Assembly: GCA_902609915.1 (NCBI GenBank)
Contig: CACLTO010000007.1
Coordinates: forward strand, 1-39,297
Source of the DNA: an uncultured Pelagibacteraceae bacterium
Lineage (GTDB): Bacteria > Pseudomonadota > Alphaproteobacteria > Pelagibacterales > Pelagibacteraceae
Reading direction: 5' to 3'
DNA: 39,297 nt
The position numbers and the translations under genes are program-made. Each line of letters starts with the position of its first letter. The stretch's first letter is position 1. Positions 1-39,297 of the stretch are shown one piece after another. The notes beneath the pieces are model-generated. The model worked only from the letters and a program-made list of their open reading frames with translations, searched no databases and was not told the origin of the DNA.

Positions 1-1083
1 GATAAAAAAATTGATATATTGTTTGAGGCAATAGGTAAATCAGATGGTATTTCCAAAAAAGTTGTCGTCTTAGCTTTAAAAAATAAAATTAATGTCATCA
101 CACCAAACAAGGCTCTAATTGCCAAACATGGAAATGTATTATCAAAATTAGCTGAAAAAAATAATGTAAATTTAGAGTTTGAAGCAGCTGTTGCAGGAGG
201 AATCCCAATTCTCAGAACAATCAAAGAAGGTCTTGCTACAAATAAGATTAAAAAAGTTTATGGAATTTTAAATGGTACAACTAATTATATTTTAACTGAA
301 ATGGAAAATTCAAATGAGACTTTCGATAAAGTTTTAAAAAGGGCTCAACAATTTGGATATGCGGAACCTATTAATCCTAAATTAGATTTAAATGGATTTG
401 ATGCTTTTGCTAAAGTAAGAATTTTGTCAGCACTTTCGTTTAATAATCAAATTTCGAACCACAAATGTATTATGGAAGGTATTGAGAATATTGATTTAAA
501 AGATATAAAAATTGCAAGCCAACTAAATTTAAGAATTAAATTATTGGGTATCTCAGAAATGATAAATGGTCGCTTGTTTGAAACAGTGCATCCATGCTTA
601 GTAAGTAAAGATACATACATAGGTAATGTTAGCGGTGTTATGAATGCTGTTATAACAGAAGGAAAACCAGTTGGTGAAAGTATTTTACAAGGTGAAGGTG
701 CTGGAGCCGGACCTACATCTTCATCATTATTATCTGATTTACTATCAATTTTACGAGGTAATATAAGATATCCCTTTGGTGTGTCTTCGGATAAAAGAAA
801 AATTGTAAAAGTTTTTAACAAGGATGAATATTCTAATTCTTTATATTTGAGATTTGAAGTTAAAGACAAACAGGGTGTTCTTTCATCTATAACAAATCGA
901 CTATCTAAATATAAAATTTCAGTAAAAAGAATAATGCAGACTCCTAACAAAAAAATGAGTACAGCAACTATTGTAATAATTACTCATAAAACAACAGAAA
1001 AAAATGCGAGAAATTGCTTATCAATATTTAATAAAAAAGGAAATATTCTTAAATTTCCAACATTAATTAGACTACATAATTAA
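1..1083 (+). CDS. hom: Homoserine dehydrogenase, 5' end cut by the window edge
   Basis: NAD(P)-dependent reduction of aspartate semialdehyde to homoserine, the branch point to threonine and methionine; cytosolic. The open frame runs through base 1, so the N-terminal GxGxxG nucleotide-binding segment lies outside the window. Family signatures are present: TPNKAL, the GGIPILRTIKEGL block, NGTTNYILTEM, and the catalytic region PKLDLNGFDAFAKVRIL, where family members usually have DPxxDvxGxDaaxK. The last ~75 residues (RFEVKDKQGVLSSITNRLSKY onward, given here in part) form a C-terminal ACT domain, which in this family usually mediates threonine feedback. The TAA stop shares its last A with the ATG of the next gene, so the two are probably translationally coupled. 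Identification is firm; only the start is missing. Confidence 0.95.
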   Translation, partial: DKKIDILFEAIGKSDGISKKVVVLALKNKINVITPNKALIAKHGNVLSKLAEKNNVNLEFEAAVAGGIPILRTIKEGLATNKIKKVYGILNGTTNYILTEMENSNETFDKVLKRAQQFGYAEPINPKLDLNGFDAFAKVRILSALSFNNQISNHKCIMEGIENIDLKDIKIASQLNLRIKLLGISEMINGRLFETVHPCLVSKDTYIGNVSGVMNAVITEGKPVGESILQGEGAGAGPTSSSLLSDLLSILRGNIRYPFGVSSDKRKIVKVFNKDEYSNSLYLRFEVKDKQGVLSSITNRLSKYKISVKRIMQTPNKKMSTATIVIITHKTTEKNARNCLSIFNKKGNILKFPTLIRLHN

Positions 1084-1979
1084 TGGAAATTTATATCAAA
1101 ATTTTTGAAGTTATATTTCCTGTATTTTTTGTTATTGGTGTTGGCTATTACATAGGTAAAAAAAACCCTAAATTCGACACTAATTTTATAACAAATTTTG
1201 CCGGAACAATTGGTACTCCTGCAATGATTTTTTATACTGTTACAACTACTGGTATTACATTAGGTATTTTTATTCATTATTTTACTTATGCTGTAATAAT
1301 GATTGGTGGTTTTGCATTTATCGGAGTTGTACTTCTTTTTTTTCTTAAAAAGGATCTAAGTATGGAATTACCACCTTTAATACTTCCTAACACAGGTAAT
1401 ATGGGTGTTCCAATTTGTTTATTTGCATATGGCACACAAGGCTTAGGTGTAGCATCTGCCATAGCCTCTGTTATCATATTATTTCATTTTACATTAGGTG
1501 TTTTTTTAGCAAAAAAAAGATTCTCTTTTGATATACTAATAAAAAGTCCACCTGTATATGCCATTATTGTATCTGTTATTTTTTTATATTTTGAGATTAA
1601 AACACCACTATTTCTAGAAAACACAACATTTCTTTTAACTTATGCAACAATATTTTTAGTCTTAATGGCATTAGGCGTTGCCTTAACAAGATTTAAATTC
1701 ACATATAAGAACTCAATTATACTTTCCTTGTGGAGAGTAATATTAGGACCTGTTATAGCCTATATTGTAATATATTACTTTGATTTGTCTGGATTTGCGG
1801 CTGGTGTATTGCTTATTCAAAGTGCGATGCCAAGTGCCATATTAAACTACTTAGTGGGTAGCATGTATTCACCAAAAAAAGTAGTTGATAGTATTGCCGG
1901 TACGATAGTTATATCAACTTTAATGTCCTTTATTACAATTCCAGTCGTAGTTTTCTTTGCTTTAAAATACTTTAATTAA
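1083..1979 (+). CDS. AEC-family (auxin efflux carrier-like) permease
   Basis: A 298-residue inner-membrane protein with about ten hydrophobic helices in two five-helix halves, typical of the AEC/PF03547 transporters that move organic acids or amino-acid-like solutes. The N-terminus starts IFEVIFPVFFVIGVGYYIG, the usual first helix with a GYxxG turn. The conserved mid-protein LPNTGNMGVPI motif, the family's crossing-helix signature, is at about residues 100-110. The C-terminal half has the counterpart QSAMPSAILNYL at about 246-257. It starts inside the hom stop codon (TAATG) and is followed 18 bp later by a second permease, so an operon is likely. The substrate cannot be read from sequence; an amino-acid or carboxylate substrate linked to homoserine/threonine metabolism is only a guess from context. 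Confidence 0.88.
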   Translation: MEIYIKIFEVIFPVFFVIGVGYYIGKKNPKFDTNFITNFAGTIGTPAMIFYTVTTTGITLGIFIHYFTYAVIMIGGFAFIGVVLLFFLKKDLSMELPPLILPNTGNMGVPICLFAYGTQGLGVASAIASVIILFHFTLGVFLAKKRFSFDILIKSPPVYAIIVSVIFLYFEIKTPLFLENTTFLLTYATIFLVLMALGVALTRFKFTYKNSIILSLWRVILGPVIAYIVIYYFDLSGFAAGVLLIQSAMPSAILNYLVGSMYSPKKVVDSIAGTIVISTLMSFITIPVVVFFALKYFN

Positions 1980-1997
1980 TCTATATCCTTTAAATTC

Positions 1998-2849
1998 ATG
2001 AAGGCTATAATTTTTAATCTTTTAGCGTGGGTTATGCTGCCAATTATGGATGGATTTGCGAAATATTTGAGCGCAGATCTTCCTGTTTTCCAAATTACAT
2101 GGGCAAGGTATTTTTTTACAGTTGCATTTACTCTTCCAATTATGTTTTTCTTTTTTAGAGAAAATCTTGTTTGGACTGATAAACCAAAACTACAATTTAT
2201 AAGAGGTCTAATTCTGTTAACAGCAAATATTTGTTTTTTTTATGCAATTTCTGTAATTTCTTTAGCAAAAGCATTAACTTTAGCTTTTGTTGCACCTTTA
2301 ATTGTTACAGCCTTTTCTCCAGTTTTTTTAGGCGAGAAGGTAGGATTTAGAAGATGGTCTGCAGTAATTATAGGTTTCATAGGTTCTTTAGTAGTTATAA
2401 GACCTGGTTTTGTGGAAATTAACTTAGCAAGCATAGCCGCTCTTGGAACAGGTGTAATGTATGGATTTTATTTAATCATTACTCGTAAACTAAGTACTTC
2501 AGATAATCCTTTATTAACTTTATTATTAACCGGTGTAGTAGGGGTCGTAATCATTTCTACTGTAATGCCTTTTGTTTGGGTTAAGCCTACCTCATATCAG
2601 TGGTCTATGATGGCTGCTATAGGAATATTTGCATGTATCGGTCATTTTTTTTTAATATTATCTCTTAAATATGCTGATGCCTCTAAATTAGCTCCATTTA
2701 GCTACTTTGAGATTATTACAAACATCATTATAGGTTATTATTTCTTTAGGGATTTTCCAGATAACTGGACTTTTCTAGGATTATTTATTATTGTTTTAAG
2801 TGGTATCTACATCTCGAGAAGAGAGAACTTGGTTAAAAAAATAAAATAA
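1998..2849 (+). CDS. EamA/DMT-superfamily transporter
   Basis: A 283-residue polytopic membrane protein with about ten helices arranged as two EamA repeats (roughly residues 5-135 and 145-275). The first repeat ends with the typical LGEKVGFRRWSAVIIGFIGSL, and the second has YFEIITNIIIGYYFFRDFPD. Members of this superfamily export amino acids (RhtA-type threonine/homoserine exporters, YdcZ, RhaT relatives) or import metabolites such as S-adenosylmethionine. It lies 18 bp after an AEC permease and follows hom, so it is probably the third gene of that operon; a role in amino-acid efflux is plausible but inferred. The ATG is the first in-frame methionine and begins the first hydrophobic helix. 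No odd features. Confidence 0.85.
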   Translation: MKAIIFNLLAWVMLPIMDGFAKYLSADLPVFQITWARYFFTVAFTLPIMFFFFRENLVWTDKPKLQFIRGLILLTANICFFYAISVISLAKALTLAFVAPLIVTAFSPVFLGEKVGFRRWSAVIIGFIGSLVVIRPGFVEINLASIAALGTGVMYGFYLIITRKLSTSDNPLLTLLLTGVVGVVIISTVMPFVWVKPTSYQWSMMAAIGIFACIGHFFLILSLKYADASKLAPFSYFEIITNIIIGYYFFRDFPDNWTFLGLFIIVLSGIYISRRENLVKKIK

Positions 2850-3299
2850 TAGGTATGATTTATTTACTAATATCTAAAGTATTACATCAAGTAAATATTT
2901 TAAACTACTGTTTTTATTGTATTTTTTATAATATTAGATATTATAAAATAAAGACTAATTTTGAATATAAATACATAAATTTACTATAATAGATGCTGAG
3001 TTTTCGCTAAATTATAAAAATGTCAAAAAATCCAACAAAATTGAGCTTTTTTAAACATACCAAATATGAAATTGATTGAAAAATAGGGTGGTCTAAAAGT
3101 GTTGATATAGTTGAATAGTAAAGCGATGCAATAATTGAATATACCATTTAAAAGCCCATAGAGGGGTCTATTTTAACTGTAGTCTCATATATGGTACAAC
3201 TAAAGGGGGAAATTTGCAATTTTTAATGAGATTAGGTAAAATTATCAAAAAATGTTGATTTTAAAGACTTTTTTAATGTAAAAAAGCCCTAAAATAGGC
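2850..3299. other. 450-bp AT-rich stretch without a convincing gene
   Basis: This is unusually long for so compact a genome. It holds a perfect 11-bp palindrome (2924-2948, listed separately) and otherwise AT-rich sequence. A 46-codon minus-strand frame (3007-3147, starting MVYSIIASLYYSTIS) is open. A plus-strand frame from 3019 reads MSKNPTKLSFFKHTKYEID and then meets repeated in-frame stops up to about 3230. Neither has a recognisable domain, and the number of stops is about what chance gives at this composition. I see no RNA gene here. Together with the GC-rich block further on, it looks like decaying accessory DNA. Confidence 0.4.
2924..2948. terminator. Perfect A/T palindrome downstream of the EamA gene
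   Basis: TTTTATAATAT, then TAG, then ATATTATAAAA: an 11-bp perfect inverted repeat with a 3-nt loop, 75 bp after the transporter stop codon. It is flanked by a T-run upstream and an A-rich run downstream. The stem contains only A and T, so it would be a weak terminator; it could equally be a protein-binding palindrome. Confidence 0.3.
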
Positions 3300-3300
3300 C
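3280..3300 (-). terminator. Possible intrinsic terminator of the alkyltransferase gene
   Basis: Read on the minus strand, a short imperfect hairpin (a core of CCTA paired with TAGG around a 3-nt loop, with one outer G-C pair after a mismatch) directly follows the stop codon and is followed by six U residues. The stem is short, so this is tentative. Confidence 0.35.
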
Positions 3301-3575
3301 TAAATTACTACCTTTTCAGATCTAAGTAATTTGAGCTTTTGCTTAATTCCACCTTTCCCAGAGTAGCCTCCAAGATATCCATCAGATCTAATCACTCTAT
3401 GACAGGGGATTTTTGGAGCATATGGGTTTTTAGCACAAGCATTAGCGACAGCACGAGCTGATTTAGGGCTTTTTATGCCAATAGCCACCTGTTTGTAAGT
3501 CTTAACCTTGCCTTTTGGTATGGTTTTTAGATATTTCCAGACTTTTAATTGAAATTTTGTTCCTTTACGACTCAT
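3300..3575 (-). CDS. ogt: Small O6-alkylguanine-DNA alkyltransferase-type protein (catalytic domain only)
   Basis: A 91-residue protein equal to the C-terminal DNA-binding/catalytic domain of Ogt/MGMT proteins, which transfer alkyl groups from O6-alkylguanine in DNA to a cysteine. The first half, TKFQLKVWKYLKTIPKGKVKTY, is the usual FQxxVWxxLxxIPxGxxxTY block. ARAVANACAKNP is the helix-turn-helix with the arginine finger, and PCHRVI carries the acceptor cysteine at about residue 59. The length matches alkyltransferase-like (ATL) proteins, but those replace the cysteine (PWHR), so this one may still be active. The N-terminal domain of full-length Ogt (~160-180 aa) is absent, with no frame for it upstream. 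It stands alone, next to the GC-rich block. Confidence 0.88.
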   Translation of the reverse strand: MSRKGTKFQLKVWKYLKTIPKGKVKTYKQVAIGIKSPKSARAVANACAKNPYAPKIPCHRVIRSDGYLGGYSGKGGIKQKLKLLRSEKVVI

Positions 3576-3599
3576 TATTAAAAAAACCCCTGTTTCCTT

Positions 3600-3759
3600 A
3601 CACTTTTAAGGGTGCAAAGAACAGTTGTTTTCGCACGTCGTTGATGCGCTACCGCCATGCCTCCCGCTCCACATGTTCAGCGATGCTTTGTGAAGCTTTC
3701 TGCCCTCTGGAATTGTACCTCTCGGCTTTTCTCCAATTGGCCAGTTAAGAGTTGCCTCT
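3600..3759. other. Anomalous GC-rich block, unidentified (degraded foreign gene or structured RNA)
   Basis: About 150 bp of near-balanced base composition inside DNA that is otherwise roughly three-quarters A+T. On the minus strand one frame reads LANWRKAERYNSRGQ (and on through a helical, charged stretch ending EHVEREAWR), then a TAG, then RINDVRKQLFFAPLKV and a stop. This looks protein-like but is interrupted and has no start codon. The minus strand is also upstream of the alkyltransferase start and can form small hairpins, for example CGCAU/GUGCG at about 3632-3648. None of the conserved cores of tmRNA, RNase P RNA, SRP RNA or tRNA is visible. I cannot decide between a transferred gene fragment and an RNA element. 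Confidence 0.45.
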
Positions 3760-3856
3760 TAATTCATTTATATTGTAACAAATAATAGTTATTAGATGTA
3801 TCACTTTTTAGGTGATTCTTTTTTTTTTTTAATTTTTTGTGAATAGTGGGGATAAA

Positions 3857-4033
3857 TCATGTTTTAAATAGCAATATAAAATAGCTTAATAAGAACAAAA
3901 TCGCCATTATGCTCAAAAAAATTGTATTAATGCTTTTACCTGTATTTCTATATTGAATTAAACTCAAAATAATAAAACCAATTGAGCTGATCAAAAACCA
4001 TACTGCAGGAATTTCTCCATCAATTGAACCCAT
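3857..4033 (-). CDS. Small two-helix membrane protein divergent from the recombinase
   Basis: A 58-residue frame starting MGSIDGEIPAVWFLISSIG, with two hydrophobic helices (about residues 10-26 and 36-56) separated by a short polar turn, QYRNTGKS. It has no known domain that I recognise. It starts 74 bp from the recombinase gene on the opposite strand, so the two share a divergent promoter region containing a palindrome. No Shine-Dalgarno sequence is evident, which is common in such AT-rich genomes. It could be a recombinase-linked accessory protein or an unrelated small membrane protein. Coding status rests on the hydrophobic pattern and uninterrupted frame only. Confidence 0.5.
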   Translation of the reverse strand: MGSIDGEIPAVWFLISSIGFIILSLIQYRNTGKSINTIFLSIMAILFLLSYFILLFKT

Positions 4034-4050
4034 AAGTTTAATTTAAACTA

Positions 4051-4104
4051 TTGACATTTAAATTCACCTATTATATAACTTCCGATAATTAATGGTTATC
4101 GGAA
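4051..4104 (+). promoter_or_regulatory. Recombinase promoter with operator-like palindrome
   Basis: TTGACA (4051-4056) and TATAAC (4074-4079) are spaced 17 bp, a good sigma-70-type promoter. Immediately after the -10, TTCCGATAA (4080-4088) and TTATCGGAA (4096-4104) form a perfect 9-bp inverted repeat around a 7-bp centre, covering the expected transcription start and ending 3 bp before the ATG. The position suggests a repressor operator or an mRNA hairpin occluding the start codon. Confidence 0.55.
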
Positions 4105-4107
4105 TAT

Positions 4108-5064
4108 ATGAGTGATTTAAAAAAACCTTATTCAATTTTTCAAATAAAGCCTAAGGTTAAATCTAGTAATTTAACTCAAATTAAACAGCTTGAGGAAGAT
4201 ACTTTAAAAAATCTTCATAATTCTAAAGCAACAAATACTTTAAGGGCCTATAAGTCAGATTTTAGTGATTTTTCAGCTTTCTGCTTGAATAATGGTTTTT
4301 CGTCAATTCCTACACAACCTAAAACCATAGCTCTATATTTAACTCATCTCTCAAAATCATCAAAATTCAGCACTTTAAAAAGAAGAATTGCCTCAATAAG
4401 CGTTATACATAAATTAAAAGGGCACTATTTAGATACTAAGCATCCTATAATAATGGAAAATTTACATGGAATTAAGCGTACTTTGGGATCGAGACAAAAA
4501 GCAAAAAAACCATTATTAATCAACGATTTAAAAAATATAATTAATCTAATACCTAAAGAAAAAATAAGAGACAAATCACTAATATTGGTTGGTTTTGCTG
4601 GAGGCTTCAGAAGATCTGAACTTGTAAATATCAATTATGAAGATATTGAATTTGTTGAAGAAGGCGTAAAAATCCTTATTAAAAGATCTAAAACTGATCA
4701 ATCTGGAGAGGGAATTATTAAGGCAATCCCCTACTTTGATAATCAAGAATTTTGCCCCGTTATAGCACTTAAAGAATATATAAATCTCAAATTTTTTAAT
4801 AAAAATGAAGGTAAAGTATTCGAGATATCAGACAAATCAGTGGCTCTTATCATTAAAAAATACGCAGAAAAATCTGGCTTGGACTCATCGAAATATGCAG
4901 GACATAGTTTAAGATCTGGATTTGCCACCACTGCTGCAGAATTTGGTGCTGAGGAAAGAAATATAATGGCTATGACAGGTCATAAATCGACAGAAATGGT
5001 AAGAAAATATATTAAAGAAGCTAATTTGTTTAAAAACAATGCTTTAAATAAAATAAAACTTTAA
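4108..5064 (+). CDS. Tyrosine recombinase / phage-type integrase
   Basis: A 318-residue site-specific recombinase. Residues ~25-125 are the SAM-like core-binding domain (NTLRAYKSDFSDFSAFC), and ~135-315 the catalytic domain. All catalytic residues can be placed: Arg168 in GFRRSEL, Lys195 in KRSKTDQ, His266/Arg269 in GHSLRSG, His292 in TGHKS and the nucleophile Tyr301 in RKYIKEA. It is therefore probably active. Length and layout fit integrases of small genomic islands better than XerC/D. It has its own promoter with a palindrome over the start, and its stop overlaps by 4 bp the stop of the convergent glycosyltransferase gene at the end of the glycan cluster. It is the only recombinase in the window and could serve the islands at 24-34 kb in trans, though that is speculation. 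Confidence 0.92.
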   Translation: MSDLKKPYSIFQIKPKVKSSNLTQIKQLEEDTLKNLHNSKATNTLRAYKSDFSDFSAFCLNNGFSSIPTQPKTIALYLTHLSKSSKFSTLKRRIASISVIHKLKGHYLDTKHPIIMENLHGIKRTLGSRQKAKKPLLINDLKNIINLIPKEKIRDKSLILVGFAGGFRRSELVNINYEDIEFVEEGVKILIKRSKTDQSGEGIIKAIPYFDNQEFCPVIALKEYINLKFFNKNEGKVFEISDKSVALIIKKYAEKSGLDSSKYAGHSLRSGFATTAAEFGAEERNIMAMTGHKSTEMVRKYIKEANLFKNNALNKIKL

Positions 5065-5930
5065 ATCAATTTATATAATGAAGTAATATATAGAAGAATA
5101 GAAAAAATTCTTAACAAGTTTTTAAAAGATTTTTTAAATTTGAATGTAATAAAGCTAAATATCATCCTTTGAATATAATCAATAAGTTGAATAGTTAAGT
5201 TTGTATATAATTTTAATTTTGATAAATTCTTATTTATATATATGAATTCCGAAATTTTATGAATTAAAGATAATTTAGCGTTAGACATAAAACTTTTCTC
5301 AGAAGACATACCCTCCATATGGATCATTTTTGAAGAAGGAGTTTCAATAACCGTTTTGTTAAACTTATAAACTCTGTCGCATATCTCATTATCTTCAAAG
5401 TACATAAAAAAATCTTTATCAAAACCACCAATTTTATTAAAAAATTCTCTATCCATAAAAAAGGCACATCCAATAGCATAATCGTAACAGGTGTCTCCTT
5501 CTGCAAAATTTTTATTTTTTATAAATTCTTTGTTAAATATTTTTTTAAAATAAGATTTAGAGCCATTTGTTTTTCTCTCATTAGCTTGTGAGAATAAACT
5601 AGGAACAAGTATCCCAATATTATCATACAAATTTTTTTTATTATAAAGTGCTAATATTGATTTTTCATCAACTATAATATCAGGATTCAAAATTAGAATA
5701 AATTTCGTATGAGCATTGGAAACACCTAAATTATTAGCTTGCCCATAACCTATATTTTTTAAAGTGTTAATAAATCGTATATTGTCAATATACTTGACTA
5801 AATTATAAGTTCTTTCACAGTTAGAATTATCAATTATTATAGTTTTAAAAAATTTTAAAACTTTTAAATTTTTCTTAATTAAATCATAACTTTTGTAACA
5901 AACAATTATTATTGTTATATCATTATACAT
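5061..5930 (-). CDS. GT2 family glycosyltransferase (rhamnosyltransferase-like)
   Basis: A 289-residue glycosyltransferase with a GT-A fold, likely adding a sugar to a surface polysaccharide at the inner face of the membrane. The N-terminus (DITIIIVCYKSYDLI) is the nucleotide-sugar strand-helix unit. ILNPDIIV at about 77-84 carries the NPD variant of the DxD metal site common in WbbL-type rhamnosyltransferases, and FMYFEDNEICDRV at about 177-189 carries the acidic ED catalytic motif. The final ~60 residues are hydrophobic and probably membrane-associated. It is the last gene of a minus-strand glycan cluster (10678 to 5061) and is 2 bp from the preceding GT4 gene. Donor and acceptor cannot be read from sequence. 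Confidence 0.88.
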   Translation of the reverse strand: MYNDITIIIVCYKSYDLIKKNLKVLKFFKTIIIDNSNCERTYNLVKYIDNIRFINTLKNIGYGQANNLGVSNAHTKFILILNPDIIVDEKSILALYNKKNLYDNIGILVPSLFSQANERKTNGSKSYFKKIFNKEFIKNKNFAEGDTCYDYAIGCAFFMDREFFNKIGGFDKDFFMYFEDNEICDRVYKFNKTVIETPSSKMIHMEGMSSEKSFMSNAKLSLIHKISEFIYINKNLSKLKLYTNLTIQLIDYIQRMIFSFITFKFKKSFKNLLRIFSILLYITSLYKLI

Positions 5931-5932
5931 GG

Positions 5933-6928
5933 TTAATTGTTCTTAATCGTTTTTAACCATTTAGAGATAATCTTATTTAAGTGAAATTTTTTTGAGTAAT
6001 TATAACAATATTTGATAATGTTTATATTAATCTTAGAATTACTTAAATATAAAATTTTATTTCCTAGTTCCTTGAAATTACTAACTATAAATCCGTTCTT
6101 ATTATTTATAGTAAAATCCTCCAATGCTGTTTTACCAAAGGTAATAATTGGAAGTCCACATGAATTGGCTTCTAAAGCATTAAGACAAAATGTTTCGTCA
6201 TAACCTAAGCAAATCATTGCTAAAGATTTATTATAAATTGTTCTAAGTTTGTGTTTTGAAACTCTTTTAAAGAAATATATATTTCTATTTTGATAATATT
6301 TCAATTTAGATTTGAATTTTTTTTTACTAATACCGTATATATAAAGTTTCAAATCTTTTCTGTTAGCGAAAATTTTTTCTGACCATAAATCTAAAAGTTG
6401 ATATAATCCTTTATCACGCTGAACACTCCATATAAATATTTTTTTTCTTTTGAAATTAGGTTTATTTTTTTCATAAACAGAAGGTAAAAAGTTTGATAAA
6501 ACCTGTCTTCTTTTAAATAAATAAAATTGAGATGTAATTTTATTTAGATAGCTACTTACAAAAATTGCATTAATATTATTAGATAATATGGGAAATAATA
6601 AACCTTTTCTTAAAGATTTTTCTATTGCTAAAGTATTATGAAGCCACAAAAATTTTTTCGCCTCTTTGAAATAGTCAAATATTTTTGAATTATTCGAACT
6701 TATTATAACATCAAAGTTATATTTTTTATGATCTAGTTTATTAATTGGTATATTAATAATTCTATTTTTTTTTGTAATTTCATTACAATATGTAGATAAG
6801 TAAACCTCAAAATCAAAGTTGGTTAATTTTTTTGCCAATTCAATATTTAAAGTTTCAATTCCACCAAGTTGATTTAAGAATTTTGATTTTAAATTAAATT
6901 TAAATGGACAATAAAACAATATTTTCAT
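5933..6928 (-). CDS. GT4 family glycosyltransferase
   Basis: A 331-residue GT-B-fold glycosyltransferase. The N-terminus has LGGIETLNIELAKKL, the acceptor-side GGxE loop. The C-terminal half has IYGISKKKF, the HKLRTIYNKSLAMICLGYDETF segment in part, and ALEANSCGLPIITFGKTALEDF, which resembles the usual E-x7-E nucleotide-sugar-binding region (ETFCLNALEA). It lies between two GT2 genes with 2-bp and 1-bp junctions, so it is translated as part of the same operon. The protein is somewhat short for GT4 (usually 350-400 aa) but both lobes are present. Like its neighbours it is very rich in Lys, Asn and Ile, even for this genome. The sugar is unknown. Confidence 0.87.
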   Translation of the reverse strand: MKILFYCPFKFNLKSKFLNQLGGIETLNIELAKKLTNFDFEVYLSTYCNEITKKNRIINIPINKLDHKKYNFDVIISSNNSKIFDYFKEAKKFLWLHNTLAIEKSLRKGLLFPILSNNINAIFVSSYLNKITSQFYLFKRRQVLSNFLPSVYEKNKPNFKRKKIFIWSVQRDKGLYQLLDLWSEKIFANRKDLKLYIYGISKKKFKSKLKYYQNRNIYFFKRVSKHKLRTIYNKSLAMICLGYDETFCLNALEANSCGLPIITFGKTALEDFTINNKNGFIVSNFKELGNKILYLSNSKININIIKYCYNYSKKFHLNKIISKWLKTIKNN

Positions 6929-7812
6929 TAATCAATTTTTATTAATTTTAATGTCTTATAATAGATAAAAGAAATTTTATCTTTGATAATTGAAATAAAA
7001 TAACCAATATTTTTGTTAGGACCTATTAATTGTTCATTATGTATATAATTAGCTTTTAGATAAAATTTTTTAAAGGTTTTTATTGAGATACCCCATTTAA
7101 GTAAAAAAATTTTATTTGCCTTCGATCCCTGGTTTTTTCTAAATAAATTTAAATTTTTTTTTCTTATAGTTATGGAACCAAAGTGATATACTTTAGATTT
7201 ACCTAAACACTGAAAGAACCTAACACCAGCATTCCATAGTTTCATGTTAAAATCAGGATCTGATCCTGCACCTGGTGAAAATTCTTCGCTAAAGCCACCA
7301 ACTTGATTCCACATATCACGATGTATTAAGTGTGGAGCCCAAGTCGATCCCTGGAAATCATTGTGATCAAGTTTTTCATAATTATTTAGTAGTAAATTTT
7401 CATCAAATTTATCCACTGTTTCACCTGCATTAAAATTTAAATGACCATTTAACTTTGGGTCGCCATTTATCATTATACTTGATAGATAAAATTTTTTGTC
7501 ACCCAGTTCATTAACACGATTAATCAAAATTTTGTCCCATTTAGGTAAAAAATACATGTCATCATGTGAATACAAAATGTAATCAAAATTACTTTTTTTT
7601 GAAATTTGATTGCAAGCTTTACATAGTCCTACGTTAATTTTTGAGTGTGTAAATATAATTTTTTTTTCTTTTAAATATTCAATCGTTCCATCTGATCCCT
7701 CATTAACATGAACTAATATCTCATTTTCATAAAACGAATTTTTTTTTAGACTATTTATACAAAGTTTTAGATAATTTAGATTGTTAAAAGAGGGTATTAT
7801 GATTGATATCAT
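6928..7812 (-). CDS. GT2 family glycosyltransferase
   Basis: A 294-residue GT-A-fold glycosyltransferase. ISIIIPSFNNLNYLKLCINS is the canonical GT2 start (PSFNN). YSHDDMYFLPKWD at about 100-112 supplies the DD metal-binding motif, and WNQVGGFSEEFSPGAGSDPD at about 168-187 is the late catalytic region. It overlaps the next gene by 1 bp and the preceding FkbM gene by 4 bp, consistent with coupled translation in the glycan cluster. Function is addition of one sugar in a surface glycan; which one cannot be told. Confidence 0.88.
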   Translation of the reverse strand: MISIIIPSFNNLNYLKLCINSLKKNSFYENEILVHVNEGSDGTIEYLKEKKIIFTHSKINVGLCKACNQISKKSNFDYILYSHDDMYFLPKWDKILINRVNELGDKKFYLSSIMINGDPKLNGHLNFNAGETVDKFDENLLLNNYEKLDHNDFQGSTWAPHLIHRDMWNQVGGFSEEFSPGAGSDPDFNMKLWNAGVRFFQCLGKSKVYHFGSITIRKKNLNLFRKNQGSKANKIFLLKWGISIKTFKKFYLKANYIHNEQLIGPNKNIGYFISIIKDKISFIYYKTLKLIKID

Positions 7813-8555
7813 AACTTGCTAGAAGTAGTTGATATAAAAACTAAGTCATCATGTATCCAATTAGCTAATTTGTATCTTTTATTTATCATAAACTTATATA
7901 TATCAGATTTTAAAATATCCTTTATATTGTGTTGATAAAATTCTTTCACATTAGGTTTGATAAACTCTATAGCTATAATCTTTGGCTTATACTTATTGAA
8001 GTTAAGGCCTTTTAAAACATTTAATTCATTTCCTTCGACATCTATAGATAAGAAATCAATATTATTAATCTTAAATTTACAATTTTTAATTATATTATTT
8101 AAAGTATTTATTTTTATATTCTTAATTGATTTAGCACCCTTCCCTCTCGACTTATCTATTGTATTTTTCGCCGCACGATTGTGGAAAAAATACAGATTTG
8201 TAAAACCTTCCTTGTTTGACAATGCTACATCGACATTAAAATCTTTTGGTCTAAAATAATTAAACATGTCTATTGAATTAAAATCAAGATCTATATTAAT
8301 ACCTCTCCATCCATTTTCGTAAAGTATATTGGTATTGTTATTTATCAATGGATGATGGCACCCAACATCAATATAAATACCTTTTTTCTTTTTTTTTAGA
8401 ATATCTTTAATCAATAAATCAATACCCCAATTGGAATAAAATTTTCTTGATTTAAATTTAGATTTTAAAAATTGAAAAAAAAAATAGAATAATTTTGGTA
8501 AATTTTTTCCTTTCGAATATAGATACTTTTTTTTTAGCCGCTCTTCAATTTTCAT
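7809..8555 (-). CDS. FkbM-family methyltransferase
   Basis: A 248-residue SAM-dependent methyltransferase of the FkbM type (PF05050), often O-methylating sugars in surface glycans. YIDVGCHHPLINNNT at about residues 60-74 is motif I (FDVGANxG in most members, here with CHHP). LSIDVEGNELNVLKGL at about 169-184 is the diagnostic IDVEGxExxVLxG block, and IIAIEF follows. It sits inside the glycosyltransferase operon, overlapping the downstream GT2 by 4 bp and sharing one base with the upstream fused glycosyltransferase. Glycan methylation is the natural reading; alternative acceptors cannot be excluded. Confidence 0.88.
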   Translation of the reverse strand: MKIEERLKKKYLYSKGKNLPKLFYFFFQFLKSKFKSRKFYSNWGIDLLIKDILKKKKKGIYIDVGCHHPLINNNTNILYENGWRGINIDLDFNSIDMFNYFRPKDFNVDVALSNKEGFTNLYFFHNRAAKNTIDKSRGKGAKSIKNIKINTLNNIIKNCKFKINNIDFLSIDVEGNELNVLKGLNFNKYKPKIIAIEFIKPNVKEFYQHNIKDILKSDIYKFMINKRYKLANWIHDDLVFISTTSSKL

Positions 8556-10678
8556 TAGAATAATTTAGAATTATTACCAAGTGATTTATCAACTAAATAT
8601 TTGGTTATTTTTAGTTCATTAAATAATTTGAAGTATTTCTTTTTACCACTTTTTGCAATTTTTACTCTCAATTTGGGATTTTTTTTATAGAACTTAATTT
8701 TTTCAGAGAGATCAATAATATTATCATAAAGAATTATCTCATTATTATTAAAAAAATCCCCTAGTTGGGTTTTTTTGTCTATAAATGTTAAAAGACCATT
8801 TCCAATTAAAGATGCTATCCTATTACTTGAGTAATATTTTGTCGGAAGTCCCCTACTAAGGTTTAAGCCCATTTTTGAATTAACCAAAGCTTGGTAGAAA
8901 TTATTACCCCAGATTGGTTCTTTATTTTTAAATCCATAAAAATCACAATTTATATCTTTTAATTTTTCAGTTAATTTATTTAAAAAAATAATTCTATTAT
9001 CAATTTTGTCAGTTTTTAGAGAAGCTCTATTTACACCGTGACTCATCGCATAAAATAAATCCATTGATGGGTTTAAGTTAAATACATCAAAACACTCAAT
9101 GTTTTTATCAACAGGAATAAAGAAAAAGCTAACATTTTTAATTTTTTGATTTTGTTTTTTCAAAATATCAGGATCAGTAGTGATGAAGTTATGATCAACT
9201 ATATCACTGTATATTGAGATATTTTTTAAATTTTTTTTTGAATAATCTAGAGAGGGCATTATAGGATCTTCATTCCATTGCGAAATTACTAAATTTTTGT
9301 TTTGTTCTCTAATCATTTGAATAGAATTTACATCTACATTTTTTGTGTGTCCGAATAGGAATAAATCAGGATTATAGTTTTTAAAAGTCTCCACTAAATA
9401 TTCTTGGAATTTTTGATTTGAATTCAAAGTTAAAAATCTATTTTGTCGAATAAAATCTCTGTCACTTATTTCAAGAACATCATGACCATTCCTAATTAAA
9501 CCATTAGTGAACTTTTTACCTATAGAAATATTATAAAGTCTATGATTGAGTTTTTGACCTGTGTTATATAAATTTATAATCCTAAGTTTCTTTTTTATAA
9601 AGTGAAGATTGAAATTATGAATTAATTTTGATCTAATTTCATCTATAATTTTAGTGTTTGATTTAATAGTATGTTTAACACCTTTAAAACCTTTTAACTG
9701 AATATTTTTTCTTAACTTATGATTATTAATCAATTTTTTAATTGATTTATATAAAGTGTCTGAATTTAAATTTTTTAAAATTACTGAAAAGTCGGTTGTT
9801 TCAGGCAAACCACCTCTATTGGAAATTATTGTAGCACATGCTCTTGAAGATGACTCTAAAGCCGTTCTTCCAAAAGGTTCTTCCCACCTTGAAGGAACAA
9901 CAGCAATTTCAGATTTATCTAAAAAATTTAAAACTTTCCTGTGCTCAAGAAAACCAAGCTCGTGGTGTCTTGGATGATTTATATACGGTCTATCTCTATC
10001 CTCATCTCCTATCGAAAATGCTTTCCAATTTTTATATTCATCAAGTATTTTAGTTATAGCATCTTTGTAAATATCATAACCTTTAGATTTATTAAGTTTA
10101 CCTACAAAAACAATATTTTTATTTTTTTTATGAATTTTTTTACTTTTGTGAATACTTGGATAAATAACAGCGGTTTTATCTATTAATTTTTTATCTAAAT
10201 TGTCAAAAAATCTTTTTTGTGTCCATTGACTCACAAAAATTATTTTATCTACATTATTAAGTAAAAATAAACGCTCAGATGTGGTTTTTGAACCTTTCAT
10301 AGTTAAAGGGTCATTATGAAAATAAAGAATAAACTTAGTATTTATTTCATTGTTTAAAATATTAAAAATCTGTGGTCTATTATGAATTTCAACAATTTCA
10401 AAGTTTTCATTATTAATTTTTTTTATAAAATTTTGGCAATATTCTCTTGTGGTACTCATAAATTTCGATTTTTTAAATTGTATAGGTATATTGATATAAT
10501 TTTTAGTAAGATAATCTCTACTTTTCGTGTTACCAAAAATGAAATTATCTTTATTGAATATAGAGTATTTGAAAAAGTCACACACCCAAATAGCTGCTGC
10601 TTGGGCTTTTGAAAACGTATAATTTTCCTTGTAAGGTAAAATTGTTGCTATTTTAATTTTCTGATTTATTGAAGTCAT
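8555..10678 (-). CDS. Two-domain glycosyltransferase: GT4 module fused to a CgeB-like GT module
   Basis: A 707-residue protein with two GT-B units. Residues 1-~360 form a GT4 enzyme: IIFVSQWTQKRFF in the acceptor lobe, IVFVGKLNKSKGYDI, and SRWEEPFGRTALESSSRACA with the E-x7-E motif near 264-272. Residues ~365-707 are a second module resembling the CgeB / Glyco_trans_1_2 type: NYNPDLFLFGH, QWNEDPIMPS, then NLSRGLPTKYYSSNRIASL and GLLTFIDKKTQLGDFF. It probably transfers two sugars or polymerises a repeat. It heads the glycosyltransferase genes, and its start overlaps the upstream GIY-YIG gene by 26 bp, so it depends on read-through from there. Domain assignment of the second half is by motif only. 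Confidence 0.85.
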   Translation of the reverse strand: MTSINQKIKIATILPYKENYTFSKAQAAAIWVCDFFKYSIFNKDNFIFGNTKSRDYLTKNYINIPIQFKKSKFMSTTREYCQNFIKKINNENFEIVEIHNRPQIFNILNNEINTKFILYFHNDPLTMKGSKTTSERLFLLNNVDKIIFVSQWTQKRFFDNLDKKLIDKTAVIYPSIHKSKKIHKKNKNIVFVGKLNKSKGYDIYKDAITKILDEYKNWKAFSIGDEDRDRPYINHPRHHELGFLEHRKVLNFLDKSEIAVVPSRWEEPFGRTALESSSRACATIISNRGGLPETTDFSVILKNLNSDTLYKSIKKLINNHKLRKNIQLKGFKGVKHTIKSNTKIIDEIRSKLIHNFNLHFIKKKLRIINLYNTGQKLNHRLYNISIGKKFTNGLIRNGHDVLEISDRDFIRQNRFLTLNSNQKFQEYLVETFKNYNPDLFLFGHTKNVDVNSIQMIREQNKNLVISQWNEDPIMPSLDYSKKNLKNISIYSDIVDHNFITTDPDILKKQNQKIKNVSFFFIPVDKNIECFDVFNLNPSMDLFYAMSHGVNRASLKTDKIDNRIIFLNKLTEKLKDINCDFYGFKNKEPIWGNNFYQALVNSKMGLNLSRGLPTKYYSSNRIASLIGNGLLTFIDKKTQLGDFFNNNEIILYDNIIDLSEKIKFYKKNPKLRVKIAKSGKKKYFKLFNELKITKYLVDKSLGNNSKLF

Positions 10679-10916
10679 TTAATATAGTTTTTCTTTTCTT
10701 TCTGTCATTTTTAAGACTATATTCGTAAGATAAAGCATCCTTCTTATCTATAAATCTTTTCTTATAAATAACTACCCACTTATAACCCATCGTTGATTTT
10801 GCACCTTTATTAGTATTGTGTTTTTTTAATCTTTCAGCAATATTGTTTGTAAATCCAACATAAGTTTTGGAAGGTTTCCTATCAATGTTTTTTAACATAT
10901 AAACAAAATAGGTCAT
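10653..10916 (-). CDS. GIY-YIG nuclease-fold small protein
   Basis: An 87-residue single-domain GIY-YIG protein of the UvrC-N-terminal/UPF0213 class. The core YFVYMLKN (GIY-like) and TYVGFTNNIAERLKKHN (YIG-like, with the conserved Arg on the following helix) are at about residues 3-38. GAKSTMGYKW and the ALSYEYSLKNDRKKRK segment complete the fold with the catalytic Glu. Members are common in bacteria and mostly of unknown role. It starts 6 bp after the 3' CCA of tRNA-Glu and overlaps the glycosyltransferase gene by 26 bp, so it joins the tRNA and the accessory cluster into one transcription unit. Confidence 0.86.
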   Translation of the reverse strand: MTYFVYMLKNIDRKPSKTYVGFTNNIAERLKKHNTNKGAKSTMGYKWVVIYKKRFIDKKDALSYEYSLKNDRKKRKTILNDFNKSEN

Positions 10917-10922
10917 AATTAA

Positions 10923-10997
10923 TGGCGGTCCCTAGGGGAATCGAACCCCTCTTTCGAGGATGAAAACCACGTGTCCTAACCGATAGACGAAGGGACC
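10923..10997 (-). tRNA. tRNA-Glu(TTC)
   Basis: A complete cloverleaf on the minus strand: acceptor stem GGTCCCT paired with AGGGACC, anticodon loop TTTTCAT (anticodon TTC), T-arm GGTTCGATTCC, discriminator G and an encoded CCA. It lies 35 bp after the glpX stop and 6 bp before the GIY-YIG start. The accessory glycan cluster begins directly at its 3' end. Confidence 0.96.
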
Positions 10998-11032
10998 AAG
11001 TTTGGCTCTTTTATTGTAAAAAATAAAAATTA

Positions 11033-11983
11033 TCAAGTTTTTATAGTGTCTTCTCTGAGAACAATTTTACACATATTAGAGCCTTTGTGTGTAACTAAAG
11101 TTTCTGTAATATATTTGTTATCATCGATATTTACACCTTTGACCAGATCACCGTTGGTAACCCCAGTTGCACAAAAAATTGAGTCACCTTTTATAATTTC
11201 TTTTAAATCATATTTTTTTTCCAAATTTTCAATACCCATTTTTTTAGCTCTATAGATATCTCTATCATTATCAAAAATAAATCTTCCTTGAAATTTGCAC
11301 CCATATGCATCAATAGCAGATGCTGCTAGAACTCCCTCAGGACCGCCTCCTATGCCCAAGAATATATCTACATTATATTTTGGATCTGTAACCATTAATG
11401 CTCCCGATACATCACCATCAGATATTAGTTTCATTTTTACATTCATTTCTTTAAGTTTATCGATAATTTTGCCATGTCTAGGTCGATCTAATAAACAAGC
11501 TGTAATGTTTTTAATATCCTTGTTTAAAGAGTCAGCTATATTCTTTATATTCTTTTCAATTGAGAAATCTAAATCTGTTGCATCGTATGGTACTTTTTTC
11601 GAAACTGTAAGTTTATCCATATAAGTCTCCGGTGCATTGAATAGATTACCTTCCTCAGCCACTGATATAACCGATAGACCACCAGGTAAATTTTTTGCTA
11701 CAAAATTTGTCCCTTCAAGTGGGTCTACCGCAATGTCAAGATTTAAATTTCCACCTAAACCTAATTTCTCTCCGATATAGAGCATAGGAGCCTCATCAAG
11801 CTCACCTTCACCAATTACAACCTTACCATTTATCTCTAATTTGTTAATTTCATCTCTCATTGTATCTGTAGCAGCTTTATCAGCATTTCTTTTATGGTTT
11901 TTTCCAATAAATTTATGACAAGATATTGCGGCTTTGGAAGTCACATTAATAATCTTATCTATCAAATATTTATTTAACGACAC
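11033..11983 (-). CDS. glpX: Class II fructose-1,6-bisphosphatase
   Basis: A 316-residue GlpX-type phosphatase hydrolysing fructose-1,6-bisphosphate (and in some bacteria sedoheptulose-1,7-bisphosphate) in gluconeogenesis. Metal- and substrate-binding motifs are clear: GEGELDEAPML at about 57-67, VDPLEGT at about 86-92, DRPRHGK at about 165-171, SDGDVSGAL at about 187-195 and GGGPEGVLAA at about 211-220. Length matches the family (320-340). Its ATG shares one base with the stop of the SbmA-like gene upstream, so it is the third gene of an operon beginning at tRNA-Pro or at the NDUFS4-like gene. No oddities. Confidence 0.95.
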   Translation of the reverse strand: MSLNKYLIDKIINVTSKAAISCHKFIGKNHKRNADKAATDTMRDEINKLEINGKVVIGEGELDEAPMLYIGEKLGLGGNLNLDIAVDPLEGTNFVAKNLPGGLSVISVAEEGNLFNAPETYMDKLTVSKKVPYDATDLDFSIEKNIKNIADSLNKDIKNITACLLDRPRHGKIIDKLKEMNVKMKLISDGDVSGALMVTDPKYNVDIFLGIGGGPEGVLAASAIDAYGCKFQGRFIFDNDRDIYRAKKMGIENLEKKYDLKEIIKGDSIFCATGVTNGDLVKGVNIDDNKYITETLVTHKGSNMCKIVLREDTIKT

Positions 11984-12981
11984 TAAATTTTTTCTTCAGA
12001 TATTTGTTCTGTATTTGCTTTTAACTTATTTTCAAACTCGCTTAGTCTTTTCCAAACTGAAATTAATTCAACAATTATTGGCCAACTTCTAACTAAATAC
12101 TGAAGTGAAGTTTCAACTCTTCCAAAGGCTCTAATAATTTGTTGTACAAAACCCAGAGTAATAGCTCCAGTTACAATTGTTGGTGCTAAAGCTAGATAAG
12201 GAACAATCACCATACCTTGCAAGTAGCTCCATTTAACTGCATTAAAATATAAATAATGAAAATACATTTTATAATGTATTTTTCTAACACCTCCATACAA
12301 ACCATCAATTTTTACTGGTTGAGCACTTTCTTTAAACTCTTCACCCAGTACTAATTCTTTTCTATAAGCAGCCTCCTCTTTTTGTATATCATATTCAATA
12401 CCAGGTAGCTTTATTCCAACGGATGCAAGGATAAATGTTCCTCCTAATGCTGAAACAATAGCAACCCATACCAATGCATGATCTACCTCCCCTATCCATG
12501 GTAAAACTGTGATACTTTTCGAGAGACCCCATAAAATTGGAGTAAATGCAATTAATGTCATCACACTTCTTAGAAGCTCAGCACCTAGACCTTCCATAAT
12601 TCTTGCAAATTTAAGTGTATCTTCTTGTACTCTTTGTGAAGCACCTTCTATCGATGATGCAAAATTCCATTTATCATGATAAAAATCAGCCATTGCTGTT
12701 CTCCATCTGAAAGTCCAATGACTAGTAAAATAATCACTAAATATTACTACTAATATGTAAATGGCTGCAATCTTTGCAAAGGTAAAAAGGTACGCAATAA
12801 ATTCTTTTTCTGTTACAGCACCAGGTTCGGCAAGTGCTTTTTGAAGAGTATCATAAAACTCTCCAAACCATTCATTAATCCTTACGTCTAACTGAACTTG
12901 ATACCAAGTTGCAGCAAGGATTAGTATTGTTCCCCCAATACTCCATAGGTGCCATCTTTTGTTAGTAAAAAATTTAAACAT
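11983..12981 (-). CDS. SbmA/BacA-like inner-membrane transporter
   Basis: A 332-residue polytopic membrane protein of the SbmA/BacA family (PF05992), transporters that import peptides and other bulky compounds using the proton gradient. RRW- or KRW-type N-terminus KRWHLWSIGG, QVQLDVRINEWFGEFYDTLQ at about 28-47 and FTSHWTFRWRTAMADFY at about 87-103 are characteristic, as is EELLRS-like GLGAELLRSV. There is no ATP-binding domain, as expected for SbmA rather than its ABCD-type ABC relatives. It is shorter than E. coli SbmA (about 400 aa), mostly at the C-terminus. It has a 3-bp gap from the upstream gene and a 1-bp overlap with glpX. Substrate unknown. Confidence 0.85.
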   Translation of the reverse strand: MFKFFTNKRWHLWSIGGTILILAATWYQVQLDVRINEWFGEFYDTLQKALAEPGAVTEKEFIAYLFTFAKIAAIYILVVIFSDYFTSHWTFRWRTAMADFYHDKWNFASSIEGASQRVQEDTLKFARIMEGLGAELLRSVMTLIAFTPILWGLSKSITVLPWIGEVDHALVWVAIVSALGGTFILASVGIKLPGIEYDIQKEEAAYRKELVLGEEFKESAQPVKIDGLYGGVRKIHYKMYFHYLYFNAVKWSYLQGMVIVPYLALAPTIVTGAITLGFVQQIIRAFGRVETSLQYLVRSWPIIVELISVWKRLSEFENKLKANTEQISEEKI

Positions 12982-12984
12982 AAT

Positions 12985-13266
12985 CTAATTTAAAAAGTTA
13001 TCTGCATAAGACTTTTTCACAACTTTTCTTTTTTTAGGCTCTACTAATTCAAAATCAATTTTTTTCTTTTTAGCATAATTTATAGCTAAATCTTTAGTAG
13101 AAAATTCCATTTTTAATTCTGTATAAGTATCTGAAGAACTTTCCCAACCCATTAAAGGATTTTTTGTTGGGTCTTTAGTATCAAACTCTAATATCCATTT
13201 GTCTGTTTTGCCAAATCCAGATTGCATGGCGGTTTTATTTGGTTTGTAAATTTTAGCTTTTTTCAT
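12985..13266 (-). CDS. NDUFS4-type complex I accessory subunit (ETC_C1)
   Basis: A 93-residue homologue of the 18-kDa NDUFS4 subunit (PF04800) of NADH:ubiquinone oxidoreductase, found in alphaproteobacteria and mitochondria. It stabilises the NADH-dehydrogenase arm at the cytosolic face of the membrane. Signatures: AKIYKPNKTAMQSGFGKTDKW (in part), then DPLMGW-like NPLMGWESSSDTY at about 36-48, and DLAINYAKKKKIDFELVEP, the usual AIxYAxxxGxxYxV helix-strand, at about 59-77. The start is 5 bp after the tRNA-Pro CCA end, so the gene is probably transcribed together with the tRNA. It is one of the better lineage markers in the window. Confidence 0.92.
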   Translation of the reverse strand: MKKAKIYKPNKTAMQSGFGKTDKWILEFDTKDPTKNPLMGWESSSDTYTELKMEFSTKDLAINYAKKKKIDFELVEPKKRKVVKKSYADNFLN

Positions 13267-13271
13267 AATAA

Positions 13272-13348
<77 letters not shown>

Positions 13349-13441
13349 GAACAAGTACTAATACAGTACTTATGTATTTTTTCAATGTATAAAGATGAGT
13401 AAAACTAGGGATTTTTAATTAGAATCTGTTATATAAGGCTT

Positions 13442-13912
13442 ATGATCATTACATGTCCATCGTGTAAAAAAAGTTTCAATGTAGATACAAATCTAATTCC
13501 AGACAAAGGTAGACTTGTTAAATGTGGCACTTGTGATGAGACATGGTTTTTCAAGAAAACTGATCAAACAACTTTAGAAACAAAAAAAAATATCAGCATA
13601 AATGAAAATTATAAAAAACAATTACAAACAGATATCTCATCGGATAAACAAAATAAAATAAATAAGAAAATTTCAAATTTGACAAAGAATAAAGGCTCTG
13701 AGTTGGTTAAATATAAAGCAAAATCGAGTTTTACAACTTCAAAATTTTTGAACTTTATAATAGTATTTTTGATTAGTTTTATTGGTTTTATAATTATTTT
13801 AGATACCTTTAAAAGTCCACTTAGTGTAATTTTTCCAAACTTAGAGTTATTACTGTACAACTTATTTGAAACTCTAAAAGATTTAATCTTGTTTGCAAAG
13901 GACCTTAATTAG
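13442..13912 (+). CDS. MJ0042-type zinc-ribbon membrane protein
   Basis: A 156-residue protein of the alphaproteobacterial zinc-ribbon family. The first ~38 residues, beginning MIITCPSCKKSFNVD, form a CxxC...CxxC ribbon (cysteines at about 5, 8, 28 and 31) with the usual RLVKCGTCDETWF end. A lysine-rich linker follows, then one transmembrane helix at about 106-123 and a short outer segment. Such proteins are annotated as zinc-ribbon or MJ0042 finger-like; the molecular role is unknown. The gene ends TAG directly followed by the nhaA ATG (0 bp spacing), suggesting coupled expression. A TATATAAGG run just before the ATG hints at a promoter very close to the start. Confidence 0.85.
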   Translation: MIITCPSCKKSFNVDTNLIPDKGRLVKCGTCDETWFFKKTDQTTLETKKNISINENYKKQLQTDISSDKQNKINKKISNLTKNKGSELVKYKAKSSFTTSKFLNFIIVFLISFIGFIIILDTFKSPLSVIFPNLELLLYNLFETLKDLILFAKDLN

Positions 13913-15085
13913 ATGATTAATTATCTATCTAAACCCTTTATATGGTTTTTTAAACTTGAAGCAGCTAGTGGATTAGTATTATTATTTGCAGCTATAATCG
14001 CACTGATAGTCAGTAATTCAGATTATTCAGAAATTTATTTTTCTACTTTAAATGAATATTTGTTTATAGGTATTAACAATTTTGGACTAAAATTATCTGT
14101 CATTCATTGGATAAATGATGCTTTAATGGCAATTTTCTTTTTTTTTGTAACTCTTGAAATTAAAAGAGAATTTTTACAAGGAGAATTATCAAATATTAAA
14201 CAAGCATTACTACCAATAATTGCAGCTGTAGGTGGAATGTTAGTCCCAGCTTTATTTTATGTTTTTATAAATTTTGGTGACGGTGAAACGTTAAATGGAT
14301 GGGCCATACCATCAGCAACAGATATAGCTTTTTCATTAGGAGTTTTATCATTATTAGGAAAACGTGTGCCATTATCTTTGAAAGTTTTTTTAACCGCATT
14401 AGCTATTATTGATGATTTGGGTGCTATCGTAATTATTGCTGTATTTTATTCGGGAGATTTAAGTATTAAATATTTAAGTTTAATGTTGTTAACATTTATA
14501 ATTTTATTGGTTATAAACAAATTCAACATTAAAAAATTTTTACCATATTTAATTGTTGGGCTTTTCCTTTGGGATTTTACCCATAATTCAGGTATTCATG
14601 CTACAATAGCTGGCGTTTTGTTGGCAATGACAATTCCACATAGAAAAAAGGAAAAAGATTTTTCATTATTAATTAAAATTGAGCATGCAATAAGTCCTTA
14701 TGTGGCTTTTGGAATTATGCCATTATTTGCTTTTGCTAATGCCGGAGTATCCCTTGAAGGCTTATCATTTGCATCTTTATTAAATAAAGTGCCATTAGGT
14801 ATTTTATTAGGATTGTTTGTTGGCAAACAATTAGGAGTATTCATTTTTTCATACATATCAATTAAAACTAAAATTGCGCAGATGCCAAACAATTCAAATT
14901 GGTTTAATTTTTATGGAGTGGGAGTTTTAACTGGAATAGGTTTTACAATGAGTCTCTTCGTAGGAAACTTAGCATTTGTTGACAACATGCAATATATGGA
15001 TGGTGTAAAAATAGGGGTATTAACTGGGTCACTATTATCCACTTTATTTGGCTACTTTTTGATATTACTTACACCTAACAAATAA
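13913..15085 (+). CDS. nhaA: Na+/H+ antiporter NhaA
   Basis: A 390-residue inner-membrane antiporter exporting Na+ in exchange for protons, for sodium and pH homeostasis in a marine-type cell. About twelve helices are present. The essential aspartate pair is Asp167-Asp168 in ALAIIDDLGAI (Asp163/164 in E. coli NhaA), and Asp137 sits in the SATDIAFSLGVL assembly region (E. coli Asp133). The GIGFTMSLFVGNLAF block near 342-356 is typical of the last helices. Full length for the family. It starts immediately after the zinc-ribbon stop and is 11 bp before the peroxidase gene. Confidence 0.96.
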   Translation: MINYLSKPFIWFFKLEAASGLVLLFAAIIALIVSNSDYSEIYFSTLNEYLFIGINNFGLKLSVIHWINDALMAIFFFFVTLEIKREFLQGELSNIKQALLPIIAAVGGMLVPALFYVFINFGDGETLNGWAIPSATDIAFSLGVLSLLGKRVPLSLKVFLTALAIIDDLGAIVIIAVFYSGDLSIKYLSLMLLTFIILLVINKFNIKKFLPYLIVGLFLWDFTHNSGIHATIAGVLLAMTIPHRKKEKDFSLLIKIEHAISPYVAFGIMPLFAFANAGVSLEGLSFASLLNKVPLGILLGLFVGKQLGVFIFSYISIKTKIAQMPNNSNWFNFYGVGVLTGIGFTMSLFVGNLAFVDNMQYMDGVKIGVLTGSLLSTLFGYFLILLTPNK

Positions 15086-15096
15086 TTTTTTTACAA

Positions 15097-15642
15097 ATGA
15101 AAAAATTAATATTGATAAGTTTAATTTTTAATATGTTTTTTTTGAAAAATATAGCATCTGCTAATTATGATAAGATCTTTTTTGATTTTAAAATAGCAAG
15201 TATTACTGGTGAAACGATTAATCTAAGCGATTATAAAAATAAAGTTATTTTAGTTGTGAATACAGCTAGCTATTGTGGATTTACCAATCAGTATAGCGAT
15301 TTACAAAAATTATGGGATAAATATAAATCAAAAGGTCTTATTGTATTGGGGGTTCCATCAAATTCTTTTAATCAAGAAAAGAAATCTAATTCTGACGTAA
15401 AAAATTTTTGTGAAGTCAATTTTGACATTAATTTCCCTATGATGAGTATTACAAATGTAAAAGGTGAAGATGCACATGATATATATAAATGGGCAAGAGA
15501 AAATTATGGAAAATCAGCAATTCCAAAATGGAATTTTTATAAGATATTAATTAATAAAAATGGAAAAATTGAGGAAACCTACTCATCATTAACTAAACCC
15601 ATGTCGAATAAAATAATAAAAAAAATAGAGGAAATTTTATAA
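15097..15642 (+). CDS. Glutathione peroxidase-family thiol peroxidase, exported
   Basis: A 181-residue GPx-family enzyme reducing peroxides with a cysteine rather than selenocysteine. The N-terminal ~22 residues (a hydrophobic stretch ending IASA) are a signal peptide, so the enzyme acts in the periplasm. The catalytic tetrad is visible: Cys60 in NTASYCGFT, Gln93 in SNSFNQEK, Trp145 in PKWNFYK and an Asn next to it. Cys105 (NFCEVNF) is in the place of the resolving cysteine of thioredoxin-dependent GPx enzymes, so thioredoxin-like reductants are more likely than glutathione. The stop overlaps by 6 bp that of the convergent MBL gene. Confidence 0.93.
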   Translation: MKKLILISLIFNMFFLKNIASANYDKIFFDFKIASITGETINLSDYKNKVILVVNTASYCGFTNQYSDLQKLWDKYKSKGLIVLGVPSNSFNQEKKSNSDVKNFCEVNFDINFPMMSITNVKGEDAHDIYKWARENYGKSAIPKWNFYKILINKNGKIEETYSSLTKPMSNKIIKKIEEIL

Positions 15643-16410
15643 ATTTATTTCTAAGCCGTCATAGGCTGGAACTATATTTTTTGGTAATTTTTTTTTAAGC
15701 TGATCATAATCCATTTGGGTGCTTAAATTTGTAAGAATCGTTAACTTTGGTTTAATAATATTAATAAAGTCTAACAATTCAACTAGGTTAAAATGTGAGG
15801 GGTGTGGAGTGTATCTTAAACAATCAACTACTAAATATTTCATATTTTTTAATAGATGAATAGTATTTTTGTAAAAAAATTTAACGTCACTAGCGTATGC
15901 ACATTTATTATTTATAATATAGCAAATACTATCAATATTACCGTGATTTACTCTAACGCTTTGAATTTTTATATTTGAAAAGTTGTGAATTTTTTTTAAT
16001 GCATTAAGTTTTAAAGTTGCTGGATAATCAAGTGATTTTGGTTTGACTGAATTATATTTAAAACAATAAGAGAAATTATCTTTTAAATATTTTATAGTTT
16101 TTTTGTCCGCATAAAGAGGCACCCTTTTGCGATTTTTTAAATAAAAAACTCTTAAATCATTAATTCCATGAGTTTGATCACCATGTTGATGTGTGTATAA
16201 AACTCGATCTATATATCTAATATTATTTTTTAATAACTGTTCTCGTAAATCGGGTGATGTATCAATTAAAATATTCTCGTATTTTGATGTTATAAAAGCT
16301 GAACATCTCGATCTGAAATTTTTTTTATTTTTTGGATTACAATCTCCAAAAAAACCATCAGGTCTTGGCACACCCAGTGAACTACCACATCCAAGGATTA
16401 TAAATCGCAT
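15637..16410 (-). CDS. Metallo-beta-lactamase-fold hydrolase, PhnP/phosphodiesterase-like
   Basis: A ~257-residue MBL-fold protein. It begins MRFIILGCGSSLGVPRPDG, the usual start for PhnP-like members. YTHQHGDQTHGINDLR carries the metal ligands of the HxHxDH motif in the variant HQHGDQTHG. VNHG at about 160 and ASDVKFF supply the later ligands. I prefer the ATG at 16410 to the one 45 bp upstream, because the extra residues (MLLPEILTNFFLIKN) precede the conserved first strand and would overlap tatD by 41 bp. With 16410 the gap to tatD is 4 bp. Family members cleave phosphodiesters such as cyclic phosphates; substrate unknown. It is the last gene of the long minus-strand string. Confidence 0.85.
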   Translation of the reverse strand: MRFIILGCGSSLGVPRPDGFFGDCNPKNKKNFRSRCSAFITSKYENILIDTSPDLREQLLKNNIRYIDRVLYTHQHGDQTHGINDLRVFYLKNRKRVPLYADKKTIKYLKDNFSYCFKYNSVKPKSLDYPATLKLNALKKIHNFSNIKIQSVRVNHGNIDSICYIINNKCAYASDVKFFYKNTIHLLKNMKYLVVDCLRYTPHPSHFNLVELLDFINIIKPKLTILTNLSTQMDYDQLKKKLPKNIVPAYDGLEINL

Positions 16411-16414
16411 ATTT

Positions 16415-17176
16415 TTAATTAAAAAAAAGTTTGTTAAAATTTCTGGTAGTAGCACTTACCAATTCATCTTTCGGGATTTCTTTTATTTCTGCAAGCTTTA
16501 AAGCTGTATAATCGAGAAATGACGGTTCATTTTTTTTTCCTCTTTTTGGAACTGGTGCTAAGAAAGGACTGTCTGTTTCTATTAAAATTCTGTCTAAGGG
16601 TATTTCTTTGAAAGTTTTTTGTAAATCTATTGAATTTTTAAAAGTAATAATGCCACTCGCTGAAAAAAAAGAGTTTAACTTTAAAAGTTTTTTCGAAAAT
16701 TCTTTAGACCCTGTAAAACAGTGCATTAAAATTTTTAAATCACTTTGATTGTAATCATTTAAAATTTCAAAAGTATCATTTTCAGCATTTCTAGAATGAA
16801 CTATTAATGGAACTTTGCATTTTATTGATGCTTCAATATGTGTTTTAAAACTAGATATTTGTTTTTCTCTATCGCTATTATCATAATAATAGTCTAATCC
16901 AGTCTCACCTACCCCAATAATTTTTGGATTTTCTTTCACACCTTTGATTATCTCGTCTGAACTAATTATATCAGTTTCACATTCGTGAGGATGTATACCA
17001 ATAGTTCCGTAGATAATTTCATCCTTATTTATTAATTCTTTAACATTTAAAAAACTTTTGAGAGAAGTTGAAATAGTTAATAATTTTTCAATACCAACTT
17101 CTTTCGATCTTTGCAAAACATTTGATAAATCATCAATCAAGGGTTCATGATCTAGATGGCAATGCGAGTCAATCAT
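16415..17176 (-). CDS. tatD: TatD-family metal-dependent hydrolase / DNase
   Basis: A 253-residue TIM-barrel metallohydrolase. The N-terminal MIDSHCHLDHEPL has the HxH metal ligands, IGIHPHECE at about 80-88 and GVGETGLDYYY (metal Glu) follow, then LIVHSRNAE, LMHCFTGS and LIETDSPFLAP, all standard TatD signatures. The family has 3'-5' DNase activity and is linked to DNA repair and D-aminoacyl-tRNA quality in some organisms. It overlaps metG by 8 bp, an order (holB-metG-tatD-MBL) typical of alphaproteobacteria. Full length, no anomalies. Confidence 0.94.
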   Translation of the reverse strand: MIDSHCHLDHEPLIDDLSNVLQRSKEVGIEKLLTISTSLKSFLNVKELINKDEIIYGTIGIHPHECETDIISSDEIIKGVKENPKIIGVGETGLDYYYDNSDREKQISSFKTHIEASIKCKVPLIVHSRNAENDTFEILNDYNQSDLKILMHCFTGSKEFSKKLLKLNSFFSASGIITFKNSIDLQKTFKEIPLDRILIETDSPFLAPVPKRGKKNEPSFLDYTALKLAEIKEIPKDELVSATTRNFNKLFFN

Positions 17177-18710
17177 TTTCTTTTTCTATTTTCTTAATTA
17201 ATATATCTATCTTATTTATCATATTACCTTTAATAATAAATTCATTATTAGAAATAGTTTCTAATTTGATGTCTTTTTCTGATAAATTAAAAATTTTTAA
17301 TGCTTTCAATGATGTTTCGGGAATAATTGGATAAAGTAAAAAGCTAATTTTCCTGACTATTTCTAACGTTGTATAAACTATAGTATTTAACCTAATTAAA
17401 TTATCCTTTTTTTTCCATGGCTCTTGATCATTAAAGTATTTGTTTGCCTCAAACAGAGAATTAACAATGAAATCTATATAAAAATTTATATTTTGTTCAT
17501 TTATTTTAGACCTTATAGTATCTAAATTTTCTTGAAATTTATTTAATATCTTCAAATCATCTGGTTGAAAATTAATTTTTGCAGGAATTTTTCCATCACA
17601 ATTTTTCATCGCAAAAGCAGTAACTCTTTGACATAAATTACCATAATTATTTGCTAAATCGCTATTTATACAATCTTCAAGTCTTTCTTGAGAAATATTA
17701 CCATCGTTTCCAAATGAAACTTCCTTAACCAAATAATATCTCAAAGGGTCTAAACCGTATTCTTCAATAATTTTTAATGGATCTAAAATGTTTCCCTTAG
17801 ATTTTGACATTTTTTCTTCACCAGATAATATCCAACCATGACCATAAACTTTTTTTGGTAATTCAATTTTAGCAGCTAAAAGAAAAGCGGGCCAATAAAC
17901 TGCATGAAATCTTAGAATATCTTTACCAATCAAATGTATAGATGCAGGCCAAAATTTTTTAAAAAGTTCGTCATTTGTATCTGGATAATTTAAAGCGCTT
18001 AAATAATTTGTTAATGCATCAAGCCATACATAAATAATATGTTTATCGTTACTAGGAACTGGAATTCCCCATGTAAAAGTTTTGCGACTTACAGAAAGAT
18101 CTTTAAGACCACTTTTTACAAAACTAATTACCTCGTTTTTTCTAGACTCAGGTAATATAAAATCTGGATTATTTTCATAAAATTCTAATAAAGGTTTTTG
18201 CCATTTAGAAAGTCGAAAAAAATAAGACTCCTCCTCTATCCATTCAACGTTAGATTTTGACGATTTTGCAATTTTTTTCCCATTTATTTCCTCTATTTCA
18301 TCTTCATTGTAAAAAGCCTCATCTGAGACTGAATACCATCCAGAATAATTTGATAAATAAATGTCATCATTTTTTTCAAGAAGAGACCAGAGATGCTGAA
18401 CTGTTTTTTTATGTCTATCCTCAGTAGTTCTTATAAAATCCGTATTAGATAAATTTAATGTTTTTGAGAGATCTTTAAATGTTTGACTAATTTGATCGCA
18501 GAATTCCTTAGGCTTCTTACCTGCTTTTTCAGCTGATCTTTGTATCTTTAAACCATGCTCATCTGTACCAGTTAAAAAATGAACTTTATAATCATCAATT
18601 GATTTAAATCTCGCAAAAAAGTCAGCTATAATACTCGAATATGCATGCCCCATATGAGGTTTTCCAGATGGGTAATATATCGGAGTAGTAATATAAAAAT
18701 TTTTATCCAT
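17169..18710 (-). CDS. metG: Methionyl-tRNA synthetase
   Basis: A 513-residue class I aminoacyl-tRNA synthetase charging tRNA-Met. The HIGH-type motif is PHMGHAY at about 18-24, LTGTDEHGLKIQ at about 46-57 lines the active site, and KMSKS is at 300-304. The connective-peptide knuckle (about 120-170, GWYSVSDEAFYNE) lacks the zinc cysteines found in the E. coli type, as in the shorter MetG forms, and there is no C-terminal EMAP/Arc1p-like domain. It is coupled to holB upstream and tatD downstream by 8-bp overlaps on both sides. Confidence 0.96.
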   Translation of the reverse strand: MDKNFYITTPIYYPSGKPHMGHAYSSIIADFFARFKSIDDYKVHFLTGTDEHGLKIQRSAEKAGKKPKEFCDQISQTFKDLSKTLNLSNTDFIRTTEDRHKKTVQHLWSLLEKNDDIYLSNYSGWYSVSDEAFYNEDEIEEINGKKIAKSSKSNVEWIEEESYFFRLSKWQKPLLEFYENNPDFILPESRKNEVISFVKSGLKDLSVSRKTFTWGIPVPSNDKHIIYVWLDALTNYLSALNYPDTNDELFKKFWPASIHLIGKDILRFHAVYWPAFLLAAKIELPKKVYGHGWILSGEEKMSKSKGNILDPLKIIEEYGLDPLRYYLVKEVSFGNDGNISQERLEDCINSDLANNYGNLCQRVTAFAMKNCDGKIPAKINFQPDDLKILNKFQENLDTIRSKINEQNINFYIDFIVNSLFEANKYFNDQEPWKKKDNLIRLNTIVYTTLEIVRKISFLLYPIIPETSLKALKIFNLSEKDIKLETISNNEFIIKGNMINKIDILIKKIEKEND

Positions 18711-19632
18711 TTAAAATTTTATTTTCAAATTCCATAAATAAAGACTCTTCATCTAAATTAAATTTTTTAGTGTCATTTATTCTCTTTAAAAAATAATCAT
18801 AATATTCTAAAGTTTTTGATTTTGTTAATTTTACTTTTGTTAAAAAATAAAACTCAAAATATTGAAATATTATATCTTTAATTAAAGCATCTTTTTTATA
18901 TAAATTATCTTTAATAACAAGTTTTAGAAAACTTTTTAAATCGTAATCCTTTAAATCATGTTTCTGTATTTTAAAAAATTCAATTAAATAATATATTTGT
19001 CCAGGTGTTAGATAGTAGTTTGCCAAATCTTTATTAATAAATTTCATAATATCATTATCTAAAATCTTATTAATAACTGAAATCGAATTTTTATGATCTA
19101 AAGATATTTTAAAATTGATACATCTCGATTTTAAAGTAGGTAAAATAAATCTATCGTTATTTATCAATATAAAATAAGTGTTTGATGGTGGTTCCTCTAA
19201 AACTTTTAAAAGTGCATTAATAGATGAAATATTTAATGTTTCGATATTATCTATAATTATAAATCTTTCCTTGTTATTAAAAGATGATTTATTCAAATTA
19301 TTAATCAATTCTCTAATTTGATTAATATCAATATTTTTTTTTTCATTTAAGGTATCAACTAATAATAAGTTAGGATTTGATCCATTTATTACAAGCTTAT
19401 AAGATTTATTGTCAGGATTAATTTTAGATTCTTTAATAATATAGGGATGTTCTTCGTTAATTGACAGTACATAATTTACTAAATGAAATGCTAAAGTTGA
19501 CTTACCCAAACCTTTGTTACCACTAAGTAAAATTTTTGTAGGTAATTTTTTTTTTTTATAAAGATCTACAAATTCTAACAGATAGTTATCGAGTGAAAAC
19601 AAATTAGTCTGCTTTATTGGACTTAGGCTCAT
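18703..19632 (-). CDS. holB: DNA polymerase III delta' subunit
   Basis: A 309-residue clamp-loader subunit of the AAA+ family. The P-loop region LLSGNKGLGKSTLAFHLV is at about 35-52, and RFIIIDNIETLNISSINALL with LKVLEEPPSNTYFILI at about 123-160 (quoted in parts) gives the Walker B-like and SRC-adjacent segments. RCINFK follows. It retains a good Walker A although delta' is usually ATPase-inactive, as seen in other alphaproteobacteria. It lies between tmk and metG with 4-bp and 8-bp overlaps, the classic tmk-holB pair. The C-terminal third is poorly conserved, as usual in this subunit. Confidence 0.92.
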   Translation of the reverse strand: MSLSPIKQTNLFSLDNYLLEFVDLYKKKKLPTKILLSGNKGLGKSTLAFHLVNYVLSINEEHPYIIKESKINPDNKSYKLVINGSNPNLLLVDTLNEKKNIDINQIRELINNLNKSSFNNKERFIIIDNIETLNISSINALLKVLEEPPSNTYFILINNDRFILPTLKSRCINFKISLDHKNSISVINKILDNDIMKFINKDLANYYLTPGQIYYLIEFFKIQKHDLKDYDLKSFLKLVIKDNLYKKDALIKDIIFQYFEFYFLTKVKLTKSKTLEYYDYFLKRINDTKKFNLDEESLFMEFENKILNG

Positions 19633-20243
19633 TTTATCAATTTTTCAATTTTCTTTAAAACGTATTTTTCATTCAATTTAATATCTAAATTTGAATCAAT
19701 TATTTGGTATTTTCTTTTATTCTTATTTGATAATTTTACAAAACCTTTTTGAACTTTATTGTAAAAATTTTTTTTGAAATTATCATACCTGTTAGTAGAT
19801 TTTCTTAATCTAAGTCGCTTTACCATATTTTTATAATTTACTAGGTTTAAAAAAGTAAAAGAGACTTTAAAATTTGATAAAATGTGTTTGTTAATATTAT
19901 TTATTAAATCTAAATTTACACCCATACCATAATGTTGATACGCAATAGTTGAGTCGACAAATCTATCTATTAATATAATTTTTTTTTTGTAATATTTTCT
20001 TAGTAGATTGATATTTTCACTTCTAGAAGCTAAATAAAGCAGCAAATCTGTATTTTTATTAAAATTGGATTTTTTATTAAGTATCAATTTTCTTATTTTT
20101 TCTGAATTTAAACTTCCTCCTGGTTCTCTGATCTTGATAAAGGAAAGTTTTCTTTTTTTAAGATATTTTGAAATTTTATTTAAATGATGAGTCTTCCCAC
20201 TTCCTTCAATACCCTCGAAAACAATAATAGGTTTTCTAGACAT
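19629..20243 (-). CDS. tmk: Thymidylate kinase
   Basis: A 204-residue P-loop kinase phosphorylating dTMP to dTDP. FEGIEGSGKTHHLNKI at about 9-24 is the P-loop, IKIREPGGS at about 37-45 has the DRE-like EPGG motif, and LIDRFVDSTIAYQHYG at about 90-105 is the substrate-binding DR motif. The LID (RLRLRKSTNRYD) is present. Usual length. It overlaps holB by 4 bp and dacC by 8 bp. Confidence 0.95.
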   Translation of the reverse strand: MSRKPIIVFEGIEGSGKTHHLNKISKYLKKRKLSFIKIREPGGSLNSEKIRKLILNKKSNFNKNTDLLLYLASRSENINLLRKYYKKKIILIDRFVDSTIAYQHYGMGVNLDLINNINKHILSNFKVSFTFLNLVNYKNMVKRLRLRKSTNRYDNFKKNFYNKVQKGFVKLSNKNKRKYQIIDSNLDIKLNEKYVLKKIEKLIK

Positions 20244-21387
20244 CGCCCCAGATTAAATAATTCAATGATTTAATTAATCTAGTAAAAATATTTACTTTTT
20301 GAACATCATTAGACGCTAATAGATCATATTCACCTATCAATTCTTGATCATATACCACCCTGTAAGTTCCAATTTTTTGATTTTTTTTAATTGGTGCCTC
20401 TATTGGTCCGTCATATTTCAAGGATATCTTTAATAATCTTTTTTTTGCCTTTTTGATTGTTTTAAAAATATCAGTATCAACATGCACATCAACATAGCTT
20501 TGTTTACCAAGCCATACCTCTACTTTATCAATAGGTTTATTAGCTTTATTTATCTCAACTAGATCAAAATTTGTTAATCCATAAGTTAATAATCTCGAAC
20601 TTTCTCTTGATCTTGAACTTTTGGTTTCGAATCCGCTTCCGACAGCAATTAATCTTCTACCCTTTCTATTAATTGATGAGGCTAACGAATATTTTTCAAC
20701 AGCTAAGTAACCTGTTTTAATACCATCGGCACCAATATTTTTGTAAAGAAGAGGATTTCTGTTACCTTGTGTAATTGGATCACCTCCTGTTCTATTCCAC
20801 GTAAATTCTTTTTCTGCAAACCACTCATAATATTTTGGATGTTCTTTTATTAAGTAAGTAGACATAATTAAAATATCTCTAACGGTTGAATAATTGTCTG
20901 GATCATTAATTCCAGATGAGTTTGCGAACCTTGTATTTTCCATACCTAGTTCTTTTGCTTTAGATGTCATTAAGATTGCAAATTCTTCCTCAGTACCAGC
21001 TATTCCTTCCGCAAGTGCAATACATGCGTCATTACCAGATGCAACAATTATACCTAATAGTAAATCCTCTACAGAAACTTCATCGCCAATCATTATAAAC
21101 ATAGATGAATAACCTGCGGTTGATAATCTCCATGCTTTTTCAGAAATTATAAATTTATCATCTAAAGATAGATCACCTGATTTTATTAAATCAAAAGCAA
21201 TTATTGATGTCATTATCTTAGTCATTGAAGCTGGATAAATTGATCTATCTGGATCTTTTTCATATAAAATTTCTCCAGATAAGAAATCTTGTAATATTGC
21301 TGTTCTAGCTTTTATGTCAATCTTGGCATTAACAGAAAAAATTAGAGATAAATATAATGAGATAATGATAAAAATTTTTTTAAGCAT
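20236..21387 (-). CDS. dacC: D-alanyl-D-alanine carboxypeptidase (PBP5/6 type)
   Basis: A 383-residue low-molecular-weight penicillin-binding protein that trims the terminal D-Ala from peptidoglycan stem peptides in the periplasm. The signal peptide is residues 1-21. The three active-site motifs are Ser54-x-x-Lys57 (ASMTK), Ser117-Gly-Asn119 (VASGND) and Lys224-Thr-Gly226 (GIKTGY). The C-terminal ~100 residues form the PBP5-type beta-rich domain, and the end (FTRLIKSLNYLIWGDV) is an amphipathic membrane anchor. It sits beside the SPOR lipoprotein and mltB, overlapping both neighbours by 8 bp. Confidence 0.94.
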   Translation of the reverse strand: MLKKIFIIISLYLSLIFSVNAKIDIKARTAILQDFLSGEILYEKDPDRSIYPASMTKIMTSIIAFDLIKSGDLSLDDKFIISEKAWRLSTAGYSSMFIMIGDEVSVEDLLLGIIVASGNDACIALAEGIAGTEEEFAILMTSKAKELGMENTRFANSSGINDPDNYSTVRDILIMSTYLIKEHPKYYEWFAEKEFTWNRTGGDPITQGNRNPLLYKNIGADGIKTGYLAVEKYSLASSINRKGRRLIAVGSGFETKSSRSRESSRLLTYGLTNFDLVEINKANKPIDKVEVWLGKQSYVDVHVDTDIFKTIKKAKKRLLKISLKYDGPIEAPIKKNQKIGTYRVVYDQELIGEYDLLASNDVQKVNIFTRLIKSLNYLIWGDV

Positions 21388-22132
21388 CTTTAATTATTTC
21401 TAGATTTTCAAAATACAAAGAATTCATTTTTTCAAATGAGTCTTTAAGTGACTGTATATCATTAAATGGTCCCAATAATAACCTATAATTAGTTTTAGTA
21501 AGTTCGATGATTTTAATATTTTTCAATTTAACTTCACTTTTAATTTTATTACTCATATTTTTAGCAGATTTTTTGTAATAAAAATCAGCTACCTTAATAT
21601 AATAAGAAAATTTATTATTTTTTTGTAATTTTTTTTTAGTTTTATTGGATGAGTTTAGATCACTAATTTTAATACCATCTATAGGTGCCTTTTCAGCAAC
21701 TTTTTTTTCTTCCTCAAAAGTTTTAGTCTTTTTGGCGATATATGTAGAACTTTTTGAAATCAAGACTATATCTATATAAGGCTCTTTTAAATCAAGTTCT
21801 AACTCCTCAGCAATTCTTTGAGTGATAATTGAATTGTAAAATGGTGAAAATTTTACTCTGTTTGATTTTACTTCTGCGATAAGTGATTTTCCATTTAAAG
21901 GATTAGAAATTTTCACATTTGATTTTCTTTTTAGATTTTTATGAAATATTGTTAATGATCTTTGATCAATTTTTTTAATTTTTAAATCGCCATTATAAAT
22001 AAGAGAAAATCCACTATTTTTATATTTTTTGTCAAATGTAATATCTAATTTCTTACTTTGATTAGTAGTAATTTGATCACAACTTAATAACAAAAATAAG
22101 GTACTTAAAATAATAAAAATATTAAATTTCAT
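21380..22132 (-). CDS. RlpA-like lipoprotein with SPOR domain and degenerate barrel
   Basis: A 250-residue envelope protein in the position rlpA normally has between mltB and dacC in alphaproteobacteria. The N-terminus is a lipoprotein signal with lipobox LLSC at about 15-18. The middle (ISNPLNGKSLIAEVKSN at about 75-91, then ITQRIAEELEL) follows the RlpA double-psi beta-barrel pattern, but the catalytic ASWYG/Asp-His part is not recognisable. Residues ~175-248 are a SPOR domain (FSYYIKVADFYYKK ... YRLLLGPF), which binds denuded glycan strands at the septum. RlpA is a lytic transglycosylase in some species; here I expect binding without catalysis. Overlaps: 8 bp with dacC, 11 bp with mltB. 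Confidence 0.7.
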   Translation of the reverse strand: MKFNIFIILSTLFLLLSCDQITTNQSKKLDITFDKKYKNSGFSLIYNGDLKIKKIDQRSLTIFHKNLKRKSNVKISNPLNGKSLIAEVKSNRVKFSPFYNSIITQRIAEELELDLKEPYIDIVLISKSSTYIAKKTKTFEEEKKVAEKAPIDGIKISDLNSSNKTKKKLQKNNKFSYYIKVADFYYKKSAKNMSNKIKSEVKLKNIKIIELTKTNYRLLLGPFNDIQSLKDSFEKMNSLYFENLEIIKDA

Positions 22133-23123
22133 TTTTAAATTTATCCTTTAAAGTACACACAGCAAGTGCAAATCTTAAAGATCTATTCCATTGTAAAATT
22201 ATTTCGTAATTTTCAAAAACAATATAAGCAGGATTTAAGGTTTGTGCATCCGGAATAATATCTTTGTCTGGTGTTATAATTGCTATTTTCTGGTTTTCAT
22301 TTTTTATGTTTAATTCAGAATAATTTTTAATATATTTTTTAAAGGATTTAATTTTCTTTTTACTATGCAATTTTCTAGCTGATACGTTCAAAAATTTAAT
22401 TGGAATATTTTCATCTAATTCAATTTTCTTAAAACAAAGATCATTTTTTTTCCACCCAATCTTATTTAAATAATTAGCTGCAGATGCATAAGCATCTTCT
22501 GAATTTTTCAAATCAATAAAATCATCCTTATTGTAGTCAAAAGCATAATTCTTTATTGTTGATGGCATAAATTGAAAAAAACCAAATGCACCTGCCCATG
22601 AACCATACAATGTTTTATAATCTATTTGATTATCATCAATTAATTTCAATAAAGTTAAGAGTTCATTTGAAAAAAACTCTGATCTTCTTTTATCATAACT
22701 TAATGTTGCTAATGATGATATTATATCCATTTTTCCAACATAAGTGCCAAAGTTAGTCTCGATGCCCATTAAAGATAAAAGTAATTCTTTTTCAACTCCA
22801 AAATTTTTTTCAACTAAATTTATAAGATTTGAATTATTTTCATAAAAATCTACACCCTTTTTTAATTTTTTAGTTGAAGTACGTTTGCCAATATATGTTT
22901 TTGTGTCCTCATAAAACTCTGGTTGAAACCTATCGTATTCAATAACTTTAGTTAAAAATCTTGCATTGTGCATTGCTGTATCAAAAGTCTGTTCTGAAAT
23001 ATCATTTGCTAATGCCACTTTTTTGAAATTTTTTTTCCATTCATTGAAATTGATATTTTCACTAGAATAGCAATTCAATATTGTTATTAAAGATAAAAAA
23101 AATATTTGGCTAATTAGTTTCAT
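22122..23123 (-). CDS. mltB: Membrane-associated/periplasmic lytic murein transglycosylase B
   Basis: A 333-residue GH103 (SLT_2) enzyme that cleaves the glycan backbone of peptidoglycan with 1,6-anhydro product formation. Signal peptide at residues 1-20 with a Cys at 18 (LNCYS), so it may be a lipoprotein. The catalytic Glu122 sits in LMGIETNFGTYVG. Further family blocks are LATLSYDKRRSEFF, GSWAGAFGFFQFMPST (in part: the AG.FGFFQFMPS block) and FDYNKDDFIDL. It lacks the C-terminal peptidoglycan-binding domain seen in longer members. It overlaps rarD by 14 bp and the SPOR lipoprotein by 11 bp. Confidence 0.93.
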   Translation of the reverse strand: MKLISQIFFLSLITILNCYSSENINFNEWKKNFKKVALANDISEQTFDTAMHNARFLTKVIEYDRFQPEFYEDTKTYIGKRTSTKKLKKGVDFYENNSNLINLVEKNFGVEKELLLSLMGIETNFGTYVGKMDIISSLATLSYDKRRSEFFSNELLTLLKLIDDNQIDYKTLYGSWAGAFGFFQFMPSTIKNYAFDYNKDDFIDLKNSEDAYASAANYLNKIGWKKNDLCFKKIELDENIPIKFLNVSARKLHSKKKIKSFKKYIKNYSELNIKNENQKIAIITPDKDIIPDAQTLNPAYIVFENYEIILQWNRSLRFALAVCTLKDKFKNEI

Positions 23124-23988
23124 AAAGATCCTTAAGATATATAATTACAGCAATCCAGATAATAATAAAACTCGCTAATTTAATCGGTGAAAAATCCTCA
23201 TTGTAATAAAAGTAGCCTAAAATAAACTGTAACGTTGGCGTAATATAAAAAATCATCCCCGTAGGTCCAAGACCGATTAATTCAACACCTCTTACGTATA
23301 AAAATAAAGGAATCACAGTCATGGGTCCCGCTAATAATAGAAACATGCTCAGACCTGGGTTAGACAAACTAAAATCATTTAATCCCTTATCAAAAATAAA
23401 GTAAAAGACAATAAGAGCAAAAGGAAAAATATATAAACTCTCTATTAAAAGTCCTATATCAGTTTCTATATCAATTTTTTTTCTTACTAGATTATAAAAT
23501 GCCCAACTCAAAGCTACGATTATACCAACCCATGGAAGTGTTTTTATATTAAGAAAAATCATAATCAAAATAGATACGATTACTAATAAAATTGAAAAAA
23601 TTCTTTTTTTATTCAATTTTTCCTTAAAAAAAATGTATCCCAATAAAACACTTATAATTGGCATAATAAAGTAACCAAAACTAGCATCTATTATTCTTTC
23701 CGTGGCTACAGCATAAATCCAAATAGCCCAATTAATAAATATTAATGAACCTGAGATAAAAAGATAAAAAAGATTTTTTTTATTTGAAATACTTTTAATA
23801 AAAAGTTTCCATTTTTTAAAAAAGAGAGTCGTCATGACTAACATAACAGCAGTCCATAAACATCTGTGAACAACTAACTCAACATGTCCTATAAAGGCAA
23901 CATATTCAAAATATATAACACCAATAAAACCCCACCAAAAGGATCCTAAAGATGTAAGTATTAATCCTTTATTAAAATGCTGGTTCAT
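23110..23988 (-). CDS. rarD: EamA-family permease RarD
   Basis: A 292-residue polytopic protein of the RarD subgroup of EamA transporters. KGLILTSLGSFWWGFIGVIY at the N-terminus, then VVHRCLWTAVML (the subgroup's HR-x-W signature) and FINWAIWIYAVATERIIDAS in parts (NW.IYIWAVN..... in most RarD) mark it, with about ten helices. TLQFILGYFYYNEDF at about 250-264 is the second-repeat end motif. The substrate of RarD proteins is not established with confidence. Its promoter region lies between 23989 and the tRNA-Ser half-copy at 24071, so it is the first gene of the minus-strand string. Confidence 0.9.
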   Translation of the reverse strand: MNQHFNKGLILTSLGSFWWGFIGVIYFEYVAFIGHVELVVHRCLWTAVMLVMTTLFFKKWKLFIKSISNKKNLFYLFISGSLIFINWAIWIYAVATERIIDASFGYFIMPIISVLLGYIFFKEKLNKKRIFSILLVIVSILIMIFLNIKTLPWVGIIVALSWAFYNLVRKKIDIETDIGLLIESLYIFPFALIVFYFIFDKGLNDFSLSNPGLSMFLLLAGPMTVIPLFLYVRGVELIGLGPTGMIFYITPTLQFILGYFYYNEDFSPIKLASFIIIWIAVIIYLKDLYETN

Positions 23989-24032
23989 AAAATAATGAAA
24001 TAGATAATAAACGTTTAATAGACTATTTTATG

Positions 24033-24109
24033 GTTGAATTAAATAATTATAATTATAAAACCTTGCTCAAGGAGAGATGGTTGAGCGGTTGAAAGCACCG
24101 GTCTTGAAA
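24033..24109 (+). repeat. Left att-like copy: tRNA-Ser promoter plus 5' half, stopping after the anticodon loop
   Basis: This segment repeats 27715-27791. The tRNA part (24071-24109) matches the intact tRNA-Ser at 38 of 39 bases (ggTtgag here, ggCtgag there) and ends precisely after the anticodon loop (CTTGAAA); the next bases differ. The 38 bp before it, from GTTGAA through TATAAAACCTTGCT, also match closely with the same spacing, so the promoter is duplicated too. Without its 3' half it cannot make a tRNA. Read as the original chromosomal 5' half left behind by integration. Confidence 0.88.
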
Positions 24110-24225
24110 TTCCAAGTAACCCCTTCCCGCTTTAAGACGATTCGCGTACTTATCAAGTCATTGCTTACTTTTTGAAATTTAGTTTTCACGAAAAATTTAT
24201 CATTCTTAACTTGCCTAATCTTAAA

Positions 24226-24247
24226 ACTAGAACGAGACTAGAACGAG
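24226..24247 (+). repeat. Left tandem 11-bp repeats of island S
   Basis: Two exact copies of ACTAGAACGAG in tandem, 3 bp beyond the stop codon of the secreted-protein gene and about 115 bp inside the left att copy. The counterpart ACTAGAACTAG pair is inside the right end. One-turn periodicity and position suit recombinase arm sites. Confidence 0.7.
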
Positions 24248-24250
24248 AAA

Positions 24251-24808
24251 TTATATATTTTTATCCTTAATACTTTTGCAAATTTCATAAGCCTCATATA
24301 CAGATGAAATAAGTTTATTTAATTTCCAATTGTTTTCAGTTATATCAAAATACTTATTTGCATTAAAATTCAAACCATCAACAATTTGAATTTGGTATAT
24401 CCCCTCAGACTCATAATATTTGTACATAGTATAAATATATTCTTTAAGTGGAAATGTTCCCAAATAGAAAACAACTTTTAACCCTTCTTTATAAGGGAAC
24501 GTAGATAGTACCTCAGCAGTTGTTTCTATGTCATTTAACTTTATCGGAACTCTTCTACCAATCAATTGATCAAAATCTCCTGGATTGTTCCAAGTAAAAA
24601 AAGAAAACATTGAACTAACTTCTTCGCATTGTTCATCGGGAGATAAAACAAATGAAAACTTATCTGAATACTGGATTTCACCAGATACTATGGCATAGCT
24701 TTGATCCTCATATCTGGCTACTTCCCAGTCCTCATGAGCATGTGCGTTTGGATGGATAAACGTTAACAAAATTAACAAAAGAAAGGAGCTTTTGAAGATC
24801 CAACGCAT
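24251..24808 (-). CDS. Secreted protein of unknown function, island S cargo
   Basis: A 185-residue protein that I do not recognise. Residues 1-24 are a clear signal peptide (a hydrophobic core LLLILLTFI, cleavage after NAHA), leaving a mature start HEDWEVARYED. The mature part has a mixed beta-like pattern (YAIVSGEIQYSDKFSFVLS; GLKVVFYLGTFPLKEYIYTMY in parts) and two cysteines (in DEQCEEV and YEICKS) that could form a disulfide in the periplasm. No lipobox or C-terminal anchor. It lies 62 bp downstream of the HEPN-STAND gene on the same strand and may be co-transcribed with it. Whether it works with that system or is separate cargo cannot be told. Confidence 0.75.
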   Translation of the reverse strand: MRWIFKSSFLLLILLTFIHPNAHAHEDWEVARYEDQSYAIVSGEIQYSDKFSFVLSPDEQCEEVSSMFSFFTWNNPGDFDQLIGRRVPIKLNDIETTAEVLSTFPYKEGLKVVFYLGTFPLKEYIYTMYKYYESEGIYQIQIVDGLNFNANKYFDITENNWKLNKLISSVYEAYEICKSIKDKNI

Positions 24809-24870
24809 TATAATCTATAAATCATATTATATTGGTTTTATTAGGACTGAATTTTGTTTAAAAAAAGATT

Positions 24871-27615
24871 TTAATTTTTTATAATTGAAGGATTAACTGC
24901 AACTAAACTTTTTCTCGTTAAGCCCTCATGATCATCAAATATGAAAGATATTTTTGATCCATATGGGATAGTTCCTATTCCTTGAGAAATATGAATAAAA
25001 ATTTCCTCCCTAAGACTATTATCATAATCTCTATAATAACCATCTATTATTTCAATAAATCCACCTGCCTTAAGATTTGGTCTACCTTTATTTCCTAAAA
25101 AAATTCCATTAGCTTTGTCACCTTTTTTAAAAACTTTTTTATTTAATGTATTTTCTTGTTTTAAAAATTTATTTATGAATTTTTTTTGAGAGTCAGATCT
25201 AGTGTATGAAGTATATTCTTTAACTTTTTCATTAAAAACTGTAAATAAACTATTAATAAATTTATGCCTTTCATCTTGACTGAAATAACTTCTTAAGCTT
25301 GTTAATTCACCATAAGCTTTTGAGATAGTTGATTTAGTTGTTTTGTAGTCAATTAAGCTTAAATCTTCAAATTCTTTAAATAACTCAGCAAGATGAACTA
25401 TATTATTATATGCTTCAATAAAATCTTCATGAGAACCTTTTTCTATTAAATATTCACTAAAACGTCTGTGATATTCTAAAGAATTTTTAGCAAGTTTTCT
25501 TGCAAATCTTAGATCAATATCCTTAAATTTTATTGCTGCAATTTTATTTTTTTCAGCCATCTCTTTTGTTAATTGATCAAATTGACGTAAATAATATAAA
25601 GATTGTAATAATTGATAATGAATTTCGACAAACTCAGGGAAAATTTTTAACGATTCTAATCCAACATTAATTGAGTCTTGGTAAAGTGAAGCAAATCTAT
25701 ATGTTTGTATTTGATAAGCTCTTAAATTTGGATAATCTGGTTGTAATCTAATTGATATTTCGAAAGAATTTTTCATATCAAGTAGTGAACCTAGGTGACT
25801 GTAAAAAATACCCTCAACTCTATAAACTTCACAATATTTTGGGTGTTTTTTTTTTAAAAATGAAAAGGATTTTATTACTTGTTGGTCTTTATGATTTAAT
25901 TCGCTCAAAATTTTATCCTTATCTAAGGTTGCGCTATATTTCAAAGATAAGGAAGTCATTTTATTTCTATGTATAAGATACTTATTGATTTGCAAAAGTT
26001 CGTTTATTGCTTCATCGTCTGAGTCTTTTCTTTTTAAAAAGCTGTCATAATCATAACGAATGTTATTTAAATTATCTTTATTAATTTTTCTTGTTGACTT
26101 AATTGTTTTTAAACGAGCGTCTATGCTCATTATTTTCTTTTTACTATCTAAATCCTTAAAAAGATTATTTTTTTGTATAAATGATTTTATTATTGGTCTT
26201 AAACTAAAGTACTCAGTTTCACTTTCTTTTAGATCTCTAATAAGAAATCTTTTTCTATCTAAATTTGACAAGTTCAATTCTACTTCCTCTGGTTCTATGC
26301 CTGTATAAGTGCATATGGTTGTATTGGTAAATTCTTGTTCTAAATAGTAAAGCATCTCTAATATTTTTTTTGAATTTAAATCAAGTTTCTTGAATAAATT
26401 ACTATATGAATAATTTAGAAAATCTTTACTTGGTTCAAATGCTTTTTCAATTGAAGTGCCATTAAAAACATCATCTAAAGATAGCTTGATACCTAGTGGA
26501 TTGTTTTCTCTACGATTTGTCAAAGAAACTATCTCACTTTTAGTTTTTTTTCTTAAAAAATCTAGTTCAAGATATTGAGCATATTTTCTAAATAAATGTT
26601 CAGATGCTGAGTCATCAAAAGATGGTATTTTAATAGTTACACCAGAATCTATTGGCTCCCTAGATGTAATTATAATTTTCGACTCATGATCTATTTCATG
26701 AGAATTTTCAATAAAGTTCATAATTTTTTGATCTAATACAGTTTCTAAATTATCTAAAACTAATAAACATTTTTTTTTTGTTAGGTAATTTAATAAAAAT
26801 TCAATCTGATTATTTTCATCATTATCTTTTGAAAAATTTTCTAAAAATTCTTTATAAGATTTTAAAGATTGATTAAGACTTTTAATCTCATTATTCGAAA
26901 AGGTTTGTGTTTTAAAAGTAAACCATTTTATCTCATCATATTCACCAATTTTTGTTTTTATTTCATTACATTTATGTAATAAAAGAGACGTTTTTCCTAC
27001 ACCCGCATCCCCAGTAAGAACTATTACTGAATTTTTTTTCATTGTTTGATCTAACTTTTTGATAATCTTATCTCTTCTAATAAAACCAGTTTCTTGATGT
27101 TCTGTTGGAGGTAAATTATTCTCAATTTCATTGTCAGTTTCAAGCTCTTCTTCTAAAAAAAAATCTTCATTATATTTTTTTTCAGAAAAATTTTTTAATT
27201 CTGAAAATAATACTAAAAAAATATTTTCATAAATTGAAGTTTTATTTATAAAATTTTCCATTTCATCGATATCAGAAGCTAAAAGATTTTTATGAGCACT
27301 TCTATTTCTAACATGTTTTATTGAAAGAAGAGATTTACTTAAGTCTTCAAAAATTAGTTTTGACTCTTTTGTTAATAAATTTTTATGCTGGTTAAGTATA
27401 TCGTAACATTCAGAAAAATCTGCACCATTAATCAGTTCATCATCATTATCGTCTGAATTATTTTCAGTTTTAATCTTTAATCTTTCTATAATTTTAATAT
27501 CAACTAAATTTTTTAATCTATTTGTATTCAGCAATTCATCTTTTATCCAATTCCTTAAATCTTTTTCTATTGAAATAGCTAAAATTGTGCATTTAGTTTC
27601 AGCAGTAATTTTCAT
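24871..27615 (-). CDS. HEPN - STAND NTPase - TPR - cold-shock-domain protein, NLR-like conflict/defence candidate
   Basis: A 914-residue protein. Residues ~1-140 are helical and contain HVRNRSAHKN (101-110), an R-x4-H motif (Arg103, His108) as in HEPN ribonucleases. A short acidic linker leads to a STAND NTPase: Walker A GDAGVGKTS (202-210), Walker B CLLVLDNLE (283-291), IIITSRE (314-320) and NNPLGIKL (371-378), the NB-ARC-like GLPL counterpart. A winged-helix-like region is at about 400-480, and TPR-like helices run from about 530 to 800, clearest at 580-680. Residues ~831-907 resemble a cold-shock OB fold (GGFIE, EIFIHIS, YGSKISF, ending AVNP). The architecture suggests a sensor that oligomerises on ATP and cuts RNA, as in bacterial NLR-type anti-phage proteins. 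The domain calls are by eye; the function is inferred. Confidence 0.8.
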   Translation of the reverse strand: MKITAETKCTILAISIEKDLRNWIKDELLNTNRLKNLVDIKIIERLKIKTENNSDDNDDELINGADFSECYDILNQHKNLLTKESKLIFEDLSKSLLSIKHVRNRSAHKNLLASDIDEMENFINKTSIYENIFLVLFSELKNFSEKKYNEDFFLEEELETDNEIENNLPPTEHQETGFIRRDKIIKKLDQTMKKNSVIVLTGDAGVGKTSLLLHKCNEIKTKIGEYDEIKWFTFKTQTFSNNEIKSLNQSLKSYKEFLENFSKDNDENNQIEFLLNYLTKKKCLLVLDNLETVLDQKIMNFIENSHEIDHESKIIITSREPIDSGVTIKIPSFDDSASEHLFRKYAQYLELDFLRKKTKSEIVSLTNRRENNPLGIKLSLDDVFNGTSIEKAFEPSKDFLNYSYSNLFKKLDLNSKKILEMLYYLEQEFTNTTICTYTGIEPEEVELNLSNLDRKRFLIRDLKESETEYFSLRPIIKSFIQKNNLFKDLDSKKKIMSIDARLKTIKSTRKINKDNLNNIRYDYDSFLKRKDSDDEAINELLQINKYLIHRNKMTSLSLKYSATLDKDKILSELNHKDQQVIKSFSFLKKKHPKYCEVYRVEGIFYSHLGSLLDMKNSFEISIRLQPDYPNLRAYQIQTYRFASLYQDSINVGLESLKIFPEFVEIHYQLLQSLYYLRQFDQLTKEMAEKNKIAAIKFKDIDLRFARKLAKNSLEYHRRFSEYLIEKGSHEDFIEAYNNIVHLAELFKEFEDLSLIDYKTTKSTISKAYGELTSLRSYFSQDERHKFINSLFTVFNEKVKEYTSYTRSDSQKKFINKFLKQENTLNKKVFKKGDKANGIFLGNKGRPNLKAGGFIEIIDGYYRDYDNSLREEIFIHISQGIGTIPYGSKISFIFDDHEGLTRKSLVAVNPSIIKN

Positions 27616-27657
27616 ATCAACTTGTTTGTCTTAATAAAAAATTAATAGAATAAAATA

Positions 27658-27679
27658 ACTAGAACTAGACTAGAACTAA
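27658..27679 (+). repeat. Right tandem 11-bp repeats of island S
   Basis: ACTAGAACTAG followed directly by ACTAGAACTAA. It has the same ACTAGAAC core, orientation and 11-bp spacing as the left pair at 24226-24247. It lies 43 bp upstream of the HEPN-STAND start codon, so it may overlap that gene's promoter, and 36 bp before the duplicated tRNA promoter. Confidence 0.7.
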
Positions 27680-27712
27680 AGAGTTAATTTCATAAATCAC
27701 ATGTTCTCTTTT

Positions 27713-27741
27713 TTGTTGAAATTTAAAATTATACTTATAAA
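27713..27741 (+). promoter_or_regulatory. Promoter of tRNA-Ser, duplicated at 24031-24059
   Basis: TTGTTG (27713-27718) and TATAAA (27736-27741) are spaced 17 bp and lie 11 bp before the tRNA. The left half-copy has the equivalent TATAAA at 24054-24059 with matching spacing to its tRNA fragment. If the island reading is right, this functional copy was delivered by the element. Confidence 0.5.
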
Positions 27742-27752
27742 ACCTTGCTTAC

Positions 27753-27842
27753 GGAGAGATGGCTGAGCGGTTGAAAGCACCGGTCTTGAAAACCGGCAAA
27801 GGGGCAACTCTTTCCTGGGTTCGAATCCCAGTCTCTCCGCCA
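27753..27842 (+). tRNA. tRNA-Ser(TGA)
   Basis: A complete type II tRNA: acceptor GGAGAGA paired with TCTCTCC, anticodon loop CTTGAAA (TGA), long variable arm, T-arm GGGTTCGAATCCC, discriminator G and encoded CCA. Its 5' half and promoter are duplicated at 24033-24109. It ends 9 bp before the convergent sdhE stop. Confidence 0.96.
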
Positions 27843-27851
27843 TCAAAAGTT

Positions 27852-28109
27852 TTAATATTTAAAATTTTTAAATAAATTATTAATCTTATTATCCTCAAAT
27901 TGAATTTCTGTGTTTAAACCATTGTAGAAATTATAAAGATTATTATCATCAATCTCTAAAAGTTTTATTAATTGATTAAGATCTTCTTCGTTTAATTGAT
28001 CTAAATATTTTCTTGTGAATGCACCTAGAAGTTTATCCATTTCTTTTGTGCCACGATAATTTGATCTGTAAATAATTTTTTTTTTAATTTGTTCTATATG
28101 AGCAGTCAT
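27852..28109 (-). CDS. sdhE: SdhE/SDHAF2-family FAD assembly factor
   Basis: An 85-residue helical protein that helps attach FAD covalently to the succinate dehydrogenase flavoprotein. IYRSNYRGTKEMDKLLGAF at about 13-31 carries the family's RSxxRGxxExD core with the conserved RGxxE. LNEEDLNQLIKLLEIDDNNLYNF is the second half (quoted in parts), where most members have D..ELYxW. Usual length for the family (80-95). It is divergent from recG with a 28-bp spacer. sdh genes themselves are not in the window. Confidence 0.92.
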   Translation of the reverse strand: MTAHIEQIKKKIIYRSNYRGTKEMDKLLGAFTRKYLDQLNEEDLNQLIKLLEIDDNNLYNFYNGLNTEIQFEDNKINNLFKNFKY

Positions 28110-28137
28110 AATAAGAATATAATATTAGTTTAAAGAT

Positions 28138-30183
28138 ATGAAAAGAAATTTTGAATACTTATTGTCTGATCTCAGTTTACTAAAAGGTGTAGGAACCAAA
28201 ACTTCAAATTTATTAAAGAAAAAAAAGGTCAATACTATTTTTGATTTATTATGGAAATTACCAAAATCTTTCACTGATAGAAGTTTATCATCTAAAATAA
28301 TAGATTTAAAAATAGATGAAATACAGACAATAACCATAATTCCTCTCAAATACTCATTCCCAAGAATTAGAAACTTACCCAATAGAGTTTTATGCAAAGA
28401 TGATACTGGTGAGATAGATTGTGTTTTTTTTAACAGTTATGAGGGTTATATCAAAAAAATATTACCTATTGGAAAAGAGGTTACTGTTAGTGGAAAAATT
28501 AAATATTTTAGAAATAAATATCAATTAACAAATCCAAAATATATTTCAGAGGACTCTTCGATAATTAAACAAAAGCACAATAGTTATTCATTAACTGAGG
28601 GTATTAGTGAAAAAGTTTATAATAAGATAATTTTACAAATAATAAATAATTTACCTGAAATTGAAGAATGGCATTCAAAAGATATATTAAAAAAATTTAA
28701 CGATATAAGTTGGAATGACTCTATCAAAAAATTACATGAACCAGAAAATATTGGTAAATTTAAAGAAAGTTTTTATCAAAGACTCGCTTATGACGAAATT
28801 TTTTCCACTTTTTTAGTAAACTCTGAAATAAGAAAAAAGATAAAGAAAGTTAAAAAAACAAAAAAAAATTTTAATATTAATAAACAAAATGAAATTATAT
28901 CTAAGCTTAATTTTTCATTAACAAAAGACCAAAATAAAACATTAAGTGAAATAAATAAAGATTTATGTTCTGAAAATAAAATGTTTAGGTTACTTCAGGG
29001 CGATGTAGGAAGTGGAAAAACAATAGTATCTTTGCTTTCTGCATTTAATACAATTAATTCAGGCTTTCAGGTAGCAGTAATGGCACCGACTGAAATACTA
29101 GCTAGACAGCATTTTCTTTTAGCTAAAAAAATATTTTCCAGAAATATTAAGATTGAATTAATTTCAGGAAAATCTTCTTATAAAGATAAGAAAGTAATCC
29201 TCAATAAATTATCCAATAAACAAATTGATATAATTTTTGGAACACATGCACTTTTTCAAAAAAGAGTTGAATTTAAAAAACTTGGATTAATAATAATTGA
29301 TGAGCAACATAAATTTGGAGTAAGTCAAAGAAAAAAGTTATCTGATAAAGCTGGAAAAGATTGTGATGTTCTTTTAATGACTGCAACACCTATCCCACGT
29401 ACCTTAACAATGACAATATACGGCGATATGGATCTTTCAATTATTCGTGAAAAACCAAATATTCGTAAACCTGTTAAAACTTATAGTAAAAATGAAAATA
29501 AAATTGATGATGTAATAAAATTTGTAAAAAAAGAAATCAAACTAGGTAATCAAGTATTTTGGGTATGCCCTTTAATTGAAGAATCTAAAAAAATTGATCA
29601 TTCCTCTGCAATTAAAAAATCTGAATATTTAAGTAAATTATTTCCTAAAGAGGTTTTTCTACTTCACGGAAAAACCACAGCTGAAGAAAAAGAAATAATC
29701 CTAAACAAATTCTTAAAAAATGAGTTTAAGATTTTAGTTTCGACAACCATAATTGAGGTTGGTATAGATTTTCCAAATGCAAATGTAATAATTATTGAAA
29801 ATGCAAATAAATTTGGTTTATCTCAGCTGCATCAACTAAGAGGCAGAGTTGGAAGAGGAAGTAAAGATTCATCATGCATTTTAATGTTTAAATCAAATCT
29901 AAGCGATAATGCAAAAAAAAGAATTAATATATTAAAAGACTCTAATGATGGCTTCAAAATATCCGAAGAGGATATGAAATTAAGAGGTTTTGGAGACATT
30001 TTAGGTTTTAAACAAAGTGGAATTAAAAACTTTAAGTTAGCTGATCCAGTTCATAATCATAATCTTTTTATTTTGGCTGAAAAAGAAATCAGAAGAATTG
30101 AAAATCATAATGAAGATATAAGTAAATTCAAACCATTAATTAAATTGTACGATAGAGCCGATATAATTAATGATATTGCCTAA
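28138..30183 (+). CDS. recG: ATP-dependent DNA helicase RecG
   Basis: A 681-residue superfamily 2 helicase that regresses stalled replication forks and processes branched DNA. The N-terminal ~130 residues contain GVGTKTSNLLKK and the OB-fold wedge domain. Helicase motifs follow: Walker A GDVGSGKT at about 288-295, APTEILARQH, DEQHKFGVSQR at about 388-398 (the DEQH box of RecG), TATPIPRTL, then ATTxI-like STTIIEVGIDFPNA and QLRGRVGRG in the second RecA-like domain. Full family length. Its stop overlaps the convergent DUF502 stop by 4 bp. Confidence 0.96.
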   Translation: MKRNFEYLLSDLSLLKGVGTKTSNLLKKKKVNTIFDLLWKLPKSFTDRSLSSKIIDLKIDEIQTITIIPLKYSFPRIRNLPNRVLCKDDTGEIDCVFFNSYEGYIKKILPIGKEVTVSGKIKYFRNKYQLTNPKYISEDSSIIKQKHNSYSLTEGISEKVYNKIILQIINNLPEIEEWHSKDILKKFNDISWNDSIKKLHEPENIGKFKESFYQRLAYDEIFSTFLVNSEIRKKIKKVKKTKKNFNINKQNEIISKLNFSLTKDQNKTLSEINKDLCSENKMFRLLQGDVGSGKTIVSLLSAFNTINSGFQVAVMAPTEILARQHFLLAKKIFSRNIKIELISGKSSYKDKKVILNKLSNKQIDIIFGTHALFQKRVEFKKLGLIIIDEQHKFGVSQRKKLSDKAGKDCDVLLMTATPIPRTLTMTIYGDMDLSIIREKPNIRKPVKTYSKNENKIDDVIKFVKKEIKLGNQVFWVCPLIEESKKIDHSSAIKKSEYLSKLFPKEVFLLHGKTTAEEKEIILNKFLKNEFKILVSTTIIEVGIDFPNANVIIIENANKFGLSQLHQLRGRVGRGSKDSSCILMFKSNLSDNAKKRINILKDSNDGFKISEEDMKLRGFGDILGFKQSGIKNFKLADPVHNHNLFILAEKEIRRIENHNEDISKFKPLIKLYDRADIINDIA

Positions 30184-30800
30184 TTCTTACCTGTCGATGT
30201 TCCTGCAGATACAATAAATTTAGATGCTTCCTCGAATGTCATATTTAGATATATAACTTCATCAATAGGAAACATGAGTAAAAAACCACTGGTAGGGTTT
30301 GGCGTTGTAGGAACAAAAACGTTGATTAATTTTTTGTTTGTTTTTTCTGCCATCTCACCCTTATTTTCTTTTGTTGCAAAACCAACAGCCCAAACACCTT
30401 TTCTAGGATATTCTACTAGAACAACACTTTTTTTACCATTTTCATCTTTGTTAGAAAATGTTTCTGTCATTTGAACTATTGCAGAGTAAATAGTTCTTAA
30501 AACTGGAATTCTTTTAAATAAATCATCAATTAGTTTAAGGATTCGTTTGCCTAAGAAAGATAAAGATAAACCACCTACTATAGTTATAAAAATTATCGAG
30601 ATAATAATTTCAATTCCAGGAATTGCAAATGGCAAATAATTATTAGGATTTATATTTGTTGGAATTACTTTAGATGAAATTCCTATTAAAATTTTACTAA
30701 GATATAATGTAAAACCAATAGGTATTAAAACCACTACACCTGTTATGAAGTAATTTCTAAGAAGTAAGCTTATTGATTTTTTTTTTTTTGACTTTGCCAT
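30180..30800 (-). CDS. DUF502-family membrane protein
   Basis: A 206-residue inner-membrane protein of the widespread DUF502 (PF04367) family. Two N-terminal helices (about 15-35 and 52-78, with FAIPGIEIIISIIFITIVG in the second) are followed by a cytosolic or periplasmic domain with RIPVLRTIYSAIVQMTETF, VVLVEYPRKGVWAVGFAT and FVPTTPNPTSGFLL, all highly conserved in the family. Function is not established. Its ATG overlaps the stop of a possible 25-codon frame upstream (TAATG). Divergent from the M48 protease gene. Confidence 0.93.
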   Translation of the reverse strand: MAKSKKKKSISLLLRNYFITGVVVLIPIGFTLYLSKILIGISSKVIPTNINPNNYLPFAIPGIEIIISIIFITIVGGLSLSFLGKRILKLIDDLFKRIPVLRTIYSAIVQMTETFSNKDENGKKSVVLVEYPRKGVWAVGFATKENKGEMAEKTNKKLINVFVPTTPNPTSGFLLMFPIDEVIYLNMTFEEASKFIVSAGTSTGKN

Positions 30801-30877
30801 TATTTAAAACTTGAATATATTACAAAAGTTATTGCTATTATGAATAATAATATTAATATTTTATTATTTAGATTCAT
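30800..30877 (-). CDS. Possible 25-aa membrane peptide coupled to the DUF502 gene
   Basis: A short frame, MNLNNKILILLFIIAITFVI (then five more residues), that would form one transmembrane helix. Its TAA stop shares bases with the DUF502 ATG (TAATG), the arrangement seen between known coupled genes in this window such as hom and the AEC permease. No Shine-Dalgarno sequence or homology can be cited, and hydrophobic short frames arise easily in A/T-rich DNA, so this is tentative. Confidence 0.3.
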   Translation of the reverse strand: MNLNNKILILLFIIAITFVIYSSFK

Positions 30878-30907
30878 AAATCAATATAATATCAAGGTCT
30901 AATAAGA

Positions 30908-31735
30908 ATGGATAGAAGAAAATTTTTAACATATGTAGGTTGTAGTTGTTGTGGATTTGTTATGAACGCTTGCTCTACGGCACCAATTACTGAGAGAAAG
31001 CAATTAAAAATCATACCTGAAGCTAAATTAAATGCTCAAGCTGCTCAAATTTATGAAAAAATAAAAGAAAAAGAAAAATTAATTAAAGACTCTAAATCTC
31101 TTAATGAAATAAAAGCAATCGGTGAAAAAATGGAAAATGCGATATCAATTTATTTTGAAAAATCAAATATCCCAGACCCAACAACATATTTTGATTGGGA
31201 ATATATATTAATCGATAATAAAAAAATTAAGAATGCATGGTGTATGCCAGGCGGCAAAATAGCTGTTTATAGCGGCATGTTAGATGTTACTAAAAACACC
31301 AATGGTTTAGCTGCTGTAATGGGTCATGAAATTGCTCATGCGGTTGCTAAACACTCCGTCGAAAGAGCCAGCAGAGGAGTTTTATTAAATACTGGAACTC
31401 AAGTTATAGATATTTTGAGTGGTGGAAAATTATCTAGTGTCAATCGAGTTACAGGAATGAATACAGTTGGTTTATTATCACAAATAGGAATTATGAACCC
31501 CTTTAATCGAAAACAAGAGAGCGAAGCTGATTATTTGGGTATGATTTTTTCTTCTCTCTCTGGCTATGACATACGAGAGACTAAAAAAATATGGGAAAGA
31601 ATGAAAGAGCAAAATAAAGGCAAAGCTCAACCCGAATTTTTAAGTACTCACCCATCTGCCGATAATAGAATAAAAATGATAAATCAGTGGATTAATGAAA
31701 TAACAATTAAGTATCCACCTATTAAAGCATCTTAA
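30908..31735 (+). CDS. M48-family metalloprotease, Tat-type lipoprotein
   Basis: A 275-residue zinc protease (BepA/LoiP/Oma1-like) likely involved in envelope protein quality control. The N-terminus MDRRKFLTYVGCSCC has the twin-arginine motif, and MNACS at about 19-23 is a lipobox, suggesting an exported, lipid-anchored protein. The zinc site is His140-Glu141-x-x-His144 (MGHEIAHAVAKHS) with the third ligand in QESEAD at about 203-208. The peptidase core follows WCMPGGKIAVYSGML, and STHPSADNRI near the end is typical. The gene ends 8 bp before the tRNA-Lys half-copy, so its 3' flank is the island K boundary. Confidence 0.94.
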   Translation: MDRRKFLTYVGCSCCGFVMNACSTAPITERKQLKIIPEAKLNAQAAQIYEKIKEKEKLIKDSKSLNEIKAIGEKMENAISIYFEKSNIPDPTTYFDWEYILIDNKKIKNAWCMPGGKIAVYSGMLDVTKNTNGLAAVMGHEIAHAVAKHSVERASRGVLLNTGTQVIDILSGGKLSSVNRVTGMNTVGLLSQIGIMNPFNRKQESEADYLGMIFSSLSGYDIRETKKIWERMKEQNKGKAQPEFLSTHPSADNRIKMINQWINEITIKYPPIKAS

Positions 31736-31743
31736 ACAATTTG

Positions 31744-31788
31744 TGGTGAGCCCTGATGGACTCGAACCATCGACCCATTCCTTAAAAG
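31744..31788 (-). repeat. Left att-like copy: 3' half of tRNA-Lys, stopping after the anticodon loop
   Basis: These 45 bases are identical to 34039-34083 of the intact tRNA-Lys: CCA end, acceptor 3' strand, T-arm, variable region and the 3' anticodon stem plus the whole loop (TTAAAAG on the plus strand). Identity ends at the loop edge; the following CACTTTAAACG is unrelated. It cannot make a tRNA. Read as the original chromosomal 3' half displaced by an integrated element. Confidence 0.92.
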
Positions 31789-31832
31789 CACTTTAAACGA
31801 AGTGAAGTTCCCTGTTTATGGAATTTTTTATG

Positions 31833-31934
31833 GTGTGCAAAAAATGTGCACAAAAATCTGGTTATTTTAATGGAGTCTTTTTAACAGTTTACACACTTCT
31901 TTGCACACTCTGTGCACACTCTGTGCACACTGAT
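31833..31934. repeat. Composite 11-bp-phased site 1 of island K
   Basis: TGTGCA at 31834 and 31845 (11 bp apart) on the left; then TACACAC at 31890 and TGCACAC at 31902, 31913 and 31924 (11 bp apart) in inverted orientation on the right. Two further GTGTGC words occur at 31957 and 31974. It starts 45 bp inside the left att copy. The layout is shared with sites 2 and 3. Confidence 0.8.
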
Positions 31935-32013
31935 GAAATTTTCTACAAATTAAGTTGTGTGCTCAAATCAATGGTGTGCAATTAATTTGTTGAGTATTTG
32001 CTTTCTGAGCAAG

Positions 32014-32751
32014 TTATTGTTCGTCCCCACTCTTCTTTAATCCTTTTCTGATAATAGATTTCCATGTATTAATCATTTTAGAGCCCACTTCTGCATTTTT
32101 GTAACCAAGTGATCTTAACATATCCAAATTTCTAAGTTTAAGACCTTTTTTAAATAGTTTTAGTGCTTCTTTAGGATTCTTTTTAACAATTTCACCACGT
32201 AAATATTCCATTGCAACTCTGAAAATAGAAGGTACAAAGTTTTTTTTTGCAGCCATTTTATGATAATAAAAAGCAATTTTATTATTTTTTTTTACACCAG
32301 GTTCTAAATCAAATTCTTTATCATACATAGCTGCTACATTGAATTGTGATGGAAGGTAATTCTCTTTTGCAGCTTGTTTATGGTACTTAAGTCCCATTTT
32401 CAAATTTCTTTTACGCAATAAACCATCCATATAAAATTTCTGTGCAAGAAAACCTAAGGATTCAGCTCGAAGATGATGTTTTTTTTTTATACTAAGAAGT
32501 AAATACTCGTATGCTTTTCTGTTGTTAGGTTTTACACCTAGTCCATTGTAATATACTGAAACTAGATTATGGTAAGCTGGTCCAAAACCTTTATTGGCTG
32601 CTTTTTTCCAAAGCTGCAAGGCTTTATTATAATCTTGTTCAACGTACATACCGGCCTGATGATAAAATGCTAATTCATGCAGTGAGGAAGGGTCTCCCAA
32701 AGAGGCTTTATTTTTTAATAATTCTATTTGTTTTTTTGTTTTCCTCTTCAT
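32014..32751 (-). CDS. Sel1-repeat (TPR-like) protein, island K cargo
   Basis: A ~245-residue all-helical protein built of Sel1-like repeats of about 36 residues: ALQLWKKAANKGFGPAYHNL, YHKQAAKENYLPSQFNVAAM and YHKMAAKKNFVPSIFRVAME are successive repeat helices. There is no signal peptide or membrane helix, so it is cytosolic and probably a protein-binding scaffold. I start it at the ATG 32751; a GTG directly before it (GTGATG) is an alternative. A leader TAGGTCGGGGTGATG at the start closely resembles that of the next small gene. Sel1 proteins occur in signalling, effector and defence contexts; the role here is unknown. Confidence 0.82.
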   Translation of the reverse strand: MKRKTKKQIELLKNKASLGDPSSLHELAFYHQAGMYVEQDYNKALQLWKKAANKGFGPAYHNLVSVYYNGLGVKPNNRKAYEYLLLSIKKKHHLRAESLGFLAQKFYMDGLLRKRNLKMGLKYHKQAAKENYLPSQFNVAAMYDKEFDLEPGVKKNNKIAFYYHKMAAKKNFVPSIFRVAMEYLRGEIVKKNPKEALKLFKKGLKLRNLDMLRSLGYKNAEVGSKMINTWKSIIRKGLKKSGDEQ

Positions 32752-32791
32752 CACCCCGACCTAGTCTTTTCTAACCACTTTAATAATGACA

Positions 32792-32983
32792 TTATTTTTC
32801 GTTTTTATTTTTCTCCTTATATTTTTTTAACCTTTCAATCATTTCTATTGTTTCTTCTGGTGTCATCTCTTTTTTTTCGTTTTTGAAACCATCTCTTAAA
32901 ACACCAAACTTGAAAAGCTGCCATAATAAAAAAAATATGATGAACAAAATCCAAATATTCATTGTAGATTTTTTCTTCCTCAT
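32792..32983 (-). CDS. Small single-helix membrane protein, island K cargo
   Basis: A 63-residue protein (ATG start at 32983; a GTG lies directly before it). The positive N-terminus MRKKKSTMN is followed by one hydrophobic helix (IWILFIIFFLLWQLFKFG, about 9-27) and a charged, probably helical cytosolic tail, KKEMTPEETIEMIERLKKYK. No family recognised. It is 41 bp upstream of the Sel1 gene on the same strand and shares the leader motif TAGGCTGAGGTGATG with it, so the two may be expressed as a pair. Confidence 0.7.
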   Translation of the reverse strand: MRKKKSTMNIWILFIIFFLLWQLFKFGVLRDGFKNEKKEMTPEETIEMIERLKKYKEKNKNEK

Positions 32984-33305
32984 CACCTCAGCCTAATTTT
33001 TATAAATAAAGATTTGTTCATAAGTTAAAATAAACTGTACTTTCACCGTACACCTTTTCGGAGAAAGATTTAAGAGTTAAAAAAATACTTAATTTTGCTT
33101 AAATTCATTCAGTTTGCACAGAATGTGCTCAAAAAGAATCAACATTCTTTATAAAATTTTTTTACACACTCTGTGCACACCAATTAAATTTTGTTAAAGG
33201 TGAGAGGTGTGTTCGAATCTGTGCGGAGAAATTACTTGCTGGGAGGATTCCTTTTATATCTTCAATTTACAAGCTAATCACCCGACCCTAATTATTCCAA
33301 CATAA
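32984..33305. other. Intergenic stretch of island K with leader repeat and composite site 2
   Basis: No gene is seen in these ~320 bp. They contain the small-gene leader (32984-32996), composite site 2 (33111-33181), a short GGTGAG...TTCGAA stretch (33199-33240) that loosely resembles the tRNA-Lys 3' end, and at 33278-33292 a third, orphan copy of the leader-like motif (TTAGGGTCGGGTGAT on the minus strand) with no gene behind it. Confidence 0.6.
33111..33181. repeat. Composite 11-bp-phased site 2 of island K
   Basis: TTTGCA at 33113 and TGTGCT at 33124 (11 bp apart), a small hairpin AAGAAT-CAAC-ATTCTT at about 33134-33149, then TACACAC at 33163 and TGCACAC at 33174 (11 bp apart) in inverted orientation. 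It has the same orientation as sites 1 and 3 but lies in the middle of the island. Confidence 0.78.
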
Positions 33306-33713
33306 TTATTTAAATTCTTTTTCCAATTTAGAAAAATAAGAAACTGAAATAATAAATCCACTTAAGATCAAACTTGATCCTTCAATTAAATATTCTAATG
33401 GGTCAAAAACCACATATCCAAATGAAAAAACTATCAATATAGCTAGAGCTGTTACAAGTATATAAATTTGTCTACCCAATTTTTTAAATCTATATAGTAA
33501 AAATAGCGAGAAAAAGTAACCAAACAGAACTAATAAACCGATTATCAATGTGAAATTATCTCCAGCTGGAGCTATTTCATCATACATCCTCATTGCATTT
33601 TTGAGATCCTCTGGTGCCAAAGAATATGGATATGAAAGGTATTTCCAAAGTCCAATTATACCTAAAAAAACTTCAGCAATAATTAATCTTTTAAAAATAA
33701 TTTTGTTCATCAT
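33306..33713 (-). CDS. Four-helix membrane protein of unknown function, island K cargo
   Basis: A 135-residue hydrophobic protein with four predicted helices (about 7-27, 54-75, 82-101 and 107-128) and short loops; the first loop is longest and acidic (APEDLKNAMRMYDEIAPAGD). It resembles small DUF-type four-helix proteins but I recognise no family. The start has two adjacent ATGs, and either could be used. It lies 10 bp downstream of a 51-aa gene on the same strand, likely an operon. It may be the main cargo of the right-hand half of the island. Confidence 0.75.
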   Translation of the reverse strand: MMNKIIFKRLIIAEVFLGIIGLWKYLSYPYSLAPEDLKNAMRMYDEIAPAGDNFTLIIGLLVLFGYFFSLFLLYRFKKLGRQIYILVTALAILIVFSFGYVVFDPLEYLIEGSSLILSGFIISVSYFSKLEKEFK

Positions 33714-33723
33714 AATTAAAGAT

Positions 33724-33879
33724 TCAATTATTAATCCAATTATAAATTACATATATCTTAAACAATATAAAAAGTGTCCATAAAAAAAATTGCCATTCCT
33801 TTTTCTCTGAAGTTTTAGCTTTTCTTTTTTCTTTTTCAGACATTTTGAATCTTGGATCATCTCTCCAATCTTTAGCCAT
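33724..33879 (-). CDS. 51-aa tail-anchored-like membrane protein, island K cargo
   Basis: A short frame starting MAKDWRDDPRFKMSEKEKRK: a charged, Trp- and Lys-rich N-terminus of about 28 residues followed by one hydrophobic helix (FFLWTLFILFKIYVIY, about 31-46). AAGG about 8 nt before the ATG is a reasonable ribosome-binding site. The DWRDDPRF start resembles small SAR11-type hypothetical proteins only in general character. It lies 10 bp before the four-helix membrane protein gene and about 75 bp from composite site 3. Confidence 0.6.
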   Translation of the reverse strand: MAKDWRDDPRFKMSEKEKRKAKTSEKKEWQFFLWTLFILFKIYVIYNWINN

Positions 33880-33950
33880 ACACTTACCTTACACTTTTTA
33901 TAAATTATATATAAGAGTTAAAAAAACTAGTTTTTAACTATCAAATTTCA

Positions 33951-34010
33951 TTGTGTGCAAAGAATGTGCACGAAAAAAACATCATTTTTTAAAAAATGCT
34001 TTTACACACT
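33951..34010. repeat. Composite 11-bp-phased site 3 of island K
   Basis: TGTGCA at 33954 and 33965 (11 bp apart), a palindrome CATTTTTTAAAAAATG at about 33983-33998, then TTTACACACT at 34001-34010 in inverted orientation. It ends 29 bp before the CCA end of the intact tRNA-Lys, mirroring site 1 at the other end. Confidence 0.78.
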
Positions 34011-34038
34011 GAATATTAAGATTGAATTTATTGGTTAA

Positions 34039-34114
<76 letters not shown>

Positions 34115-34137
34115 ACAAATGTTACTTAAGATAAAAT

Positions 34138-34167
34138 TGTATATACAGAATTATCTAAATATTTCAA
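34138..34167 (-). promoter_or_regulatory. Likely tRNA-Lys promoter
   Basis: On the minus strand TTGAAA (34162-34167) is followed after 18 bp by TATACA (34138-34143), or after 16 bp by TATATA. It lies about 24 bp upstream of the tRNA 5' end on the native (right) side of the island junction. Confidence 0.45.
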
Positions 34168-34196
34168 ACACGAATTTGTAAAAAAAAGTTATCTAA

Positions 34197-35303
34197 TTAC
34201 AATTTATCTATGTATTTATTGTGAAATTCATCAAATGTGTCATTTTTGATATTCTTTCTAATAGCCCTCATTAACTCTTGGTAGAAATTTATATTATGCA
34301 ATGTAAGCAGCATTGAGCCCAAAATTTCATTAGTATTGAATAGATGATTTAAGTAATTTTTTGAATATTTGTTTAGATTGAAATTTGAACAGTTAGGATC
34401 TAAGGGACTGTTATCACTTTGGTATTTGTTATTTTTGATATTTACTCTTCCCTCCCATGTAAAAGCTAGGCCAGTTCGACCTGACCTAGTTGGCAATACA
34501 CAATCAAACATATCGATTCCCCTTTTTACAGCACCCAAAATATCACTTGGGGTTCCAACGCCCATTAAATAATGAGGCTTATCTTTAGGCATGTATTCTT
34601 TTATATTATCCAAAACATCAAACATTTCCTCTTGAGTTTCTCCCACGGCTAAACCTCCCAGAGCATAACCATCAAATCCAATCTTTGATAAACCCTCTAA
34701 AGATTTAAGTCTCAAGTCTTTAAATAAACCTCCTTGAATGATTCCAAATAAAGCTTTATGAGGATTATTACCAAAAGCCTTCTTTGATCTTTCAGCCCAA
34801 TATAAAGAAAGATGCATTGATTTGTTTATAATTTCATAATCATTAGTTTTTTTTGGGCACTCATCCATTATCATCACTATATCTGAATTAAGACCTAATT
34901 GAATTTTAATGCTTTCTTCGGGGCTTAAATAAAACTTTTTACCATCAACATGAGAATTGAAAATTGCTCCTTCCTCTTTATCAATTTTATTTATTTTAGA
35001 TAATGACATCACCTGAAATCCTCCAGAATCAGTAAGAATAGGAAGATCACAATTCATAAACTCATGAAGACCACCAGCATCACGTACTCTTTCCATTCCT
35101 GGTCTTATCATTAGATGATATGTATTTGATAGAATAATTTGAGAGCCTGTTTTTTTTATATCGTCAATAGTACAAGCTTTCACTGTAGCCTGTGTCCCAA
35201 CTGGCATAAAGGTAGGAGTATCGATGTTACCTCTATGCGTTTTTATTAAACCTAATCTAGCAAATTTATCTTTTTTTAAAATTTCAAATTCAAATTTTTT
35301 CAA
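34197..35303 (-). CDS. tgt: Queuine/preQ1 tRNA-guanine transglycosylase, zinc site altered
   Basis: A 368-residue TIM-barrel enzyme exchanging guanine-34 for preQ1 in tRNAs with GUN anticodons. ILTDSGGFQVMSL at about 90-102 has the catalytic base Asp. ALGGLAVGE is the base-binding loop, and MFDCVLPTRSGRTG at about 264-277 carries the nucleophile Asp. The zinc motif CxCxxC-x(~25)-H of E. coli Tgt is changed: the aligned stretch CSNFNLNKYSKNYLNHL keeps the first Cys and LTLHN keeps the His, but the other two Cys positions are Asn and Leu. The fold-stabilising zinc may therefore be lost or bound differently. Length is normal. It is followed 14 bp after its start side by the cyclophilin gene, all on the minus strand with coaD and gyrA upstream. 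Confidence 0.94.
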   Translation of the reverse strand: MKKFEFEILKKDKFARLGLIKTHRGNIDTPTFMPVGTQATVKACTIDDIKKTGSQIILSNTYHLMIRPGMERVRDAGGLHEFMNCDLPILTDSGGFQVMSLSKINKIDKEEGAIFNSHVDGKKFYLSPEESIKIQLGLNSDIVMIMDECPKKTNDYEIINKSMHLSLYWAERSKKAFGNNPHKALFGIIQGGLFKDLRLKSLEGLSKIGFDGYALGGLAVGETQEEMFDVLDNIKEYMPKDKPHYLMGVGTPSDILGAVKRGIDMFDCVLPTRSGRTGLAFTWEGRVNIKNNKYQSDNSPLDPNCSNFNLNKYSKNYLNHLFNTNEILGSMLLTLHNINFYQELMRAIRKNIKNDTFDEFHNKYIDKL

Positions 35304-35317
35304 TTTAATCTAAAATA

Positions 35318-35878
35318 TTATTGAGTTTTAAAACTTATAATTTTATCAGGATCTGTGACTAATCCATTGTTATTTTCATCACCTCTTTTTATTTTGTCTA
35401 CAAACTCCATACCTGCAATAACTTTACCAAAGACGGTGTATTGCTTATCAAGAAATGGAGCTGGTTTAAAACAAATAAAAAATTGGCTATTCGCACTATT
35501 TGGATCAGATGATCTAGCCATTGATAAGGTTCCTCGATCATGAGGTAAATTACTAAATTCCTGTTTTAGATCAGGTAAATCGGAGCCTCCCTGTCCAGCT
35601 CTTCTTAAATCAAAATCATTTAAACTAGAATTACCAAACTTAACATCGCCCGTTTGAGCCATAAATCCGTCAATCACTCTGTGGAATACAACATTGTCAT
35701 ACTTTCCTTTATCTGCTAATTCCTTAATTCTTTTTACATGATTTGGCGCTGTATCAGCAAATAACTCAATTTTTACATCACCATCTTTTAATTTTAATAT
35801 CATAATGTTCTCCTCCGTAAACGATATATTGGTTAAAAATAAGAGTATAGTTATTATTTTAATTAAAAACTTACTCAT
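35318..35878 (-). CDS. Exported cyclophilin-type peptidyl-prolyl isomerase
   Basis: A 186-residue PPIase that catalyses proline cis-trans isomerisation during folding. Residues 1-~22 are a signal peptide, so it is periplasmic (PpiA-like). Cyclophilin motifs: VVFHRVIDGFMAQTGD at about 63-78, GTLSMARSSDPNSANSQFFI (the A-box with QFFI) at about 115-134 and FLDKQYTVFGKVIAGM at about 143-158. Single-domain bacterial form. It overlaps coaD by 8 bp and precedes tgt by 14 bp. Confidence 0.95.
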   Translation of the reverse strand: MSKFLIKIITILLFLTNISFTEENIMILKLKDGDVKIELFADTAPNHVKRIKELADKGKYDNVVFHRVIDGFMAQTGDVKFGNSSLNDFDLRRAGQGGSDLPDLKQEFSNLPHDRGTLSMARSSDPNSANSQFFICFKPAPFLDKQYTVFGKVIAGMEFVDKIKRGDENNNGLVTDPDKIISFKTQ

Positions 35879-36365
35879 ATTTATTTTTTAGTGCTTTTAT
35901 TGTATTTTTTGTAGTAAACTTTTTTATGTCCCCCTTAAGTTTAACAATTTCTTTTACAAATTTTGAAGATATAATTTGATTTTCTACATCTGACATTAAA
36001 AATATTGTTTCTATATTGTTGTTAAGCTTTCTATTCATGCCAGCTAGTTGAAATTCATATTCAAAATCTGAAACCGCTCTTAATCCTCTTAAGATTATAT
36101 TGGAATTGTATTTTTTACATAAAGTGGTTGTCAGAGACTTGAATGAGATTATAGTTATCTTCTTTTTATTCATTTTTAAATCTTTAAAAAGAGCATTCCT
36201 CACAATTTCAATTCTTTCTTCTATATTAAATAAATAATCTTTATTTTCTCCATCTGAGATAGCTACAACAATTTTATCAAATAATTTTAAAGATTTTTTA
36301 ATTACATCTATGTGACCAAAAGTAATCGGATCAAACGTTCCAGGATAGATTGCTGTTTTCAACAT
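35871..36365 (-). CDS. coaD: Phosphopantetheine adenylyltransferase
   Basis: A 164-residue nucleotidyltransferase making dephospho-CoA from 4'-phosphopantetheine and ATP. AIYPGTFDPITFGHIDVIKK at about 5-24 contains the TxGH-type motif (TFGH). ILRGLRAVSDFEYEFQLAGM (in part RGLRAVSDFEYE) at about 92-104 and IISSKFVKEI (ISST/SFVRE in most) near 130 complete the family pattern. Normal length. It shares one base with the gyrA stop region and overlaps the cyclophilin gene by 8 bp. Confidence 0.95.
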   Translation of the reverse strand: MLKTAIYPGTFDPITFGHIDVIKKSLKLFDKIVVAISDGENKDYLFNIEERIEIVRNALFKDLKMNKKKITIISFKSLTTTLCKKYNSNIILRGLRAVSDFEYEFQLAGMNRKLNNNIETIFLMSDVENQIISSKFVKEIVKLKGDIKKFTTKNTIKALKNKYE

Positions 36366-38941
36366 TACAATAAATTATCATCAATTTTAATTGCTGTAAC
36401 AACTTTTTCATCACCAGATAACTTGATAATTCTTACTCCTTGGGTATTTCTTCCTGCTGTTCTAATTTCTTTCGCAGCCAACCTTATAACTCTTCCTTTG
36501 TTGGTCGAAATCATTATTTCATCACCCTCATATACTGGAAATGAGGATGCAATATTGCCATTTCTTGGCGAGTTTACTATTCCAATTATCCCTTTGCCTC
36601 CTCTATTTGTAGTTCTGTAATCATAATGTGAAGTTTTTTTACCGAATCCATTTTCACTTATTGATAAAATAAATTTTTGTTTAGCAATTAATTCAGATTT
36701 ATCGTCCTTATTTTTTCCATTTTTCTTAATTTTATTATTATCAATAATTGATAAAGATACTATTTCATCGTTTGAGGCCAACTCAATCCCTTTAATACCT
36801 TTTGACGATCTACCCTTAAAAATTCTTAATTTTTTTGACTCAAATCTTATACACTTACCAAATTTAGTGCTCAGAATTATATCTTGATCATCCTTACAGA
36901 TCTTTACACCTATAATCTTGTCATCACCGTCAAGTTTCATTGCTATTTTGCCCGAAGTATTAATGGATGAAAAATCCTCTAAACTATTTTTTCTAATTTT
37001 ACCTTTTGAAGTTGCAAAGACTATCTGATACTTTTTAGAGTCATCATCGCTTTCAGGATACGGCATGATTGAACTTATTGATTGGTGATTTTTGAGTGGC
37101 AAGATATTAAATAATGATTTACCTTTTGAAGAAGCTGATCCCTCTGGAATTTTCCACGCTTTTATCTTGTAAACTAAACCTTCGGTTGAAAAAAAAAGAA
37201 CCGAAGTATGAGTATTAACTGATAAAGTTTGAATGACTGAATCTTCATTTCTTGTTGTAATACCAGTTTTTCCCTTACCACCTCTTTTTTGAATTTTAAC
37301 TGTTTTTAGTGAACCTCTTTTGATATAACCTTGAAGAGTAATAGTTATAAGAACTGTTTCTTTTTGTATTGTTTCCTCAATATCGTAATTTAAAATAGCA
37401 TCAATTATTTTTGTTCTCCTAGGAATCGCATATTTTTCTCTGATATCTTTTAACTCATTACTAATAACTTTTAATAATTCTTTTTTAGAAGAAATTATTT
37501 TTTTTAATTTTATAATAAATTCAGATAACTTTTTAATTTCAAGTTCAATTTCATTTATACCGAGTGCAGTTAATTTTTGTAATCTTAATTCAAGAATAGC
37601 ATCAACTTGAGACGAGGATAAACTATATAAATTTTTAGATTTTTTATTTTCAATTAAAGATATAGTTTTTTGAGATTTATTAATTTTCCAATTAGTGTTT
37701 AATAAAAGTTTTTTAGCATCAATTGGGGTTTTTGATCCTCGTATAATCTTTATAACTTTATCCAAATTTTCAACAGAAACAGATAACCCAATAAGTATAT
37801 ACGCTCTTTCCTCTGCTTTTTTTAAATCAAATTTTGTTTTTTTTAGAATTACACTTTCTCTAAAAGTTAAAAAATTTTCTAAAAAATCTTTTAAATTGCA
37901 GGTTTTTGGTTTGCCATCAACTATAGCTAAAGTATTAAAACCAAAAGAACTTTCAATTTGTGTATTTTTATATAATTGTCTTTTAATGGTTTCTGGCTCT
38001 ACACCCGACCTTAAATCAATTGAAACTCTGATACCCTCTCTATTAGACTCGTCACGTATATCTCTTATACCCTCTATTTTTTTTTCTCTAACTAATTGAG
38101 CAATTCTTTCATTAAGCACAGATTTATTAACTTGATAGGGAATTGACTTAATTACCAGTCTATCGCGTCCATTTTTTTGCGTTTCATTAAGTATTTCTCC
38201 TCGGATTTTAAAAGAGCCCCTACCATTATTATATCCTTGTTTTATTATATCTTTCCCAATAATTATTCCTCCAGTTGGGAAATCAGGTCCTGGGATATGT
38301 TTCATTAATTCTTTTATCTTAATGTCTTTGTTATCAATTAAAGCTAACGTTCCATTTATGATTTCACCTAAATTATGTGGTGGAATACTAGTTGCCATTC
38401 CTACAGCAATACCACCTGCTCCATTTACAAGTAAATTCGGAAATTGCGCTGGTAAAACAGATGGCTCTTTTTCTGTTTCATCATAATTACTTTTAAATTC
38501 TATTGTATTCTTTTCAATGTCATCAATTAAAAATTGAGAGACTTTTGAAAGTCTAGTCTCTGTATATCTCATTGCAGCGGCAGGATCACCATCTATAGAT
38601 CCAAAATTACCTTGACCTTCTACGAGTGGTAAACTCATTGAAAAATCTTGAACCATTCGAACTAAAGCATCATAAACAGATTGATCTCCATGAGGATGAT
38701 ATTTACCAATAACATCACCGACAATTCTTGCAGATTTTCTAAATTGTTTTGACCAATCGTAACCACCTTTATACATAGCATAAAGTATTCTTCTGTGAAC
38801 TGGTTTAAGGCCATCTCTTATGTCCGGTAGAGCTCTGCTTACAATTACGCTCATTGCATATGAGAGATAAGATGAACTCATCTCATCATGCATTGAAATT
38901 AATTTTATGTTTTTATCTGAAGATACTTCGTCTTTTTCCAT
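36365..38941 (-). CDS. gyrA: DNA gyrase subunit A
   Basis: An 858-residue type IIA topoisomerase subunit that cuts and rejoins DNA to introduce negative supercoils with GyrB. The active-site pair Arg125-Tyr126 is in AAMRYTETR. The winged-helix/QRDR segment is [19 protein letters not shown], in which Gln87 occupies the place of E. coli Ser83 and Asp91 that of Asp87. QKRGGKG near residue 560 is the GyrA box that separates gyrase from topoisomerase IV, and six beta-pinwheel repeats follow. It starts 5 bp after the ssb stop. Confidence 0.96.
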
Positions 38942-38946
38942 AAAGG

Positions 38947-39297
38947 TTAAAATGGAATTTCGTCATCCATATCATTTTGTACTTGCGATAAATCCTCTGA
39001 ATTATTTGATATTTGTGAATTGTCATTTGCAATACTGCTACCTGAATTACCACCGCCAAGCATAGTTAAAGATGAGTTATATCCTTGAATAACTATTTCA
39101 GTTGAGTATTTATCCTGTCCAGATTGTTCATCTTTCCATTTTCTCGTTGTTAATTGTCCCTCAATATAAATTTGAGCACCTTTTTTTAAATATTGTTGAA
39201 CAACATTAACTAATCCTTCATTAAATACAACTACACGGTGCCATTCAGTTTTTTCTTTTTTTTCACCAGTATTTTTATCTTTCCAAGATTGACTAGT
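38947..39297 (-). CDS. ssb: Single-stranded DNA-binding protein, 5' part beyond the window
   Basis: The last 116 codons of SSB. The frame is open to the window edge and begins inside the OB fold: [26 protein letters not shown] and TTRKWKD are standard. A Gly/Ser/Asn-rich linker leads to the C-terminal tip DMDDEIPF, the acidic peptide that recruits replication and repair partners. Stop at 38947-38949, 5 bp before the gyrA start; ssb upstream of gyrA is common in alphaproteobacteria. The N-terminal ~40 residues are missing only because of the window. Confidence 0.95.

Follow-up and report, generated by a model that had tools for sequence, protein, structure and literature searches.

An NLR-like gene of SAR11 with a predicted HEPN ribonuclease and a cold-shock-like domain, carried on a mobile cassette at tRNA-Ser

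The stretch of SAR11 DNA analysed here, 39,297 nucleotides long and referred to below as the window, encodes a 914-residue protein, called the SAR11 receptor below, in which a predicted N-terminal HEPN domain with an invariant arginine-histidine motif is followed by an NB-ARC/STAND NTPase with an NLR-like core fold, a TPR superhelix and a C-terminal OB fold like that of cold-shock proteins (CSD). The gene lies in a cassette whose boundaries could be placed on both sides and which was recently transferred between two SAR11 genomes. The protein is probably an immune receptor of the NLR type that works through abortive infection, with the HEPN domain as its RNA-cutting effector; the anti-phage role is one that we infer. 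The fuller proposition, that SAR11 possesses an RNA-cleaving NLR-type abortive-infection system that travels between SAR11 species on integrase-less cassettes, whose cassettes stack with restriction systems at one tRNA-Ser gene, whose sensor half is exchanged by recombination while the effector half stays fixed and which sometimes forms an operon with a NOV_C nuclease, is advanced tentatively. The features, in coordinates of the window, are:

24071..24109, plus strand: copy of tRNA-Ser truncated to nucleotides 1-39, left cassette boundary (repeat comparison)
24110..27842, no strand assigned: complete mobile cassette of 3733 bp with its two genes and the intact tRNA-Ser (near-identity to L010)
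24251..24808, minus strand: second cassette gene, 185-residue protein, start resembling a signal peptide by eye (no Pfam match)
24871..27615, minus strand: HEPN-STAND-TPR-CSD receptor gene, 914 residues (open reading frame present)
24874..25143, minus strand: C-terminal cold-shock-like OB fold, residues 825-914 (model matches; PF00313 in family C-termini)
25207..26028, minus strand: TPR superhelix, residues 530-803, probable sensor (Ski3 model match; family profile against the PDB)
26116..27138, minus strand: NB-ARC/STAND NTPase, residues 160-500 (PF00931; structure matches; invariant residues)
27166..27615, minus strand: putative HEPN domain, Swt1-like, residues 1-150 (HEPN_Swt1 in family N-domains; helices in the model)
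27292..27309, minus strand: RNRSAH, the R-x4-H motif at residues 103-108, with the predicted catalytic pair of the RNase (R/H invariance)
27753..27842, plus strand: intact tRNA-Ser (TGA), right cassette boundary (39-bp repeat at 27753-27791)

SAR11 are very abundant ocean bacteria. The host was placed among them by kinship: contig L212 of genome G021 was the same sequence as L014, which is recorded under Pelagibacteraceae AG-896-K17, and G021 belongs to the same genus as the genome of the window. This agrees with the streamlined marine host proposed in an earlier note on this DNA. The four-domain layout described in that note was also borne out at 24871-27615 on the minus strand, and all of its motif positions were reproduced in the 914-residue protein, with RNRSAH starting at residue 103, GDAGVGKT at 202, LLVLDN at 284, TSR at 317, NPLGIK at 372, GGFIE at 851, IFIHIS at 872 and GSKISF at 886. 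The gene was under purifying selection (dN/dS 0.17 against L011).

Residues 1-150 probably form a Swt1-like HEPN domain, a predicted RNase that would cleave RNA. In a profile search the match of HEPN_Swt1 to the SAR11 receptor was weak (E 0.0095, 16.7 bits, below the 27.5-bit cut-off). It was the top family for the N-domains, 42 of the 70 being matched at E of 1 or lower, with a best value of 5.4e-6. Behind it came Abi_2, RiboL-PSP, DUF4145, Cthe_2314 and MAE_28990 (12 to 2 members each), all five likewise HEPN families; Abi_2 and DUF4145 are classed as such in the text of PMC3710099. Arg103 and His108, whose conservation had been proposed as a check, were invariant in 64/64 aligned proteins and 70/70 N-domains, as is expected of catalysis and not of binding alone. 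In the structural model, helix 83-107 ends at the R-x4-6H motif. A search of the PDB with the family N-domain profile returned no HEPN structure, only unrelated chains at E 0.6 or worse, and no HEPN chain was among the matches listed for the whole model, where coverage was mainly of residues 160-587.

The central module was recognized by Pfam (PF00931 at 182-320, E 1.4e-13) and contains Walker A (202-209), Walker B (284-289) and TSR (317-319) motifs, with G205, G207, K208, D288, T317 and R319 present in 64/64 aligned proteins. The model of the core matched CED-4, Apaf-1 and the plant resistosomes with Z of about 20-22 over about 310 residues, so that the NLR-type core claimed earlier stands on both profile and fold. 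These three, NLRs that oligomerize into apoptosomes or resistosomes, are cell-death receptors of animals and plants with CARD, CC or TIR ends and, unlike the SAR11 receptor, are without HEPN or CSD. The TPR-like helices were upheld despite the lack of any TPR match in a Pfam search of the receptor itself: model residues 532-803 matched the TPRs of Ski3 (Z 16.1), and the family profile for this region matched TPR proteins in the PDB. A STAND-TPR protein (6mfv) was matched with Z 14.7 over 466 residues, but with an rmsd of 26.6.

The claim of a C-terminal OB fold with cold-shock features was supported by the model and not by sequence profiles. PF00313 was found in 39/66 family C-termini, with no match in that of the SAR11 receptor. 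An HMM built from the family C-termini did not match the SAR11 receptor, and L011 (E 1.9) and L014 (E 4.5) fell among the shuffled controls. Profile-profile comparison of the SAR11 C-termini with family members gave a local score of 26.2 (probability 41; best of 60 column shuffles, 13.75) and, with the -glob setting, 19.5 (probability 8.7), a likeness that is suggestive only. The model of residues 800-914, computed from an alignment that contained CSD relatives, had CspA as its best Foldseek match (E 6.3e-4, target TM 0.64) and superimposed on the YBX1 CSD with RNA at Z 8.6 and rmsd 2.6 over 68 residues; the CSDs of CspA, UNR and YBX1 came first and S1-type OB folds next. The SAR11 CSD has diverged further: an insert separates the RNP1-bearing from the RNP2-bearing strand, and RNP1 is degenerate, its first aromatic, F or Y in 49/54 sequences, being replaced by G851. 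F853, F873 and H875 are retained, and across the family residue 853 is aromatic in 56/56 and residue 873 in 55/56. The CSDs of another member, L044, had the Retron Se72 effector family (NF038236, 1.4e-12) as their top NCBIfam match, followed by CspE (9e-10); NF038236, with 62 model positions, describes a small effector that takes its name from a retron and is no NLR.

Homologue collection with tblastn yielded 134 relatives, spread over many phyla and on plasmids. The best 80 of the 134, together with three plasmid proteins, gave 83 ORFs, and the N-domain was found in 71 of these, one of which (L014) is a fragment. The layout thus recurs, and the suggestion that the architecture is rare was rejected. 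The C-terminal domain was detected in 57/63 full-length members, a count that is circular since the HMM was made from members; the six without a match were L010, L011, L012, L015 and L016, all from SAR11, and L031. The 64 rows of alignment A2 include three that run off the contig end (L013, L019, L056). L010, three residues from the SAR11 receptor, and the fragment L014 were omitted from A2, A3 and A4, the truncated L034, L038, L070 and L075 from A2, A3, A5 and A6, and L062 and L064, close to L061, from A2, A5 and A6. L005-L007 were omitted from A5 and A6, and L010, L013, L031, L045, L056, L057 and L076 from A6.

Nor is the architecture undescribed, as the earlier note had suggested. Anantharaman et al. 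(2013, PMC3710099) list HEPN(Swt1-like)-STAND-TPR-S1 and HEPN-STAND-cold-shock proteins, among them Npun_F6454, MED222_16016, Desac_1927 and one from B. cereus. These share with the SAR11 receptor the Swt1-like HEPN with R-x4-6H, STAND, TPR and C-terminal OB fold, a likeness taken from the description in an architecture listing. New relative to that listing are the two-gene tRNA-Ser cassette, its recent transfer, the company of restriction genes, the abutting nuclease and the mosaic alleles. No experimental test of the HEPN-STAND-TPR-CSD architecture was found in the literature searched.

Within SAR11 the gene is rare (2/150 genomes). Among the matches listed for 397 SAR11-order genomes, a near whole-length match occurred only in its own genome. 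The reading that 396/397 of these genomes hold a relative was rejected: apart from G000, the matches listed reached at most 64.5 bits, covered mostly the TPR part and in a few cases the CSD part, and are read as other TPR and Csp proteins picked up by cross-matching. The phage records and viral contigs searched yielded no copy of the gene.

The island inserted at a tRNA gene that was proposed earlier could be delimited. The cassette has two genes and no integrase and lies between tRNA-Ser and the truncated tRNA-Ser copy, which sits inside a 65-bp repeat (61/65 identical, 24045-24109). Compared with L010, from a second SAR11 genome (AG-422-J03), 3703 of the 3733 bases were identical with no gap, and the near-identity stopped at the tRNA 3' end and at the truncated copy. 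The flanking genes were only 85% (recG, 1747/2046) and 78% (rarD, 604/772) identical, which indicates that the cassette moved recently, as one unit, between the two genomes. The possibility that L010 was a duplicate record of the same genome was rejected because its flanks differ by 10-25% from those of the window, and L010 is therefore evidence for recent transfer. The two receptors differ by 19 bases but only 3 residues, and the 185-residue neighbour, which also adjoins the receptor gene in L010 and L011, by 0/185 residues, so that both genes seem to be maintained in function. Of 20 regions hand-picked, mostly as best matches, among the 56 genomes in which recG was matched, 17 showed both flanks, and in 16 of these 17 relatives the tRNA-Ser site was empty, with a gap of 69-99 bp. 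The cargo of other cassettes at the site was an HKD-SNF2 helicase with a Type IIG RM gene in L016 and L208 and a Type IIG RM gene in L207, three cassettes were stacked in one genome, and non-defence genes also occurred there (L160, L166).

Four SAR11 relatives (L012, L013, L015, L016) have a nuclease gene directly next to that of the receptor. L016 and L013 differ by 0.105-0.19 in the TPR-CSD windows and by 0.025-0.09 in the nuclease-HEPN-STAND windows, and the nearest relative of this allele set switches at the STAND-TPR border. The set looks to have recombined at that border, with the TPR-CSD half exchanged. Outside SAR11 the neighbours are diverse. The number of PADLOC models matched there at E 1e-15 was 87 for 106 near genes and 58 for 110 distant ones (random draws under length limits from 209 and 124), a weak contrast since models and not genes were counted and some gene calls are perhaps spurious; the neighbours are thus at most loosely richer in defence models.

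These observations are consistent with the following scheme. In the resting cell the TPR superhelix would hold the NB-ARC/STAND module closed. The receptor would open once the TPRs, perhaps together with the CSD, perceive some component or activity of a phage, and ATP would drive an oligomerization that brings the HEPN domains together as dimers. The dimers are predicted to cut RNA through Arg103 and His108 without a metal, while the cold-shock fold would bind single-stranded nucleic acid and present RNA to the HEPN site or report on it. With the RNA of both host and phage damaged, phage production would then stop. The gene would spread as cargo of the small integrase-less cassette at tRNA-Ser. 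RNA cleavage, ATP-driven oligomerization, the phage trigger and the abortive outcome are the steps that we infer.

The sensor could be placed differently. If the CSD itself recognized infection-specific RNA or single-stranded DNA, the TPRs would serve only to transmit the signal. NLR sensors usually lie at the C-terminal end, which is where the CSD lies in the model, and the CSD was less conserved than STAND in 3/3 SAR11 pairs. The aromatic positions 853 and 873, however, are kept almost throughout the family, as expected of general and not pathogen-specific binding, and the mosaic break at the STAND-TPR border means that the TPRs were exchanged along with the CSD. A CSD sensor is accordingly considered rather unlikely; the TPR superhelix is the likelier sensor and the CSD likelier the part that holds nucleic acid.

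A different trigger or outcome is less probable still. The RNase might belong to an addiction or stabilization module, unleashed by loss of the cassette or plasmid, or by a rival element, and not by phage. Carriage on small plasmids and on a mobile integrase-less cassette fits such a module, as does a RelE/ParE-family toxin gene near the relatives on pABLAC1 and on a Planococcus plasmid, but no antitoxin-like partner recurred in the neighbour clusters, and the restriction genes that other cassettes bring to this tRNA-Ser site are defence cargo; we regard this as improbable. STAND proteins also include regulators such as MalT. A MalT/AfsR-like regulatory or stress protein, with OB and HEPN folds that bind RNA without cutting it and tune translation, would accommodate the partial loss of RNP1 in the SAR11 CSD. 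It is very improbable given the strictly invariant arginine and histidine, the patchy distribution, the mobile cassette and the company of restriction genes.

The reading as an abortive-infection receptor places the protein beside known bacterial NLRs. Those of the Avs/AVAST and bNACHT types have a STAND NTPase with an N-terminal effector and a C-terminal sensor; the SAR11 receptor differs in its NB-ARC core and HEPN effector. NCBIfam Avs4 was absent from its matches, and the relative L060 gave a trivial 10.4 bits. No confident system match was obtained with PADLOC-DB 2.0.0 (best E 0.11). The TIR-NLR (TIR-STAND-TPR) of P4-like satellites, which works against phage (PMC9122126), has the same effector-STAND-TPR order and is likewise mobile-element cargo, but its effector is TIR instead of HEPN, and the part of that paper describing it does not mention a cold-shock domain.

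SAR11 cells in which phage infection coincides with undetectable 16S rRNA have been reported (PMC11066056), and the authors favour phage-driven rRNA recycling. According to the same source, DefenseFinder found systems in 19/172 public genomes, all of them restriction-modification, whereas 14 MAGs yielded none. The receptor described here, predicted to cut RNA and missed by PADLOC models, is therefore a candidate that can be named and tested in some SAR11 lineages and not a general explanation of the infected cells that lack rRNA. If the proposal is true, the receptor would be a first candidate encoded by the host itself for the destruction of RNA in SAR11 cells under phage infection, and the operon with the NOV_C nuclease would be a receptor system with two nucleases, whose targets may include both DNA and RNA. 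The tRNA-Ser cassettes are one place where defence genes are kept and traded in SAR11, and the wider family, with its conserved motif and its spread over many phyla and plasmids, now lends itself to an initial test of function.

The receptor lies in a draft genome of 829 kb (37 contigs, completeness 69.75%), whose host was assigned to SAR11 by its kinship with G021, a genome of the same genus that has one contig identical to a contig of Pelagibacteraceae AG-896-K17. The four-domain layout proposed in the earlier note, HEPN, NB-ARC/STAND, TPR and a cold-shock fold, was borne out. The features of the window considered here were:

24871-27615, minus strand: receptor open reading frame, 914 amino acids
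24071-24109: truncated tRNA-Ser copy (38/39 identical), left bound of the cassette, inside a 65-bp repeat (61/65 identical)
Intact tRNA-Ser: right bound of the cassette

The receptor matched PF00931 (NB-ARC) in Pfam with an E value of 1.4e-13, and the predicted model (mean pLDDT 87.3, pTM 0.72) matched CED-4, Apaf-1 and the plant resistosomes with Z of about 20-22 across about 310 residues, so that the NB-ARC identity of the core, judged from sequence and prediction, is certain. Pfam gave no TPR match in the window's receptor; the predicted TPR region is nevertheless clear from the fold of the model, in which residues 532-803 matched Ski3 (Z 16.1), and from the family profile.

The family-finding scan was based on the Walker B pattern, and the four proteins that seeded the N-domain HMM were picked without regard to the R/H motif; the count of the motif is therefore free of circularity. 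Arg103 and His108 were invariant in 64/64 aligned proteins, three of which run off a contig end, and in all 70 N-domains. The top Pfam family for these domains was HEPN_Swt1, with hits in 42 of the 70 at an E value no higher than 1 (lowest 5.4e-6). It matched the window's own N-domain at E 0.0095, below the cut-off, and was followed by Abi_2, RiboL-PSP-HEPN, DUF4145 and Cthe_2314 HEPN. Speaking against the HEPN assignment, a PDB search with the N-domain profile returned no HEPN chain.

PF00313 matched 39/66 family C-termini (best 1.6e-26) but not that of the window, and an HMM built from the family C-termini did not match those of SAR11. Residues 800-914 folded alone (pLDDT 82.6) gave CspA, UNR and other Csp proteins as first matches, one of them under E 0.001, and superimposed on the YBX1 cold-shock domain with RNA (Z 8.6, rmsd 2.6, 68 residues). 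Next, at Z of about 7, came exosome and RNase proteins with S1-type OB folds. The fold match is not fully independent because the predictor's input alignment held cold-shock relatives. On the binding surface F853, F873 and H875 were retained, while the first RNP1 aromatic was lost. The C-terminus of L044, a family member, had two cold-shock domains (residues 787-919), and its top NCBIfam match was the retron Se72 effector family, above CspE.

The gene order recG, tRNA-Ser(TGA), rarD, mltB, SPOR protein, dacA, tmk, holB, metG, tatD, named with our own labels for the window proteins, was kept in relatives. Of the 20 regions fetched, 17 showed both flanking genes, recG and rarD, and in 16 of these the tRNA-to-rarD gap was 69-99 bp; the same interval holds 3.7 kb in the window. 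The left truncated copy retained the native upstream sequence of the empty sites, which fits an element that entered the tRNA gene close to its anticodon and supplied a new 5' half. Apart from the two genes, the cassette had no integrase-sized reading frame among those of 35 aa or more. The site is not solely for defence, because the remaining one of those 17 regions (L160:2882-4629) held sugar-nucleotide-like genes and one SAR11 genome (L166:1-7023) sarcosine-oxidase-like genes, both named by eye.

Window positions 24110-27842 were identical to L010:8774-12506, from AG-422-J03, at 3703/3733 bases (99.2%) without gaps; the receptor differed by 19 bases and 3 residues, and the neighbour protein was identical. 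The flanks differed (recG 1747/2046, rarD 604/772 identical), which rules out L010 as the window's own genome and makes it another SAR11 genome. Near-identity ended at the tRNA 3' end on one side and the truncated copy on the other. The near-identical cassette, diverged flanks and sharp limits argue that it moved between SAR11 genomes as a unit, not long ago. Silent changes were in excess, so the cassette proteins are under selection; whole-gene dN/dS of the receptor was 0.13-0.21 (three pairs). In L011 (72% protein identity) the same gene pair occupied the same place with a divergence of mostly 0.20-0.34, against 0.17-0.28 for recG, as would fit an older, vertically kept pair.

Other cassettes were found at the tRNA-Ser site in L016 and in the genomes G080, G089 and G318; they are listed here with the small proteins, nuclease genes and mosaic allele of related contigs:

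L016:6453-19093: intact tRNA-Ser, then three 39-bp truncated copies
L016 cassettes: one with a 167-aa protein; one with nuclease, receptor and 129-aa protein; one with HKD-SNF2 helicase and Type IIG RM
G080 (L207): Type IIG RM
G089 (L208): HKD-SNF2 helicase and Type IIG RM, plus a protein related to the 129-aa one
G318 (L209): small reading frames, among them a relative of the 129-aa protein
L014:2313-2696, L016:11746-12135, L208:1445-1819, L209:1885-2283: small, secreted-looking proteins, 124-132 aa
L012:7846-8988, L013:1051-2235, L015:7838-8989, L016:7805-8989: NOV_C-type nuclease, encoded just upstream of the receptor
L016:10577-11685: mosaic receptor allele, TPR-CSD half apparently swapped relative to HEPN-STAND (compared with L013 and L014)

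The truncated copies in L016 mark off three cassettes, stacked and lacking any evident integrase. This SAR11 defence site is thus built like an array, and its stacking is reminiscent of the tycheposons of Prochlorococcus. Two 39-bp matches occurred in 7 of the 98 genomes having any match (151 searched), and the site in G491 was nearly empty. The small proteins (72-87% identity among the four) stood at cassette ends and recurred with different cargo, so they probably belong to the cassette rather than the receptor.

The nuclease (380-394 aa), whose gene overlaps that of the receptor or lies within 3 nt, had a C-terminal NOV_C (PF13020; E 1.5e-10 to 1.5e-11 in L012, L015 and L016, the three examined) and, in one case, an EVE-like match at E only 0.024. 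The four loci were spread over two genomic sites, that of L012 and L015 having no tRNA inside the fetched 20 kb. The homologue in G021, 92-93% identical to those of L016 and L013, adjoined tRNA-Ser near a contig end (L151), and the G021 receptor began another contig (L004). The window, L010 and L011 lacked the gene, and 397 genomes of the order gave partial matches only, in 6. Between L016 and L013, per-base difference was 0.025-0.09 in nuclease, HEPN and STAND windows and 0.105-0.19 in TPR-CSD windows; L016 was closer to L014 (0.07-0.105) than to L013 in 3/4 TPR windows, and the reverse held in STAND. This switch of nearest relative, in one thin set of three sequences, indicates recombination near the STAND-TPR border.

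In the family as a whole, the N-domain was present in 71 reading frames (among the best 80 of 134 tblastn relatives plus three plasmid proteins) from, by our reading of the record titles, Pseudomonadota, Actinomycetota, Chloroflexota, Planctomycetota, Cyanobacteriota, Spirochaetota, Bacillota, Acidobacteriota, Myxococcota, Bacteroidota, one Mycoplasmatota genome and one archaeal MAG. Outside SAR11, recurrent neighbours were scarce, the largest cluster being Nudix-like by eye (6 loci), so the receptor looks mostly like a single-gene system.

The layout of the parts, with a probable HEPN domain, the R/H motif, the NLR-like core and cold-shock-like folds, the genomic setting and the mobility of the receptor are shown here. 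Relatives of identical layout were carried on plasmids of Acinetobacter, Planococcus and Rhizobium, and no relative was found in phage records or viral contigs. That the protein serves as an addiction or stabilisation module of a mobile cassette or plasmid is an unlikely reading. A regulatory STAND protein that binds RNA without cutting it is conceivable, with a still smaller probability. For the preferred reading, an abortive-infection receptor, we infer a trigger, oligomerisation, RNA cleavage and an abortive outcome.

The architecture, in which the earlier note had seen its best candidate for an undescribed system, is already known, since it is listed in the part of Anantharaman et al. (PMC3710099) consulted. 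No experimental test of it was found in the literature searched, including the available portions of PMC7159879, PMC11090510, PMC13092281 and PMC9122126, with supplements and most subscription papers outside the scope. DefensePredictor, in the portion seen, reported HEPN domains in 4 of 31 validated systems, and also a CBS-HEPN system (PMC13092281); a tested relative could be among those four. The SAR11 literature searched held no paper recognised as treating the receptor gene or the tRNA-Ser site. In the part of PMC11066056 available, the original authors' time-course data speak against a defence system in HTCC1062. As a hypothesis, the receptor may be tied to ribosome-deprived SAR11 cells.
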